Origin: Rhodospirillales bacterium
GTDB lineage: Bacteria; Pseudomonadota; Alphaproteobacteria; JAJFIK01
NCBI GenBank assembly: GCA_021775005.1
Contig: JAJFIK010000005.1
Coordinates: forward strand, 1 to 59,440
Direction: 5' to 3'
DNA length: 59,440 nt
Below, one piece after another: positions 1 through 59,440 of this stretch. Within the stretch, counting starts at the first letter, position 1, and every line of letters begins with the position of its first letter. The position numbers and the translations under genes were made by a program. Under the pieces are notes generated by a model. That model saw nothing but the letters and a program-made list of their open reading frames with translations. It was not told the origin of the DNA and searched no databases.

Positions 1-761
1 CCTGTGTTGAGCTCTAAGCTTGGCTGTGCCGCACGCGTGGTCAGGCGCAATGGCGAGGTTTCAGCTTGGGGCTGAACCGCAGCACTTGGTCCTGGCTCCT
101 CAATGGCGCGGCGCAATTCCGGCACAGGCCCAATGGATGCAGGCGGTTCTGGTGCAGCGCGCTCTGGCTCATCACCAATGCTCCGCGGCTGAATGCCCAT
201 GTCGGCGAGGCGTTGATGGGCATCGCGCAAGCCTTGCTCGCCGGACATACGGAAGAGGCGGATGGCAAGGGCTTCGTCCGCCTCCATGCCTTCGCCTCGT
301 TGCGCCATCACGCCAAGGATGAACTGCCCGCGCGGATCACCGGCACGACTGGCGAGAAAAAGCCAACGCGCCGCTTCACGGGGCTCAGGCTCGTCAACGC
401 CCTGTCCGGCGCGCAGCATGGCCCCAAGGTTGACCATGGCGCTGACAAGGCCGTTCTCTGCGGCGCGGCGATAGAAATACACGGCACGGGCTTCGTCCAT
501 TTCAACGCCCTGACCACGGCGCAGAAGATGAGCAACGTTGCGCTGAGCCGACATGTTGTCACGGCGGGCCAGCGGCAGCCAGATTTCAAAGGCTTGGGCA
601 AAGTCACCGGCGTCATAGGCAGCGATACCGCGGACAAACTCAACGTCTTGTTCGGCGCTGGTAAGGTTCCGCGGTGGGGCTTCGTTTTCTGCTGTCACTT
701 GCGCCCAAGCGGGGGCAGCCAGAACAACGATCATTGCCAAAGTGGCGAGGGCTCGCAGCAT
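1..761 (-). CDS. Sel1/TPR-like repeat exported protein, 3' end outside window
   Basis: Reading the minus strand from an ATG at 761 gives an open frame of 253 codons that runs off the window edge without a stop. Residues 1-20 (MLRALATLAMIVVLAAPAWA) form a signal peptide with an A-W-A cleavage site. Repeats of about 36 residues follow (A-Y-D-A-G-D-F..., A-V-Y-F-Y-R-R-A-A-E-N-G, W-L-F-L-A-S-R-A-G-D-P-R-G, A-I-R-L-F-R-M-S-G-E-Q-G), with the alternating small and aromatic pattern of Sel1 repeats. A Pro/Glu-rich tail follows. Sel1 proteins are periplasmic or secreted protein-interaction scaffolds; no partner is visible here. An AAGGGA ribosome site lies about 12 nt upstream. The gene is divergent from pdxH. 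The plus-strand reading frames over this stretch are its shadows. Confidence 0.85.
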   Translation of the reverse strand, partial: MLRALATLAMIVVLAAPAWAQVTAENEAPPRNLTSAEQDVEFVRGIAAYDAGDFAQAFEIWLPLARRDNMSAQRNVAHLLRRGQGVEMDEARAVYFYRRAAENGLVSAMVNLGAMLRAGQGVDEPEPREAARWLFLASRAGDPRGQFILGVMAQRGEGMEADEALAIRLFRMSGEQGLRDAHQRLADMGIQPRSIGDEPERAAPEPPASIGPVPELRRAIEEPGPSAAVQPQAETSPLRLTTRAAQPSLELNT

Positions 762-948
762 ATGTGGGTCGTCCCTTTATGGTCCAGACTTAGGTCCGGA
801 CGTGTTCCCGTCCAATTGATCCCGCGCGAAATGCCCCATGCGACGTCCAGACCTGTGTCCTTCAGCCGCCGATCACGCTATCACTACCCTTATCGGGTGT
901 GGCCCCCGGAAGGGGTTCTCCCATAAATCGTTGGAAAAAGGCAAGCAT
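762..948. promoter_or_regulatory. Divergent intergenic region with repeated GTCCAGAC boxes
   Basis: This 187-bp region separates the Sel1 protein (minus) from pdxH (plus) and must hold both promoters. The box GTCCAGAC-N4-GTCC occurs twice in the same orientation, at 782-797 and 845-860. The 8-bp palindrome GTCCGGAC at 794-801 overlaps the end of the first box. The spacing of 63 bp is about six helical turns. I see no convincing -35/-10 pair. A regulatory role is inference. Confidence 0.3.
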
Positions 949-1575
949 ATGGCAAATAGGTCTGAACAAGCGGTCGCTGACGAGATTTTCTCAAGCGCGG
1001 ACCCCCTGGCGCTCTTCTCAAGCTGGCTCACCGAGGCTGAGGCGACCGAGCCCAATGACGCCAATGCCATGTCTGTGGCGACGGTGGACGGGGAGGGCTT
1101 GCCCAATGTCCGCATTTTGCTGCTCAAGCACGCCGATGAAGACGGCTTTGTCTTCTATACCAACACCCAAAGCGCCAAAGGGGTCGAGCTCCTGGGGGCC
1201 GGCAAGGCGGCGCTCAATTTCTATTGGAAGACCCTGCGCCGCCAAGTGCGCGTGCGCGGCGCGGTCAGCCCGGTCAGCGCGGCGGAGGCCGATGCCTATT
1301 TTGCCACCCGCCCAAGGGGCAGCCAGCTGGGGGCCTGGGCCTCGGCACAATCCCGGCCCTTGGAGAGCCGCGATGCGCTGATCGAAGCCGTCGGCGAGCT
1401 TGAGAAGCAGTACGATGGGAAAGACGTGCCGCGGCCGCCCCATTGGTCCGGTTTTCGGGTTGTGCCCCAGGAGATGGAATTCTGGATCAATCGCGAGTTT
1501 CGGCTTCACGACCGCCGCGTATTTCTGCGAGGCGATGTAAACAGTCAATGGCAAACCGCACGACTTTCGCCGTAG
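949..1575 (+). CDS. pdxH: Pyridoxamine 5'-phosphate oxidase
   Basis: This FMN enzyme oxidises pyridoxamine or pyridoxine 5'-phosphate to pyridoxal 5'-phosphate, the last step of vitamin B6 synthesis and salvage, in the cytoplasm. The 208-residue product has the usual family length. It shows the FMN-binding segment N-V-R-I-L-L-L-K (about residues 48-55), the F-Y-T-N and R-G-S-Q-L-G-A-W-A-S stretches, the R-L-H-D-R motif near residue 190 and the terminal R-L-S-P typical of PdxH. The ATG at 949 was chosen because G-G-A-A-A-A-A-G-G lies just upstream. A longer frame from 838 would overlap the divergent promoter region and adds no family sequence. A CDF transporter follows 12 nt downstream on the same strand. 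Confidence 0.95.
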   Translation: MANRSEQAVADEIFSSADPLALFSSWLTEAEATEPNDANAMSVATVDGEGLPNVRILLLKHADEDGFVFYTNTQSAKGVELLGAGKAALNFYWKTLRRQVRVRGAVSPVSAAEADAYFATRPRGSQLGAWASAQSRPLESRDALIEAVGELEKQYDGKDVPRPPHWSGFRVVPQEMEFWINREFRLHDRRVFLRGDVNSQWQTARLSP

Positions 1576-1587
1576 ACTACGAGTCTG

Positions 1588-2544
1588 ATGACTGAAATCG
1601 ATCTTTCTCGCGCACGCTTAATGAAAACCGCGACCTACGCTGCTGTCACCGTGGCAGGGGTGCTGATCGCGGCGAAACTTGGCGCGTGGCTGATGACGGG
1701 CTCTGTGGCCATGCTCGGCAGCCTGGTGGACTCAACGCTGGACGCTATCGCCTCGGTGATCAATCTGGTGGCCGTGCGCCACGCGCTGACCCCGGCAGAT
1801 AATGAGCATCGCTTTGGCCATGGTAAGGCCGAAGCCATCGCCGGCCTGGGGCAGGGCGCGCTCATCATTGGTTCAGCGCTGTTTTTGCTTGCCGAAAGCG
1901 CGAGCCGTTTTTTCCGCCCCGTGGAAGTGCAGCAGGGATTACTGGGCATCAGCGTGATTGTCTTTGCTATCGTGCTGACGCTTTTCCTCGTGGCCTATCA
2001 GATGTATGTGGCGCGTAAGACGAAGTCTCTCGCCATTACCGCGGACTCGCTTCACTACCGCGGCGATCTGCTTATGAACCTTGGCGTCATTGCCGCGCTG
2101 GTGCTGACCACCTTCTTTGGCATGGCTTGGGCCGACCCGGTGTTCGGCATCTTTGTGGCGCTCTATGTGGGTTACGCTGCAGCGATGATCGTGCGCGGCT
2201 CTTACGACCAATTGATGGATCACGAATTGCCTGACGAAGTGCGCGATCAAATTGTGGCGGAGGTTTTCAAGCAGCAAGAAGTGGTCGCCCTGCACGATAT
2301 GAAAACCCGCGCTTCCGGCGGGCATTACATTATTCAGCTGCACCTGGAGCTTGACCCCAAGCAGCCATTGGTGCGCGCCCACAAAATCGCCGATCAGGTG
2401 GAAGACCTGCTTGAAGCCTTGTTCCCCTCCGCCGAAGTGCTCATTCACCAGGACCCGGTGGGGGCGGTGCCGCCAGATTACCCTGGTCGTGTGACGCGAG
2501 AAGAAGTGATGGCTGGCGCTGGTGCAGCACAGCCCATAGAGTGA
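1588..2544 (+). CDS. Cation diffusion facilitator (FieF-like metal/H+ antiporter)
   Basis: This inner-membrane exporter expels divalent metal ions (Zn2+, Fe2+, Cd2+ or Mn2+) in exchange for protons. The 318-residue protein has the CDF layout: six membrane segments in residues 15-200 and a cytoplasmic dimerisation domain (about 215-300). The four metal-site ligands of the FieF/YiiP transport site are present: D48 and D52 (L-V-D-S-T-L-D-A) in TM2, and H156 and D160 (D-S-L-H-Y-R-G-D) in TM5. The loop motif H-R-F-G-H-G-K-A-E (residues 74-82) is also family-typical. A DxxxD + HxxxD set points to Zn/Fe rather than Mn specificity, but substrate is not settled by sequence. It follows pdxH closely and may share its transcript. 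Confidence 0.93.
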   Translation: MTEIDLSRARLMKTATYAAVTVAGVLIAAKLGAWLMTGSVAMLGSLVDSTLDAIASVINLVAVRHALTPADNEHRFGHGKAEAIAGLGQGALIIGSALFLLAESASRFFRPVEVQQGLLGISVIVFAIVLTLFLVAYQMYVARKTKSLAITADSLHYRGDLLMNLGVIAALVLTTFFGMAWADPVFGIFVALYVGYAAAMIVRGSYDQLMDHELPDEVRDQIVAEVFKQQEVVALHDMKTRASGGHYIIQLHLELDPKQPLVRAHKIADQVEDLLEALFPSAEVLIHQDPVGAVPPDYPGRVTREEVMAGAGAAQPIE

Positions 2545-2548
2545 CCTT

Positions 2549-3097
2549 ATGAAAATCAACGTCATTGCATTTGCACTCCTCACACCGCTTCTCGCCAGCA
2601 ACGGCGCGGTGATGGCGCAAACCGAAGACCCCGTTGACCTAACAGTCATTGCGGAATGCGGCGTGCTCAGAAACACAATGTTTCAGCCCATGCGCATGGG
2701 TGAGGTACTGGATTATTTTGCCCGTGAGGGCGAGGGCCAGATTGATCGCCGCCGCGCCGCTCATGTCACCGTCTATCGCTCATCGGCATTACCCGATGAC
2801 GCGGTGGTAATGCGTTATAGCAATGCAAGTGGCGATCAGCACTTTGATGCCTCTGGCGGCCTGGTACGCATCCAAGGGCGCTTGATGGTCCAGGCCATGC
2901 CGCGCATTGATATGGCCAGCGGCGAAGCGGACACGCGGTTTATGTTTCAACGCCCCAGCGGCATTCCCACCGACCGTCAATTGCCTGCCGAGGCGGCGGA
3001 CGAGTACTACGTCAATGGTCGCACGCCGCTCTATGACCGCCCATTTGCGCGGCAACGCTATAACTTCACAGGCCGCTGCGAAGTCGCGGGGGAGTAA
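2549..3097 (+). CDS. Exported protein of unknown function
   Basis: This 182-residue protein starts 4 nt after the CDF transporter stop, so it probably belongs to the same transcript. Residues 1-24 form a signal peptide ending in V-M-A-Q, suggesting periplasmic localisation. The mature part contains two cysteines (C36 in A-E-C-G-V-L and C177 in G-R-C-E) that could form a disulphide. I do not recognise the family. Position next to a metal exporter could mean a role in metal homeostasis, but there is no metal-ligand motif to support that. Confidence 0.7.
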   Translation: MKINVIAFALLTPLLASNGAVMAQTEDPVDLTVIAECGVLRNTMFQPMRMGEVLDYFAREGEGQIDRRRAAHVTVYRSSALPDDAVVMRYSNASGDQHFDASGGLVRIQGRLMVQAMPRIDMASGEADTRFMFQRPSGIPTDRQLPAEAADEYYVNGRTPLYDRPFARQRYNFTGRCEVAGE

Positions 3098-3100
3098 GCT

Positions 3101-3463
3101 GTGACGACGATTCAGGTTGTTCCGATTTGGGGGTACGGTTGGTATGATATGCGAGCTGGACAGTCGGGATTAGAGCTTCCCGCGCGATTTGCAATGCAAG
3201 TCGTTCGGGTAACAAATTCTCATAGCAAGTTGTATCGCATACTCGGCAAGACAATCGAAAAGCACCCGGTATTGGACGATTTCTCTGTGGTCTTGGATCG
3301 GCGTCACTCATATGGCGGGACAGTGGACTTCAATTTTCGTGGGTTTGAGTCAGACCAGTCAGCTTTGGCCGCGTTTGAAGGCCACAAATCCGGTGATCCA
3401 GAAATAGTTGGGTATGCACAAGTGAAAATTGACGAATTGGACCTGCTGCCGACCGAAGATTAG
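3101..3463 (+). CDS. Small hypothetical protein, GTG start
   Basis: This 120-residue protein starts at a GTG three nucleotides after the preceding stop. A G-G-G-G-G-A ribosome site lies inside the end of the upstream gene, which supports translational coupling. There is no signal peptide or membrane segment. The sequence is rich in aromatic residues at the N-terminus (I-W-G-Y-G-W-Y-D) and looks like a small alpha/beta cytoplasmic protein. The local base composition is visibly less GC-rich than in neighbouring genes, which may mean recent acquisition. No family recognised. Confidence 0.6.
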   Translation: MTTIQVVPIWGYGWYDMRAGQSGLELPARFAMQVVRVTNSHSKLYRILGKTIEKHPVLDDFSVVLDRRHSYGGTVDFNFRGFESDQSALAAFEGHKSGDPEIVGYAQVKIDELDLLPTED

Positions 3464-3865
3464 TTGCGTTCATTATACGCGCCGAGGAAGTGCGTGGTGG
3501 CGAGGTAGCGGGGGAGTAGGGCCGTATGGAGTCGTACCTCCATCTTTGTCATGTTCGGATATTCGCCTTGGTGGGCATGGGCCGGGTCCGAACATCTGGC
3601 AGAGCCAGCGAATTCTTGTGGCTGATCGCAACAATTTTGGGTCGCCCCCCCTCCCTAACCCTCGCCCTTCCCCTCAAACGGGGGGGGAGGGAATGATATG
3701 CTGCCCGTTCTTAACCTCCCCCTTGCCGGGGGAGGTCGGCGCGTCGGCGCCGGGCGGGGGTGGCGCAGCGCGAGGATCGCGGCCTCAGCCCAGCGCTAGG
3801 AAACCTTGCCGCCGCTTCCCCCTGCCGCTACAACCGGCTGACATAAAATCAGGAGGAGGGCTCCC
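3464..3865. other. Gene-free stretch with C/G-rich hairpin repeats
   Basis: About 400 bp without a credible gene. The first 180 bp are ordinary, without a clear motif. Two adjacent C-rich/G-rich inverted repeats occupy 3644-3772 (listed separately). The last 90 bp lead into the acyl-CoA ligase, with a strong A-G-G-A-G-G-A ribosome site at 3851-3857. A 149-codon open frame through this stretch is composed of repeat-derived Gly/Pro/Arg runs and is not credible as a protein. Confidence 0.6.
3644..3772. repeat. Interspersed C/G-rich hairpin repeat, two units
   Basis: Unit 1 (3644-3691) pairs CCCTTCCCC with a G8AGGG arm. Unit 2 (3714-3772) pairs CCTCCCCC with GGGGGAGG and continues into GGCGCGTCGGCGCCGGGCGGGGGTGG, which contains a second G/C palindrome. 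A related unit lies at the far end of the window (59391-59419). Elements of this style, CCCTCCCC...GGGGAGGG followed by a GGCGC palindrome, are common intergenic repeats in alphaproteobacteria. They may act as transcript-end or mRNA-stabilising hairpins. Confidence 0.65.
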
Positions 3866-5494
3866 ATGCTGGGCTTGATGCAGGACTGGCCGCTATTGGT
3901 CAGCAAAATACTCGATCACGCGGCGATCAATCACCCAGAGCAGGAGATTGTCACCCGCACCACCGAAGGGCCCATCCAGCGCTATACCTATAAGGACCTC
4001 CACTCCCGTGCGCGGCAAATGGCCAAGCGCCTGGAGATGGCCGGGGTCAAACTAGGCGACCGCATTGCCACCTGCGCCTGGAACAATGCCCGCCACATGG
4101 AAGTCTGGTACGGGGTCATGGGCATGGGCGCGATCTGCCACACGGTGAACCCGCGCCTCTTCCCAGAGCAAATCGAGTACATCATCAACCACGCAGAAGA
4201 TTCATACGTCTTTGTGGACCTGACGTTCGTGCCGGTTTTTGAGGCCATCGCCAAAGACCTGCCAAAGGTCAAAGGCTTTGTCATTATGACGGACGCCGCT
4301 CACATGCCGGACACCAAACTCCGCGATGTGATCTGCTACGAGGATTGGCTCGCCGAAGCGGATGATGACTACACCTGGCCGACGTTTGATGAAAACACCG
4401 CCGCCGGGCTTTGCTATACCTCTGGCACCACCGGCAACCCCAAAGGGGTGTTGTATTCCCACCGCTCAAATGTGCTTCACGCCTTACTCGCCAACCAGGC
4501 GGACACCTTGGGCTTGTGTGCCAGTGATGTCATCCTGCCCGTGGTACCCATGTTTCACGCCAATGCCTGGGCCATTGCTTTTGGCGCCCCCGCAGCGGGG
4601 GCCAAACTGGTCATGCCAGGGCCAAAGATGGATGGGGAAAGCATCTATCAACTGCTGCATGAGGAAGGCGTGACCGTGTCAGCGGCAGTGCCAACAGTAT
4701 GGCTCATGCTGCTTGGTTATTTGGAAGACCAAGGCAAGGAACTGCCGCTGCTCAACTATGTGGTCATTGGGGGGTCTGCGTGCCCCCCGAGCATGATCGA
4801 AGCCTTTGAGACCAAATATGGTGTGCAGGTGTTCCATGCCTGGGGCATGACTGAGATGAGCCCCATTGGCACGCTTGGGCGTTTAAAACCCAAACATGAA
4901 TCCATGTCCCTGAGCGATCAGATAGCATTGAAAAGCAAACAGGGTCGTGCGCCGTTTACCGTGGAAATGAAAATCGTCGACGACGAAGGTAATGAGCAGC
5001 CGCGCGACGGCGTTGCCTTTGGCCACTTGGTGGTGCGGGGTCCCGCCGTTTCAAAATCATACTTGAAAGGCGAGGGCGGAGAGATTTTGGATGCTGATGG
5101 CTGGTTTGACACCGGCGATGTGGCCACCATTGATGCCGATGGTTATATGCAGATCACCGACCGCGCCAAGGACGTGATCAAATCCGGCGGGGAATGGATC
5201 TCAACCATCGAGATTGAAAACATCGCCGTAGGCCATCCAGGCGTAGCAGAGGCCGCTGTTATTGGCTTGCCGCACCCTAAATGGGATGAGCGCCCTTTGC
5301 TGATCGTGGTAGCCAAAGACGGCACCTCCCCCAGTGGTAAGGACATTTTGGCGTATCTGGAAGGCAAAATCGCCAAGTGGTGGATGCCCAATGATGTGGC
5401 GTTCGTGGATGAAATTCCCCACACCGCCACGGGCAAAATCCAAAAAATGGACTTGCGCGCCAAATTCAAGGATCATCAGCTGCCGAACGACTAA
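3866..5494 (+). CDS. Acyl-CoA ligase, AlkK-like (medium/long-chain fatty acids)
   Basis: This enzyme activates fatty acids to acyl-CoA through an acyl-adenylate, feeding beta-oxidation. The 542-residue product has the full ANL-superfamily set: the P-loop Y-T-S-G-T-T-G-N-P-K-G (residues 184-194), the A5 region W-G-M-T-E-M near 330, the hinge region D-R-A-K-D-V-I-K-S-G-G-E-W near 430 and the catalytic lysine in T-A-T-G-K-I-Q-K near the C-terminus. The N-terminal sequence M-L-G-L-M-Q-D-W-P-L-L matches the start of AlkK-type medium-chain ligases. A strong A-G-G-A-G-G-A site precedes the ATG by 8 nt. Chain-length preference cannot be read from sequence. Confidence 0.9.
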   Translation: MLGLMQDWPLLVSKILDHAAINHPEQEIVTRTTEGPIQRYTYKDLHSRARQMAKRLEMAGVKLGDRIATCAWNNARHMEVWYGVMGMGAICHTVNPRLFPEQIEYIINHAEDSYVFVDLTFVPVFEAIAKDLPKVKGFVIMTDAAHMPDTKLRDVICYEDWLAEADDDYTWPTFDENTAAGLCYTSGTTGNPKGVLYSHRSNVLHALLANQADTLGLCASDVILPVVPMFHANAWAIAFGAPAAGAKLVMPGPKMDGESIYQLLHEEGVTVSAAVPTVWLMLLGYLEDQGKELPLLNYVVIGGSACPPSMIEAFETKYGVQVFHAWGMTEMSPIGTLGRLKPKHESMSLSDQIALKSKQGRAPFTVEMKIVDDEGNEQPRDGVAFGHLVVRGPAVSKSYLKGEGGEILDADGWFDTGDVATIDADGYMQITDRAKDVIKSGGEWISTIEIENIAVGHPGVAEAAVIGLPHPKWDERPLLIVVAKDGTSPSGKDILAYLEGKIAKWWMPNDVAFVDEIPHTATGKIQKMDLRAKFKDHQLPND

Positions 5495-5521
5495 GCTCAA
5501 CCTTCAAGGGGGACCAAGGCG

Positions 5522-6313
5522 ATGGAGTCCATTTTCAAGTTTGTGCCCATGCTGGCGCTACTTCTAGGCGCCGCCGCGCTGCTTCTGGTGGCCGCGCCGG
5601 GGCCGGGCTACCGCTTTGGTGTGATGCAACTCGCCACCGTCTTTGAGATGTTGAAATACGGCGCCTTTGCCGGGCTTGGCGCCATGGGGCTGGCAATTAT
5701 TGCTATGCTTATGCGCTTTGCCGGCGTCTCCATGTCATGGACACAAATCATCGTTGCTGCGGTGCTAGGGGCCGCAGCATTTTACTTTGTGTTCTCGTTT
5801 CGGCAGGAAGCCTCTGCGGTGCCGCCGATCCACGACATCACCACCGACACTGTAAACCCGCCCGCATTTGTCGCCGTTGCAGCGTTGCGCGGCGAAGGCG
5901 ATCATCCGGTGAGTTATGATGGCGCGGATCCCGAACCGGGCGATACAGGCCGAACCATCAGCGAAGCGCAGTTGGCGGCGTATCCCGATTTACTGCCCTC
6001 CTATTTCAACTATCCGCCAAACATGATTCACAGCTTTGCGGAAGAAGAGGTCGAGGCCCAGGGTTGGGATATGGTTGCGAGCAATGAAGACGCGGGCATT
6101 ATCGAGGCCACCGACCAGACATTTTGGTATGGCTTCAGCGATGACATTGTCATCCGTATTGCGCGCGGTGACGATGATCGGGTGCGCGTGGATGTGCGCT
6201 CAAAATCCCGTGTGGGCATCTCTGATGTAGGCGCTAATGCGGCGCGCATCGAAGCTTATTTGTCAGGGCTTGAACAACGCGTGCAGACCTATTCTGACAA
6301 TTCATCGGACTGA
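5522..6313 (+). CDS. DUF1499 membrane protein
   Basis: The first 100 residues hold three hydrophobic segments (about 7-25, 38-60 and 72-95). The remaining part is a soluble DUF1499 domain, recognisable from P-P-I-H-D-I-T-T-D-T near residue 101 and from W-Y-G-F-S-D-D-I-V-I-R-I and V-D-V-R-S-K-S-R-V-G-I-S-D-V-G-A-N-A-R near 205-240. The biochemical role of DUF1499 is unknown to me; many proteobacterial members are envelope proteins. It follows the acyl-CoA ligase by 27 nt with an A-A-G-G-G-G-G-A site, so the two may be cotranscribed. The 3' end converges on the metallo-beta-lactamase-fold gene. Confidence 0.88.
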   Translation: MESIFKFVPMLALLLGAAALLLVAAPGPGYRFGVMQLATVFEMLKYGAFAGLGAMGLAIIAMLMRFAGVSMSWTQIIVAAVLGAAAFYFVFSFRQEASAVPPIHDITTDTVNPPAFVAVAALRGEGDHPVSYDGADPEPGDTGRTISEAQLAAYPDLLPSYFNYPPNMIHSFAEEEVEAQGWDMVASNEDAGIIEATDQTFWYGFSDDIVIRIARGDDDRVRVDVRSKSRVGISDVGANAARIEAYLSGLEQRVQTYSDNSSD

Positions 6314-6362
6314 TCGACATCATTGATTGGGGCCCGATATACAGCAGCGCAGGCGAAAGCCC

Positions 6363-7262
6363 TTAACCCGGCAACCGGTACGTCGCGTCGAACGCGGTTC
6401 CATTGTCTGAGAATATGCGACCAGTTTCTACCATGTGAATAAGGTGCGCGTGCACAGAACGGGCGGCGGCGGGATGAAGGCGGCTATCCACATCCTTGTA
6501 CATTTGCGCCACCATGGCCGGGATGGTACTGATCTCTTCCGTCAGGCAGGCAAGAATTTGCAACTCTCGCGCTTCGCGGTGATGAATAAATGATCTTACA
6601 AAGTCTTGCGGATTTTCAATGGCTGGCCCGTGCGTTGGCCAATAGCGCACGTCATCGCGAGTGAGCAGTTTGCGCAATGACGCAAAATAATCCGCCATGT
6701 TGCCATCGGGCGGCGTGATCACGCTGGTGGACCACCCCATCACATGATCGCCGGTGAAGAGCACTTTTTCTTCTGCCAGGCCAAAGCAAATATGGTTCGA
6801 GGTGTGCCCGGGGGTATGGACCGCTTCGACCGTCCAGCCCTTGCCTTCAATCTTATCACCGCCGCGTATGGCCACATCGGGGACGAAGTCCATGTCGCCG
6901 CCTTCTTCCACTTTCGCGCTCTCATCGGCACCGGAGCCGTGCGGGCCATAGCCATAGGTCTGGGCACCGGTGGTCGCTTGCAGCTCGCGCGCAAGGGGCG
7001 AGTGATCGTTGTGCGTATGAGTGATGAGGATATGGCTGACGGTTTCGCCTTCAATGGCGCGCATGAGGGCTTCGAAGTGGGTTTCGTCGCGGGGGCCAGG
7101 GTCGATCACCGCCACTTGCCCGCGGCCGATGATGTAAGTGCCGGTGCCGGTGAAGGTAAACGGTCCGGAGTTCTTGGCAATGACGCGGCGGATCAGCGGG
7201 GAGAGATCATCGCACGCGCCATATTCAAATTCGATCTCGCGAACGAAGGGGATCCCGGCCAT
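6363..7262 (-). CDS. Metallo-beta-lactamase-fold hydrolase (LACTB2-like)
   Basis: The 299-residue product has the dinuclear metal motif T-H-T-H-N-D-H (H82, H84, D86, H87), a second histidine in H-T-P-G-H-T, the aspartate of F-T-G-D-H, and a histidine in P-T-H-G-P. A C-terminal helical extension (about 220-299) resembles the winged-helix tail of LACTB2-type proteins. Substrate is unknown: the family includes hydrolases acting on nucleic acids, thioesters and lactones. The start at 7262 was chosen because its ATG overlaps the upstream stop (TGATG). The longer frame to 7334 would lie inside the neighbouring gene. The overlap indicates translational coupling to the ATP-grasp-like gene. Confidence 0.88.
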   Translation of the reverse strand: MAGIPFVREIEFEYGACDDLSPLIRRVIAKNSGPFTFTGTGTYIIGRGQVAVIDPGPRDETHFEALMRAIEGETVSHILITHTHNDHSPLARELQATTGAQTYGYGPHGSGADESAKVEEGGDMDFVPDVAIRGGDKIEGKGWTVEAVHTPGHTSNHICFGLAEEKVLFTGDHVMGWSTSVITPPDGNMADYFASLRKLLTRDDVRYWPTHGPAIENPQDFVRSFIHHREARELQILACLTEEISTIPAMVAQMYKDVDSRLHPAAARSVHAHLIHMVETGRIFSDNGTAFDATYRLPG

Positions 7263-8197
7263 CAGGCGGCGTAGGATTTGATGGTTTGCGTCAACGCATC
7301 GCCAAGCCGTCCCAGCGCTTCCATCTTCTTCCACGTCTTCAGGGGGATGGGCGGGCCCATATCGGTCTTGTTGACGTCCACCACATAGATGCGTCCGTCT
7401 TGGAGATCGCGCAGCACGTCGAGGCCGCCAAAGTCGAGACCCATTTCGCGAGAAAAGGCGATCAGGCGGCGCACTTCTATGTCGGAAAGGGCCTCAACGG
7501 TTTCCACCATCACCGCTTCGGTGTTCTCATTGGCAAAGCGCGTTCCCTTGGGGCGGCGCTTGAGATAAACAAATGGAATGCCGTCACCAATGACGGGCAC
7601 GCGAATGTCTTCCACCATTTCGCCATCGTAGCAGTTCTCAACAAAGCGCTGGTAGGCCATGCCGGGGGTTGCTTCCTTGATGGGACAATCAATGATTTGC
7701 CCATCATGGCGTGCGTTGTCGTCAGACTTGGCAACAACTTTGCCTTCGTAAGTTGTCGGATCAACGCCCAGGTCATAGCCAAAAACATCTTTGAAGACCG
7801 CTTGAACTTTGCGCTTTGAGATATCGGTGCAATAGCCGTTCATGGCCTTCTTGTTGGAGCGCTCCACCAAGTCTTCATTCAGGGACGCAACGGTGACGTC
7901 TTCAAAATAAAACAGCACGTCGCAGGCGTGATAATCTTCTGAGAATTTCATGCCCATGAATTTGGTCACGTTCCAAAGCTTGTACCAGGGCTTGGGGCGC
8001 GCGGGGTAGAACCCGATGGTGATCGGCGTGCGGTTGAAGGTCAGAACCCGCGTCCAAAACACCGCACCGATCATGAAGTACATCACCACCTGCCGGAAAA
8101 TCGCGTAGAACATATCGCCCGACAGCGGGATCGACTTGCCCAGGCTCTCAATATGGATTTCACGCCGCCCAATTTTGGCGTCTGAGTAGATCAGCAT
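7262..8197 (-). CDS. ATP-grasp-like protein of unknown substrate
   Basis: The 311-residue protein has a C-terminal segment with the shape of an ATP-grasp metal site: D-F-G-G-L-D-V-L-R-D followed by I-Y-V-V-D-V-N-K-T-D-M-G-P-P (about residues 250-285), where the D..N pair would bind Mg-ATP. The middle part holds a lysine in K-V-V-A-K-S-D and an acidic segment. The N-terminus has one hydrophobic stretch (F-R-Q-V-V-M-Y-F-M-I-G-A-V-F-W). ATP-grasp enzymes ligate carboxylates to amines or thiols; the substrate here is unknown. The stop overlaps the start of the metallo-beta-lactamase-fold gene, so ligation and hydrolysis may act on the same compound (inference). A good promoter lies at 8258-8285. 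Confidence 0.75.
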   Translation of the reverse strand: MLIYSDAKIGRREIHIESLGKSIPLSGDMFYAIFRQVVMYFMIGAVFWTRVLTFNRTPITIGFYPARPKPWYKLWNVTKFMGMKFSEDYHACDVLFYFEDVTVASLNEDLVERSNKKAMNGYCTDISKRKVQAVFKDVFGYDLGVDPTTYEGKVVAKSDDNARHDGQIIDCPIKEATPGMAYQRFVENCYDGEMVEDIRVPVIGDGIPFVYLKRRPKGTRFANENTEAVMVETVEALSDIEVRRLIAFSREMGLDFGGLDVLRDLQDGRIYVVDVNKTDMGPPIPLKTWKKMEALGRLGDALTQTIKSYAA

Positions 8198-8257
8198 TTT
8201 GAGCGTGTACCCCGGCTTGGCCCAGCCGCGTGGGCCATGGGCGATTGAGTTATCCCG

Positions 8258-8285
8258 ATTATGGGAACGATCCGTTGTTTTTCAA
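8258..8285 (-). promoter_or_regulatory. Predicted sigma-70-type promoter for the ATP-grasp/MBL pair
   Basis: On the minus strand TTGAAA (8285-8280) and CATAAT (8263-8258) are separated by 16 nt. Each hexamer matches the consensus at five of six positions. It lies 61 bp upstream of the ATG at 8197 and downstream of the PLP-lyase stop at 8314, so the pair can be transcribed independently of the PLP gene. Confidence 0.45.
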
Positions 8286-8313
8286 GCGCGACCAATTATC
8301 CGCGCCAAAGTCC

Positions 8314-9555
8314 TTAGGAATAGCGGATTTCGTCGGCTTTTTCCGCGTCGTCGGACTTGGCCTCTTCCGTGGCGAGAGCCAAATCGGTGAGGAAATCGTC
8401 CATCGCGGCCTCGTGCGCCGGGGTCAGCATCATGTGAAGCGCCGGTGGTTCCGTGGTCGCGCCAGGCCACCAACCGCGCTTGTTCAGTGCCGCCCAAAGC
8501 TTGAAAAGGTCGAGCCCGTCGTAGCCGAAATTGATAATCATCAGTTTTGACGCGCCATAGACCGTATAGCCAAGCGCGCTGAGGCCCTGTTCCAACTTGG
8601 CGCGAGTCTCGAGGATCACCTTGGCTTTGGCGGTGTAGCCCTCGACCCCGAGGTAATTCATCACCGCCCAAGCGGCCGCAATGGCGCCGCCCGGCCGAGT
8701 ACCCGCTAGCGTCGGGGTTTTCATTTGACCCGAGGGCCAAACATTGAAGTCGGTGGCTTGAAAACTGTGCAGCTCAGCTGTGCGGTAGAGCACGGTTGAG
8801 GCGCCCTTGGAGGCATAGCCAAATTTGTGCAAATCCGCCGACATGGATGAAACACCGGGATTGCGAAAATCCCACGGCGTTAGCTCGACGCCGTTAAGTT
8901 CTGCAAAGGGCGCGAAGTAGCCGCCAACGCAGGCGTCCACATGAAACCAAAGGTCGCGCGCGCGGGCGATCTCTGACATTTCAGGAATCTGCTCTACCAA
9001 GCCGCTGGGGAACGCGGGCGCTGAGCCCACACACATGATGGTGTTGTCATCAATGGCCGCTTCATATGCCCCCAGATCAGGCAGCCGCGTTACATCATCA
9101 ATGGCAGTGCGGATCACTTCGACGCCGAGCAAGTGCCCAGCCTTATTGAACGCAGGGTGACCTGAGTAGGGAATCACCAAGTTGGCTTTGGAAACGTCTT
9201 TGCCCTGCGCCTTGGCGCGGTCGCGGCAAGATTTCACCGCCAAGATGATGCTCTCAGTACCACCAGATGACATGCCCCCTGCGGCACCTTCTGGGGCGTT
9301 GAACAAATCCAGCGCCATTTCCACCACTTCGTCTTCCATGGTTTTCAGCGATGGAAACGCGCCCTGGTTCAGCCCGTTCTCGGACTGAAACATGGTGTAG
9401 GCCTCTTTGATCACTTCAATGACATCCGGCCCGGCGAAGAAGACATTGTAGCCGTTGCGGCCATGACGCCAATCAATGTCGCTTGTCGCCATCTCCTGCA
9501 TTTGTGCTTTGAGGTCCGCCCATGGTGTGCCGGATTTGGGAAATGATTTGCTCAT
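8314..9555 (-). CDS. PLP-dependent lyase/decarboxylase, sphingosine-1-phosphate lyase-like
   Basis: This 413-residue fold-type I PLP enzyme belongs to the group II decarboxylase / S1P lyase branch. Visible features are the phosphate-binding S-S-G-G-T-E-S (residues 96-102), the cofactor aspartate region H-V-D-A-C-V-G-G (205-212) and the Schiff-base lysine in S-A-D-L-H-K-F-G-Y-A-S-K-G (H243, K244). The D-x-H-K-[FY]-G-x-x-x-K-G pattern is that of S1P lyases, which split phosphorylated sphingoid bases into an aldehyde and phosphoethanolamine. The protein lacks the N-terminal membrane anchor of eukaryotic S1P lyase. A related amino-acid decarboxylase remains possible. It lies downstream of two terminator hairpins and a tiny ORF, which could control it. 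Confidence 0.85.
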   Translation of the reverse strand: MSKSFPKSGTPWADLKAQMQEMATSDIDWRHGRNGYNVFFAGPDVIEVIKEAYTMFQSENGLNQGAFPSLKTMEDEVVEMALDLFNAPEGAAGGMSSGGTESIILAVKSCRDRAKAQGKDVSKANLVIPYSGHPAFNKAGHLLGVEVIRTAIDDVTRLPDLGAYEAAIDDNTIMCVGSAPAFPSGLVEQIPEMSEIARARDLWFHVDACVGGYFAPFAELNGVELTPWDFRNPGVSSMSADLHKFGYASKGASTVLYRTAELHSFQATDFNVWPSGQMKTPTLAGTRPGGAIAAAWAVMNYLGVEGYTAKAKVILETRAKLEQGLSALGYTVYGASKLMIINFGYDGLDLFKLWAALNKRGWWPGATTEPPALHMMLTPAHEAAMDDFLTDLALATEEAKSDDAEKADEIRYS

Positions 9556-9636
9556 CAGTTGGTCCTCAAATTGTCAGATACGCATCCAAAGCTGTTGCGC
9601 GCTGATGTAAAGCACAATGGCGGCGACGGAAAGGGC

Positions 9637-9667
9637 AAAAAGAAAGGGCCGCTTTTTCAGGCGGCCC
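9637..9667 (-). terminator. Rho-independent terminator 2 (minus strand)
   Basis: On the minus strand a perfect 7-bp stem GGGCCGC/GCGGCCC (arms 9667-9661 and 9652-9646) with an 8-nt loop is followed by TTTCTTTTT. It is the second of two tandem terminators between the 26-codon ORF and the PLP lyase, and stands about 80 nt upstream of that gene's start. Confidence 0.7.
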
Positions 9668-9670
9668 CAA

Positions 9671-9700
9671 GAAAGAAAGGGCCGCTCTTACGAGCGACCC
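9671..9700 (-). terminator. Rho-independent terminator 1 (minus strand)
   Basis: On the minus strand GGGTCGCTC pairs with GAGCGGCCC (9 bp including one T-G wobble) around a GTAA loop, followed by TTTCTTTC. It lies 53 nt after the stop of the 26-codon ORF and directly before terminator 2. Confidence 0.7.
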
Positions 9701-9752
9701 TCCATGAGATTGGGTCTTATCCAACCGTGGTATTTAGCCAAATACCGGCGCT

Positions 9753-9833
9753 TTAAGCGCACCCCGGAGGCTGCTCCGACACATGCTTATCCGCGTCAAA
9801 GTTTTCAAAGATCCAAATAATCTCATTAGACAT
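9753..9833 (-). CDS. Candidate 26-residue peptide with an extended Shine-Dalgarno
   Basis: On the minus strand the ATG at 9833 opens a 26-codon frame ending in TAA (peptide starts M-S-N-E-I-I-W-I-F-E-N-F-D and ends Q-P-P-G-C-A). Upstream, 9849-9835 on the minus strand reads GAAAGGAGGTGATCC, complementary over 15 nt to the universal 3' end of 16S rRNA, and GGAGG is 7 nt from the ATG, an ideal spacing. No other gene in the window has such a site. Two terminators follow. The peptide is acidic and aromatic, with one cysteine near the end. It could be a genuine small protein or a leader controlling the PLP-lyase gene. No family recognised. Confidence 0.5.
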   Translation of the reverse strand: MSNEIIWIFENFDADKHVSEQPPGCA

Positions 9834-9939
9834 TGGATCACCTCCTTTCGTTGGTTGAACACTGGCTCAAATTTGGCATGATTTGCGACAACGGCAAAGC
9901 AAAAATTCCGGAGCCGTTAACACCCCAAAAGGCGGCCAT

Positions 9940-10995
9940 TTACAGCAGCTCTAAGCTGCCCAAATGCAGCGCCTGCAGGGCGGGGCGCTCCGCCATAACC
10001 GCAAACATTTCATCGCCTCGTTCGGTGCGCTCCACCAACATGGAGGCGATCAGGGCCATGACGAATCCTGAAAATGCGCCGAGCTTATAAGTCTGCCAAC
10101 ATCGGCCCCATTGATAGCCGGTTACACCATGCGCAATGAGATCATCGAAGTAACGCCGCACCAGCGCTTCCTCACAAGACGCCCGAGCGCTCGCGTCGGC
10201 AAAGCTGGTGCCCATGAGGTACGCCACATCGGTTGGACCCGCGCCGCGCCCTAAGGTTTGCCAGTCCACCACGATGGCGCGACCATCAGCGTCAGTGAAC
10301 AGCATGTTATCGAGGCGCAAATCATTGTGCGCGATTGTCTTGGGTGTTTCACGGTCAGCGAGAAATTGATCCCACCGCGCCACCAAGTCGCCCCCAAATT
10401 CAAACACTTCCGGGGCGAGACGGGTTTTGTAGCGCGCGCAAAACTCTGGATAAACTTGCGGCACGAACGCGCGGATGAAATCGCGATTGCCTTCGCCATA
10501 ATTGAGCCACGGCAATTCGCTCAAGCGCGGATCATTCCAAAAGTACGCGTGCAGTTTTGCCGCCTCGGCCAATACTTGTTCAATCTGTGCGACATCCGCA
10601 CCGCGCAATTGGTCGCCTTGGGTTGCGGGGGCCAAGTCTTCCAGCAACAGCACAAACGAGGCCAGATCCTCGCCCAGCGCCACGTGGTAGCAATGGGGCG
10701 TGCGCAACGGCGCCTCACGGGCAAAGGTCTGATACCATCGCGCTTCAAGCTCATAGCAATGCATGGCTTTGCCCGCGTTGCGGCTGGCTTCATCGGCAGC
10801 GGGGCACTTGGCGACAATGCTTGATGGGGCGTCACCTTGATGTTCCCAATCAAAACTCAGCCGAAAGCTATCGCACATTTGCCCAGTGCCGATGGGTGCT
10901 GTGTCAAAGCCGCGTAGTTTGGACCCCCCAAACCCTGCTGCTTCGCAAAGCCATCGCGGCGTAAAGTGTTCCGGGCGCATGGGAAAGTCGCTCAT
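9940..10995 (-). CDS. Aminoglycoside/choline-kinase-like phosphotransferase
   Basis: The 351-residue protein has the APH/EcKL kinase fold signature: catalytic loop I-A-H-N-D-L-R-L-D-N (H223, D225, N230) and the metal aspartate in I-V-V-D-W-Q (D244). A lysine in I-V-A-K-C-P near residue 63 would be the ATP-binding lysine, and E-x-x-x-Y/W in Y-E-L-E-A-R-W-Y follows. Members of this family phosphorylate small hydroxylated compounds; substrate is unknown here, and resistance to aminoglycosides should not be assumed. Its ATG overlaps the stop of the upstream gene by 4 nt (ATGA), so it is translationally coupled to the unknown 373-residue protein. Confidence 0.85.
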   Translation of the reverse strand: MSDFPMRPEHFTPRWLCEAAGFGGSKLRGFDTAPIGTGQMCDSFRLSFDWEHQGDAPSSIVAKCPAADEASRNAGKAMHCYELEARWYQTFAREAPLRTPHCYHVALGEDLASFVLLLEDLAPATQGDQLRGADVAQIEQVLAEAAKLHAYFWNDPRLSELPWLNYGEGNRDFIRAFVPQVYPEFCARYKTRLAPEVFEFGGDLVARWDQFLADRETPKTIAHNDLRLDNMLFTDADGRAIVVDWQTLGRGAGPTDVAYLMGTSFADASARASCEEALVRRYFDDLIAHGVTGYQWGRCWQTYKLGAFSGFVMALIASMLVERTERGDEMFAVMAERPALQALHLGSLELL

Positions 10996-12113
10996 GCGGT
11001 TGGGTCTTTATAAAAGTCGTAAAGATCGGCAAACCCGCTGGGCATGTGCGGCCCCAGCAGCAATTGCTCGACAACCCCTTGGCCGGTAGTGAGCTGATCG
11101 CCCATACGAATTTCCGCGGTTGCCAAAGCTTGAATGTGGATGTTCTCAAACCCATTGTCGTCAAGCGTGGCTAAATCAAGCATATCGCAAGCAACCTCCA
11201 GGCCCCCGTGATACATGCCGTGGCCCCATGTGGGGTGAAGATAGCCAAGGCCACTCATGTAAAAGTGCCGGCCCGTGGTCAACGTCACGTGCGCTCTCTC
11301 ACTAAGTTGAACGTCGAGCGCAGTAATTCGGCGAGAGCCTTGCTGATAAACCGCATTGCTTTTTACGTCATCAAATTCGCTCAATGTACCCCGTAAATCC
11401 ATTGCGGCGCGGCGGTTCCATGGCTCTCCTTTGGCATCGTCATTGGAGTGAAAGAACAAGGCGCCGTTTTCAAAATTGATTGGCGTCCAGAGCCAGTAAA
11501 ATTGCGGCACCTGGGGCGGCACATGGGGTTGGGCATCTTGCGCGCCAATGGGGCGAATACCCCAGGACCGGTCGCGCGTGCCCCAGCACTGAAGCGCCTC
11601 CACGTTATGTGACGTCCCATCCAGAGCAAACGCCCCCGACCAGCTAACGTTCTGTGTCAGGCGCGTGTAGTCCATCACCACCCGCGGCCCGTTGCGCCGA
11701 ATAAAGCGCGGTTCAAGCAGCGGGTTATGGCGCGCGCTGCACACCAGATTTGCCGTGATGCCAAAGTCATTGTCGCTGACTTTTAGGCGCAGGGATTTCA
11801 GTGGCTCGATAACCTCTACCGAGATCGGCCCCACTTTCATGTCGAGGCGGTCCATGCCCATTTCTTTTGACGCTCGCAAATTGTGCTGCTTGCCGTTCAT
11901 GGAAATGCAGAACGCTGCATCCATGACATTGATGTTGGGATAGACCCCGAGCGCGCCTGCGAAAAAGATTTCGCCGTCCGGGCTATAGCCATTGAAGAAG
12001 TAACGGTCGTAGAAATTCCGATCGCTGCCGGCAAAAGCCACAGGCTCTGGCAATTGGTGCAGCGGATAGTCATCCCCTGGTGTCAGCATGAGATCCCTCA
12101 CGAGTCGCGTCAT
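10992..12113 (-). CDS. Unknown soluble protein, beta-rich, coupled to phosphotransferase
   Basis: This 373-residue protein has no signal peptide or membrane segment. It is rich in Trp, Phe, Tyr and Gly (for example W-G-I-R-P-I-G and F-Y-W-L-W-T-P-I-N-F) and looks like an all-beta, lipocalin- or CrtC-like fold. I think of the DUF7064/DUF7065-type proteins often seen beside phosphotransferases and acyl-CoA enzymes in actinobacteria and alphaproteobacteria, but this is recall and unconfirmed. The 4-nt overlap with the kinase-fold gene argues that both act on the same, probably hydrophobic, compound (inference). Confidence 0.7.
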   Translation of the reverse strand: MTRLVRDLMLTPGDDYPLHQLPEPVAFAGSDRNFYDRYFFNGYSPDGEIFFAGALGVYPNINVMDAAFCISMNGKQHNLRASKEMGMDRLDMKVGPISVEVIEPLKSLRLKVSDNDFGITANLVCSARHNPLLEPRFIRRNGPRVVMDYTRLTQNVSWSGAFALDGTSHNVEALQCWGTRDRSWGIRPIGAQDAQPHVPPQVPQFYWLWTPINFENGALFFHSNDDAKGEPWNRRAAMDLRGTLSEFDDVKSNAVYQQGSRRITALDVQLSERAHVTLTTGRHFYMSGLGYLHPTWGHGMYHGGLEVACDMLDLATLDDNGFENIHIQALATAEIRMGDQLTTGQGVVEQLLLGPHMPSGFADLYDFYKDPTA

Positions 12114-12212
12114 CAGGGGCCAACCGTAGCAAAGGGTACTTCAACTCAACAAAGTGAAAAATTATGAAAATATCTGTTTAAGACCGTTTACCTCTTCAGG
12201 TGGTGCGCGGCC

Positions 12213-13718
12213 CTATTTCAGATACCAATCGGGGTCCGCCGCGCGGCCCAATGTGCGGGTGAGGGGCGCCAAATGGTCGCCGAATTTGGCCGCCCGCCCT
12301 TGCGCGGTCTTATAGAGCGGTTGGCGCACCTGGATCACGCTGGCGGTGGCGACGGCGCGCTCCGTCTTATGGAACTCCAGGCAAGCGGGCTCCCACGCCA
12401 TGCCGCAGAATTCCAGCAGTTGGCGCACTTCTGATTCGGGATCTGCCAACAGATCCTCATACCGGCAGGGACGCGGGGGGCTCTTTAGCGCTCGCATCCA
12501 GTACCCCAAGAACTTTTGATAGCGCCGCACCGCGCGGCCCAGCTCGCCCAGATCGTAACTCCACTCAAGGCCAAAATAGAACAGCGTGGTGAAGCACGAA
12601 AACGCCGTGTCCACGGGGTTGCGCACGGCATGTATAATCTTTGCGCCCGGAAATATGCAGGCAATAAATCCAAGATAGGCGTGATTGCTCGGCGTCTTGT
12701 CGACGATCATCGTGCCATGGTTCTGATCTCCTGCCGCCTCAGTTGCCAGGGCGCGATAGTGATCTCCCGCCGCGCGTAATGCTGATTCAGAAAACAGGGC
12801 ATCAATATTGCCGCCGGCTTGGGCGTACCATTTGTCGAACGCGGTGGTGATAAAGTCACGCTCACCAATGGCGCTCATTTGGCTATGGGACGCGAGAATC
12901 TGCTCAATCAGAGTACTGCCAGAGCGCGGCAAGCTCACAATAAATACCAAGTCATTGCCGTGATCTTTCGGCAGTGCCGCAGCTTCAAGACGGGCCTTGG
13001 TGAAAAGCTGCATGTGGCGATCCTGCAGTCCCGCAATGGCCGCTTCATTGTAAGTCAGCGATTTTCGTTTGGTGGCAGCGCCCTCCGCGTAGCTTTCATA
13101 TGCATCATCGAAGCGGCCGGCGTGTTCTGCAGCGCGGCCGCGGGCAAATCCCAGCGCGATCTGATCCATCGTCGGCAGATCACTGCGCCGGTCCCAGGCC
13201 GCATCTAATGCCGCTAATACTTTGGCGCGACCGTCGCCGCTCTCTAGCGGAGTTAAATTGAACAAGGCGTGCATGTTGTCGGGGTCCGCTCCAAGGGCAG
13301 CCCAGAACGCGTCCTTGGCCTCTGCCGTGCGCCCCAATGTTTGCAGCGACAGACCTTTGAGGGCATGGAACCCGGAGTGGGAGGGATCCGCGGCAATGGC
13401 CGCTTCGGCCAATATGAGGGCTTCTTCGGGGCGCTGGTGGTTGAGGACAGCCTCAATATGTGATGAGCGCAGAAACGGCTCGCTCGGATTGGCCGCGACG
13501 GCGCGCTCAAAAACCCGCTCAAGGGCCGCGGTATCCCCCAGACGGCGCCAGATATCGGCTGCTTCGTGGGCGATGGCGGCATCGCCGGGGGCGGCTTTCA
13601 GATAGCGCTCATAGGCGTTTGCGGCCCCCGCAAGATCGCCCTGCCGGGCGCCAAGGCGCGCGTTGGCAAGGCTTTGTTGGCTTTCGGCGTCCACAGGGGC
13701 GCGGGGCGGATTGGTCAT
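12213..13718 (-). CDS. TPR-containing sulfotransferase
   Basis: The 501-residue protein has tetratricopeptide repeats in residues 15-240 and a sulfotransferase domain in 255-501. The 5'-phosphosulfate loop is V-S-L-P-R-S-G-S-T-L-I-E-Q-I-L (261-275), and the 3'-phosphate motif is A-V-R-N-P-V-D-T-A-F-S (near 355), so it should use PAPS as sulfate donor. Such TPR-sulfotransferases are cytoplasmic and modify peptides, glycans or lipids; acceptor is unknown. No sulfate-activation genes are visible in the window. It stands alone between the unknown protein and the tRNA-Pro gene. Confidence 0.9.
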   Translation of the reverse strand: MTNPPRAPVDAESQQSLANARLGARQGDLAGAANAYERYLKAAPGDAAIAHEAADIWRRLGDTAALERVFERAVAANPSEPFLRSSHIEAVLNHQRPEEALILAEAAIAADPSHSGFHALKGLSLQTLGRTAEAKDAFWAALGADPDNMHALFNLTPLESGDGRAKVLAALDAAWDRRSDLPTMDQIALGFARGRAAEHAGRFDDAYESYAEGAATKRKSLTYNEAAIAGLQDRHMQLFTKARLEAAALPKDHGNDLVFIVSLPRSGSTLIEQILASHSQMSAIGERDFITTAFDKWYAQAGGNIDALFSESALRAAGDHYRALATEAAGDQNHGTMIVDKTPSNHAYLGFIACIFPGAKIIHAVRNPVDTAFSCFTTLFYFGLEWSYDLGELGRAVRRYQKFLGYWMRALKSPPRPCRYEDLLADPESEVRQLLEFCGMAWEPACLEFHKTERAVATASVIQVRQPLYKTAQGRAAKFGDHLAPLTRTLGRAADPDWYLK

Positions 13719-13787
13719 GGCACCGGCATATCACAAGGAATCAGGGAATAGGGGAATCGGCGGAGGAGTGCCGTTCTTTATAGCGCA

Positions 13788-13864
13788 TGGTCGGAGTGAG
13801 AGGATTCGAACCTCCGGCCCCTGCCTCCCGAAGGCAGTGCTCTACCAGGCTGAGCTACACTCCG
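13788..13864 (-). tRNA. tRNA-Pro (anticodon CGG)
   Basis: On the minus strand this folds as a full cloverleaf. The acceptor CGGAGTG pairs with CACTCCG. The D arm is A-G-C-T-C-A-G-C-C-T-G-G-T-A-G-A-G-C. The anticodon stem CTGCC/GGCAG encloses loop TTCGGGA, giving anticodon CGG, and the T-loop is GGTTCGAATCC. The discriminator base is A and CCA is encoded. It reads proline codon CCG. Confidence 0.96.
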
Positions 13865-14015
13865 ATGCGCTGAAGGAGCGACCTTATAAGGACCCCACCA
13901 TAGTCCGGCAAGGGGTTGATCTATAAAGTTGAATTCAGGCGTTGAATCGCCAACGCGAACCGATTATGGTCCGCCGCCTTGCGCCGGAGACTATGGTTTC
14001 CTGGCACCCGGGATT

Positions 14016-14091
14016 TGGGGCGTAGCTCAGTTGGTAGAGCATCGGTTTTTGGTATCGAAGGTCGCAGGTTCGACCCCTGCCGCCCCAGCCA
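14016..14091 (+). tRNA. tRNA-Gln (anticodon TTG)
   Basis: The acceptor TGGGGCG pairs with CGCCCCA. The D arm GCTC/GAGC carries loop AGTTGGTA. The anticodon stem TCGGT/ATCGA (one G-T pair) holds loop TTTTGGT, giving anticodon TTG. The T arm is GCAGG-TTCGACC-CCTGC, the discriminator is G and CCA is encoded. It is divergent from tRNA-Pro with about 150 bp between them. Confidence 0.96.
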
Positions 14092-14682
14092 TCCCGCCAT
14101 TTTTCGCTGTATCCGCCGCTGGCCCGGTAATCGGGCTCCAGCCCGTGCTCACGGTGATGTGAGCGTACGGCGGCTTTAACCGTGTCTTGAAGTTCGTGGC
14201 GAGTGGCAGGACTTACGTGTTGTCTTAAAGCCCCGTGGCGGCTAGCGTATTTGCTCGACGGTCCGGCACCGCCTGATCGCACGTATGGCACGGATACTGC
14301 CGATGATTGTTGCCAATAGGACGGCAGCAGTCGTTGGTGTTCTGAATTTGCTTGTCTCGTGTCGATTGAGACGATAAGTGGTGTCGGATAAAGTGCATTG
14401 GCGGATGCGTGGTGGGTTCATCATGCAGGGGACCCGGCGGCGCATTGAATATGAGTACGGATGATGCAGTTCGCATCGGGTGCGGCAAGAGTGGCAAATA
14501 AGCCTACGCACCTAACCGGTTTGGGGGAGCAAAATTGGTGGAAAATTTTGGGCGCGGCCGTGCGAAAAATTCTGCATGGCGCGCTGTTTATATTTCACCG
14601 AATTTGAATCCGTTTTTCCATTGGGACGATGGGGCAATCATGCCCTGTGGTCGTAATCGTCTTCTACTAAGAGAGGTCGGCG
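14092..14682. other. 591-bp gene-free stretch upstream of the TonB operon
   Basis: No credible protein frame is seen. Just after tRNA-Gln there is a short GCCCG-gtaat-CGGGC hairpin without a T-tract. The last 150 bp become A/T-rich (for example runs AAAATTGGTGGAAAATTTT) and probably carry the promoter of the TonB operon, but I cannot place clear -35/-10 boxes. The length would accommodate a small RNA or a regulated leader. Confidence 0.4.
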
Positions 14683-15480
14683 ATGAGTAACGTAATAATC
14701 CGCTTGCGGACAATTGGACTTAGTCTCGCAGCAGCGGGCAGCATGGCATTGGCACTCACAATGACATCGCCAAGTTGGGCGCAAATTAATCAAGCGGAAG
14801 ATGAAGCTGATGCTGCAGTCCGCGAAGGCGCTGCGACGCAAAACCAAATCAACGGAATTGACGATCAGACGGACGGCCTTGTTCGGGAATACCGCGCCGT
14901 GATTGGCCGTCTTGAAGATATGCGGGAATACAACGCCCAGCAGCAGCGCTTGATTATCGCGCAAAACGCTGAACTTGAGGCGCTTAACTCGCAAATCAAC
15001 AATGTGACCACGCTTCAACGCGAAGTCGCGCCGCTCATCAACGAGATGTTGGAAGGGTTGCGGCTGTTCGTTTCGCTCGACATTCCATTTTTTGAGGATG
15101 AGCGCAATCGCCGTGTTGATCGCCTGACCGAGTTAATGGATCGCCCTGACATTTCGGTGGCTGAGAAGTTCCGCCGCGTGCTTGAGGCCTACCAGATTGA
15201 AAACGATTACGGTCGGACGATCGAGGCTTCTGAAGGGACCATTGATATTGACGGTTCAACGGTTGCCGTCGACTTCTTGAAGATCGGCCGGATCGCCTAT
15301 TTCTATCAGACCCATGATCAGGCCACGACGGCGATCTGGGATCAGGCCGCCGGCGATTGGCGCAGTCTACCGGACAGCTACAACGACGAAGTTCGGGTGG
15401 GTATCAACATGGCCAGCGAGTTTATTCCGCCGGAAGTGCTGATTTTGCCGGTGTTCGGCCCCGAAATAGCTGATCAATAG
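14683..15480 (+). CDS. DUF3450 periplasmic protein of the TonB2-like system
   Basis: First gene of a seven-gene operon. The 265-residue protein has a signal peptide (residues 1-34, ending S-W-A-Q) and a long N-terminal coiled coil (about 40-115), then a globular domain with the DUF3450 pattern (V-S-L-D-I-P-F-F-E-D-E-R, the Y-Q-I-E-N-D-Y-G-R-T-I-E-A segment and I-G-R-I-A-Y-F-Y-Q-T). DUF3450 proteins accompany TtpC-type TonB systems and are thought to work with TtpC in the periplasm. The start has a G-A-G-A-G-G ribosome site. The next gene begins 11 nt after its stop. Confidence 0.9.
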   Translation: MSNVIIRLRTIGLSLAAAGSMALALTMTSPSWAQINQAEDEADAAVREGAATQNQINGIDDQTDGLVREYRAVIGRLEDMREYNAQQQRLIIAQNAELEALNSQINNVTTLQREVAPLINEMLEGLRLFVSLDIPFFEDERNRRVDRLTELMDRPDISVAEKFRRVLEAYQIENDYGRTIEASEGTIDIDGSTVAVDFLKIGRIAYFYQTHDQATTAIWDQAAGDWRSLPDSYNDEVRVGINMASEFIPPEVLILPVFGPEIADQ

Positions 15481-15491
15481 GAGAGCGGAAG

Positions 15492-16874
15492 ATGAAAACC
15501 ATACTGCGATTGCTTTGTGTTTCGCTGGTGGCGAGTGCCGCTCTGTTCAGTGCGTCGGTGACGGCGTCTGCGCAAGAGAGCGAAGTTCGTTCCCTGCAAG
15601 AACTACTTAACCGCGTGCAACAAGGTCGTGCGCGCGATAACTCTGTCAATGCAGAACGCCTGCGTCAGTTTCAGGCTGACCGCAACCGCCAAAGCGGATT
15701 GTTGAATCAGGCTGAACGTGACTTGGCGGCGCAGGAAGCTTTAGCTGACAGGTTGGAAGCTGAATTCCTTGCGAATGAGCTTGAAATCAATGAATTGAGC
15801 GAACAGCTCACCGAAGCCCTTGGTGACTTTGGCGAATTGTTTGGTGTCGTGCGGCAGGTGGCCGGCGACACACGGGCCCAAGTCAACCAGTCAATGATCT
15901 CTGCGCAGTTCCCTGATCGCGCTCGGATTATGGATCGTTTGACAGACAGCCGTCAGTTGCCGTCTGCGGCAAACCTGGAAGATATGTGGTTTGTGCTTCT
16001 GCAAGAAGCGACGGAGCAAGGCAAAATTGTTCGCTTTGAAGCAACAGTTTTTGCGGCGGGTGGCGCGGCCACACAGCGCGATGTCATCCGTTTAGGACCG
16101 TTCACGGCGATTACCGCAGATACGGGTCAGTTCTTGCGCTACTTGGGCGACGAAAATGGCTCGCTGGAAGTGCTTGCAAGTCAACCGGCAAGTCGCTTTA
16201 TGGCGGCGGCAGATCGCGTGCGCAATGCTAGTTCGGACGAATTGGTTCTTGGTGCAATCGACCCCTCGCAAGGCACAATCCTGAGCTTGCTTATTCAAGC
16301 ACCGGACCTGGTGGAGCGCATTCAGCAAGGTAAACTTGTGGGCTTCATCACAATCGGCGTTGGTCTTTTCGGCGTGGCTTTGGCCATCTTACGGATCTTC
16401 AGCCTGTTCGGCACCGGTGGTGCGGTACGCAGCCAAGCGCGCAAAGTGGATCAACCCAAAAAGGGCAATCCGCTGGGGCGTGTGCTGCAGGCCTACCACT
16501 CCAACACAAGTGCTGACGTGGAGACGCTGGAGCTGAAGCTCGACGAAGCAATTCTAAAGGAAATGCCCGGATTGGAATGGGGCCTCAATACGGTGCGGGT
16601 TCTCGCTGCCGTGGCACCGCTGATGGGTCTTTTGGGGACTGTGGTCGGCATGATCATCGTGTTCCAGCAGATCACATTGTTTGGTACCGGTGATCCGAAG
16701 CTGATGGCTGGCGGTATTTCCCAGGCCTTGGTGACCACGGTTATTGGTCTTGTTGTCGCCATTCCGCTGTTGCTTCTGCACTCCATTGCATCGGGCATGT
16801 CTCGCTCGGTCGCGCAGGTCTTGGAGGAACAAGCGGCAGGTCTCGTGGCCAGCCATGCGGAATCGCAGCGCTAA
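15492..16874 (+). CDS. TtpC-like MotA/TolQ/ExbB proton channel protein
   Basis: The 460-residue protein has a signal peptide (1-27, ending A-S-A-Q), a long periplasmic coiled-coil region (30-120) and a periplasmic domain. The ExbB-like membrane part begins near 275. Its conserved core L-A-A-V-A-P-L-M-G-L-L-G-T-V-V-G-M-I is near 370-390, followed by G-G-I-S-Q-A-L-V-T-T-V-I-G-L. Proteins of this architecture (TtpC) were described in Vibrio TonB2 systems, where they are required in addition to ExbB and ExbD. It should help couple the proton-motive force to TonB-dependent outer-membrane uptake. A-G-G-A-G-A-G lies upstream. Confidence 0.9.
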   Translation: MKTILRLLCVSLVASAALFSASVTASAQESEVRSLQELLNRVQQGRARDNSVNAERLRQFQADRNRQSGLLNQAERDLAAQEALADRLEAEFLANELEINELSEQLTEALGDFGELFGVVRQVAGDTRAQVNQSMISAQFPDRARIMDRLTDSRQLPSAANLEDMWFVLLQEATEQGKIVRFEATVFAAGGAATQRDVIRLGPFTAITADTGQFLRYLGDENGSLEVLASQPASRFMAAADRVRNASSDELVLGAIDPSQGTILSLLIQAPDLVERIQQGKLVGFITIGVGLFGVALAILRIFSLFGTGGAVRSQARKVDQPKKGNPLGRVLQAYHSNTSADVETLELKLDEAILKEMPGLEWGLNTVRVLAAVAPLMGLLGTVVGMIIVFQQITLFGTGDPKLMAGGISQALVTTVIGLVVAIPLLLLHSIASGMSRSVAQVLEEQAAGLVASHAESQR

Positions 16875-16895
16875 GGTTGAGGGAGACGCAACCCA

Positions 16896-17417
16896 ATGAA
16901 TCCCTTTGAGCTAGCCTTTGGTCTTCGCGACTTCCTTGAAACCGGTGGCCCCGTGCTGCTGTGGATCATGGGCGTGACGTTCATCATGTGGACCATGATG
17001 GTAGAGCGCCTGTGGTATTTTGGCTTTAACCACGGCGGTATTGTCAAGCGGGTGCGCAAAAGATGGAACAATCGTAGCGATCACAAATCGTGGTATGCGC
17101 ACAAAGTTCGTGATGCGCTGATCAGTGAAGTGCGGTTGGAAGCGACAGCGGGCTTGAGTCTCATCAAGATTATGATCGCCGTGGCACCGCTCTTTGGGCT
17201 TCTGGGCACAGTGACGGGCATGGTTGAAGTGTTTGATGTGTTGGCGGTTACTGGCGCGTCCAATGCACGGGCCATGGCGGCCGGCGTTTCCAAGGCAACC
17301 ATTCCAACAATGGCGGGCATGGTCGCGGCCATTTCCGGCCTCTACCTAGCGAACATTCTTGAACAGCGTGCGCGCCAGGAAGTGGATCGCATGGCTGACA
17401 GCTTGGAGCTGCGATAG
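16896..17417 (+). CDS. exbB: ExbB-type proton channel subunit
   Basis: The 173-residue inner-membrane protein has three membrane segments and the ExbB/TolQ/MotA signature I-M-I-A-V-A-P-L-F-G-L-L-G-T-V-T-G-M (about residues 90-107), then A-M-A-A-G-V-S-K-A-T-I-P-T-M-A-G-M-V-A. It forms the pentameric stator with ExbD. This is the second ExbB-family gene of the operon, a short form without the periplasmic domain of the TtpC-like protein. G-A-G-G-G-A-G precedes the start. Confidence 0.93.
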   Translation: MNPFELAFGLRDFLETGGPVLLWIMGVTFIMWTMMVERLWYFGFNHGGIVKRVRKRWNNRSDHKSWYAHKVRDALISEVRLEATAGLSLIKIMIAVAPLFGLLGTVTGMVEVFDVLAVTGASNARAMAAGVSKATIPTMAGMVAAISGLYLANILEQRARQEVDRMADSLELR

Positions 17418-17420
17418 ATA

Positions 17421-17828
17421 ATGGCAAAAAGACACAGCCAAGATTCAAGTGACGAGGCGGCCATCGATTTGACGCCCATGCTGGACGTTGTGTTCATCAT
17501 GCTGATCTTTTTTATTGTGACCGCCGTGTTCATTCGCGAGCCAGGCATTGATGTTATTCGCCCGGATACAGAAACGGATGTGCGTCAGAACCGCATCGCC
17601 ATTTTGATCGCGATCAACGAAGACAATGAGATTTGGATCGATAACCGCGAAATTGAACCCAACGCCGTGCGGGCGGTGGTTGAGCGCATGCGGTCAGAAA
17701 ACCCACAAGGGTCTGTCGTCATTCAGGCCGACGTTGCATCTGATTCCGGCTCGGTTGTGGATGTGATCGACCAAGCCCGGCTCGCTGGCGCGCCGTTGGT
17801 CGCCGTTGCGACATTGAACGAAGAATAG
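17421..17828 (+). CDS. exbD: ExbD-type biopolymer transport protein, copy 1
   Basis: The 135-residue protein has one membrane helix with the proton-carrying aspartate in I-D-L-T-P-M-L-D-V-V-F-I-M-L (near residue 23) and a periplasmic domain. It starts 3 nt after the exbB stop. ExbD transmits the proton flux through ExbB to TonB. Two ExbD genes in tandem are usual for TtpC-type clusters. Confidence 0.93.
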   Translation: MAKRHSQDSSDEAAIDLTPMLDVVFIMLIFFIVTAVFIREPGIDVIRPDTETDVRQNRIAILIAINEDNEIWIDNREIEPNAVRAVVERMRSENPQGSVVIQADVASDSGSVVDVIDQARLAGAPLVAVATLNEE

Positions 17829-17844
17829 AGGTTGGTGGACGTAG

Positions 17845-18249
17845 ATGAGAAAGAGACGGTCCAGAGGAGCTGATCAGTCAGAAGTTGATCTGACGCCGAT
17901 GCTCGATATCGTGTTCATCATGTTGATCTTCTTCATCGTGACCGCAACATTTGTGCGCGAGCGGGGGATTGATGTTCTGCGCCCTGATCCAGACCAGGAA
18001 GAGATTCAAACCAATGTCATTGCCATTGTGGTGGCGGTGGCCAGCAATAATGATATCTGGATTGAAGGCCGTGTGGTGGACCCGCGGGCGGTGCGCGCGA
18101 ATATTGAACGTCTGCGCGCTGAAAGCCCTGAAAGCCCGGTGCTCATTCAGGCAGAGCGTGAAGCCGACACCGGCATTGTTGTCGGCGTAATGGATCAGGC
18201 GCGGCTTGCCCACGCGCCGGCAGTTTCCATCGCCACAGTTGAAGATTAA
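17845..18249 (+). CDS. ExbD-type biopolymer transport protein, copy 2
   Basis: The 134-residue paralogue of the previous gene keeps the membrane motif V-D-L-T-P-M-L-D-I-V-F-I-M-L with the critical aspartate and an equivalent periplasmic domain ending in M-D-Q-A-R-L-A. The two copies differ mostly in the periplasmic part, so they may form a heteromeric ExbD pair in one stator. The gap to copy 1 is 16 nt. Confidence 0.92.
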   Translation: MRKRRSRGADQSEVDLTPMLDIVFIMLIFFIVTATFVRERGIDVLRPDPDQEEIQTNVIAIVVAVASNNDIWIEGRVVDPRAVRANIERLRAESPESPVLIQAEREADTGIVVGVMDQARLAHAPAVSIATVED

Positions 18250-18263
18250 GGGAGCGCGCGCGG

Positions 18264-18869
18264 ATGTTCTTTCGTCTCATCATCGGCCTACCAACGGGCG
18301 CGTTCGTTACGGTGCTTTTGTTCCTGCTTATGCGTGCGCTGATTACGGGTGACCATAATTTGCTGCAACAAGTGGAGGAGGCGCCGCCTATTGAAATCAC
18401 GCGGGCGGATAGGGATGAGTCGAGCGACGCGAACCGGCGTCAACCGGATCGCCCGACTGAGGAAGATCAACCGCCGCCCCCACCGCCTATGGATACGCAA
18501 ACCGAGCGCCCTGACCTGAGCGGTATTTCTGTTGGCCTCCCCAGCATTGATACAAGCATCGGCGACCTGGGAAATATCGGCCCCGTGGATGGTGAGATTC
18601 AACCGCTCGTGCGGGTGCAGCCGGAGTATCCGGTCCGGGCAATGGAGCGTGGTATTGGTGGTGAGGTTTGCGTTGAGTTTACTGTAACTCCAGAGGGGAC
18701 CGTTACAGACGCCCGCGTCTATCGCAGTGATAGCCGAATGTTGGAATCTGCGTCCTTGAGAGCAATTGGCCGGTTTAGGTATCAGCCTCGAATTGTGAAC
18801 GGTGAGCCGGCACCGCGCCCAGGTGTCCGAAATTGCTTCTTTTACGAATTGCCTCCGGCAAGCCGCTAA
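18264..18869 (+). CDS. tonB: TonB-family energy transducer
   Basis: The 201-residue protein has a single N-terminal membrane anchor (residues 2-27), a charged and proline-rich linker (E-E-D-Q-P-P-P-P-P-P-M near 75) and a C-terminal TonB domain with P-E-Y-P-V-R-A-M-E-R-G-I-G-G-E-V-C-V-E-F-like pattern, V-T-P-E-G-T-V-T-D and F-R-Y-Q-P. It spans the periplasm and touches TonB boxes of outer-membrane receptors. No TonB-dependent receptor is encoded in this window, so the cargo is unknown. Short for TonB, similar to TonB2-type proteins. Confidence 0.92.
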   Translation: MFFRLIIGLPTGAFVTVLLFLLMRALITGDHNLLQQVEEAPPIEITRADRDESSDANRRQPDRPTEEDQPPPPPPMDTQTERPDLSGISVGLPSIDTSIGDLGNIGPVDGEIQPLVRVQPEYPVRAMERGIGGEVCVEFTVTPEGTVTDARVYRSDSRMLESASLRAIGRFRYQPRIVNGEPAPRPGVRNCFFYELPPASR

Positions 18870-18898
18870 AGCTGGATAACGACGGAACGACCAATAGG

Positions 18899-20665
18899 AT
18901 GGTTCGAAGGAAGATGGATAGAATTGACCGTTTGATTGCGCGCATCGGCGTGTTCGCTTTTGCTGCCGCTTTCTTCACCTTTGCTGAACCCACCCTTGGT
19001 CCTGTTGGCTTTGATGATGGCCTGTTTGGTGTGTCAGAGGCCTCTGCGCAGGGTGCCCGGCGTCCTCGTGGTCGCGGCAACGAAGATCAATCTGAGGGCA
19101 CGACAAGTCAAGCGGTTGCCGACGCCTACAATGCTTCGTTGGAATTCCTTGATGCGGAGCAATACGGACAGGCCATAGAAGTGTTGCGCGGGGCGCTAAG
19201 CGGTGCCAATCCGTTTGAGCAGTCAATTCTGTATCGCCTTATGGGGCAAGCAGAACTTGGTCGGGACGACTTCAATCAGGCGGGGGATTATTTCCGATTG
19301 GCGATCGATTCCGGTGGCCTGGAGGGCGACGATCTTGCAGCGCTCTATTTGATACTTGGGCAAATCTACACCGCAGCCGAGCGATATGCCGACGCCATCT
19401 CAGTGCTCGAAGAATATTTCCGCGTTGTGGAAATACCTGACCCGCAAGCCTATTTCGCCTTGGCGCAAGTTTATACTGTGCAGGAGCGCTATCGCGAAGC
19501 GATTCCTTACGCGCGCCAAGCAGTCGAGCTTGCCCCGGAATTTCGTGTGATCTATGTGCGGTTGCTCTTAGGTCTTTATCTCCAAGAAAGCATGTTTACG
19601 GAATCCCTTCCGCTGTTGTTTCAGTTGCTGTCCCATGACCCTACAGAGGACCGTGATTGGGAAGCGCTGTCAGGCGTTTATTCTCAATTGGATCGCAATC
19701 GCGATGCCTTTGCGGTTTATCAATTCCGCTACATCATGGGCTTCCTTGATGATAGCAGATCATTGACCAATCTGGCCGACCTCTACATGTTTTATGAAGT
19801 GCCATTTAAGGCGGCGGAAATTCTGGAACGCCACTTAAGCCCCAGCGCCGGGCAAGTTGCTATTGAGCGCACGGCAGAAAACTGGGAACGTCTTGGCAAT
19901 GCGTTCTTTGCAGCACGGCACTTTGAACAAAGCCGCGCCGCCCTGACCCGCGCGGCGAACCTTTCGCCATCAGGTGATCTCTACTACCGCATTGGCGGCA
20001 CTTACATTCAGGAAGAAGATTGGTCCCAGGCGCGCCGCTTTATGCAACGGGCGGTGGATCGCGGTGGCCTTGACCGGCCAGGGCTCGCTTGGATGTATCT
20101 CGGCAACGCGCGCTACTACACAGATGATTTGGACGGCGCAGAGGCAGCATTTGTACAGGCACAAAATTTCTCGCGCACCGAAGATGACGCCGTGCGATGG
20201 CTTGAAGTGCTGTCGAACCGCCGCCGCGCCGAGGAGCTGGAGGCTGAAAACCGGCTTGAGTATGAAGCCGACGCGGCCTCCATTGTGGAAGAGGGCGAAA
20301 TGATTGCGCTTCTGGCGGAAGCGGCGCGCGGTCTGGCGCGGGAAGCCTATGAGAACATGGGCTTGGTTCTGCAGGTGAGCGAATCAGAGCGTGCGTCATT
20401 ATTTGAAAGCGCCCGCGCAACGCTTGCAGAGGCCCGTGAAGCAGACAACGCAGCGCGAAGCCCTGATTTCCGCTCAGTCAACGATGTGCGAGAAACCGTC
20501 CGCCGGGTAGCGTCAGAGGCACGCGCCGATGGTCGTGATGACTTTGCTGAGAACCTCGAAGATGAAAGCGAGCGGTTGCTTGAGCGGCGTGAAAACGCGT
20601 TGACCGATAGCGATAACTTGCTGCGCGAGGCGGAAGACCGGCTCTTCCAGGTGCGCCAACTTTAG
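18899..20665 (+). CDS. TPR protein of the TonB operon
   Basis: Last gene of the operon, 588 residues from the ATG at 18899. ATG 18914 is equally possible; the open frame to 18833 would overlap tonB. An N-terminal hydrophobic stretch ending A-S-A-Q acts as an export signal. At least ten tetratricopeptide-like repeats fill about 60-460 (A-L-Y-L-I-L-G-Q-I-Y, A-Y-F-A-L-A-Q-V-Y, A-W-M-Y-L-G-N-A-R-Y), followed by a charged helical tail. TPR proteins are a regular member of TtpC-type clusters; a scaffold role in the periplasm is likely. The terminator at 20690-20720 closes the operon. Confidence 0.85.
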   Translation: MVRRKMDRIDRLIARIGVFAFAAAFFTFAEPTLGPVGFDDGLFGVSEASAQGARRPRGRGNEDQSEGTTSQAVADAYNASLEFLDAEQYGQAIEVLRGALSGANPFEQSILYRLMGQAELGRDDFNQAGDYFRLAIDSGGLEGDDLAALYLILGQIYTAAERYADAISVLEEYFRVVEIPDPQAYFALAQVYTVQERYREAIPYARQAVELAPEFRVIYVRLLLGLYLQESMFTESLPLLFQLLSHDPTEDRDWEALSGVYSQLDRNRDAFAVYQFRYIMGFLDDSRSLTNLADLYMFYEVPFKAAEILERHLSPSAGQVAIERTAENWERLGNAFFAARHFEQSRAALTRAANLSPSGDLYYRIGGTYIQEEDWSQARRFMQRAVDRGGLDRPGLAWMYLGNARYYTDDLDGAEAAFVQAQNFSRTEDDAVRWLEVLSNRRRAEELEAENRLEYEADAASIVEEGEMIALLAEAARGLAREAYENMGLVLQVSESERASLFESARATLAEAREADNAARSPDFRSVNDVRETVRRVASEARADGRDDFAENLEDESERLLERRENALTDSDNLLREAEDRLFQVRQL

Positions 20666-20689
20666 CCACCATCCAATCTGAATTATAAA

Positions 20690-20720
20690 GGGCTCGCGCT
20701 GATGACGCGGGCCCTTTTTT
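20690..20720 (+). terminator. Rho-independent terminator of the TonB operon
   Basis: GGGCTCGCG (20690-20698) pairs with CGCGGGCCC (20706-20714) over 9 bp with one T-G wobble, loop CTGATGA, followed by six T. It lies 24 nt after the TPR gene stop and before the convergent oligopeptidase gene, for which the reverse reading lacks an equally good T-tract. Confidence 0.88.
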
Positions 20721-20735
20721 CATGGCGTGCAGGGC

Positions 20736-22823
20736 TTAGTCTTCCAACAGCTTCAGCGCAAAGGCATAATTAAGCGCAACGTCTTTTAAATGCTCAAAGC
20801 GCCCCGAGGCACCGCCGTGGCCGGCGCGCATATTGGTCTTAAGCAGCGTCAGTCGATCATCAGTGCGGCACTCGCGCAGCTTGGCGACCCATTTGGCAGG
20901 CTCCCAATAGGTCACGCGCGGGTCGGTCAATCCGGCGGTGGCCAGAATGTGCGGATAGTCTTGGGCACTTACATTGTCGTAAGGCGAATAGCTGGCGATA
21001 TAATCAAACACCTCGGCATCAGCGATGGGGTTGCCCCATTCAGTCCACTCCGGCGGGGTGAGGGGAAGGTCCCCATCGCAAACCGTGGTGAGCACATCGA
21101 CAAACGGAACATCGGCAATGATGCCAAGAAAAAGCTCTGGTGCCATGTTGGCCACAGCCCCCACAAGAAGGCCGCCCGCACTCCCGCCATGGGCGATGAT
21201 TTTGCCGCGCGTTGTGTAGCCTTTGTCGATCAAGGTTTCCGCGCAGGCGATGAAGTCCGTAAAGGTGTTGGTCTTCATCTTGCCTTTGCCGGATTTGTAC
21301 CACCGGAACCCCTTCTCCTGCCCGCCGCGCACATGGGCAATGGCATAAACAAAGCCGCGGTCAACAAGTGACAGGCGGCTGATGCCGAAGCTTGCCCCCA
21401 TTGATGATCCATAGCTGCCATAGCCATAGAGCAGCAGCGGTGCGCTGCCATCAATGGCGGTGGAGCGATGATGCAGAAGCGTAATCGGCACCGCTTCACC
21501 GTCAGAGGCAATCGCTTCAATCCGCCGGGTCACATAATCGCTTGGCTCATGCCCGCTCGGGACTTCCTCGGTTTTGCGCAAAGTTCGCTCCCGCGTCGCC
21601 ATGTCATAGTCAAATATTTGCGCCGGCGTGGTGGGTGAGGAATAGGCAAAGCGCAGCGTTGTGGTGTCGTACTCATAGCCCGTGAGAACACCGAGACCAT
21701 AGGCTTCCTCGTCAAAGGAAATCTCGTGGCTTGCCCCCAGGTTGCCGTTACCATCAAGTTCAAAAATGACAATACGATCAAGCGCGTTGCGCCGCTCCAT
21801 CATCACTAAAAAGCGTTTGAAGGTCTCAACATGAAGGATAAGCCGTCCAGGTTCATGTGGAACAACAACAGTCCAATTCTCCTGCTCTGGCGCATCACGC
21901 GGCGTGCGCATGACCTGAAAGTCTTCCGCGCCATCTGTGTTGGTGGTGATGAACAACGCATGGTCATGATCATTGATGCTGTACTCGTGCTCGGCGACGC
22001 GAGGCGCAAGGCAGCGTAATGGTGCCGTGGGGTTCGCCGCTTCAACGAACCAGCATTCTGAGGTTTGATGATCAGAGCTCCCGATGACAATGAGGTTGCT
22101 GGTATCAGTGCGGCCTATGCCGACATAGAAACTGGCATCCCTCTCTTCATAGATAAGGCTGTCTTGGGACTGGTTTTTGCCAAGCTCGTGCCGGTAAACC
22201 CGCGAGGGGCGGTGGTTTTCATCCAATTTGACGTAAAGAAAACTGTTGTCCTTCGCCCAGCAGACGCCGCCGTTTGCTTCGGTGATTTTGTCCTCAAGAT
22301 CCACGCCCGTGGTCAAATCGCGAACGCGAATTGTGTCATATTCTGAGCCTTCATAGTCCGCCGCAAAGGCGAGATAGCGATGATCATCGCTATGGTCAGC
22401 GCCGCCAAGTTCAAAATAGCTTTGCCCCTCCGCGAGGGCGTTTGCGTCAAGCAGAACTTCCCTTGCGCCCCCCTCGCGTGGCTCACGACAAATAAGCGGG
22501 TGCTCAGCGCCTTCATCATAGTGGACATAATATGCATAGCGCCCATCGGGCTCCGGCACTGAGCTATCATCTTCTTTGATGCGGCCCCGAATTTCTGCGA
22601 GGAGTGCAGATTGAAGCGCCTCGGAATCTTTCAACACAGCGTCGGTGTAGGCATTTTCCGCCTCCAGATGGGCGCGAATTTCCGGATTGAGCTGGTCCGG
22701 ATCCTTCATCACTTGCTGCCAATTGTCGTCGCGGAGCCAATAATAGGGGTCGTCGCGGCGGCGATCATGAAGCTCAATCAGGTGCTGGCGTTTGTCGGGG
22801 CGCGGCGCGGTGGGTTGGGACAT
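20736..22823 (-). CDS. ptrB: Oligopeptidase B (S9 family prolyl-oligopeptidase-like)
   Basis: The 695-residue serine peptidase cleaves short peptides after Arg or Lys in the cytoplasm. Residues 1-400 form the beta-propeller (start D-P-Y-Y-W-L-R-D-D as in PtrB), and 410-695 the alpha/beta-hydrolase domain. The catalytic serine is in H-G-G-S-A-G-G-L (near 540), aspartate in T-A-G-L-T-D-P-R-V (near 625) and histidine in M-R-A-G-H-G-G-A-S-G (near 665). The conserved acidic P-P-E-W-T-E-W-G-N-P segment of oligopeptidase B precedes them. Length is typical. Divergent from the GH5 gene. Confidence 0.95.
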   Translation of the reverse strand: MSQPTAPRPDKRQHLIELHDRRRDDPYYWLRDDNWQQVMKDPDQLNPEIRAHLEAENAYTDAVLKDSEALQSALLAEIRGRIKEDDSSVPEPDGRYAYYVHYDEGAEHPLICREPREGGAREVLLDANALAEGQSYFELGGADHSDDHRYLAFAADYEGSEYDTIRVRDLTTGVDLEDKITEANGGVCWAKDNSFLYVKLDENHRPSRVYRHELGKNQSQDSLIYEERDASFYVGIGRTDTSNLIVIGSSDHQTSECWFVEAANPTAPLRCLAPRVAEHEYSINDHDHALFITTNTDGAEDFQVMRTPRDAPEQENWTVVVPHEPGRLILHVETFKRFLVMMERRNALDRIVIFELDGNGNLGASHEISFDEEAYGLGVLTGYEYDTTTLRFAYSSPTTPAQIFDYDMATRERTLRKTEEVPSGHEPSDYVTRRIEAIASDGEAVPITLLHHRSTAIDGSAPLLLYGYGSYGSSMGASFGISRLSLVDRGFVYAIAHVRGGQEKGFRWYKSGKGKMKTNTFTDFIACAETLIDKGYTTRGKIIAHGGSAGGLLVGAVANMAPELFLGIIADVPFVDVLTTVCDGDLPLTPPEWTEWGNPIADAEVFDYIASYSPYDNVSAQDYPHILATAGLTDPRVTYWEPAKWVAKLRECRTDDRLTLLKTNMRAGHGGASGRFEHLKDVALNYAFALKLLED

Positions 22824-22947
22824 CAGATCTCGTTGCTATTGGTCAATTTGAATCCGAACCTATCGGCTGAGCAGCGCAGCGCAAGGGGCTTGCCAGAGCC
22901 CCCCAAGGCACAGATCATTGTGGTTCATTTTCGTTGAGGATACATCC

Positions 22948-24930
22948 ATGGGGCTTTCTTCACTGACCATCTCTGGTGCTTGGTTTATGGACCATCAGAA
23001 CCGCCGCGTGCGGCTGCGCGGGGTGAATCTCGGCGGCGACTGCAAGATGCCATTTCCCGATGGCGGCACTGATCACAAGACCAACTTTGCAGATCACAAG
23101 ACCGTTTCATTTATCGGACGGCCCTTTCCCCTTGAAGAGGCTGACCAGCACTTTGCACGATTGCAGGCGTGGGGGTTTAATTGCTTGCGTCTGCTCACAA
23201 CCTGGGAAGCCGTAGAGCACGCCGGCCCAGGAAAATATGACGAAGCCTATCTCGATTACTTTGCCGAGATTTGCGCCCGCGCTGCAGACTTTGGACTTTA
23301 TGTCTTCATTGATTTCCACCAGGACGCCTGGAGCCGTATGAGCGGCGGCGATGGCGCGCCAGGGTGGACGTTTGACGCGGTGGGGCTTGATTTTACCAAG
23401 TTTCATGAGGCCGGCGCAGCCCACGTCATGCAATACAAATATGACTATGAAGATGAGCGGGCTCGGCAGGAAGACAACTACCCCACCATGACCTGGGCGC
23501 AGAACTACCTCATGCCCGCCAACGCGATCATGTGGACGCTGTTCTTTGGCGGTGATGCCTTTGCACCGGGGTTTGAGATCGAAGGCCAGAGCGCGCAGGA
23601 TTATTTGGTCGGGCACTATCTTGGCGCCATGAATGCCATTGCTCATCGGGTGAAGCACATGCCTCACGTCTTGGGTTTCGACACTCTGAATGAGCCCTCA
23701 ACCGGGTGGATCGGCAAAACGCTGAGCTATCGCCACCTTGCGCCCAGCGACGAGAACCCGCTGCCTGCGCGACCTGGCCCGGCCTGGTCGGTGCTTGATG
23801 GCCTTGCTGTAGCGCGCGGCCAAGGGCGGTCGATCCCGGCATTGCGGTTCAAATCAGACGTGATGAAAGTAGTTCTCGTCGGTGAGAATCCCGTGAACGA
23901 AAGCGGCGTTAGTATTTGGAAGCCAGGTGCCATATGCCCGTTCGAGGCTGCTGGCGCTTATGAGCTGACGCCCAATGGCGTTACGGTATTGAACGAAAAA
24001 CACTTTTCCATGCGCGAAGGACGGTCGATTGATCCGGAAGCAGATTTTATGGTGCCGTTCTTCAATCGCGTGGCAGCATCTATCCGCAGTGTTCGCGATG
24101 ACTGGTTGGTGTTTGCTGAGGTCGACCCCTTTCGCGGCATTGTGGGGGATGGTTTTCCCCCCGGCATGCCTGAACGCACGGTCAATGCGAGCCACTGGTA
24201 TGACATCATCACGCTTGTCACAAAGACGTTTCAGTTTCCTGACGCCTTCAACCCCTTGACGGGGAAAACGCTGCACGGGGCGGATGCTATTGAAGCGGGC
24301 TACACCAGCGCCCTTGGGCGATTGAAGAAGTCTTCGAAATCGCTTCCAGAAGGTGATGCTCCCACTTTGGTAGGTGAGTTTGGCATCCCTTATGATCTTG
24401 ATGGCGGGGTGGCTTATCAAGCCTGGGCCGATGGGGACCAATCGGAAGCCCCATGGGCCTCGCACACAACAGCGCTCGATCTCATGTACAATGCGCTTGA
24501 TACCTTGCAGATCCATTCCACCCATTGGAACTATACCGCATCCAACAGCAATGATCTCCGCATTGGCGATGGTTGGAATCAGGAAGACCTCAGCATCTAT
24601 TCTGCAGATCAGGCCACCAGCCCCAATGACATCAACTCTGGCGGCCGCGCTCTAAAAGGATTTGTGCGTCCCTATATGCGGGCATGTGCAGGGCAACCGA
24701 TCGCCATGAGGTTTGATCGCCGCAGCGGTCGGTGCACCATCAAATTTGATGCAGATGCAGGCGGGGTGAGCGAGATTTACGTGCCAGACATTCAATATCC
24801 CAATGGCAATCACGTAGCGGTCGAAGGTGACGCTGCTGCGGTCTTCAACCCTAAATCCCAGTCGTTAAGCGTAACCGCAGCTAAGAAAGGCCCTGTCGTC
24901 GTAACGCTTACTCGACCAGCGGCGGCATAG
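22948..24930 (+). CDS. GH5 glycosidase, glucosylceramidase/steryl-glucosidase-like (GH5_12 type)
   Basis: The 660-residue enzyme has the opening typical of endoglycoceramidase-related GH5 proteins: W-F-M-D followed by V-R-L-R-G-V-N-L-G-G-D-C-K-M-P (residues 10-35). The acid/base glutamate is E250 in D-T-L-N-E-P, and the nucleophile is E477 in L-V-G-E-F-G-I-P. D-F-H-Q-D-A-W-S lies near 125-132. A C-terminal beta domain (about 570-660) follows. Relatives of this type hydrolyse beta-glucosides of ceramide or sterols. No signal peptide is seen, so it should act inside the cell. ATG 22948 was preferred over 22918 because G-A-G-G-A lies 8 nt upstream. The 3' end overlaps msrB by 23 nt, tail to tail. 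Confidence 0.85.
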   Translation: MGLSSLTISGAWFMDHQNRRVRLRGVNLGGDCKMPFPDGGTDHKTNFADHKTVSFIGRPFPLEEADQHFARLQAWGFNCLRLLTTWEAVEHAGPGKYDEAYLDYFAEICARAADFGLYVFIDFHQDAWSRMSGGDGAPGWTFDAVGLDFTKFHEAGAAHVMQYKYDYEDERARQEDNYPTMTWAQNYLMPANAIMWTLFFGGDAFAPGFEIEGQSAQDYLVGHYLGAMNAIAHRVKHMPHVLGFDTLNEPSTGWIGKTLSYRHLAPSDENPLPARPGPAWSVLDGLAVARGQGRSIPALRFKSDVMKVVLVGENPVNESGVSIWKPGAICPFEAAGAYELTPNGVTVLNEKHFSMREGRSIDPEADFMVPFFNRVAASIRSVRDDWLVFAEVDPFRGIVGDGFPPGMPERTVNASHWYDIITLVTKTFQFPDAFNPLTGKTLHGADAIEAGYTSALGRLKKSSKSLPEGDAPTLVGEFGIPYDLDGGVAYQAWADGDQSEAPWASHTTALDLMYNALDTLQIHSTHWNYTASNSNDLRIGDGWNQEDLSIYSADQATSPNDINSGGRALKGFVRPYMRACAGQPIAMRFDRRSGRCTIKFDADAGGVSEIYVPDIQYPNGNHVAVEGDAAAVFNPKSQSLSVTAAKKGPVVVTLTRPAAA

Positions 24931-25330
24931 CCTCGCCGGTTGGCACGAAGACAAGGGCGTGGCCATTGATGCAGTGCCGATCGCCGGTTGGTTTTGGGCC
25001 ATCGGGAAAGATGTGCCCCAAGTGACTATCGCACCGGGCGCAAACCGCTTCGGTTCGCGTCATGCCATGAGAGTTGTCCACTTTACGCTCAACATGTTCT
25101 ACGTCGATGGGCGCATAAAAACTCGGCCAGCCCGATCCGCTGTCAAATTTGGTGCTCGCCTCGTAGAGTGGCAGGCGACACGCGCCACAAACGTAAGTGC
25201 CATCGTCTTTGTTGTCCCAATAGGGACCGTTGAACGCGCGTTCTGTGCCCGCACCGCGTAGAACCTCGAACGGATCAGGCGCCAAAAGCGCGCGCCACTC
25301 GTCATTTGTCTTGGATAGCTTTGCAATCAT
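24908..25330 (-). CDS. msrB: Peptide-methionine (R)-S-oxide reductase
   Basis: MsrB reduces methionine-R-sulfoxide in oxidised proteins. The 140-residue product carries the structural zinc cysteines C48/C51 (C-G-A-C) and C97/C100 (C-A-R-C), the G-S-G-W-P-S-F-Y motif (residues 65-72) and the catalytic C120 in R-H-C-I-N-G-H-A-L. The start at 25330 lies 4 nt after the MaoC-gene stop, so the two are cotranscribed. A longer frame to 25393 would overlap that gene. The last 23 nt overlap the convergent GH5 gene. Confidence 0.95.
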   Translation of the reverse strand: MIAKLSKTNDEWRALLAPDPFEVLRGAGTERAFNGPYWDNKDDGTYVCGACRLPLYEASTKFDSGSGWPSFYAPIDVEHVERKVDNSHGMTRTEAVCARCDSHLGHIFPDGPKPTGDRHCINGHALVFVPTGEAMPPLVE

Positions 25331-25334
25331 GGTC

Positions 25335-25787
25335 TCAGCTATAAACGATCGAAATAGTTTGCGCCACGCAAGCAGGACGATCCTGCCCCTCAATCTCGAG
25401 CGTAAACTCGTTGATCAACTGTAATCCGCCTGCTTTGGGCTGGGCATCCAGAAGCCGCTGATGAGCGCGGACTTTACTGCCCACAGGCACCATGTTTGTG
25501 AAGCGCACTTTATTGGCACCATAATTGATACCGCGGGTGACGCCCTCAACGCGAAGAATTTGCGCGGCCAGCATAGGAATAAGCGAGAGGGTTAAATAGC
25601 CATGAGCGATGGTCCCGCCGGTGGGAAGTTCTTTCTTGGCCCGCTCCACATCCACATGAATCCATTGGTGGTCACCGGTGGCGTCGGCAAACATATTCAC
25701 TTTGTCTTGCGTGACTTCATACCAATCTGATGTGCCGATATCTTGCCCCACAAGACTTTCAAGCTCAGCATATTTTGCGATGCGCAT
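25335..25787 (-). CDS. MaoC-like (R)-specific enoyl-CoA hydratase
   Basis: This 150-residue hot-dog-fold protein has the hydratase-2 catalytic motif F-A-D-A-T-G-D-H-Q-W-I-H-V-D (residues 31-44; Asp and His are the active-site pair) and G-T-I-A-H-G-Y-L-T-L-S-L. Members hydrate trans-2-enoyl-CoA, often supplying (R)-3-hydroxyacyl-CoA. Start at 25787 is supported by G-G-A-G-A-A-G 7 nt upstream; the longer frame to 25946 runs into the ChaC-like gene. It lies in a minus-strand set of acyl-CoA genes. Confidence 0.92.
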   Translation of the reverse strand: MRIAKYAELESLVGQDIGTSDWYEVTQDKVNMFADATGDHQWIHVDVERAKKELPTGGTIAHGYLTLSLIPMLAAQILRVEGVTRGINYGANKVRFTNMVPVGSKVRAHQRLLDAQPKAGGLQLINEFTLEIEGQDRPACVAQTISIVYS

Positions 25788-25809
25788 GTGATCTTCTCCG
25801 TTGTTTGTT

Positions 25810-26541
25810 TTAAGTCGCCTTGGGCTCTTTTGCGATACGCCGCACTTCTGCCTCCAGCGCATGTAGGGGGCCATCGCTGATCCCCAAGGCTTCGAGTTCT
25901 CTGTTTGTATTATAGAGATATTCCCGGTTGGTGCCGAGGATTCCACTCGACATTGCGATGCGCTTGGCGGCGTAGCGCAGCGGTTTCGGCCCCAAATAGC
26001 GTTGGCCTTCTCGATTGGCGATAAACGTCAGCACATTTTGCTGTTTGCCAGCCACGTCCGCGCGCAGCCATTTGGGGAAGTATGTAGTTCCCAGCATTTC
26101 GCGCATCCATAGAATCTCAAGTTCCGATTGAACGTGCTCTCCTGCGATTTTGTGGGCAACGCCAATGCAGCTGCCGCCCCGGTCGAGCCCCAACATGAGC
26201 CCCGGTTTCTCAAGCGAGCCGCGCCCCAGGACTAAATTCAGACAATAGGATCGGTGATAACCGAAAATCTGCGCACGTTTTGAGACCGCTACATGCATTG
26301 CAGGGTTCCACATCAAGGACCCATAGGCAAAAATCCACACCGGAGCGCCCTTGGCCAAGTGTTTGGTCATCTCCGCACGGCTTTGATCGCGCTCCTCATC
26401 GGTGACCAGCCACTCTTGCCCGCCCACATCGGCCAAGGCGCGCAGTTGGTCAATGCGGTCCTTGGTGAAGTCTTCTCGGCGCAGTCGCCCATCCACGCCG
26501 TGTTTGAACGGCGGCGGGTTTTTAGACGATCTTGGAGTCAT
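25810..26541 (-). CDS. ChaC-like gamma-glutamylcyclotransferase
   Basis: The 243-residue protein carries the ChaC signature W-I-F-A-Y-G-S-L-M-W-N-P (residues 69-80) and a glutamate in I-L-W-M-R-E-M that would be catalytic. ChaC proteins release 5-oxoproline from glutathione (cytoplasm). A longer first 65 residues than in E. coli ChaC precede the domain. The chosen ATG at 26541 overlaps the upstream acyl-CoA synthetase gene by 20 nt; the track to 26616 would overlap further. Why it sits inside an acyl-CoA gene set is unclear. Confidence 0.88.
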   Translation of the reverse strand: MTPRSSKNPPPFKHGVDGRLRREDFTKDRIDQLRALADVGGQEWLVTDEERDQSRAEMTKHLAKGAPVWIFAYGSLMWNPAMHVAVSKRAQIFGYHRSYCLNLVLGRGSLEKPGLMLGLDRGGSCIGVAHKIAGEHVQSELEILWMREMLGTTYFPKWLRADVAGKQQNVLTFIANREGQRYLGPKPLRYAAKRIAMSSGILGTNREYLYNTNRELEALGISDGPLHALEAEVRRIAKEPKAT

Positions 26542-28066
26542 GTTCGCCCCAGTACCGATCGCGCACCAAGCGCTTGTAAAGTTTGCCCGTGGGGTGGCGC
26601 GGCAATTCCTGGTCAAAGTCGATACTGCGTGGGCATTTGATCTGGCTGAGGTGGGCTTTACAAAACGCGATCAACTCGTCGGCCAGGTCGTCGCCTGCCT
26701 CGTCCCAATTCGCGGGCTGCACGACCGCTTTGACCTCTTCGCCAAAGTCTTCATTGGGCACGCCAATGACGGCCACATCAGCAACTTTTGGATGGGTGAT
26801 GAGCAGATTTTCAGCTTCCTGCGGATAGATGTTTACCCCGCCGGAAATAATCATGTGGGCTTTGCGATCAGTGAGGAACAAAAAGCCTTCATCATTCATG
26901 TAGCCAATGTCGCCCAATGTGGACCAGCCTTTGGAGTGGCGGCTTTCTTTCGTCTTTGCCGGGTCCTTGTAGTATTCAAACTGCCCTTCGCTCTCAAAGT
27001 ATATCGTGCCGATCTCACCTGGCGGCAATGCCTCACCGGTATCATCGCAAATGTGGGCCGGGCCCAGCAGCGATTTGCCAACAGAGCCTTCATTGGCGAG
27101 CCATTCTTCAGAATTGATGGCGCAGAACCCATTGCCTTCGGTTCCGGCGTAATATTCGTTGATGACCGGACCCCACCATTCGATCATTTGCCGCTTCACC
27201 GGGATGGGGCAGGGCGCGGCGGCATGGATGGCGCATTCAAGTGACGACACGTTATAATTTGCGCGCACGTTCTCAGGCAATTTCAACATGCGCACAAACA
27301 TTGTCGGTACCCACTGACTGTGGGTGATTTTGTGGGCCTCAATAAGCTTTAGGGCTTCTTCGGGATCGAAGTTTTCCATGACATAGACGGTGCCGCCGCA
27401 GCGGCCCACGCCCATGCAATACCGAAGCGGGGCAGCATGGTAGAGCGGCGCAGGCGAAAGGTAGCGGATCTCTTCCTTAAAGCCATAGAGCATGGTCACG
27501 AGTAAGCGGAAGGCGTTGTCGGCATCAATAGGCACATCGGAAAGGGGGACCCGAACGCCCTTGGGGCGTCCGGTGGTGCCAGAGGAGTAAAGCATATCTG
27601 TGCCCGAGGCTTCGTCGGTGATGGGTGTAATGGGGCACTCGTCGCGCAATGTCTCGTAGGCATCATAGCCTTCGATGGTGCCATCGATCATGATCCGATG
27701 ACGCACATCGGGGGTGAGGGCAATCAGCTCATCTGAGATATTATTTGGCATCGCCGCCGATGTGATCAACAGCTTGGCTTCGCAATCACCGATGATATAG
27801 GCCGCCTCGGCCGAGGTCAGCTTTGATGAAACGCAAGTAAAATACAACCCAGAGCGCTGCGCGGCCCAACAGATTTCCAGAAACCGCGCGTTGTTCTCCA
27901 TAAAAATGGCGATACCATCGCCGATCTGCAATCCCAACTTGCGAAACAGGTGCGCGCATTGGTTCGAGCGCTCATCGAGATTTTTGTATGTCACAACCTC
28001 GCCGCTCCCCATCATGATATAGGCGGCACGATCAGGAGCGGTTTGGGCGTATTGATAGGGATGCAT
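26522..28066 (-). CDS. Acyl-CoA synthetase (AMP-forming)
   Basis: The 514-residue ANL enzyme has P-loop [12 protein letters not shown] (159-170), Y-Y-A-G-T-E-G-N near 315, the ATP-binding T-L-G-D-I-G-Y near 395, hinge [15 protein letters not shown] and the catalytic lysine in H-P-T-G-K-L-Y-K. The substrate is a carboxylic acid of unknown type; the fragment W-S-T-L-G-D replaces the common W-x-x-T-G-D. It lies between the GMC oxidoreductase and the ChaC-like gene, all minus strand, and probably activates an acid made by that oxidation route. Confidence 0.92.
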
Positions 28067-28097
28067 GCGCGTCTCTTTGGTTTGAGGCGTGGTCGAA

Positions 28098-29729
28098 TTA
28101 TTCGGCGGCGGTGGCGATGGCTTTCAAAGCAGGTTTGCCAAGCAACACGTCGGCGATTTTCTCTGCGATCATGATTGTTGGCGCATTGGTGTTGCCTGAG
28201 ATCAATTTCGGCATGATCGACGCATCAATCACCCGCAAGCCTTCAACACCTTTGACACGGCACTGGCTGTCCACCACGGCCATGGGGTCGGACCCCATTT
28301 TGCAGGTACCAACGGGATGATAGATGGTGGAGCCCGCCTCGCGTGCAAAGTCTAGCAATTCGTCATCGGATTGCAGCTCTTCGCCCGGCATGATTTCCGC
28401 GCCAAGATACTGCGCCATGGCTGGCTGCTCGACAATTTTGCGACCAAAACGAAGCCCCGCAATGGCAGTTTCCTGATCCAGTGGATCAGAAAGATAATTT
28501 GGTCTAATGGCGGGGTACTCGGTCGGTGTTGCGGACTTGATGTGAATGGAGCCCCGGCTTTCAGGGCGCAATTGGCACGGCGCTGTGGTGAGCCCGGCGA
28601 ACGAATCAAGTTCCATGATTTGCTGGGTCTTGAATTTCTCAACATTCATGGTCGCAGGAAGAATGTGGAACTGCACGTCCGGGCTGGATAGCTCCGGTCG
28701 CGTTTTCACAAAAGCCTGAACGTGCGCCGCAGAAAGTGACAACAGCCCTTTGCGCATAAAGACATACTTGGCAACCTCCTTGAGGAAGTTGAGGCCCTGC
28801 GCCTGATCGTTCACCGTTATGTTTTGGGTGATCTTGTGCTGCATGGAAATAACGTAGTGGTCTTGCAGATTTTCACCCACGCCAGGCAGATCGGAAATGA
28901 CTTCGATGCCATTGGCCTTCAGGTGGTCCGCTTTGCCGACGCCAGAAAGTTCAAGCAGTTGTGGGGAGTTGACGGAACCGCCAGAGAGGATCACTTCCTT
29001 GCCTGCGCGGGCTTCCAGCACTTCATCCCCTTGGGCGTAAAGCACGCCAACGGCGCGTTTGTCTTCAAACAGGATCTTATGAACCAACGCCTCGGTGACC
29101 ACGTGCAGGTTGGGACGCCCCAATGCCGGTTTGAGATAGGCCTTGGCTGCAGACACGCGCAATCCGTTCTCAATCGTCAGCTGATAATATCCAATGCCTT
29201 CCTGTTCGCCTTCGTTGACGTCGGCCTTGCGCGGAATACCCGCTTCCACACCGGCTTCAATCATGGCGTCGGAGACTGGGTTTGGCTCGGTGGGGTTGGT
29301 AATGGTCAAAGGTCCATCGGTGCCATGAAGCGCTCCTTTGTGAACCTGATTGCCTTCTGAGCGAATGAAATAGGGCAGCACATCGTCCCAGCCCCAACCT
29401 TCATTGCCCAGCTGGCGCCAGCCGTCATAGTCAGACGCTTGGCCGCGAATGTATAAAAGCCCGTTGATGGAACTTGAGCCGCCGAGCACTTTGCCGCGCG
29501 GCCAAACATGGACCCGGTCATGAGTTCCGGGATCGGGCTCGGTGGGAAATAGCCAATTTACCTTGGGGTCGACCAAGGTGCGGGCATAGCCCACGGGCAC
29601 ATGGATCCACATGTTGGAATCCTTGGGGCCCGCTTCCAGCACCAACACCTTGTTTTTGGGGTCTTCACTCAAGCGATTGGCCAGAACGCATCCGGCGCTG
29701 CCCGCGCCAATAATAATATAATCGTACAT
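28098..29729 (-). CDS. GMC-family FAD oxidoreductase (AlkJ/choline-dehydrogenase-like)
   Basis: The 543-residue flavoenzyme oxidises an alcohol to an aldehyde. It shows the FAD Rossmann motif [10 protein letters not shown] (residues 8-17), the GMC signature [15 protein letters not shown] (near 80-94), [11 protein letters not shown] (near 250) and the catalytic His in [11 protein letters not shown] (near 480) with Asn in G-N-T-N-A-P-T. The start M-Y-D-Y-I-I-I-G at 29729 has G-G-A-G-A-G upstream. Similarity in layout to AlkJ suggests aliphatic alcohols, but choline-type substrates are possible. Divergent from the enoyl-CoA hydratase gene. Confidence 0.93.
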
Positions 29730-29857
29730 TTGGCTCTCCCGTTGTCCCACCTGATATTTTATCATCAAATCAATAAGCGAGGCAGGGCCTTTCGTCCAGT
29801 TGGCCCGCTGCCTCACAATGTCGACCTTTGCGGCAGGATAGGAAGGATCTCTCTCCC

Positions 29858-30730
29858 ATGACCTACGAAACCTTGAAATATGAGGTCGCGGACAGGGTTC
29901 TGACCCTCACTCTCAACCGCCCGGATCGGCTCAACGCTTTTACCACCCAGATGATGCATGACCTGTTGGGGGCCTTTGATGCAGCCGATGCGGATGATGA
30001 TGTGCGGGTGATCATCGTGACGGGCGAGGGGCGCGGGTTTTGTGCCGGGGCGGACCTGGCCGGCGGCGCTGACACGTTTGATTATATGAAGGGCGCGGCG
30101 TCAGATAAAACCGGAGCTGGCGGCCCGCCGCCGCGCGATGGAGGCGGGCGTGTCTCATTGCGCATATTTGAATGCCTGAAACCGGTCATCGCAGCCGTAA
30201 ACGGCCCCGCCGTGGGGGTGGGGGCGACTATGCAACTGCCTATGGATATTCGCATCGCCTCAGACAAGGCGCGGTTCGGGTTTGTCTTCTCTCGCCGCGG
30301 GATAGTGCCAGAGGCGTGTTCAAGCTGGTTCTTGCCGCGTTTGGTGGGTATTCAGCAAGCATTGGATTGGACCTATTCAGGCCGCGTCTTCGATGCCAAT
30401 GAGGCGCTAAAAGGGGGGCTGGTAAAAGAAGTGGTGCCCCATGATCAGTTGCTCGCCCGCGCCAACGAAATCGCCCGCGAAATTGCAGATAACACCAGTC
30501 AGGTGTCGGTGGCTTTGGCGCGGCAAATGATGTGGCGCATGCTCGGTGCCAGCCATCCCATGGAGGCGCACCGGGTGGACAGTCGCGGCGTGTTTCATAT
30601 GGGCCAATCAGCGGATGCCAAAGAAGGCGTGGTGTCATTTCTTGAAAAGCGCGCGCCCAGCTATCCCGGCAAGGTTTCAGAAGACCTGCCGGATATTTTC
30701 CCCTATTGGGAAGACCCTGAGTACAAATAG
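29858..30730 (+). CDS. Enoyl-CoA hydratase/isomerase family protein
   Basis: The 290-residue crotonase-fold protein has G-R-G-F-C-A-G-A-D-L (58-67) and A-A-V-N-G-P-A-V-G-V-G-A-T-M (oxyanion hole, near 112-125). One catalytic glutamate is kept in G-I-V-P-E-A near 150; the second glutamate position is not obvious, so an isomerase or other crotonase reaction is possible. A C-terminal extension of about 30 residues is unusual. Start 29858 follows G-G-A-A-G-G-A by about 11 nt. Its TAG stop overlaps the first inverted repeat of the Fic module. Confidence 0.9.
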   Translation: MTYETLKYEVADRVLTLTLNRPDRLNAFTTQMMHDLLGAFDAADADDDVRVIIVTGEGRGFCAGADLAGGADTFDYMKGAASDKTGAGGPPPRDGGGRVSLRIFECLKPVIAAVNGPAVGVGATMQLPMDIRIASDKARFGFVFSRRGIVPEACSSWFLPRLVGIQQALDWTYSGRVFDANEALKGGLVKEVVPHDQLLARANEIAREIADNTSQVSVALARQMMWRMLGASHPMEAHRVDSRGVFHMGQSADAKEGVVSFLEKRAPSYPGKVSEDLPDIFPYWEDPEYK

Positions 30731-30812
30731 TCAATGTATATATTGACTTAGTTATGTATTTGTCAACTGTTACATTGACAAATACATGTGTATAGTCAAT
30801 AATATAGTTGAC
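30729..30812 (+). promoter_or_regulatory. Triple inverted-repeat operator array of the Fic module
   Basis: Three inverted repeats share the core TCAA-N8-TTGA: AGTCAA/TTGACT at 30729-30748, ATGTATTTGTCAA/TTGACAAATACAT at 30754-30787 (perfect 13-bp arms) and GTCAA/TTGAC at 30795-30812. All three have the same 8-bp spacer, and core centres lie 32 and 33 bp apart (about three helical turns). The array covers the promoter of the HTH gene and ends 11 nt before its ATG, over an A/T-rich stretch. Autoregulation by the HTH protein is inferred from family habit and position. Confidence 0.8.
30775..30803 (+). promoter_or_regulatory. Predicted sigma-70 promoter of the Fic module
   Basis: TTGACA (30775-30780, consensus -35) and AATAAT (30798-30803, five of six to the -10 consensus) are 17 nt apart. 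The -35 box forms the right arm of operator 2 and the -10 box overlaps operator 3, so a bound repressor would block RNA polymerase. An A-G-G-A-G-G ribosome site follows at 30813-30818. Confidence 0.6.
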
Positions 30813-30823
30813 AGGAGGGCAAG

Positions 30824-31285
30824 ATGTTTGACCCCAATAGGAGCCAAGCACGGCGAAATCTCGATAAGAGATTGAATTTGTTGAGAGATCAGATGGCGTG
30901 GCTGGGTGCCCGGTCATCTTGGATACACTCAATACGATATGCCCTGGGACTCACCGGCACTCAGTTGGCCTCACGTATGGGCGTCACGCGCCAACGGATC
31001 AGTATGCTGGAGCAGGCAGAGCGCGAAGGAAGCGTGACACTCGCGAGCCTGCAAAAAGCTGCCAATGCAATGGAATGCACATTTGTATACGCATTCGTGC
31101 CTTATGAGACATTGGAAGACATGGTCCAGCATCGCGCCCACGCAATCGCGAAAGCGGCAATTAGCCGGGCCGTGCAAAGCATGAAGTTAGAAGATCAGGA
31201 ACCATCAACAAGTGAGGTCAACCACCTCATCGATCAGTATGTCCTCGAAAATATCTCAGAGACAGATTTGTGGATGGAGACTTGA
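30824..31285 (+). CDS. Mobile mystery protein A (HTH regulator)
   Basis: The 153-residue protein matches my memory of the 'mobile mystery protein A' family: a helical N-terminus (R-x-x-L-D-K-R-L), a XRE-type helix-turn-helix L-T-G-T-Q-L-A-S-R-M-G-V-T-R-Q-R-I-S (residues 43-60), the segment L-Q-K-A-A-N-A-M-E-C-T-F-V-Y-A-F-V-P and a C-terminal helical tail. It is always paired with a Fic-domain 'protein B', as here. It probably represses the module through the upstream repeats and may neutralise protein B. A-G-G-A-G-G-G lies 8 nt before the ATG. Its 3' end overlaps the Fic gene by 16 nt. Confidence 0.88.
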   Translation: MFDPNRSQARRNLDKRLNLLRDQMAWLGARSSWIHSIRYALGLTGTQLASRMGVTRQRISMLEQAEREGSVTLASLQKAANAMECTFVYAFVPYETLEDMVQHRAHAIAKAAISRAVQSMKLEDQEPSTSEVNHLIDQYVLENISETDLWMET

Positions 31286-31875
31286 GTACAGTTTTCGACG
31301 AGCCGGAAGGTGCCACACCCCTCGATCAAGACGAACGAGAAGGGCTCAAAATTCCGACCATCGCAACGCGGCAAGAGCTAAACGCAGCGGAAGCGAGAAA
31401 TATTGCCAAAGGAGAAGCCTGGGCCCACAGGCACCAAAAAAAGCCGAACACGCTTTCGCCGGGATCACTCTGCCGCCTACACAAAAGAATGTTTGGCGAT
31501 GTGTGGGTATGGGCAGGCAAATTCCGTCATTCTGAAAAGAACATTGGCGTCGCACCAGAGCAAGTGCCAGTTGAGCTTCGACGGTTACTCGACGATGTTT
31601 CATATTGGTGTGATAGGAAAACTTTTGAGCCGGATGAAATCGCAATTCGATTTCATCATCGGCTTACCCAAATCCACGCTTTTCCCAACGGCAATGGACG
31701 CCATGCGCGCTTGAGTACTGACCTGCTTGTTAAGAAGCTGGGATGTCCGGTGTTCACTTGGGGTGGCACAAGGCTTGAACCGAAGAGCCTTGTCCGAACT
31801 GACTACATTGCTGCGTTGCGTCACGCAGACAACACCTACAACTATGAGCCGCTCATAACTTTCGCTCGATCCTGA
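31270..31875 (+). CDS. Mobile mystery protein B (Fic-domain protein)
   Basis: The 201-residue protein has a Fic domain with the loop I-H-A-F-P-N-G-N-G-R-H-A-R (H136 to R147). Fic enzymes transfer AMP or other groups from nucleotides to target hydroxyls. Compared with the canonical H-P-F-x-[D/E]-G-N-G-R-x-x-R, proline is Ala and the metal-binding acid is Asn140, while the catalytic His and the phosphate-binding G-N-G-R-x-x-R are intact. I see no [S/T]-x-x-x-E-[G/N] inhibitory helix in A or B. Start is GTG 31270; TTG 31282 overlapping the upstream stop is also possible. The TGA stop abuts the next gene's stop codon with no base between. Confidence 0.88.
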   Translation: MDGDLSTVFDEPEGATPLDQDEREGLKIPTIATRQELNAAEARNIAKGEAWAHRHQKKPNTLSPGSLCRLHKRMFGDVWVWAGKFRHSEKNIGVAPEQVPVELRRLLDDVSYWCDRKTFEPDEIAIRFHHRLTQIHAFPNGNGRHARLSTDLLVKKLGCPVFTWGGTRLEPKSLVRTDYIAALRHADNTYNYEPLITFARS

Positions 31876-32994
31876 TTACTCAGCTGCGAGTGTTGAACTG
31901 GGCGTCCGGCCCTCGCCGCCATTGATCATTTGCAGGAAGCGAATGCCGTCTTCTGCAATGGGGTCGCCCACCATCTCGTCGCCTTCGGCGGCCAGCTCAT
32001 CCATGTCAACAAACGTCGCATAGAAGCTCTTGGTACGGTCGGTAATGATACCTGCCTTAACAAGCGTCTTGCAGAGCACGCGCATGATGTTGGTGGAGGA
32101 CCTCATCCGGGCGCGGCGCGCGTCATCGGTAAAGGCGCTGGCCAAGGCTTCTTTGACCTCATCCACATCAATGCCAAGGCTGGCATAGAGCGCCGCCTTT
32201 TCCCCTGGGCCAAACATATTGAACAAAAGCGTCTGGAACACCTGCTGCGCCCAGTCCTCAACGGTGTTGTGTTCGGCGTCTGAGAGGTGCGGCATGGTCT
32301 TGTCCGCCCAGATTTTCCCGAATTTGTGGTGGAATGCTTCGTCGGTCATGACGAGCTGCGTCATCTGCCGCAACATGGGGTCGTTGGAGTGATTGTAGAT
32401 GGTGGCAAACGCGCCCATGGCCAGGCCTTCCACCAACATCTGCATGCCGACGATCTTCTTGTAGACAAGCTCTGAGCTCACCATTTCTGTGAGAAGATTT
32501 CCCAGAACTGGCGTGCACGGCGCAGGCTTGCCCCAGCGAGAGTCGATATACATGGCGAAGGCCGTCACATGCCGCGCTTCTTCGCGCGCCTGGTTGGCGG
32601 CGTATTCCGCCGCGCCTTGATCAAGCAGAATGTGCACCAGAGAGGCCGACAGCGAGAGCGCCGCCTGTTCACCGTGCAGAATGTTGGACAGGAACATGTG
32701 GCCAATGCCGTTGGTCAAATCGATCTTGGTTTGTGCGTCCCAGTTATCGGCTAGCGGGGTCTGCAGTTCCATAATCATTTCTTGCGGCAGGATGGTTTGC
32801 GTTTTGAGATCAAAGGGCGCGGAAAGATCAAGGTAGCGCTTGTCCAACGGATCCCAAAAGTGGTCGTGGGTCGCAGAAATGATCTTGTTGAACGCACCGG
32901 AGCGCTGACCATAACGATCAACTTCGATCATGGCACCGAAGTCATCGGGAGCAACCGCATTATAAGCGCTGTCCTTGGTAATCTGATCGGTCAT
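31876..32994 (-). CDS. Ferritin-like diiron protein, possible oxygenase
   Basis: The 372-residue helical protein shows a full diiron ligand set: E109 (L-H-G-E-Q), E139-x-x-H142 (R-E-E-A-R-H), E189 (L-V-E-G) and E219-x-x-H222 (D-E-A-F-H-H). This E, ExxH, E, ExxH order is that of ribonucleotide-reductase-R2-like and AurF-like N-oxygenases and desaturases. The reaction is unknown. Its gene overlaps the upstream MFS exporter by 4 nt (ATGA), so product export or drug efflux is a plausible shared task. The stop touches the Fic gene stop. Confidence 0.85.
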   Translation of the reverse strand: MTDQITKDSAYNAVAPDDFGAMIEVDRYGQRSGAFNKIISATHDHFWDPLDKRYLDLSAPFDLKTQTILPQEMIMELQTPLADNWDAQTKIDLTNGIGHMFLSNILHGEQAALSLSASLVHILLDQGAAEYAANQAREEARHVTAFAMYIDSRWGKPAPCTPVLGNLLTEMVSSELVYKKIVGMQMLVEGLAMGAFATIYNHSNDPMLRQMTQLVMTDEAFHHKFGKIWADKTMPHLSDAEHNTVEDWAQQVFQTLLFNMFGPGEKAALYASLGIDVDEVKEALASAFTDDARRARMRSSTNIMRVLCKTLVKAGIITDRTKSFYATFVDMDELAAEGDEMVGDPIAEDGIRFLQMINGGEGRTPSSTLAAE

Positions 32995-34325
32995 GTTTTT
33001 GGCTCCCCGGAACTTTGGGCGGCTACTTGGACCGCCTCCAACCCAACTGACAGTTTATCAGAACGCTCATCCGCCGTCGATGGGATCTCAGCAGCTTTGT
33101 GGCCCCTCAGGCGGACATGGGCGAGCTTGGTCGTGAGCAGCAGCGTGCCTAGGCAAATAACCATGGCAATGGCAGGAAACAGGGTCGCCACATGGGGGTT
33201 TGTCGCATCGACAATGGGGCCGATCGCGAGGGCACCCATGGGGGCACCGCCCATGAACCCCATGCTGAAAATACTCAGGAGGCGGCCCCGGTGGCTATCG
33301 GGCGCAAGCTCTTGCACGATGGTGCGGCTCATGGTGATGGCAACGCCGGCCCCCAGGCCCCAAACGAAAATGAAGAACAGGAATATCAAGTAAGGCACGG
33401 CGAGCGACAGACCGAACAGCACAACCGTACCGGTGCAGACCGCCAATGTGAGGGCAAGGCCTGCGCGCTCCACACCGCCGCGGCGGATGAGCAGCATCGA
33501 AGTGACGATGGTGCCGCTGAAGAAGGTCATGGGTCCCAGGCCAATGCGCCAGCTTTCGCTTCCGTAAGCCTCTGTTACCAGAACCGGCATGAGGACCTGA
33601 AAGGTCCCGATGTAAAAGACGCCGATCAAAAATGCCACAATAACGACGGGCATGATCTGCGGTGATCCAAATGCTTCTTTCAGGCCGCTGCCGATTTCAC
33701 TCAACTGCCCCCTTGCGGTCCAGGCATCCGTGCGCTGTGCAACAATGTCAAGGCGCAAGGAGGTAATCAACCCCAGGGAGGCAAACAGAACCAGGCCTTG
33801 GCAAATGATCACCCATTGTGCGCCAACGATGTCTGCAAACAGGGCGATCATCATGCCGATGATCTGGCAAACGAACATGGTCAGGGTGGCAAAGCCAACG
33901 GCTTGTTGCAGGGACAGACGGCCGCCATCTGTGGCGACAACCCGGTTGAGGAGTGAGTCGCGTGCAGGCTGCGAAAAGGCCCCGACAATCCCGATGGTCA
34001 CCCCGTAAATCAGCATGACTGGGTAAGACAATTGATCAAAGACAATAGCTGTCGCGAGTAAGGTTGGGGGGATCACCGCAAGACCATGAGTGACGCTGAG
34101 GATGTAGCGCCCGTCGATTCGGTCCGCCAGTGCGCCGCCTGGAAGCATTAAAAGGAACATGGGGAAGGTCATGGCAAAGGTCGCCAGACCGATTTGCCCG
34201 GCAGGGACGTCCAAAACGACCTTCAGCAGGAAGGGAAACATCACCATCTGCAGTCCGGCGGAGATAAACCAGGCAGCCTGAATGCCCAGGTACTTCCGAA
34301 TCACATTGGGGTCCCGGGGTGTCAT
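32991..34325 (-). CDS. MFS transporter (exporter type)
   Basis: The 444-residue protein has about 12 membrane segments. The loop motif G-G-A-L-A-D-R-I-D-G-R (residues 58-68) is motif A of the major facilitator superfamily; the overall pattern resembles EntS-like MFS exporters. A second motif-A-like stretch D-S-H-R-G-R-L-L-S-I is near 345. It is translated just before the diiron gene with a 4-nt overlap, which implies equal dosage. Substrate unknown. Confidence 0.9.
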   Translation of the reverse strand: MTPRDPNVIRKYLGIQAAWFISAGLQMVMFPFLLKVVLDVPAGQIGLATFAMTFPMFLLMLPGGALADRIDGRYILSVTHGLAVIPPTLLATAIVFDQLSYPVMLIYGVTIGIVGAFSQPARDSLLNRVVATDGGRLSLQQAVGFATLTMFVCQIIGMMIALFADIVGAQWVIICQGLVLFASLGLITSLRLDIVAQRTDAWTARGQLSEIGSGLKEAFGSPQIMPVVIVAFLIGVFYIGTFQVLMPVLVTEAYGSESWRIGLGPMTFFSGTIVTSMLLIRRGGVERAGLALTLAVCTGTVVLFGLSLAVPYLIFLFFIFVWGLGAGVAITMSRTIVQELAPDSHRGRLLSIFSMGFMGGAPMGALAIGPIVDATNPHVATLFPAIAMVICLGTLLLTTKLAHVRLRGHKAAEIPSTADERSDKLSVGLEAVQVAAQSSGEPKT

Positions 34326-34478
34326 TTTACCGTCTTGCCTACTCTGGTTGTGAGAATTGTAGCTACGTTGGGGCTATGAGCTAGTTCTTTTTCGTTATTG
34401 TCTGCAATTGCTTGTGCGCCCCCAGGCGAGACGGGTATGCTCATCTATGCGAGGACGAGGGCTCCGGGACGGGCCCTC

Positions 34479-36971
34479 ATGGACATTGGGGTTTATATGC
34501 AGGACGTCGTGCTGGTCGTCTTCGGCGTGACAGCCCTATTGGGTCTTGTCAGCTTGATACTGCCACTCGCTAATCGATTGAATGTGCCCTACACGGTGGT
34601 GCTCGCCGTGGTGGGCATCGGTCTAGGCGTTGTCGCCTCCAGCGACCTCACTTTCGGCGGCCCGGCGGGCGATTTCTTGCGCGCACTTTCAGCCTTTGAG
34701 CTGTCGTCGGACGCGTTCTTTTACGTCTTCCTTCCCACACTCCTTTTCAATGCAGCGCTGCGGGTAGATGTGCGCCGTCTGATGGATGACGTTTGGCCGG
34801 TGTTCCTGCTGGCGGTGGTGGCAGTGATTGTTTGCACGGCCGTCGTTGGCTTTGCCGTCAATGCGGTTTCAGGGGTTGAACTGCTCGCCTGCCTACTCCT
34901 GGGCGCTATCGTTGCGACCACGGATTCAGCCGCTGTAGTGGCCATTTTTCGGGATATTGGCGCACCGCAGCGGCTCAATATTATTGTTGAAGGCGAAAGC
35001 CTGCTGAATGATGCCGCCGCTATTGTTATCTTCTGGCTGCTGCTCAATATGATCACAGGTGTGCAGGAGCCCACGATTGCAAGTGCTGCGTGGGCATTTT
35101 CCAAGGGGTTAATTGGCGGGCTGATTGTCGGGTTTGTCGCCGCCCGCGTATTTGTGGTGATCATCGGGGCCTTGCGCGATTTGGTGCTTGCTGAAATTAC
35201 CCTCACGCTCACCCTTGCCTATTCCGCCTTCATTGTATCGGAAGTTTATTTCGGCGTGTCTGGTGTAATCGCCGTCGTCACTGCGGCAATGGTGCTGAAC
35301 TCTGAAGGGCGCACGCGCATCTCGCCAGGGGCCTGGGGTAATTTGTTGCAAACCTGGCGGCAGCTTGATTTTTGGGGCACCTCGCTGATTTTCACCTTTG
35401 CCGCCATGCTGGCGCCGCGTGCTCTTGCAGAAATTCAGCTGAGCGATGCAAGCCTCATTGCCACAGTATTCTTCGGAACCATTTTGGCCCGCGTGATTGT
35501 GCTTTACGGCATCATGCCCATGTTCAATTTCATTGGTGTGGCCCGGCCTATTTCCAATCGTTACAACGCGGTGTTGATTTGGGGTGGCCTGCGCGGTGCC
35601 ATGACGGTTGCGTTGGCGCTGGCGGTTTCCGAAAACCCACTCCTTTCTGATGAAATTCGTCGCTTCATTTTCGTGCTCGCCGTTGGCTATGTGTTGGCCA
35701 CGCTCATTATCCAGGCACCGACCCTTCGCACGCTCATAAAACTGTTGGGCCTTAATGAGTTGTCTGAAAGCGAACGGGTGGTGCGCGATCGGGTTATGGC
35801 GCTCTCGAGAGAACGCATCCGCACTAAAGTAGGCAACGTCGCCCATGACATGGGGCTGGGCTCTGTTTTTGAGACCGGCAATGCCATGAAAGCTCAGGCA
35901 AAAAAGCCGGAGGAAGGGAGCGCCACCCTTGAAGCGAAAGATGCCCTTCGCGCCGGCTTGCTAACCATGGCAAATCGCGAGGGTGAGCTTTATCTCGACT
36001 ACTTCCAACGCGGGCTGCTGGACCGGCGAATAGCTGACATGTTGCGGGCTGAAAGCGGGCGCTTGCTTGATCGCACCAAATTGCGCGGGGCGGAAGGCTA
36101 CATATCCGCTAGTTTGCGATCCTATGCCATCAGCAGAAAATTTCGTCGTGCCCTTTGGTTGCAGCGGCGTCTGCATCTTAACGGCCCTCTTGAGCGCGCT
36201 ATCGCTGACCGGTTTGAAACGCTTCTCGTCATTGGATTTGTCATTTCTGACCTGCGTGGCATCAATGTTGATTTGATCCATCCCTTGCTTGGAGAGGAGG
36301 TCTCTGAGGCTCTGGAACGCATTCTTGCTGACCGCGAGGCAGCGACACAAAGTGCTCTTGAAGCACTGGAGTTGCAGTACCCGGCTTACGCCGACAGCTT
36401 GCGTGCGCGATATCTCGAGCGCATGGCATTGGAATATGAAGACACCGAGTACAAGGCCCAGTTTGATCAATCGATGATTTCGAGCGAAGTCTACGATGAT
36501 CTGGAGCAAAATCGCCGGGTGCGGCAGGAGGCATTGGACCGGCGGCCGTCGTTGGATTTGGGCCTTAAACTTCAGATGATGATCAAGACCGTAGAATTTT
36601 TCCGCGAGCTTGATAACAACGGCACGCGCTCATTAGTGCGGCAACTCTATCCCGAACTTGCGGTACCTGGAGAGCGCATTATCGCTGAAGGGGATCATGG
36701 TGATTGCATGTATTTCATTGCTTCTGGTGAGGTTGAAGTACAGTTGCCGCAAACCACTATTGAGCTGAAACAAGGTGATGTGTTTGGTGAAATCGCGCTG
36801 TTGACCAATGAGCCGCGCAATGCCGATGTGACAGCCAAAGGCTATGTCACTTTGCTGGTTCTACGCCGTCGCGATTTCCAGGTGCTCACCCGCACCGTCC
36901 CGCGCCTCAAGCAACACATTGAAAAAATTGCGGACCAACGTCTTGGAGCCAATGCCCAGCCCGCCATGTAG
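34479..36971 (+). CDS. CPA1 Na+/H+ antiporter with cyclic-nucleotide-binding domain
   Basis: The frame is open from 34398; ATG 34479 gives 830 residues and precedes the first membrane helix, but ATG 34440 and 34497 are alternatives. Residues 5-420 form the cation:proton antiporter domain with A-T-T-D-S-A-A-V-V-A and the transport motif G-E-S-L-L-N-D-A-A-A-I-V. A soluble helical region (430-700) follows. A cNMP-binding domain occupies about 715-810 (I-A-E-G-D-H-G-D-C-M-Y-F-I, then F-G-E-I-A-L-L-T-N-E-P-R-N-A-D-V, including the phosphate-binding E and R). It should expel Na+ under cAMP or cGMP control. Divergent from the MFS gene. Confidence 0.9.
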   Translation: MDIGVYMQDVVLVVFGVTALLGLVSLILPLANRLNVPYTVVLAVVGIGLGVVASSDLTFGGPAGDFLRALSAFELSSDAFFYVFLPTLLFNAALRVDVRRLMDDVWPVFLLAVVAVIVCTAVVGFAVNAVSGVELLACLLLGAIVATTDSAAVVAIFRDIGAPQRLNIIVEGESLLNDAAAIVIFWLLLNMITGVQEPTIASAAWAFSKGLIGGLIVGFVAARVFVVIIGALRDLVLAEITLTLTLAYSAFIVSEVYFGVSGVIAVVTAAMVLNSEGRTRISPGAWGNLLQTWRQLDFWGTSLIFTFAAMLAPRALAEIQLSDASLIATVFFGTILARVIVLYGIMPMFNFIGVARPISNRYNAVLIWGGLRGAMTVALALAVSENPLLSDEIRRFIFVLAVGYVLATLIIQAPTLRTLIKLLGLNELSESERVVRDRVMALSRERIRTKVGNVAHDMGLGSVFETGNAMKAQAKKPEEGSATLEAKDALRAGLLTMANREGELYLDYFQRGLLDRRIADMLRAESGRLLDRTKLRGAEGYISASLRSYAISRKFRRALWLQRRLHLNGPLERAIADRFETLLVIGFVISDLRGINVDLIHPLLGEEVSEALERILADREAATQSALEALELQYPAYADSLRARYLERMALEYEDTEYKAQFDQSMISSEVYDDLEQNRRVRQEALDRRPSLDLGLKLQMMIKTVEFFRELDNNGTRSLVRQLYPELAVPGERIIAEGDHGDCMYFIASGEVEVQLPQTTIELKQGDVFGEIALLTNEPRNADVTAKGYVTLLVLRRRDFQVLTRTVPRLKQHIEKIADQRLGANAQPAM

Positions 36972-36974
36972 CGC

Positions 36975-37226
36975 CTAGTCGAACCAGGCGCGCCAAAGCT
37001 CGTCAACACAAGCGCGGGTAGTCATATTGCTGGTGGAGGCGCGGCCCACCTGCCCGATGAGGCTTTCAGAGTCCGCATCGTTACGGTCAACACCGATGGC
37101 ATCGGCGGCTTGAAAGGCGCGTTCTTGCGCCAACATGCGGCAAGGCTCCGGTGAGCCATAGTAAAGGCTGAGAGCGCCGTAACCGAGTGCCCCAGCCAAG
37201 ATCAGCATGACGATTATTCGCGACAT
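36975..37226 (-). CDS. Small membrane-anchored hypothetical protein
   Basis: An 83-residue protein with an N-terminal hydrophobic segment (I-I-V-M-L-I-L-A-G-A-L-G-Y-G-A-L) that may anchor it or act as a signal, then a short acidic domain with two cysteines (C29, C73). It begins 2 nt after the stop of the lipoprotein gene, so both are cotranscribed. No family recognised. Confidence 0.65.
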   Translation of the reverse strand: MSRIIVMLILAGALGYGALSLYYGSPEPCRMLAQERAFQAADAIGVDRNDADSESLIGQVGRASTSNMTTRACVDELWRAWFD

Positions 37227-37228
37227 GA

Positions 37229-37576
37229 TCAGCGTGGCGCGCTGGGGTAATGTTCACTATCGCGCGTGAAAACGTCTTCGCGCGCCGATGCGCCTTCGGT
37301 CTCAATGCGTCCGCCGCCACATTGGTTATATCCGTCGCGCCAGCCCGTCTGATAATTGGGCTCAGTTTCGCGCGCGCCGTCTCGCCGGATGGAGTCATCA
37401 AATCCGGCGACGCGTTGGCTGGCGGTGGTGCAACCATCTGAATAGCCAGCGGTATAATTAGGATCATCAAGTGTGGTTTGATCGCGTGCAGTCTCGCAGC
37501 CGGCTAAGACCAACATTATGGCTGCCCCAAGCAGGAGTTTCGCTGCGGTGCCCAGGCCAGTTCGATTCTGTTCCAT
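37229..37576 (-). CDS. Small lipoprotein with YxxGxxDGC-type repeats
   Basis: The 115-residue protein has a signal peptide with lipobox L-A-G-C (cysteine near residue 26), so it is a lipoprotein. Two similar units follow: N-Y-T-A-G-Y-S-D-G-C-T-T-A and N-Y-Q-T-G-W-R-D-G-Y-N-Q-C. This pattern of tandem Y-x-x-G-x-x-D-G motifs suggests a small surface or periplasmic protein of unknown role. ATG 37576 was chosen over 37594 because it places the signal peptide directly at the start. Confidence 0.7.
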   Translation of the reverse strand: MEQNRTGLGTAAKLLLGAAIMLVLAGCETARDQTTLDDPNYTAGYSDGCTTASQRVAGFDDSIRRDGARETEPNYQTGWRDGYNQCGGGRIETEGASAREDVFTRDSEHYPSAPR

Positions 37577-37738
37577 TAAATTCCCCAACGCCAATTCCCA
37601 ACACCCTAGCCGCTCGAAATGCGGCTTTCGCCAATCCTAGCAAAGCCGAGGCAGCGCGTCTTCTTACGAAGGGCGCGCGGGCTCATTTTTGTGTGTTTCG
37701 TGGCAAAATCGGCGGTTTTCCAGCCTAGGGGCCGGATA

Positions 37739-38461
37739 TTAACTGCCTTTATGGGGGAAGAGGTGGGCCCGAATCCAACCCCAAAGGGAATTGCCTTGAG
37801 AAACATAGCCATAGAGCCACTCATTTTTGGCGGCGAGGTCCTCTGGGTCTGAAAACAGGTCCATGCGGGTGGTGCGCGGCACTTCCGGGTCAAGATCCTT
37901 TACCGGAACGGCAGGGGCCCCCGCCGCAATGACATTTGCCGGAATGTTGTGCGTGACCACCGACCCAGCGCCGATGATGGAATTATCGCCAATGCTGACG
38001 CCTTTGCAGACGATGGCGCTGTCGCCCACCCAGACATTTTCGCCAAGGGTGACCGGCGCAGCCTGGCCCGCTTCGTGTGTCCGATCATAGGTGCCATGCC
38101 AATCTGAATCAGTAATGTAAGCATTGCTGGCAATCATGGAGCCGCGCCCGATCTTGATGTGTTTTGATGCCGAAATGCGGACGCCAGGGGTTAGCAAACA
38201 AAAATCACCAATCTTGATTTTTGGGGGAGTGTCATCCCATTTCCACGTAGTGAGCCAAATGTGCTGCGTCTTGGTTGCGCGCATATGGACATAGTTACCA
38301 ACAGAAATGTCGCTACCGCTCACACGAATGCGCCACGGGGGTGCGATGTGACAGCCGTTACCGATATAATCGAATTGCGGGTAAAGGAAATGTTGCGCCC
38401 AGCCGCTCTCAAGTCGGTCTTGGGCCTTTATCAGCCATAAAGGGCGGTGGTCGCGGCGCAT
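37739..38461 (-). CDS. Left-handed beta-helix acyltransferase
   Basis: The 240-residue protein is built of hexapeptide repeats ([LIV]-G-x-x-x-x), for example I-K-I-G-D-F-C-L-L, I-K-I-G-R-G-S-M-I, V-T-L-G-E-N-V-W-V and V-S-I-G-D-N-S-I-I-G-A-G-S-V-V. Its ending, V-I-A-A-G-A-P-A-V-P-V-K, matches the NodL/WcaF/maltose acetyltransferase group. It should acylate a sugar or lipid hydroxyl using acyl-CoA. ATG 38461 is preferred over an upstream TTG, with A-A-A-G-G-G-A 9 nt before it. Confidence 0.9.
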   Translation of the reverse strand: MRRDHRPLWLIKAQDRLESGWAQHFLYPQFDYIGNGCHIAPPWRIRVSGSDISVGNYVHMRATKTQHIWLTTWKWDDTPPKIKIGDFCLLTPGVRISASKHIKIGRGSMIASNAYITDSDWHGTYDRTHEAGQAAPVTLGENVWVGDSAIVCKGVSIGDNSIIGAGSVVTHNIPANVIAAGAPAVPVKDLDPEVPRTTRMDLFSDPEDLAAKNEWLYGYVSQGNSLWGWIRAHLFPHKGS

Positions 38462-38766
38462 TCTCAAAGTCCCTTTGTGTTTGGCTTAAGTTTTATGTTT
38501 CACACCTCGTTAAAGCCCTGCTTCTACGCTGGCAAGTGTGGAGCGCATCTGCAGGCGGGCATAGCCCATAAATCCTGCAGGTGCTTCCCCGATAAGGGCA
38601 AACCGTCTGGAAGGGCGGGGCGCAAAACCACCGGCCCAAACTTTCATATTGAAAGCGGGCAGCGGGGTCGCCGAAGGGAGCCGAGCAGTTTCTCTGTTCC
38701 GATCGGTCATCAGCATGCAGATGACCTGCCTGCGGTGAGGATGAATGGCTTGGAGGCTCAGGAGCC
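38462..38766. other. 305-bp stretch between acyltransferase and parA-like gene
   Basis: No certain gene. A minus-strand frame of 68 codons (38510-38716, listed separately) is the only candidate. The region must contain the promoter of the acyltransferase (minus) and of the ParA-like gene (plus), but I see no clear boxes or repeats. Confidence 0.4.
38510..38716 (-). CDS. Possible 68-residue protein upstream of the acyltransferase
   Basis: An open frame from ATG 38716 to TAA 38510. The C-terminal half (R-F-A-L-I-G-E-A-P-A-G-F-M-G-Y-A-R-L) has a protein-like composition, whereas the frame upstream of the ATG is a shadow of the ParA-like gene. C-A-G-G-T is the only ribosome-site candidate, which is weak. 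It would be divergent from parA by 50 bp and precede the acyltransferase by 48 bp on the same strand. No family recognised. Confidence 0.3.
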   Translation of the reverse strand: MLMTDRNRETARLPSATPLPAFNMKVWAGGFAPRPSRRFALIGEAPAGFMGYARLQMRSTLASVEAGL

Positions 38767-39507
38767 ATGACTGTACCGATGAATGTACTTGTTTTCGCGT
38801 CGCAGAAAGGGGGGTCTGGCAAAACCACCTTATCTGGGCATATCGCTGTACAGGCTGAGCGCGCGGGGGCGGGCCCGGTTGCGCTGATTGATACGGATCC
38901 CCAAGGCTCGCTCGCCAAATGGTGGAACGTAAGGGATGCGAATGCACCAGCGTTTATGCAATGCACATTCTCAAATTTATTGCACGATATCGAGCGGGCC
39001 CGGTCTGAGGGGTTTCGGCTTGTGGTCATCGACACCCCGCCGGCGGTTACCCGCGCTATTGCCGAGGTGGTGTCTTTGTCAGACCTTGTGGTGCTGCCCA
39101 CGCGGCCAAGTCCGCACGACCTGCGCGCTGTAGGGGCGACCGTTGACATCGTCGAAAGCCGAGGCAAACCGATGGTGTTTGTGGTCAACGCCGCTACCCC
39201 TCGTGCGCGGATCACCGGCGAGGCGGCAGTCGCGCTTTCGCAGCACGGCACCGTCGCGCCGGTGACGCTTTATAACCGCACGGACTATGCCGCCAGCATG
39301 ATCGATGGGCGCACAGTGATGGAGGTCAGCCCCAACGGGCGCTCAGCGCAAGAAGTTGTTGCGCTGTGGGAATATCTTTCGGTGCGACTTGATCGCATAA
39401 CGGAGGAAAAATTAAATCCTGACCCGGCAACCGGACCGGCCGCGGTGCCGCGCATGAATGCCTTAGGCAGACCAGCCCTAGCGTTCGGCCGCCGACTGAC
39501 CGCATAA
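38767..39507 (+). CDS. ParA/MinD-family ATPase (orphan)
   Basis: The 246-residue P-loop ATPase has the deviant Walker A K-G-G-S-G-K-T-T (K14 to T21, signature lysine present), switch I D-T-D-P-Q-G-S (42-48) and Walker B-like V-V-I-D-T-P-P. Such ATPases position cargo (DNA, protein clusters, microcompartments) by dynamic binding to the nucleoid. No ParB gene or parS-like repeats are near, so it is not the chromosome partition ParA. The next gene, 16 nt downstream, encodes a protein with a DNA-binding-like end that may be its partner. G-G-A-G lies before the ATG. Confidence 0.9.
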   Translation: MTVPMNVLVFASQKGGSGKTTLSGHIAVQAERAGAGPVALIDTDPQGSLAKWWNVRDANAPAFMQCTFSNLLHDIERARSEGFRLVVIDTPPAVTRAIAEVVSLSDLVVLPTRPSPHDLRAVGATVDIVESRGKPMVFVVNAATPRARITGEAAVALSQHGTVAPVTLYNRTDYAASMIDGRTVMEVSPNGRSAQEVVALWEYLSVRLDRITEEKLNPDPATGPAAVPRMNALGRPALAFGRRLTA

Positions 39508-39523
39508 CGGAGGACGTGAGACC

Positions 39524-40024
39524 ATGCTTGCCCAAAAGAAAAATGGCCACGATTCTGCGCCGGCCGCTTTTGCATCCTTGACTGCCGGGCTGCTGGCCCG
39601 GAAAGGGGAAGCGCATCCGGCGTCTGCCCATTTGGATGGCGTGTCGCTCCACGCCAAAAGTGCCGGGGAGCTTACGCCTGTTGAAGTCCAGGTGCCGCCT
39701 GCGCCGGAGCCACACCCCGCAGCGGCTCAAGCAGAATTGGCGAAAAGTGCTGTCTCGGCGGAAGCCCACTTAGGTCGGGATGGCTGTTGCGCTTGGTCCT
39801 TGCCGCCATCTGTCATGGAACCATTGCCGCCCGGACAGCGCCATTCTGTTGGTCTGCGGGTGGATGACGAACGCTTGCGCAGGGTCAAAATTTTGGCGGC
39901 GCGGGCGGGGGCCAGTAACCAGAAGGTGATACTAGCGGCGCTGGATCATTATCTGGCGCATATGAGCGAAACCCTCGCCACCGAATGCCCCTGCCTTGCG
40001 CGAAGCATGACCGCAAAGCCCTGA
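39524..40024 (+). CDS. ParA partner candidate with disordered N-terminus and RHH-like C-terminus
   Basis: The 166-residue protein has a low-complexity Ala/Pro/His-rich N-terminal 105 residues, probably disordered, then a compact C-terminal segment H-S-V-G-L-R-V-D-D-E-R-L-R-R-V-K-I-L-A-A followed by A-S-N-Q-K-V-I-L-A-A-L-D-H-Y-L. This beta-strand plus two helices pattern resembles a ribbon-helix-helix (MetJ/Arc) fold. Its position after the ParA-like gene suggests it is the adaptor that stimulates the ATPase or binds cargo (inference). Cysteines C87, C88, C155 and C157 flank this part. Confidence 0.7.
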   Translation: MLAQKKNGHDSAPAAFASLTAGLLARKGEAHPASAHLDGVSLHAKSAGELTPVEVQVPPAPEPHPAAAQAELAKSAVSAEAHLGRDGCCAWSLPPSVMEPLPPGQRHSVGLRVDDERLRRVKILAARAGASNQKVILAALDHYLAHMSETLATECPCLARSMTAKP

Positions 40025-40232
40025 GGTCATTCCGGGCTGGTTGCCTTGCCTGCCTTGATGCTGAGCGCGGAACATGGCAAGAACCACCGATCAGTTGTGG
40101 ATCGCCTAAATGCGGACCTGAGACGGTCAAACTCGCAGTCATAGGGCAAAACGATCCAAGTTTTAAGATGTCCGGCCCCGGACGGCATATGCGCCGAATT
40201 ACAGGGGGTACCGGTGACGGGGTGGCACATCA

Positions 40233-42566
40233 ATGATTGCAATTGCGGTTCTGTCCGGCTTTGTGCTGGCCGTGTTTGCACCATTTGTGCATCGCCTGAC
40301 CAAACCCCTCAGCGGGTGGGTGCTGGCGGCATTGCCCGCTGCGATTTTCTTTTATTTTGTTCAAATGATGCCGCAGATCGCCCACGGCGAAACGGTCCGC
40401 GCGGCATGGGATTGGGTGCCAAGTTTCGGCGTCACTCTGTCGTTTTATGTGGATGGCCTGAGCCTGATATTTGCGCTGCTGATTTCCGGCATCGGTGCGT
40501 TCATCGTCGCCTATGCCGGGGGATATCTCAAAGGCCACAAAGATCACGGCCGCTTTATGGGGTTCATTCTTGCCTTCATGGGCTCAATGCTCGGACTGGT
40601 TCTGGCCGACAACCTCATCACGCTCTTCGTGTTTTGGGAGCTAACCTCGATCACATCGTTCTTGCTGATCGGCTTTAATCACGACAAGCCACGCTCACGC
40701 CGGGCGGCGATCCAGGCGCTCGTGGTTACCGGCGGGGGCGGGCTGGCCCTGCTTGGGGGCCTGTTACTTCTCGGTGTTGCGGGGGGCTCATTTGAACTGT
40801 CGGAGCTGCTGGCCAGCGGCTCTATTGCGGAAAATCCGTATTATCTGCCCATATTCCTGTTGGTCCTTGCGGGGGCATTCACAAAATCAGCGCAAGTGCC
40901 GTTTCACTTCTGGCTTCCCAATGCCATGGAAGCGCCCACGCCGGTGAGTGCCTATCTGCACTCGGCCACAATGGTGAAGGCGGGGGTCTATCTTCTGGCG
41001 CGCATGAACCCCATTTTGGGCGGCACCGATATCTGGGAGCTGGTGCTGCCTGTCTTTGGCGGCATTACGCTTTTGACGGGGACGCTATTGGGCTTGCGTC
41101 AAACCGATGTGAAACAGATTCTGGCCTACACCACCGTGGCAAGCCTTGGCCTACTGGTGATGCTCATTGGTATCGGCACAGATGTGGCGATCACCGCTGC
41201 GGTGCTTTACCTGATTTCCCATGCGCTCTTTAAGGGCGGCCTTTTTATGGTCGCGGGCTCTATCGACCACAGCACCGGCACGCGCGAGACGGTGCGCCTG
41301 TCGGGCCTCGGCAAAGTCATGCCGCTCACTGCATTGGCGGGGCTTCTGGCCGGGCTCTCCATGATGGGCATCTGGCCATTTTTTGGCTTTATCGCCAAGG
41401 AAGTTATCTATGAGGCGACCCTGCACCATGACCCGCGCATGTGGATCACCGCCGTTGCCATCATCGGCAACTCCTTGATGCTGGCTGCCGCCGCCTTGGT
41501 TGGTTTGCGGCCCTTCTTCGGCAAGTTGTTGCAAACGCCAAAAGAACCTCATGAAGGATCGCCGTCGCTTTGGCTTGGCGCTTTGACCCTTGGCGTGCTG
41601 GGCGTTGTGTTTGGAATGATGTCTCATTTCAGTGGCGAATATCTGGTGGCCCCCATGGCAAGCGCCATCGGCGGGCGGGACATTCATACGGCGTTGCACT
41701 TGTGGCCGGAGGTTTCGCTGCCCTTGGCGTTAAGCGGCGTCACAATTTTTCTCGGCTTCATTTGGTTTTGGCAAATCGATCACCTGCGCTCGCTTCTCTA
41801 TGCCGCCACGCAGCGCCTTTGGGGGCCTGACCATGGCTCAGACCAGTTCCTGGCCGCATTGGTTAGAGTCTCAAAAAATCTCACCGGATTGCTTCAGACC
41901 GGCCGCTTGAACTTCTACATCACGTTCACATTGACCATGTTGGCATTGACCCTGGGCATTCCTGTGATCGCCTACGGGTTATTGCCTACGTCAATCGTCT
42001 TGCCTGACGTAGCCCTGCACATCTATGGCGTTTTTGGGCTCACCGTCGTTGGGGCATTGGCGTTGTTGTTTGCGCGGTCTCGACTGCAAGCGATTCTTTC
42101 CATGGGCGTAACCGGATTTTCCGTAGCGTTGATTTTTCTTATTTTTGGCGCGCCGGACCTCGCCTTCACCCAGTTCATGGTTGAGACGCTTTCAGTGGTC
42201 ATTATCGCATTGGTTCTTCTTCGCTTGCCTGTTGATACCTATGACCGGCGCGACTTTCTGCCCTCGTTACGCGACGCGGGTTTAGCGATTTCCATCGGAG
42301 TGGCCTTTACATCGATCATGATGGCGATAGGGGCCGAGCCACTTGATCTGACATTGACAGAATATTTTGCCGCCAATTCCTATTTGGAAGCTCATGGGCG
42401 TAACATCGTCAATGTGATCCTGGTGGATTTCCGTGCTCTTGATACTTTAGGCGAGATTGCTGTGGTGCTTGTGGCGGGCCTTGCTGCCCTGGCCCTTATC
42501 AAAGTGCGCGATGGAATATTGACCTCACCCGATGCCAACCGCGTGACACGGGAGGATGAGGCATGA
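40233..42566 (+). CDS. mrpA: Mrp Na+/H+ antiporter subunit A
   Basis: The 777-residue subunit starts the seven-gene mrp operon. It is homologous to complex I NuoL, with about 20 membrane segments and the signature [16 protein letters not shown] (residues 242-257). The C-terminal part after residue 600 carries the MrpA-specific extra domain ([27 protein letters not shown]). It conducts protons within the secondary Mrp antiporter used for Na+ expulsion and pH homeostasis. The start has only a weak G-G-G-G-T-G-G site. The stop overlaps mrpB by 4 nt. Confidence 0.95.
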
Positions 42567-42973
42567 ATTCGCTGATCCTTCGCACCGTTGTCCCCTTGCT
42601 TGTAAGCATTATGCTTGTGTTTTCGATTTTCGTATTGCTGCGCGGGCACAGCCTTCCTGGCGGCGGCTTTATTGGCGGTTTAATCGCAGCGTCCTCATTG
42701 GCGCTTTATATGATCGCGTCGGGCAGCCAGGCCGTGCGCAAGGCCTTGGTGTTACACCCGATGTCGATCGGGGGCCTTGGGCTATTGTTCGCAGTGTTCA
42801 GTGGCGTTCCGTCATATTTCTCAGATGTGCCCTATCTCACTGGCCTTTGGTATGAGCCTGAGTTTTTCCACATAAGCCTGATTGCAACGCCGGTCTTGTT
42901 TGACCTTGGCGTTTATCTTGTGGTCGTAGGTTCCATAACCGCCATCGCGTTGGCGTTAGAGGAGTGGCACTGA
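42563..42973 (+). CDS. mrpB: Mrp antiporter subunit B
   Basis: The 136-residue membrane protein has four predicted segments and the family motif [14 protein letters not shown] (residues 29-42), which identifies MnhB/MrpB. It overlaps mrpA by ATGA and its TGA overlaps the mrpC ATG (TGATG), signs of tight translational coupling in the operon. Confidence 0.95.
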
Positions 42974-43341
42974 TGGAGCCGATCCTCGCCGTTGTCGTCG
43001 GAATCCTTTTTGCGATTACCGTGTTTTTGTTTTTGAGCCGGTCATACGTGCGCATTATTCTGGGCATCTTTTTGCTGTCAAATGCCACGCATCTCCTAAT
43101 CTTTACCATGGGGGGGCTGACGCTCGAAGTGCCGCCGCTTATCCCGCCGGGCGCAACTGTCCCCACCGAAGCAATTGCTAATCCACTGCCGCAGGCATTG
43201 ATCCTTACCGCCATTGTGATCAGTTTTGCGCTCTTTGCCTTCCTCTTGGTGTTGACCTACCGCGCCTATCAGGCACTCCACACTGTTGATGTGGATGAAA
43301 TGCGCGACGCCGAACCTCTGGTTGAAGAGGACGGCGCATGA
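42973..43341 (+). CDS. mrpC: Mrp antiporter subunit C
   Basis: The 122-residue NuoK homologue has three membrane segments, S-N-A-T-H-L-L-I-F near the second and L-P-Q-A-L-I-L-T-A-I-V-I-S (the conserved P-Q-A-L-x-L-T-A-I-V-I of MrpC). ATG 42973 in TGATG overlap is preferred to a GTG 9 nt upstream. Ends overlapping mrpD. Confidence 0.95.
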   Translation: MEPILAVVVGILFAITVFLFLSRSYVRIILGIFLLSNATHLLIFTMGGLTLEVPPLIPPGATVPTEAIANPLPQALILTAIVISFALFAFLLVLTYRAYQALHTVDVDEMRDAEPLVEEDGA

Positions 43342-44843
43342 CCCTAACAGATTGGACCGTTGTCCTTCCCGTTGCCCTGGCCCTTGGGGGCACGGCGCTA
43401 TGCGCTGTTTTTTGGTGGCGTCCGGTCATTCAATCAGCCATCGGCATTGTCATAACCTTGCTTATGTTGGTGAGCGCTGGCGTGCTGGTTTGCACGGTTG
43501 CGACCGAAGGGCCGCAAACCATGGCCATGAGCGGATGGCCCGGACCTTTCGGCATTGTCTTCGCGGTGGATCTTTTAGGGGCCGGGTTGGCATTCGTCAC
43601 CGCACTCGTCGGGCTCCTTATTCTTATCTACAACTTTGGCGATCAATCCAGTGACTACCGCCGGGTCGGTTACACGCCGCTGCTGCTCGCCATGCTGGCT
43701 GGGGTATCGGGGGCGTTTCTGACCGGCGACATATTTAATCTTTACGTTTGGTTTGAGGTATTGATCATCGGCTCGTTCGGGCTGTTGATCCTTGGCGGTA
43801 AGAAGGCGCAACTTGATGGCGCGATCAAATATGCCACTTTGAATTTATTGGCGACGACCTTCTTTTTGATCGCCACGGGTTTGCTCTACGGCCTTACCGG
43901 CACGCTCAACATGGCGGATCTGGCGAGCAAAGTAGCGGCGGTTGATAATCGCGCCCTCGTTAATGTCGTGGCGGCGCTATACCTTTTGGCGTTTGGCATG
44001 AAGGCAGCGGCATTCCCGCTCTTTTTCTGGCTGCCGGCGTCCTACCATACGCCCAAGCCGGGGGTGTCGGCAGTGTTTGCCGGGCTGCTGACCAAAGTTG
44101 GTGTCTATGCGCTGTATCGCGTCTTCACGCTGATATTCCCCGCCAGCGATACGATCTTTGCGGATCTGCTGATCTGGATCGCCGGTGCCACAATATTGGC
44201 GGGTGGGCTTGGGGCCATCGCGCAAACCGACATTCGGCGGCTGGTTGCATTCACCGTGGTTGGCGGCATTGGCTACATGCTGGTTGGATTGGCATTGCAA
44301 TCCCCATTGGCTCTCACCGGCGGGCTCTTTTATATTTTTCATTCCATGTTGATTTCGACCGCATTGTTCCTGGCCGTTGGCATCGCCGGGCGCTTGGGCG
44401 GCAGTTATGACATTGCAAAACTTGGGGGGCTCTATCGCGCCCGCCCAGCCTTTGCCATGATGTTTTTGGTCGTGCTTTTTGCGGTGGCAGGCGTTCCGCC
44501 ATTCTCAGGCTTTTGGCCCAAAGTGGTTCTGGTGCAGGCCAGCCTTGCTGCCGATGCGCCGTGGCTTGCCGGGGTTATTCTTGTTGGCGGGTTTCTGACG
44601 CTAGTGGCGGTCGCGCGCGCCTTCGCCGCCGCGTTTTGGGATAACGGCGAGGAAGAGCCCCCACGCGCCACACATTATGGTGACCGGGTGGGCGCGCTTA
44701 TGCTGCCAACACTTGTCATTATCGGACTAAGCGTCTTGATGGGTTTAGCGGCGGAACCGGTTGTGCAACTTGCCGGACAAGCGGCGGCGGGGCTAAGTGA
44801 TCCAAGCGCCTATATTGAAGCGGTATTGGGAGGCAGTGAATGA
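43338..44843 (+). CDS. mrpD: Mrp antiporter subunit D
   Basis: The 501-residue NuoM/NuoN-like subunit has 14 or so membrane helices. The conserved region G-D-I-F-N-L-Y-V-W-F-E-V-L (near 130-142, with the TM5 glutamate) and K-P-G-V-S-A-V-F-A-G-L-L-T-K-V-G-V-Y-A (near 240) are present. It is a proton-path subunit and partner of MrpA. Overlaps both neighbours by 4 nt. Confidence 0.95.
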   Translation: MTLTDWTVVLPVALALGGTALCAVFWWRPVIQSAIGIVITLLMLVSAGVLVCTVATEGPQTMAMSGWPGPFGIVFAVDLLGAGLAFVTALVGLLILIYNFGDQSSDYRRVGYTPLLLAMLAGVSGAFLTGDIFNLYVWFEVLIIGSFGLLILGGKKAQLDGAIKYATLNLLATTFFLIATGLLYGLTGTLNMADLASKVAAVDNRALVNVVAALYLLAFGMKAAAFPLFFWLPASYHTPKPGVSAVFAGLLTKVGVYALYRVFTLIFPASDTIFADLLIWIAGATILAGGLGAIAQTDIRRLVAFTVVGGIGYMLVGLALQSPLALTGGLFYIFHSMLISTALFLAVGIAGRLGGSYDIAKLGGLYRARPAFAMMFLVVLFAVAGVPPFSGFWPKVVLVQASLAADAPWLAGVILVGGFLTLVAVARAFAAAFWDNGEEEPPRATHYGDRVGALMLPTLVIIGLSVLMGLAAEPVVQLAGQAAAGLSDPSAYIEAVLGGSE

Positions 44844-45310
44844 AGGCCTTTGCACTCAACATCGTGGTAGCGTTGGTATGGGCTTCAACCATTGGGCCTT
44901 TCACGCCGGGGAATGTTCTTGCTGGATTTCTCATCGGTTATTTTGTGCTTTGGTTGCTCCGCAAACAACTGAAGACTAGATACACCAGCCGTGCATTTCA
45001 GATGCTGAAACTCATTTTGCTTTTCCTCTATGAACTTTGGCTATCCGCATTCCGTGTCGCCATTGATGTACTTTCACCGCGCATGACATTTAGACCGGGC
45101 ATTGTTGGGTTGCCGTTGGCGTCGGACGACGATGTGCAAATTACTGTGCTGGCCAATCTGATAACATTGACCCCCGGCACCCTTTCCATGGATGTCTCCA
45201 CTGACAAGTCGGTGCTTTATGTTCATGCCATGCGCGCCGATGACCCTGAGGGATTAAAGCAAAGCATCAAGTCGGGGTTTGAAGCGCAAATCAAAGAGGC
45301 CCTGGACTGA
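44840..45310 (+). CDS. mrpE: Mrp antiporter subunit E
   Basis: The 156-residue subunit has two or three N-terminal membrane segments and a soluble end with the MrpE motif V-L-A-N-L-I-T-L-T-P-G-T-L-S-M-D-V. It overlaps mrpD by ATGA and mrpF by TGATG. Confidence 0.95.
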   Translation: MKAFALNIVVALVWASTIGPFTPGNVLAGFLIGYFVLWLLRKQLKTRYTSRAFQMLKLILLFLYELWLSAFRVAIDVLSPRMTFRPGIVGLPLASDDDVQITVLANLITLTPGTLSMDVSTDKSVLYVHAMRADDPEGLKQSIKSGFEAQIKEALD

Positions 45311-45636
45311 TGCCGGATCTCTTTGCGCAACTTGGCCCGATTGGCGCATCGTTTCTTGCGTTCGCCACTACTGTGGGCTTGGGAATGCTGATTATTTCCT
45401 TCTTTCTCACGGTCTTCCGGCTGGTGCGGGGCCCTTCGCTTGCTGACCGGGTTCTTTCGCTGGACTTTCTGTTCACCCTTGGAATGACTTTCATTGCCAT
45501 CTTTATCGTGGCGACGGGGCGAACTGTTTATCTTGATATTGCTATCGCGCTGGGCCTTGTGGGGTTTCTGGCGACCGTCGCCTACGCGCGATTTGTCTAT
45601 CGCCGTTGGCGCAAAAAGGAGAGCGAGAGTGATTGA
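45310..45636 (+). CDS. mrpF: Mrp antiporter subunit F
   Basis: The 108-residue membrane protein has three segments and R-L-V-R-G-P-S-L-A-D-R-V-L-S-L-D (residues 37-52), typical of MrpF. The N-terminal leader is about 15 residues longer than in most MrpF proteins. Its end contains the A-A-A-G-G-A-G-A-G ribosome site of mrpG. Confidence 0.94.
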   Translation: MPDLFAQLGPIGASFLAFATTVGLGMLIISFFLTVFRLVRGPSLADRVLSLDFLFTLGMTFIAIFIVATGRTVYLDIAIALGLVGFLATVAYARFVYRRWRKKESESD

Positions 45637-46027
45637 TCTCATCGCTGGAATATTTGTGCTTTCGGGTGCCACGTTTTGTTTAATCGCTGCTATTGGCATG
45701 GTGCGGTTCCCTGATCTCTATGTGCGGATGCACGCCGCCACAAAAGCGGGCACGCTGGGTGTGGGCCTGGCGCTCATGGCCGTGGTTGTGTTTGGCGCGG
45801 TCAGTGGTGATCTGGGCACGGTGCTACGCGCCCTCGCGGCATTACTCTTCGTCTTACTCACGGCGCCCATTGGGGCTCATCTTCTCGCCCGCGCGGCATA
45901 TGCCACCGGCGTAGAGATGTGGCACAAATCAGAGGTCGACGACTTGCGCGGAAAATACGACTTCAGCCGTGATGTTCTCATCGGCGATGGCGGCGCGACA
46001 GACGAAGCTTCTGAAGATCGCAGTTAG
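45629..46027 (+). CDS. mrpG: Mrp antiporter subunit G
   Basis: The 132-residue subunit starts at GTG 45629, eight nucleotides inside mrpF, preceded by AAAGGAGAG. It has three membrane segments and the MrpG motif G-M-V-R-F-P-D-L-Y-V-R-M-H-A-A-T-K-A-G-T (near 24-43). A charged 30-residue tail follows. With it the complex is complete (A to G). The longer upstream frame from 45494 is mrpF shadow. Confidence 0.94.
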   Translation: MIDLIAGIFVLSGATFCLIAAIGMVRFPDLYVRMHAATKAGTLGVGLALMAVVVFGAVSGDLGTVLRALAALLFVLLTAPIGAHLLARAAYATGVEMWHKSEVDDLRGKYDFSRDVLIGDGGATDEASEDRS

Positions 46028-46044
46028 GCGCCAAAGGCACAGCA

Positions 46045-47667
46045 ATGGCGAACAATAGCCCGCGCAAATTTGCAAGCGCAATGGTTCTTGGCGTGGCCTT
46101 GGTCCTTGCGATCCTTTTGCTTGCCGTGTTTCAGCTTAATAATAACAGCGAAGCCCCGCAGACCTCTGCGGATGCCTCTTGTTGGGGGTGCGTGCCTATT
46201 GAGCGGCTGCGAGACGCCTTACCGCAATCAGACACGGTCGCGCGTGATGTGCTGTCGGGTGAAATTCACGCCTGCGCCAGCGACCCGTCATGCCGCGTCG
46301 CGCCGCAGCAGTTTTTTACCGCAACATGTGCAGGGGCCTGGCCCAATGAGCCGACATTTGCACGGCTCTCGGTCGCTCTCGACGATCTCATTTCCATTGG
46401 CGGCCAGTGTCGCGACATGGTTTGCCCTGATGTGGATTGTGCGACCCGCGCGCGGACGGTCTCTGTTCTGGGGGAGCTGCGAAACGCCATTAGCCAGACC
46501 ATAGACGCCCAGACCCTGAGTGATGGAGTTGGGGAACATGTCGCTGAAGCAAATGCACTGGCTCTGCGTATCGTCGCGCTCCGCGGGGACAATATGGCAG
46601 CTCAGGACTGGATTGCTGAGGCCGAGGCTTGGACCCTTGCGGCAAATGCTTATGAGGGTGATCTAGCTATAGGTTGGCGACTGCGCCGCGTGGCGGATTC
46701 GCTCGGCGAAATTTCGCGTATTTTAGATATGGACGACGCGGCTCCCCATTGGCCATCAATATTCGCCCTTGCCGCTGAGATCGTAATTGAGTTAGAGCGC
46801 GCGCAAGCAAGCACGAATGCCTTAAATGGCGCCGCTTGCGGGGGTCTTGAAACGCCACGTGCTCAAGCCATTGCGGAGCGCGCGCGAGATGCGGAAGCCT
46901 TGCTGGCGGTTTGTGCAGCGCGGGCGGCCTGCGCAGGCCGCGATGTCGCTTCGGGTCTTGCACCATTTGATGCGCGAGCAATTTCTGGGGTTGATGCATT
47001 GCGGGCTTTTGCGGATCAGGCTGCCGAAGTTTTAGAGCAAAACGCTCCTATAGGGCTTGTGGCGCAAGGGGCTCCTGATATGAGTCTTGAGCGGGATGCC
47101 TTCGCCGCATTGGAAGCGATCCGGGTGGAATTAGACCTCAGCACTTCAGCTTGCATGACCGAACCTGGTGCACTTCTCGCCATTCGCGGCATTGGTTCAC
47201 CAGAGGCAAATTTGTTTGAGGCGCAACTCAGCTCAAGTCGCCAACAAGAAATATTATTGGAGGCGCCGCAGGCAGTGGGGTCCTACGAGGTCGTTGCCGT
47301 TGCACCATTGGCACGGGGTAGCGCGGTTTTGCCGTTGGCGACAATTGAGGTCACGACACCGCGACCCGAAACCTGTGACGGTTTCACAGGGGTCTGGGAG
47401 ACAGAGTTCGGCGAATTGGTACTCTACCAACAGGGCGGCGCGGCGCGCGGCACTTATCGTCGCTTTGAAGATGTGCGTCCGGGATTTCTGTTCGGCGACG
47501 TGCGAGAGGGGGTGCTGCGCGGCAACTGGCAATCTGAATTAGGGTCCGGCAGCGTGCGGTTGCGCCTTGCTGGCGATGGTCGCTCGTTCTCTGGAAGCTG
47601 GCAGCATGTGCGCGGCATCATGGCGGGGTCGGGCCGTTGGTCAGGGTCTTGCGCTATCGCTGAATGA
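46045..47667 (+). CDS. Membrane-anchored cysteine-containing protein of unknown function
   Basis: The 540-residue protein begins 17 nt after mrpG and may be cotranscribed with it. It has one N-terminal membrane anchor (about 10-28), so most of it should be periplasmic. Cysteines cluster at the start of the soluble part (C-W-G-C, C-A-S-D-P-S-C, C-R-D-M-V-C-P-D-V-D-C). A helical middle part (150-350) follows. A C-terminal beta domain (about 440-540) has G-V-W-E-T-E-F-G and S-F-S-G-S-W repeats, like a lipocalin-type barrel. No family recognised. Confidence 0.8.
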   Translation: MANNSPRKFASAMVLGVALVLAILLLAVFQLNNNSEAPQTSADASCWGCVPIERLRDALPQSDTVARDVLSGEIHACASDPSCRVAPQQFFTATCAGAWPNEPTFARLSVALDDLISIGGQCRDMVCPDVDCATRARTVSVLGELRNAISQTIDAQTLSDGVGEHVAEANALALRIVALRGDNMAAQDWIAEAEAWTLAANAYEGDLAIGWRLRRVADSLGEISRILDMDDAAPHWPSIFALAAEIVIELERAQASTNALNGAACGGLETPRAQAIAERARDAEALLAVCAARAACAGRDVASGLAPFDARAISGVDALRAFADQAAEVLEQNAPIGLVAQGAPDMSLERDAFAALEAIRVELDLSTSACMTEPGALLAIRGIGSPEANLFEAQLSSSRQQEILLEAPQAVGSYEVVAVAPLARGSAVLPLATIEVTTPRPETCDGFTGVWETEFGELVLYQQGGAARGTYRRFEDVRPGFLFGDVREGVLRGNWQSELGSGSVRLRLAGDGRSFSGSWQHVRGIMAGSGRWSGSCAIAE

Positions 47668-47879
47668 TCAAGGGCGGCCTTTTCCATTTGCAGGGCCCAT
47701 TCAAGATCGCGCGCACGGGGTCCGCGCAGTTCCTGCTTGGCGAATTGCCTTGCGATTGTGAGTCGTCGGATAATTTCCTGGCTCACAGCAGGGCTTGGAT
47801 CAGCAAGCCAGCTGCGCGGAACGCGCAACAGTGTCGGCAAGTGGCGTTTACGGTCATAGGGGCGGGGTGTTGTCATCAT
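47454..47879 (-). CDS. Doubtful ORF; first half may be a small alphaproteobacterial protein
   Basis: A 141-codon minus-strand frame. Residues 1-75 (M-M-T-T-P-R-P-Y-D-R-K-R-H-L-P-T-L, then A-V-S-Q-E-I-I-R-R-L-T-I-A-R) lie in otherwise empty DNA and look protein-like; small helical proteins of this sort often sit near DUF6456 genes. Residues 76-141 are a shadow of the C-terminus of the 540-residue protein and are Pro/Arg/Ser-rich. Either the gene truly overlaps its convergent neighbour by 214 nt, or it has lost its stop through a frameshift. The ribosome site is weak. Confidence 0.35.
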   Translation of the reverse strand: MMTTPRPYDRKRHLPTLLRVPRSWLADPSPAVSQEIIRRLTIARQFAKQELRGPRARDLEWALQMEKAALDHSAIAQDPDQRPDPAMMPRTCCQLPENERPSPARRNRTLPDPNSDCQLPRSTPSRTSPNRNPGRTSSKRR

Positions 47880-47930
47880 AGGCGTGAGTATGACGCCATG
47901 AAACCGCAGGGGTATAAGTTGGGTATAAGT

Positions 47931-48527
47931 TTATGGCGCGGCGCGCAGGTCTTGCATGGCAAAGGCCGGAAGCGCCGCCCATTCCAATAAGCAATCATAA
48001 AGCGTTTCGCCTCCGTCGAGGGGAACAAGCGTGAATGCGCGCGCCTTGCCCCGGATCAAACGCGCCAACACAGCATCGCCGTTTAGAATTTTTGCGATAC
48101 AGATTCGATCGAGGGCCTCATCAATTTGCGCGGTGCGCAATGCGAGAATCAATTGGCCTTCATGAAATGATCCGTAGGCAGCCGAGATCGCCACCAATAC
48201 GGCGCTATCAAGGGGCGGCAGGGGTATGTCCGGTGCAGGCGCTTCGGCGATTATGCCCCCAGGCCCAGCGATACCGAGAAATTCGATGCGGGATGGGGAT
48301 CCGGCCTCGAAAAAATCTGTGATGTCGACGCCGAACAAATCCGCAAATCGCTGCAACCAATCGGTGGAAACCGTCATGACGTTTGTTTCCAGCCGCGAAA
48401 CCGTCTGAGGCGTTGTCCCCAAAGCCTCGGCCACGAAGGCCAAAGTCCAGCCCCGGGCCTTGCGATATTCCCGGAGTCGCGTTCGCAAGTCGGCGCGGTG
48501 CGTCGTCTTCATCATCCCTAAGGCCAT
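47931..48527 (-). CDS. XRE-family regulator with degenerate LexA/CI-like C-terminus
   Basis: About 198 residues from ATG 48527; ATG 48512 is also plausible. The N-terminal 65 residues hold a helix-turn-helix (W-T-L-A-F-V-A-E-A-L-G-T-T-P-Q-T-V-S-R-L-E). The C-terminal part resembles the S24 peptidase fold of LexA/CI repressors (A-Y-G-S-F-H-E-G-Q-L-I-L-A, then L-N-G-D-A-V-L-A-R-L-I-R-G). Where the catalytic Ser-Met and Lys would be, I see Ala-Tyr and Ala/Arg, so self-cleavage is unlikely. It is divergent from the DnaA-like gene and probably binds the inverted repeats between them. Confidence 0.82.
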   Translation of the reverse strand: MALGMMKTTHRADLRTRLREYRKARGWTLAFVAEALGTTPQTVSRLETNVMTVSTDWLQRFADLFGVDITDFFEAGSPSRIEFLGIAGPGGIIAEAPAPDIPLPPLDSAVLVAISAAYGSFHEGQLILALRTAQIDEALDRICIAKILNGDAVLARLIRGKARAFTLVPLDGGETLYDCLLEWAALPAFAMQDLRAAP

Positions 48528-48646
48528 CGGGTTGTTCGGTTTTCCGCATTTAGTGATATTTTTCACAGAAAAGCACTAGGAAAGTTATCCTCGCCCTTCA
48601 AAATTGCGATATTTTAACGAAATACGTTAATTTTGAGGAGGAAACC
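48528..48646. promoter_or_regulatory. Divergent regulatory region with two inverted repeats
   Basis: This 119-bp A/T-rich region separates the XRE regulator and the DnaA-like gene. It contains GTGA-TATTTT-TCAC at 48553-48566 and TTAACG-AAATA-CGTTAA at 48614-48630. The second lies 17 nt before the DnaA-like ATG, just ahead of a very strong GAGGAGGAAA ribosome site. Binding by the XRE protein is inference. Confidence 0.5.
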
Positions 48647-49045
48647 ATGCCTGCATCGCTTGCCCCACTTGCTCTGCCACCCCGCATGGCCATGCCGCCC
48701 CTTGGTGAAGTCCGGCGCAATGTTGCCTTGGTCAAACAACTCAGCGCCCATTTTTTCGATGTAAGTGAGACGGAGCTTCTTGCGCCAACTCGTAAAGGTG
48801 CCAATGCGGCGTTGGCGCGCCAGGTCGCCATGTACGTTTGCCACGTGACCCTAGGATTCCGCTTTAGCGAAATTGGAGAATTGTTTGGCCGTGATCGCAC
48901 CACGGTTTCATATGCTTGCAACGCCATTGAGGATCGCCGCGACAATCCAGAGTTTGACCACTTTGTCATTCGAATTGAGGTGGCGGTTCTGGCTCTTGTG
49001 GGGCGCGATACATATACCTCCGGAAACGAATTGGCGCGCTACTAA
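48647..49045 (+). CDS. Solo DnaA domain-IV-like DNA-binding protein
   Basis: The 132-residue protein consists mainly of a domain like the C-terminal DNA-binding domain of the replication initiator DnaA: A-R-Q-V-A-M-Y-V-C-H (57-66), F-R-F-S-E-I-G-E-L-F-G-R-D-R-T-T-V-S-Y-A (71-90), the latter close to the DnaA signature. It lacks the AAA+ ATPase. It may bind DnaA-box-like sites as a transcription factor or interfere with initiation. A strong G-A-G-G-A-G-G ribosome site precedes it, and its stop overlaps the DUF6456 start (TAATG). Confidence 0.87.
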   Translation: MPASLAPLALPPRMAMPPLGEVRRNVALVKQLSAHFFDVSETELLAPTRKGANAALARQVAMYVCHVTLGFRFSEIGELFGRDRTTVSYACNAIEDRRDNPEFDHFVIRIEVAVLALVGRDTYTSGNELARY

Positions 49046-49887
49046 TGGCGTTGGCAAATGGCGCCGTTGAGCAGGAAGCGCGCCGCGTTTTGCGTCGTCT
49101 CTGCGTGCCCCGGGTTGTTCTTGCGGCCATAACGGAGGGCGAGGGCTTTGGCGTATTCACTACGCGCAATAAATGGACTCGCGCCGTTCTTCGCACAACC
49201 AAGGCCTATGTCGATTGTTTTTTGGCGCGGGAATGGATCGCCCCGATCTCAAGCGATCACCCGGCCGCGCTTGCCGGCGCAGCACCCCGTTATACCCTGA
49301 CAGCAATTGGTGAAGCCTTTCTGGTCCGGGCAAATGGTGGTGACGCCCCCCACGCCGCTCAACACCGAATAATGCAATCAAGGCCGCTGGATCCGGCCCA
49401 ACCCCGCGGTCGCCGCGTGGCCACCAATGTCGCAGAAACGCCCCTTGGCTGGTTACGCCATCGCCGCGGTCCGGACGGTAAAGCGCTTATTTCCGAAGCG
49501 GAATTCCGAGCGGGAGAGCGCTTGCGCGAGGACTTTACCAAAGCAGGGCTGAGCGCGCGGATCACCGCCGATTGGAGCCTGGCACCCGGCACGGCGCCAA
49601 AGGGCGGCGGGGCGCGTGCAGGTCAATTGGAGATCACCGATATGAGCCTTGCGGCACGGCAGCGGTTTGCCCGCGCCATAGATGCTGTCGGGCCTGGGCT
49701 AAGCGATATTTTGATATCGGTGTGTTGCCATTTGCACGGATTGGAGGACACCGAACGGGGTCTTGGATGGCCGCAACGATCTGGCAAAGTGGTCTTAAAG
49801 ATTGGGCTGTCGCGCTTGGCGGCGCACTATGGTCTCGTGCCCAAAGAAGGCCGCGCGGGTCGCCTGCGCCATTGGCGCAAACCTTAA
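49045..49887 (+). CDS. DUF6456 protein
   Basis: The 280-residue protein is one of the DUF6456 proteins often paired with the DnaA-like solo domain in alphaproteobacteria. The N-terminal part has a winged-helix look (A-V-L-R-T-T-K-A-Y-V-D-C-F-L-A-R-E-W-I). The conserved core is T-P-L-G-W-L-R-H-R-R (near 131-140), then F-R-A-G-E-R-L-R-E-D-F and I-L-I-S-V-C-C-H-L-H-G-L-E, ending in a helix-turn-helix-like G-L-S-R-L-A-A-H-Y-G-L. Likely DNA-binding; role unknown. Coupled to the DnaA-like gene by one overlapping base; its 3' end overlaps sufE by 4 nt, tail to tail. Confidence 0.88.
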   Translation: MALANGAVEQEARRVLRRLCVPRVVLAAITEGEGFGVFTTRNKWTRAVLRTTKAYVDCFLAREWIAPISSDHPAALAGAAPRYTLTAIGEAFLVRANGGDAPHAAQHRIMQSRPLDPAQPRGRRVATNVAETPLGWLRHRRGPDGKALISEAEFRAGERLREDFTKAGLSARITADWSLAPGTAPKGGGARAGQLEITDMSLAARQRFARAIDAVGPGLSDILISVCCHLHGLEDTERGLGWPQRSGKVVLKIGLSRLAAHYGLVPKEGRAGRLRHWRKP

Positions 49888-50288
49888 ACGGCGGCGGCGT
49901 CCGATCTGATACGTTCGACCATGGCGCGTAGCCCATTGGTCCGCTGGGGGGTTAGGTGTTCATCGAGACCCAGGCGGGTAAATATCGCTTCGATATCTAA
50001 AGCGACAATGTCCGCCGCAGTCTTGCCGGAATAGATCATCAGCAATATTGCGATGAGACCGCGCACGATATGGGAATCGCTATCACCGCGATAACGAAGC
50101 GTCCCGTTGCCGCTTTCTTTGACCAGCCAAACCTGGCTCATACAGCCATCGACCTTGGTTTGGGCGTTGCGTTCTGCCTCAGCAAGGGGAGCGAGGGCCT
50201 TGCCCAGATCCAGGACATGGCGATAGCGATCTTCCCAATCGTCCAATAGGGCAAAGTCACTATAGAGGTCTTCGATGGGCTCAGTCAT
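49884..50288 (-). CDS. sufE: SufE cysteine desulfurase sulfur acceptor
   Basis: SufE accepts persulfide sulfur from SufS for Fe-S cluster assembly. The 134-residue product has the acceptor cysteine C49 in K-V-D-G-C-M-S-Q-V-W and D-S-D-S-H-I-V-R-G-L (69-78), both family hallmarks. It lies away from any suf operon here, beside DUF5330 and DUF6456, a recurring alphaproteobacterial order. Confidence 0.95.
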   Translation of the reverse strand: MTEPIEDLYSDFALLDDWEDRYRHVLDLGKALAPLAEAERNAQTKVDGCMSQVWLVKESGNGTLRYRGDSDSHIVRGLIAILLMIYSGKTAADIVALDIEAIFTRLGLDEHLTPQRTNGLRAMVERIRSDAAAV

Positions 50289-50374
50289 AGGGCTGAAGTA
50301 TAGCGCGCGCCGCCGCTCGACAAGAGGGGTTATCCCCTTATGGAGGCAATGAATTGCATCGGGTTTGAGATTAC

Positions 50375-50665
50375 CTAGTTGCCGTCGGCGGGCGCTTCGC
50401 TGAGCCAGGCGTGAGCGCTGTCGGCGAGCTCAGTTGCCTTATCCCGCGCCGTCCAGGCACCGCGCCGCGCTGTATCACAGGCACCGGGTTCGCGATCACA
50501 TAGGCCCATTACATCAGATGTCACCGTGCGGACCATATAGAGAACCTCGCCAAACTCGACGGGGTTATCCTCCAGGTCGCCAGGGCGCGTCCCCACGCCG
50601 CCGGTCACAAGCGGCAGCGCGACGATGAGGGCACAAATCCAAAATGCGGTTCTGATCAAAAACAT
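50375..50665 (-). CDS. DUF5330 small membrane/exported protein
   Basis: A 96-residue protein beginning M-F-L-I-R-T-A-F-W-I-C, the typical DUF5330 start, with one hydrophobic N-terminal segment and C56 and C63 in the segment L-C-D-R-E-P-G-A-C-D-T-A. Likely inner-membrane anchored or exported; function unknown. It precedes sufE on the same strand by 86 nt. Confidence 0.82.
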   Translation of the reverse strand: MFLIRTAFWICALIVALPLVTGGVGTRPGDLEDNPVEFGEVLYMVRTVTSDVMGLCDREPGACDTARRGAWTARDKATELADSAHAWLSEAPADGN

Positions 50666-50843
50666 GATCCACCTATTCCTCCAACTGATGACAGCTTAGG
50701 CGAGGATATATTTCGGCTCAGTTAAATGAATTGGTAAACTCAATAAACAAAGTTTTACGGCAATTTTCATTCAAATTGACAAGATTGCCTTAGGCGAGGA
50801 AATCCGGGGATTACCAGAGGATATCGACCTCGCAAAACCGATT

Positions 50844-51755
50844 TTATTCGGCGTGAGAAAGTTCTATTTGGGCAGGCGAATCTACCATCCAGCCCCAACA
50901 GGCGGCGATGTCGTCAACACCGTGGCGACCTGTGCAATAGGCTTCTTCCGCTGGTCCGCGCACCGCCGCAAGACATTGCGCCAGATTCAGCTGTGCCCAG
51001 CGAAGGCAGCGATTGGTTTCTTCGTGGGTGTAGATAAGACCCGCCGCATTGGTACGATTTCCGCTGCGGTCAACTGAAATGCGGGCCGCGATCTCAAGCA
51101 CCTGTTGCATGACGTTTTGCGCCCGGTAAGGGACCACAAGATTTTGTTCCACCGCAATGGCGGCATTGCGTTCTGCGCGTCGGATCTCTGATGCATTGCG
51201 GGCCGCGCCAGCGGGAAGCCGTGTACCAAAACGCCGGTCCATATAGGTGCGGGCGCGACTGTTCAATACTTCGCCAACAGCAGTGGCGTCACGGGTGTCA
51301 TTGACAATACCATCGAGCACGTGATTGAGCGCCCCGGTTTCTGATGACAGGTTCCAGAGATAGCTGGGGTTTTGCCCGGCTTGCGCAAGAAACCGGTCGG
51401 TGCCCTCTGCCGTGGCGCGTTGCCTGACCATCGCCATGAAGCCCGGCGCCCGGGCCGCCACAATGGCGTTATAGGCGTACCAGCTGCGGGTCAGCTCCGG
51501 CGGCTCGTAGCTCATGATCATCTCATTGGCGTTGTCCAGATCGCTGGCCGTGGTAAAGCTCAAGTCCTCAAGCACATCCATGTTGCGCTGATAGATCCGG
51601 TAGTGGCGCGCCAATTGCCCAACACTGGGCTGCGATTCTGCTGTGGTAGAGCTATTGTCCTGAGCAAGCACAGATGTAGTGGAAAGAGCCGCTGCAAATA
51701 CAGCAGCAGCGACGCTGCGCATGCAAAAGCGAGCAAATTCCCGGGCGAAATTCAT
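50844..51755 (-). CDS. Exported protein of unknown function
   Basis: The 303-residue protein has a signal peptide (residues 1-32, ending V-L-A-Q) and a helical mature part. Several N-terminal repeats of Y-R-I-Y-Q-R-N and A-R-A-P-G-F-M-A-M-V type and a C-terminal group of cysteines (near 255-290: R-C-L-R-W-A, Q-C-L-A-A, Y-C-T-G-R, A-C-W-G-W) that could form disulphides. No family recognised. Isolated on the minus strand between DUF5330 and the divergent histidine kinase. Confidence 0.75.
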   Translation of the reverse strand: MNFAREFARFCMRSVAAAVFAAALSTTSVLAQDNSSTTAESQPSVGQLARHYRIYQRNMDVLEDLSFTTASDLDNANEMIMSYEPPELTRSWYAYNAIVAARAPGFMAMVRQRATAEGTDRFLAQAGQNPSYLWNLSSETGALNHVLDGIVNDTRDATAVGEVLNSRARTYMDRRFGTRLPAGAARNASEIRRAERNAAIAVEQNLVVPYRAQNVMQQVLEIAARISVDRSGNRTNAAGLIYTHEETNRCLRWAQLNLAQCLAAVRGPAEEAYCTGRHGVDDIAACWGWMVDSPAQIELSHAE

Positions 51756-52009
51756 GCCTCAGGCCCCTTTTCTACATCCCGTTTTGCGGTGCGACCCGCG
51801 CCAAAACGCCCCCAAGGGGCTGACAGTAGCGCCAATAAGCGATCCTGCCCAGCACCATGTTGGGCACGAGGCCAATGAGATATGTGAACCAATTCTAAAT
51901 TTGCTCGCCAAACCTTCAAACTTCATTAAGTCTGACGGGTTACGCGAGAGGGGCTGGGCCGTTTCTTCCCGCCGGGGAGCGCGAGCCCTGAAAGGATCGA
52001 CCCTTCGTG

Positions 52010-53797
52010 ATGCCCCAGGAGCAAAGCCTTGTCAGCCGCAATTGGCGCGCCGGAGCGGTGCTGGGCCTCACGCTCATACGGCAGATTATCGCGGCGGGGG
52101 CGATGTTGGGGCTGCTTTGCGCGACACTGATCCTGGCCCCGCCGCAGCATCCCGTTTCATGGTTCTGTTTTGTTTTTCTGATCGGTCTGGCGCTTTTGCA
52201 ATTGATGATCGAACGAGGGACACGCAGTCCTGGGTTTTCCACCGGCATGGCACTATTTAATTTCGCGGCCCTCATCACGTTTCTGGGATTGGCATCCGGG
52301 GGGGTGGCGTCGCCATTTGCCGCAGGGCTATTGCTGCTTCCCCTCGCCGCCCTAAACAGTGCCCACAGCAAAATGATCTATTGGGGCATTGCCTTGATGC
52401 TTGCCGGTTTTGTCGGCTTGGCAATGTTTGCAAACTTTGGCGACGTGTTGTTCGCGGGCGATTTCTTTGCGCTTTTGCCTCCATACACTGTGACACTCGT
52501 ATTGGCGACCGCTTTGATTTTTGCCGCAGCTCTCTCATGCAAGATTCTGGTTGAACATCGGCGGACGCTTCATCAGGTTCGATCCAGCGAAGCACAATTT
52601 AAGGTGCTGGCCGACGGCTCGTCTGATCTGTTGCTTCACTTTGGCGGCGATGGGCGCATTCGGTTTGCTTCTGCCGCGGCGCGAGAGTTCTTTAATACAT
52701 CGGCGTCTGCCCTTGAAGGGCGCTCGCTTTCGGAATTTGTCTCTGGCGAAGACCGCCGCGCCGTGCAGCGGGCGCTGGCCCGGGTAAATTACTTTGGCGC
52801 GGATGCCGCGCTCACCTTTCGCCTTGCCGGGCACGATATGCGTTGGATCGAAATGCGTTGTCGCCCGATCCTGCGCAGCGCAGATAAAGCCCATACCTTG
52901 CGCTGGGCCGCCAAGGCCAACGACGCGGCGGCGTTTGATACCATAGGCGTGCTGCGCGACATCACCGCCCTGATGAGCGAAATGGGTACGTTGAAACAAG
53001 CGCGGGATGAGGCGTGTGAGGCGAACGCCGCCAAGTCTCGTTTCCTGGCTAACATGAGCCACGAGTTGCGTACCCCGCTCAATGCCATCATTGGGTTTTC
53101 CGACATGATGATGAGCGAGCTTTTTGGCCCGCTAAGCAATCCGCGTTATGCCGAATATGTCCGGCACATCAAACAAGGGGGTGAGCACTTGCGTGACCTC
53201 ATCAATGATGTGCTCGACATGTCAAAGATCGAGGCAGGGCGATTTGATCTCGAGCTAGAGACTTTTTCAGTACCGAAATTGATCTCCGATGTGCTGACCA
53301 CGGTTTCTGTGACGGCGGGGCGCAAGAAAATTGATCTGGCGTTGGAAATGGAACAAGACCTGCCGCAACTCTATGCGGACCGCCGGGCTGTGAAGCAGAT
53401 GCTGCTCAATCTCCTTGCCAACGCCATTAAATTCACACCGCCCGAGGGACAGGTGGCAACCTGGGCCCGCCGCGAAGGGGCATTCCTGGTGCTTGAGGTG
53501 CGGGACACCGGCGTTGGCATTCCAGCAGATGATCTCTCGCGTCTCACACAACCATTTGAGCAGGCGGCAAAGCTTGGCTCAGCAGGGGAAACCGGCACCG
53601 GCCTGGGCTTGGCGCTGGTACGGGCCATGGCGGAACTCCATGCGGGATCGCTCACGATTTCAAGTGAAGAAGGCAAGGGCACGCTGGTGCGGATTGCAGT
53701 GCCATTTTCTGGGCCTCATGCGGGGCGGCCTGAAGCGGGGGCCCCGGTGATCCGCGCGCGAGCCGCAGCGCAGATCAGTGCGCGCGAAGTCGCGTGA
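52010..53797 (+). CDS. PAS-containing sensor histidine kinase, DivJ/PleC/PdhS type
   Basis: The 595-residue kinase (ATG 52010; GTG 52007 also possible, A-A-A-G-G-A upstream) has about six membrane segments in residues 20-185, a PAS domain (about 195-325) and a HisKA domain with phospho-accepting H351 in N-M-S-H-E-L-R-T-P-L-N. The HATPase domain has N-L-L-A-N-A-I-K-F-T, D-T-G-V-G-I-P and G-T-G-L-G-L-A-L. HisKA sequences F-L-A-N-M-S-H-E-L-R-T-P-L-N-A-I-I-G-F-S resemble the DivJ/PleC family that controls DivK/CtrA cell-cycle signalling. No response regulator is adjacent. Confidence 0.9.
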   Translation: MPQEQSLVSRNWRAGAVLGLTLIRQIIAAGAMLGLLCATLILAPPQHPVSWFCFVFLIGLALLQLMIERGTRSPGFSTGMALFNFAALITFLGLASGGVASPFAAGLLLLPLAALNSAHSKMIYWGIALMLAGFVGLAMFANFGDVLFAGDFFALLPPYTVTLVLATALIFAAALSCKILVEHRRTLHQVRSSEAQFKVLADGSSDLLLHFGGDGRIRFASAAAREFFNTSASALEGRSLSEFVSGEDRRAVQRALARVNYFGADAALTFRLAGHDMRWIEMRCRPILRSADKAHTLRWAAKANDAAAFDTIGVLRDITALMSEMGTLKQARDEACEANAAKSRFLANMSHELRTPLNAIIGFSDMMMSELFGPLSNPRYAEYVRHIKQGGEHLRDLINDVLDMSKIEAGRFDLELETFSVPKLISDVLTTVSVTAGRKKIDLALEMEQDLPQLYADRRAVKQMLLNLLANAIKFTPPEGQVATWARREGAFLVLEVRDTGVGIPADDLSRLTQPFEQAAKLGSAGETGTGLGLALVRAMAELHAGSLTISSEEGKGTLVRIAVPFSGPHAGRPEAGAPVIRARAAAQISAREVA

Positions 53798-53830
53798 CGT
53801 GAGCCCCGTGAGCCGCTACACCTGCCGCCC

Positions 53831-54193
53831 ATGACTGTTCCCCGTATCCGATCCGGTATTTGGGTCAAGGCGCTTATCCGGCGCTGCGAGATCAATTCAG
53901 TGCCCGCCATGGTCGTCCGCAAAGGCGATGCCACTGCGGGGGGCGTATTTGTGAAGGTGAACCGCCTCGACGGCACGGTGGATGTTTATTCTCAGGCCCG
54001 CCGAGGGGACGGGGAGGCCATTTGGATCTGCTCAACGGGGCCGGACCCTGTAGCAGAGGAAAAGGCCGACGATTACCTGGCGCGTCAATTCAAGTTTGAT
54101 CCAGATATCTGGGTCGTGGAAATTGAAGACCGCGAAGGGCGACACTTTTTGGATGTGGCGGTTGACAGCGGCGATGAGGGCTTTATTGCCTAG
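53831..54193 (+). CDS. DUF1491 protein
   Basis: A 120-residue cytoplasmic protein that begins P-R-I-R-S-G-I-W-V-K-A-L-I-R-R-C and contains G-G-V-F-V-K-V-N and D-P-D-I-W-V-V-E-I-E-D-R-E-G-R-H, the DUF1491 pattern. Restricted to alphaproteobacteria as far as I recall; function unknown. It follows the kinase by 33 nt and may be cotranscribed. Confidence 0.9.
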   Translation: MTVPRIRSGIWVKALIRRCEINSVPAMVVRKGDATAGGVFVKVNRLDGTVDVYSQARRGDGEAIWICSTGPDPVAEEKADDYLARQFKFDPDIWVVEIEDREGRHFLDVAVDSGDEGFIA

Positions 54194-54222
54194 GCGCATG
54201 TAGCAGATACACGAAGGCTCTC

Positions 54223-55368
54223 ATGGAATTCTTTCAATCAGACTCTTGGCTAGAAATTTGGCACCTCACCGTCGAGGTGTGGCAAACAGCATTCCTTGGC
54301 GTCAGCGTCGGCCGCGTCTTGGCGGCGATGTTCATCATTGTTCTGTTTCTCATTCTTCGCCACTTCATCTCGCGGGTTTTAATCGGGCGGCTTTATGGCT
54401 TCGCCAAGCGCACCAAGACGGCTATCGATGAACGGGTGATCGAAGCTTTGCGCCGCCCCATGGAGATGGTGCCGATCATTCTTGCTGTCTTCTTTGCCGC
54501 GCAAGCCTTGCAGTTGGATCCCGCCTATATGGCCGTCGCCAACAATCTCGTGCAGTCGCTTATCGCTGTGGCAATTTTTTGGGGTATTTACAACGTTGCT
54601 GTACCGGTCTCGGGTCTGCTAACGCAGTTAGGAACTGTGTTGACGTCCGCCATGCTCGATTGGCTTGTCCGCGCGATCCGCGCCATGGTGGTCTTTGTCG
54701 GTGGTATTTCGGTGCTCGAGATTTGGGGCATCCAGGTTGCGCCCCTGCTTGCAGGCCTTGGATTGTTCGGTGTCGCCGTTGCCCTTGGCGCGCAGGACTT
54801 ATTCAAGAACCTGATTGCAGGTATGCTGATCCTGATTGAAAAGCGCTTCAAAAGCGGTGATTGGATTCGCGTCGATGGCATCGTCGAGGGTGTCGTGGAA
54901 CGTGTCGGCTTTCGGTCCACACGGGTGCGCCGGTTTGACAAGGCCCCGGTGCAGGTGCCGAACACCAACTTGTCAGACAATCCGGTAACCAACTTCAGCG
55001 AGATGACCCATCGGCGTATATATTGGGTCATTGGTGTGGAATACCGCACAACGATTGATCAACTGAAGCAAATTCGCGATGGCATCGAAAAGTATGTTGC
55101 GGACAGTGAGGACTATGCGCTACCCCCCGAAGTGCCTTTGTTCGTCCGCGTGGATAGCTTCCAAAGCTCCAGCATCGACATCATGCTCTATTGCTTCACC
55201 AAGACCACCATGTGGGGCGAATGGCTGCGCATCAAAGAAGAGCTGACATATGCTGTGAAGGACATTGTCGAAGGGGCGGGCGCGGGGTTTGCTTTCCCCA
55301 GTCAGTCAATTTATGTGGAGCAGTTCCCGGGTGAGCGCCCGGACATTTTTGTGCCGCCAGCCACGTAA
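54223..55368 (+). CDS. Mechanosensitive ion channel of the MscS family
   Basis: The 381-residue protein has about five membrane segments, the MscS pore-helix pattern A-G-L-G-L-F-G-V-A-V-A-L-G-A-Q-D-L-F-K-N (near 180-200) and the beta domain entry F-K-S-G-D-W-I-R-V-D-G. The conserved region V-Q-V-P-N-T-N-L-S-D-N-P-V-T-N follows. It opens on membrane tension to release solutes during osmotic downshock. Fits with the antiporter genes in this window. Confidence 0.93.
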   Translation: MEFFQSDSWLEIWHLTVEVWQTAFLGVSVGRVLAAMFIIVLFLILRHFISRVLIGRLYGFAKRTKTAIDERVIEALRRPMEMVPIILAVFFAAQALQLDPAYMAVANNLVQSLIAVAIFWGIYNVAVPVSGLLTQLGTVLTSAMLDWLVRAIRAMVVFVGGISVLEIWGIQVAPLLAGLGLFGVAVALGAQDLFKNLIAGMLILIEKRFKSGDWIRVDGIVEGVVERVGFRSTRVRRFDKAPVQVPNTNLSDNPVTNFSEMTHRRIYWVIGVEYRTTIDQLKQIRDGIEKYVADSEDYALPPEVPLFVRVDSFQSSSIDIMLYCFTKTTMWGEWLRIKEELTYAVKDIVEGAGAGFAFPSQSIYVEQFPGERPDIFVPPAT

Positions 55369-56427
55369 TTATGCCGGCATTGCTGCGGCGCGCTGATCAG
55401 TTTGTGGCGCAGGCATCAGCCGCCAGAAACCGATAAGGCCGTGGGCCGCCCTTGAAGGCACGCTGTCCCAAATGGCAAGGGCCTCGGCCACCGCTTCGGG
55501 CACCACGCTTTTGGTCTCTGTTGCCCGTAATACTAGTGCGCAGAAGGTTTCCTTGGCGATCCCTGCAGCTTTACATGCCACGGCCAGGCATTGCGCCCCC
55601 GGCGCCATCAATACGCGATCCACGCTATGAGACGGCAATCCAGTGAGATGGGAGAAGATGTATTTGAACTGTTTTGCATCTCGCGCTTCCACCGCAGCCA
55701 GAAGGCTTGCTTCATCTGCCTGGCATTCCGGTGGAGTGATGTCGCTACGTGGCGACGGCTCTTGCGGTGACGCAAAATCCCATGTCGGATCGCTGGCGAC
55801 GGTTTGAAGGATGCGGCGACGCAGAACAGGCGAGACAAACAAGAACATCTGCGCCAGAAGATCCATATCCAGATCATCCCGATCAATAAGCGGCAATTGC
55901 ATTGCGGGCAGGTGCGCTGCTGCGTTTGAGAGTTGCGCCATCGTATCGCGGGTCAATTTTGCGCTGGTGTTTTCCGCCAGCCCTACCAGCACGTCCGGAT
56001 GGCCCAATGCCGCCAGGGCGGCGCTAACGGCGGCGGGCAAGTTCTCGCGCGCGCCGATTGCCATTGATCGGCACTCGTCATGCTCTGCGAGGAGCGCCAG
56101 CAGGTCAACCTCATTCAAAACGGCGCTATGGGCAAGAACGGGGTCGGCCACTGCGATTTCATCCCGCGCCAGCACGTTCATGAAACTGCGTGGCGCTTGT
56201 TGGCAATGGGCGAAACGCAGCGCAAGGTCGGCGCGATCCTCTAAGGACAGAGCGCCCACACCAAGACACAGAATGTCGCTGAATTGATCGATCTCGCGCG
56301 CGGTGTAGCGGTCCGGCGCCATCAAGAAGAGATTGGCCACATGATGAACCAAGCCCCCATGGCGGTCCTCTGGCGCGCGCGTGGCCGTGGCCTCAAGCCG
56401 GTCCGGACTGTTTGCTGGTTGCCCCAT
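55369..56427 (-). CDS. DUF2336 protein
   Basis: The 352-residue, all-helical protein has HEAT-like repeats with the DUF2336 features D-R-Y-T-A-R-E-I-D-Q-F-S-D-I-L (near 40-55), L-A-H-S-A-V-L-N-E-V-D-L, and the conserved P-V-L-R-R-R-I-L-Q-T. DUF2336 proteins are common in alphaproteobacteria and are thought to be protein-protein scaffolds. ATG 56427 is chosen over 56460 because G-G-G-A-G-G-T lies 6 nt upstream. Its stop abuts the mscS stop (convergent). Confidence 0.88.
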   Translation of the reverse strand: MGQPANSPDRLEATATRAPEDRHGGLVHHVANLFLMAPDRYTAREIDQFSDILCLGVGALSLEDRADLALRFAHCQQAPRSFMNVLARDEIAVADPVLAHSAVLNEVDLLALLAEHDECRSMAIGARENLPAAVSAALAALGHPDVLVGLAENTSAKLTRDTMAQLSNAAAHLPAMQLPLIDRDDLDMDLLAQMFLFVSPVLRRRILQTVASDPTWDFASPQEPSPRSDITPPECQADEASLLAAVEARDAKQFKYIFSHLTGLPSHSVDRVLMAPGAQCLAVACKAAGIAKETFCALVLRATETKSVVPEAVAEALAIWDSVPSRAAHGLIGFWRLMPAPQTDQRAAAMPA

Positions 56428-56518
56428 CAAGCACCTCCCACTGGGATCGCACTGATCCAAGGGGGAGCGTGGCGCAAAGGCCTAAATAAATCGTGAGGGG
56501 AACGGCTTAAGGTTTACT

Positions 56519-57835
56519 CTAATGCGCCATGGCCTTGGCAACGGCAAAGTCGATGCTGGTCTTGAGAACCGCAACAATTTCTTCGATTTCAGCTTCAGTG
56601 GTGATGTAGGGCGGGCCGAGCACGATCACATCGCGTACCTGGCCGGTGCCTGCGGGGTAGAAATAGACCCCATCACTCAGCCCTTTGTTGATAATGCCCA
56701 TAGTGAGGTTCGCGCTCATCGGAAACGGCTCTAGCGTGGCGCGGTCTTTGACGATCTCAATGCCCCAAAGCATGCCGCGGCCGCGCACTTCGGCGACGTG
56801 GGCATGTTGGCGGAGCGGGGCGAGGGCGCGCTCCATAACGCCTTCCATCATGGCCACGCGCTCCACAAGTTTTTCGCGCTCCATAATATCGAGCACGGAA
56901 AGTGCCGCAGCGCAGGGTCCAACAGCGCCGCCATAGGTGTAGAACATCAATGCGGTGTTGCCTTTGTTCAGCGGCGCAACAATCTCATCGCTGGCAAAGA
57001 CGCCCACGATAGGGGCGTAGCCGCAGGCAAGACTTTTACCGGAGATCATAATGTCGGGGGTGATGCCGGCCCAATCACACGCGAACTTGGTGCCGGTGCG
57101 GCCAAAGCCGGTCATTACCTCGTCAATGATCAAAACCACATTGTGGCGTTTGCAGATTTCTTGTACGCGCGCCCAATAGCCTTCAGGGGGCACAATGGCC
57201 CCGCCGCTGGAGCCGGTCATGGCCTCGGCGACCAATGCGCAGACCGTGTCGGGGCCTTCGGCTAAGATCACCTCTTCGATGGCGTCCGCATAGGCCTTGC
57301 CCATGTCAGGTTCATCACCGGCATAGCGCAGCGGATAGGGCGCGGGCACGGCGGGCTGATCCACCCACATATCCTCAAGCCCGGTACGGCGGCCAGGATG
57401 GCCTGAGATGCCAAGGGTCGCCAGCGTTGCGCCGTGATAGGAGATATCGCGATAAAGAATTTTCGTCTTGGCGTGGCGCCCGCTCAAATATTGATAGTGC
57501 CGCGCCAGGCGCATGGCACCGTCCACCGCCTCTGATCCGCCGCTGGCAAGCCAGACGCGCTTGAGGTTTTTCGGCAGCCAGCGCTCCACCAACCGATCTA
57601 CCAATGCATCGCGCTGGGGTGTGGGGAAAGGCGGGCAGGCATAGGTCATGTCCGTCATCGCTTTGGCGGTGGCTTCCGCCACCTCAACCCGCCCATGTCC
57701 AACGGAGGTGATGACCGCGCCGCCGGCGGCATCAATAATGCGGCGGCCGTCTTTGGTATAGAGATAGATCCCTTCAGAGCGCACAACGGGCGTGCCAAAG
57801 GGGACAGGAATAAAAGGCCAGGCAGGAGCGGTCAT
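56519..57835 (-). CDS. Class III aminotransferase
   Basis: The 438-residue PLP enzyme has phosphate-binding A-S-G-G-S-E-A-V (97-104), the aspartate D238 in L-I-I-D-E-V-M-T-G-F-G-R-T-G and the Schiff-base lysine K267 in I-S-G-K-S-L-A-C-G-Y-A. This is the acetylornithine/omega-aminotransferase group; the pattern resembles aspartate aminotransferase family omega-amino-acid:pyruvate transaminases. Amino donor unknown. Its start overlaps the PqiA-like gene by 4 nt (57832-57835). Confidence 0.92.
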   Translation of the reverse strand: MTAPAWPFIPVPFGTPVVRSEGIYLYTKDGRRIIDAAGGAVITSVGHGRVEVAEATAKAMTDMTYACPPFPTPQRDALVDRLVERWLPKNLKRVWLASGGSEAVDGAMRLARHYQYLSGRHAKTKILYRDISYHGATLATLGISGHPGRRTGLEDMWVDQPAVPAPYPLRYAGDEPDMGKAYADAIEEVILAEGPDTVCALVAEAMTGSSGGAIVPPEGYWARVQEICKRHNVVLIIDEVMTGFGRTGTKFACDWAGITPDIMISGKSLACGYAPIVGVFASDEIVAPLNKGNTALMFYTYGGAVGPCAAALSVLDIMEREKLVERVAMMEGVMERALAPLRQHAHVAEVRGRGMLWGIEIVKDRATLEPFPMSANLTMGIINKGLSDGVYFYPAGTGQVRDVIVLGPPYITTEAEIEEIVAVLKTSIDFAVAKAMAH

Positions 57836-58386
57836 GAGCGAATAACTTCAGTTGTGGTTCGTTGGGCGCGGCGTCTTAATGCGCCGCGTACTATGTGCAC
57901 CGCGATTGAGGAGAGCAAGATGGCGGCGGCGAAATAATACGCGCCGGGCATCAGGTTGGCGGACGAAAGCACGCGGCCGTCAATCACCATCACCGCGACA
58001 GCAAGAATAAACACGTCGGTCATGGACCAGCGGCTCAGCTCCGCAAGGGCAATCGCGATGGCATGACTGCGGCGGCTGGCGGGATTGAATGTGGCGGTAA
58101 TCAGCATGGCGAGGATGATCTTTGTAATGGGGAAGATGACGGAAACGGCATAGAGGAATATGGCCAGCCAAAGCTGCCCATCTTGGCGAAAGGCGGCAAT
58201 GCCCTGGAGGATCGAAACATCCTCATTGAAGACGTAGAAGTTGCGCACGTGGAGGGCGGGTTCGGTCAATCCAGCCACTAAAAACGCCAGGGAGGCAAGG
58301 AGCGCGATCAATAGAGCCGCGCGCCAGCCTGAGCGACCACGCTGCGGTGTTGGGGCTTGATTGCGAATCGAACTGGATTTCGCCAT
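57832..58386 (-). CDS. PqiA-family membrane protein
   Basis: The 184-residue protein has four membrane segments and the PqiA-like core E-L-S-R-W-S-M-T-D-V-F-I-L-A-V-A-V (near 115-131). PqiA proteins are inner-membrane partners of lipid-transport MCE proteins, but no MCE gene is here. ATG 58386 was chosen over the upstream frame (58512), which overlaps the divergent acetyltransferase. The 3' end overlaps the aminotransferase gene by 4 nt. Confidence 0.85.
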   Translation of the reverse strand: MAKSSSIRNQAPTPQRGRSGWRAALLIALLASLAFLVAGLTEPALHVRNFYVFNEDVSILQGIAAFRQDGQLWLAIFLYAVSVIFPITKIILAMLITATFNPASRRSHAIAIALAELSRWSMTDVFILAVAVMVIDGRVLSSANLMPGAYYFAAAILLSSIAVHIVRGALRRRAQRTTTEVIRS

Positions 58387-58446
58387 GGCCGCATTGTTGA
58401 GAAAAGCCGCGGCGGAATAATGGCAGGGCCGTGTTATCGTTCCGTC

Positions 58447-58932
58447 ATGATCTTTCGCCCACTCCACAAAGACGACTTCGATCTCATCGCCGGATGGCTG
58501 ACCCAACCTCATGTGGCAAAATGGTGGGACGGTCCGGTGACAAGGGCCGATATGGACACGCGCTATGGCCCAAGGCTTGAGCCCAACTCACCGGTAAAGA
58601 TGTTTATCGCTGAAATCGATGGCACACCAGTTGGGAGGCTCCAATATGAGCAGACTTGCACCTGGTTGCCAGATTTTGGACCGGAAGTTGCGAATGTGGA
58701 TTTTCAGATCGGAGAGCCAGAATTTATCGGCAAAGGGTTAGGTCCGCTCATGATCAATCAATTTGTTGAGGAGGTGATTTTGGCGGATGCCCGCTTCACG
58801 CGGGTCATCTCAGACCCAGACGCAAGCAATGCGCGGTCCATCCGGGCATTGGAAAAGGCGGGGTTCTCAGAGATTGAGCAACGAGAGATTGACGGTAAGC
58901 GTTATGCGCTTATGGAGCGCAGCCAAAGCTAG
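58447..58932 (+). CDS. GNAT acetyltransferase, AAC(6')-like
   Basis: The 161-residue protein has the acetyl-CoA loop F-I-G-K-G-L-G-P-L-M-I (near 97-107), the A-G-F motif and the ending typical of AAC(6')-Ib-related GNATs: R-V-I-S-D-P-D-A-S-N-A-R-S-I-R-A-L-E-K-A-G-F. The start M-I-F-R-P-L-H-K-D-D-F-D-L-I also matches that group. Real substrates of chromosomal members are usually unknown, so drug acetylation is only possible. Divergent from the PqiA-like gene by 60 bp. Confidence 0.88.
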   Translation: MIFRPLHKDDFDLIAGWLTQPHVAKWWDGPVTRADMDTRYGPRLEPNSPVKMFIAEIDGTPVGRLQYEQTCTWLPDFGPEVANVDFQIGEPEFIGKGLGPLMINQFVEEVILADARFTRVISDPDASNARSIRALEKAGFSEIEQREIDGKRYALMERSQS

Positions 58933-59297
58933 TCCAGCGAAGCGGTTTCGCTCAGGCCCTGGCGGTCATGGCGCACGTAGCTGGGACGGTTCTGCTCTTC
59001 CACACCCACCACAACACCGCTCTCGCAGCAATTGTTCGCCACCCGGTGCGGTACGGTTTCTTTCAGGTGACAGACGCCGCTCACATCTTCCGTGCCAGGG
59101 CGGGCATAGGTCCAGGCCTCGCAGCGGCCATCGCGGGAACATGCATTGGCGCATTCAGATGCCCCGCCGGACGCAACCACAAAGCGCAAGTAATCGCCGC
59201 CCCAACGCTGGGTGTCCTGCTCAACATAATTGTCCTGCGCCAGGCTCGGTGCGGCGCAAAGCAAGGCGGTAAAGACAAGGGCGGCAAGTGTACGCAT
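58929..59297 (-). CDS. Exported PAN/Apple-domain protein
   Basis: The 122-residue protein has a signal peptide (1-21, ending S-L-A-Q) and one PAN/Apple domain: C-A-N-A-C-S-R-D-G-R-C-E-A-W-T-Y near 49-64, then G-V-C-H-L-K and N-N-C-C-E-S-G. Apple domains bind proteins or sugars and are disulphide-rich, which fits periplasmic or extracellular location. Its 3' end overlaps the acetyltransferase gene by 4 nt. Confidence 0.88.
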   Translation of the reverse strand: MRTLAALVFTALLCAAPSLAQDNYVEQDTQRWGGDYLRFVVASGGASECANACSRDGRCEAWTYARPGTEDVSGVCHLKETVPHRVANNCCESGVVVGVEEQNRPSYVRHDRQGLSETASLD

Positions 59298-59390
59298 GGC
59301 TCTACTCCAGCAAAAATCTCTGTTGCCGAAGACATTACGGGTAAGCTGTTACCGAAACCTCAAACATAAAATTTGAATGAATACCCCCCA

Positions 59391-59419
59391 CCCTGGCCCT
59401 CCCCCTCAAGGGGGGAGGG
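59391..59419. repeat. C/G-rich hairpin repeat, second locus
   Basis: CCCTCCCCC (59397-59405) pairs with GGGGGAGGG around a short loop. The flanking C-rich run matches unit 1 of the 3644-3772 element (ACCCTG...CCCTCCCCCTCAA). It lies upstream of the PAN-domain gene and may continue past the window edge. Confidence 0.6.
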
Positions 59420-59440
59420 AGACACATTTATCTCGATCCG

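Follow-up and report, generated by a model that had tools for sequence, protein, structure and literature searches.

The described RNA most similar to the element analysed here is CC2171 (RF01867) from Caulobacter, which Rfam types as an sRNA gene with a description that contains neither an ORF nor a function. In the openly accessible literature, CC2171 was found only in a screen of Mesorhizobium, where it was detected as MH_s33 (PMC5596092), and in the Rfam 15 update, which lists it with the structures that gained one covarying pair (PMC11701678). According to a study on Caulobacter, two RNAs earlier regarded as noncoding are in fact translated and most intergenic ncRNAs are untranslated (PMC4117421); we do not claim that CC2171 is either of these two.

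The element resembles trpL/rnTrpL of Sinorhizobium (PMC7298713, PMC10117765) in having a short, presumably translated ORF followed by a terminator, and in both cases the position of the ribosome would be expected to pick the fold. In contrast to trpL, the element has its own promoter and terminator, and it contains no regulatory codon runs. It would work like a leader-peptide switch but falls outside that definition, because it has no conserved downstream gene. Small RNAs with a Shine-Dalgarno (SD) sequence and a short ORF have been described as Pos19 (PMC5036791) and Spot 42, but in these the peptide is a product of interest, whereas the peptide sequence is not selected here. Pos19 itself was excluded as an identity of the element, being RpoE-dependent and confined to R. 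sphaeroides (PMC5036791). SD pairing beyond the usual core has been reported for the extended SD motifs of Staphylococcus aureus (PMC13009471); there the extension is common to initiation in general, and cryo-EM showed two additional pairs. In the element, the whole tail of the 16S rRNA is matched by a sequence that is essentially unique in the genome.

Layout of the element and its match to the 16S rRNA tail

The element occupies positions 9637-9897 on the minus strand of the window, the 59,440-nt stretch of DNA that was analysed. It consists of a promoter, a 15-nt match to the 16S rRNA tail (hyper-SD), a 26-codon ORF and tandem terminators, in that order:

9870-9897, minus strand: sigma-70-like promoter with -35 TTGCCG (9897-9892), 16-nt spacer and -10 CAAATT (9875-9870)
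9863-9861, minus strand: transcription start, estimated from the promoter position
9835-9849, minus strand: hyper-SD GAAAGGAGGTGATCC, whose complement is the complete single-stranded 3' tail of 16S rRNA in Alphaproteobacteria
9753-9833, minus strand: 26-codon ORF MSNEIIWIFENFDADKHVSEQPPGCA, with ATG at 9833 and TAA at 9755-9753
9819-9826, minus strand: helix strand h5 ATGAGATT in codons 3-5, partner of 9711-9704, with covariation in 74 dissimilar members
9810-9816, minus strand: part 1 of the internal 16S-tail mimic, TTGGATC in codons 6-8, predicted to pair with GATCCAA in the SD/start region
9766-9771, minus strand: part 2, internal anti-SD GCCTCC in codons 21-23, predicted to pair with GGAGGT in the SD
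9704-9711, minus strand: helix strand h3 AATCTCAT, adjoining the first terminator on its 5' side, partner of h5
9676-9703, minus strand: first intrinsic terminator GGAGGGTCGCTCGTAAGAGCGGCCCTTT
9645-9668, minus strand: second intrinsic terminator GGGGCCGCCTGAAAAAGCGGCCCT

The 15-nt match, the ORF and the two successive terminators had already been recognized by the sequence-only reading and were found as described, as was a gene about 80 nt further on. This gene starts at 9555, about 82 nt past 9637, and its product is a Pyridoxal_deC (PF00282) protein, a PLP enzyme. Upstream, the element is flanked by a kinase-like gene (EcKL/APH, 9940-10995). In 244 upstream regions of family members, with positions counted from the SD, TTG[AC]C motifs are concentrated between -50 and -47, and hexamers of the -10 type between -27 and -24. 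The corresponding motifs of the window copy are TTGCC (-48) and CAAATT (-26), the latter a poor match to TATAAT. From this arrangement, the element looks like a self-contained transcription unit. Both terminators contain the repeat GCGGCCCTTTCTTT (9645-9703, minus strand), suggesting a local duplication of the terminator.

The mature 16S rRNA tail starts with GGAUC and ends near UUUCU. The 16S 3' end reads GCGGCTGGATCACCTCCTTTCTAAG in genomes of the Alphaproteobacteria, which stand in for the 16S 3' end absent from this assembly, and thus the hyper-SD covers the whole single-stranded tail. The same sequence is found in a 16S oligonucleotide of S. meliloti (PMC6943124). The perfect 15-mer is present as a single copy in the 2.85-Mb assembly, for which simple arithmetic predicts about 0.005 copies by chance, and the next best sites have 2 mismatches. 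A scan of 190 genomes, which left out the antisense of 16S and did not require a start codon, gave 34 non-rRNA matches; all 34 were followed by an NTG start, located 2 nt past GATC in 33 cases and 1 nt past it in one. When the gap was left free between 1 and 7 nt, it was 2 nt in every match. Genomes with a hyper-SD carry about one, except for G013 with two. By these counts, the hyper-SD belongs specifically to this RNA and goes together with its start codon. Outside the Alphaproteobacteria, searches for an TAAGGAGGTGATC-tail counterpart yielded just scattered matches with irregular spacing.

Relationship to CC2171 and distribution

In a permissive Rfam scan, RF01867 matched positions 9857-9679 with 49.9 bits (E about 1e-9). 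The element shares with this family GAAAGGAGGUGAUCC followed by the start codon and UCU, a terminal hairpin and a long-range pairing between the start of the ORF and the segment before the terminator. Both the 5' block (GAAAGGAGGUGAUCCA-NUGUCU) and the 3' AUGGAGGG-terminator block are present in the alignment of the window copy, and the long-range helix, which covaries across the wider family, is represented here by ATGAGATT/AATCTCAT. In the middle of the model, the alignment has deletions or insertions, and the score stays below the gathering cut-off of 75 bits. For this reason, the element is regarded as a divergent relative of CC2171 and is not called a member. RNAI, BjrC1505, BjrC68 and CcsR1 were rejected as Rfam identities; their matches were far under their own cut-offs and were taken as chance.

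Across the class, RF01867 was detected at E<=0.01 in 69 of 289 genomes and passed its cut-off in nine of the 289; Caulobacter vibrioides, one of the named controls, was also found. Members from other orders likewise match RF01867 below the cut-off and have no match to any further sRNA family at E<=0.01. When one mismatch was allowed, the pattern GAAAGGAGGTGRTCNNRTGTC occurred in 89 of 385 class genomes, and the reversed pattern gave one match. In a sample of the phylum, 51 of 86 class genomes (counted from the rows listed) had the pattern versus 2 of 213 others, and these two were one-mismatch matches not above the reversed control. Since the member patterns require a nearly complete hyper-SD and miss degenerate members, these frequencies are a lower bound for the class. 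The 80 named loci belong to Rhizobiales, Sphingomonadales, Rhodobacterales, Rhodospirillales, Acetobacterales, Caulobacterales and Hyphomonadaceae, with a few unresolved 'Proteobacteria' bins; none of the 80 was from any other named class. In total, 245 distinct relatives were gathered, mostly one per carrying genome. As judged from these searches, the family reaches across the Alphaproteobacteria, usually with about one copy per carrying genome.

Within the genus, comparison at the DNA level gave only short chance matches, except for the SD region of one contig (G001:C62). This putative congener, an assembly to be viewed with caution for its 8% contamination, has AAAAGGAGGTGATCC-CC-TTG followed by an unrelated 14-codon ORF, a pairing that differs from that of the window (CTAACCA/TGGTTGG) and a terminator. 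The two RNA copies of G013, a genome from the same family as the sphingomonad-type members, belong to one clade type each (L021 and L098; MSHCHA... and MSHGSA...).

Selection on the reading frame and covariation in the RNA

Among 95 mutually dissimilar members, codons 2-14 contain no in-frame stop in 1235 positions, versus 54 and 80 stops in the other two frames. The first in-frame stop lies at codon 14-36 in 93 of the 95 ORFs, and the first stops of the other frames scatter from codon 1 to over 99. ORF length is clade-specific within this range of 14-36 codons and mostly amounts to 18-26. It is 18 codons in 40 of 42 sphingomonad-type ORFs and 14 codons in all 14 ORFs of the Bradyrhizobium type. 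In 25 ORFs of the Rhodobacterales type, a set chosen by its length of 18 codons and for which the member listing shows no VSR-type of other length, the stop codon at this one position is TAG in 13, TGA in 10 and TAA in 2.

The encoded peptides are similar within an order and entirely different between orders. The similarity within orders extends to third codon positions and is thus found at the level of the RNA. The pooled ORFs have a pN/pS of about 1.05 without an excess of third-position changes, whereas neighbouring genes analysed with the same method as a control have a pN/pS of 0.345 and a large third-position excess; like the covariation test described below, this test pools sequences of shared ancestry. 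Conservation of the peptide had been proposed as a subject for tblastn, and this search found no homologue in 59 relatives except the window itself. Comparison of the members therefore indicates that start, reading frame and stop, and with them ORF length, are under selection in the family, and that the amino-acid sequence is not. The suggestion that the element is a short mRNA for an abundant peptide is accordingly strongly supported as far as a stand-alone small transcript with a selected frame is concerned, but not with regard to conservation of the peptide.

In Rhodobacterales-type members (e.g., L191 and L177), the stop codon adjoins a short GGGCAGCCC-like inverted repeat. GCAGCC is also present in the distal part of window-type ORFs (GGAGCAGCCTCC).

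RNAalifold applied to whole-clade MAFFT alignments gave a weak consensus for divergent clades, and pairing of codons 3-5 with the segment before the terminator was therefore tested with the register kept constant. Of the 518 cells from 74 dissimilar members that had a clear anchor, 386 were paired, versus 308 +/- 8.4 (maximum 334) in 5000 permutations of the partners, and pairing was far lower in shifted registers. Compensatory pairs include CATTGT/ACAATG, CATCGT/ACGATG, CATGGT/ACCATG, CATAGT/ACTATG, AGTGAT/ATCACG, AGTGAG/CTCACG and AGTGAA/TTCACG, and the version in the window is AATGAG/CTCATG. The covarying helix is absent from the predictions for the Rhodobacterales and Bradyrhizobium types, and the RNA of the window has a different minimum-energy state. 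In this predicted fold (-76.6 kcal/mol, z -5.86), the partner of GGAGGU is GCCUCC from codons 21-23, and that of GAUCCAA is UUGGAUC from codons 6-8.

Segments resembling the 16S tail are enriched in or after the ORF: exact matches of at least 7 nt occur in 23 of 96 members (expected 5.9; reversed control 1) and of at least 8 nt in 11 of 96 (expected 1.2). Duplexes between the SD and internal segments beat those of shuffled sequences above expectation in most clades; the sphingomonad type has no enrichment of the mimic. Fold prediction yields competing structures, in which either the SD is covered or h5 and h3 are paired. The closing helix dominates the predicted ground state in the SHC clade, and the SD is covered in those of the Rhodobacterales and Bradyrhizobium types. 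Alternation between the two folds is a plausible reading of these predictions. In L138 and L212, the 16S anti-SD tail is copied within the RNA, as GGATCACCTCC, at a site 3' of the ORF.

Proposed function and alternative explanations

The comparative evidence documents a stand-alone unit with a covarying helix, an enriched anti-SD mimic and a start, frame and stop that are kept without a kept peptide. We are rather confident that the element is a stand-alone RNA in which translation is selected and the peptide is not. The complete model of a ribosome-gated, two-state stand-alone small RNA of about 190 nt, in which translation and not the peptide is selected, is also probable, though it is held with somewhat less confidence. 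According to this model, the RNA would be expressed and translated. In one fold, the internal copy of the 16S tail would cover the SD and the start; in the other, codons 3-5 would be paired with the pre-terminator segment, leaving the SD open. A 30S subunit, competing with the internal mimic for the SD, would be captured by pairing with its entire 3' tail, and a ribosome on the ORF should choose between the folds. After initiation, a run of codons of set length would be translated and the ribosome would clear the mimic and h5. With the peptide drifting while frame and stop are kept, passage of the ribosome may be regarded as the selected event, so that selection would keep the act and extent of translation.

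Regarding the output, our leading guess, put forward tentatively, is that the RNA serves as a sensor or a temporary holder of free 30S subunits and has its effect in trans; base-pairing in trans by the exposed anti-SD segment comes second. Similarly speculative is a class-wide switch for ribosome availability, in which a fixed run of codons of any sequence would be the signal, the 16S tail would be contested with its internal copy and the result would be reported in trans.

The sequence-only reading had also considered a ribosome-dependent attenuator of the PLP gene. Such a cis leader would fit the terminators between the ORF and the PLP gene, but across 148 loci no conserved co-directional downstream gene was found, and in 83 of the 148 the next downstream gene is on the opposite strand. 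The neighbouring proteins form 222 clusters, the largest of 10, mostly inside a single clade. Since neighbour genes vary and often lie on the opposite strand, this explanation was rejected for the family and is very unlikely for the window. The earlier idea of an RNA driven by ribosome engagement looks correct, and the cis target does not. A strongly translated small mRNA with a functional short peptide as its product is improbable. It would account for the maintained start, frame and stop and for the alike peptides within orders, but a pN/pS near 1 versus 0.35 in neighbouring genes, the lack of a third-position excess and the complete difference between orders argue against it, as does the within-order likeness at third positions. 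Behind the same hyper-SD, four loci (L049, L109, L110 and L220) have ORFs of 55-59 aa that begin like signal peptides (e.g., VSKSMKTLAVASVLMFGSAISGAALAEC...), which would favour a functional peptide; they represent either a lineage in which the ORF has turned into a genuine secreted protein or another gene borrowing the ribosome site.

About equally improbable is an ordinary base-pairing sRNA with an incidental ORF, whose CCUCC-type segments would block the SDs of target mRNAs. Internal anti-SD segments are indeed enriched, and SisA-type sRNAs of Caulobacter use an anti-SD 10-mer (PMC12559287). However, neither the absence of stops from the ORF frame only nor a start fixed 1-2 nt past GATC is expected of an incidental ORF. 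Less likely still is an RNA acting on the 16S rRNA, for instance as a pairing partner of the 3' tail while it matures or as a check on its maturity. The complementarity covers exactly the single-stranded tail, and tail-like segments are carried as well, but such a role would leave unexplained why the start codon, the open frame and the stop are conserved.

With translation as the probable target of selection, a family filed as an sRNA in one lineage becomes a class-wide RNA with a whole-tail SD, a frame of fixed length and a drifting peptide. This combination suggests that, in a free-standing RNA, translation itself is what regulates; to our knowledge, such a role of translation is otherwise known mainly from cis leaders. 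Annotation as an sRNA and annotation as a small protein would each be half right for such an RNA. Caulobacter, Bradyrhizobium and Mesorhizobium offer clear and cheap experimental targets. Elsewhere in the window, a c-di-GMP-I-GGC riboswitch aptamer is located at 38588-38676 on the plus strand, with a score of 65.9 bits, which exceeds the Rfam cut-off for this family.
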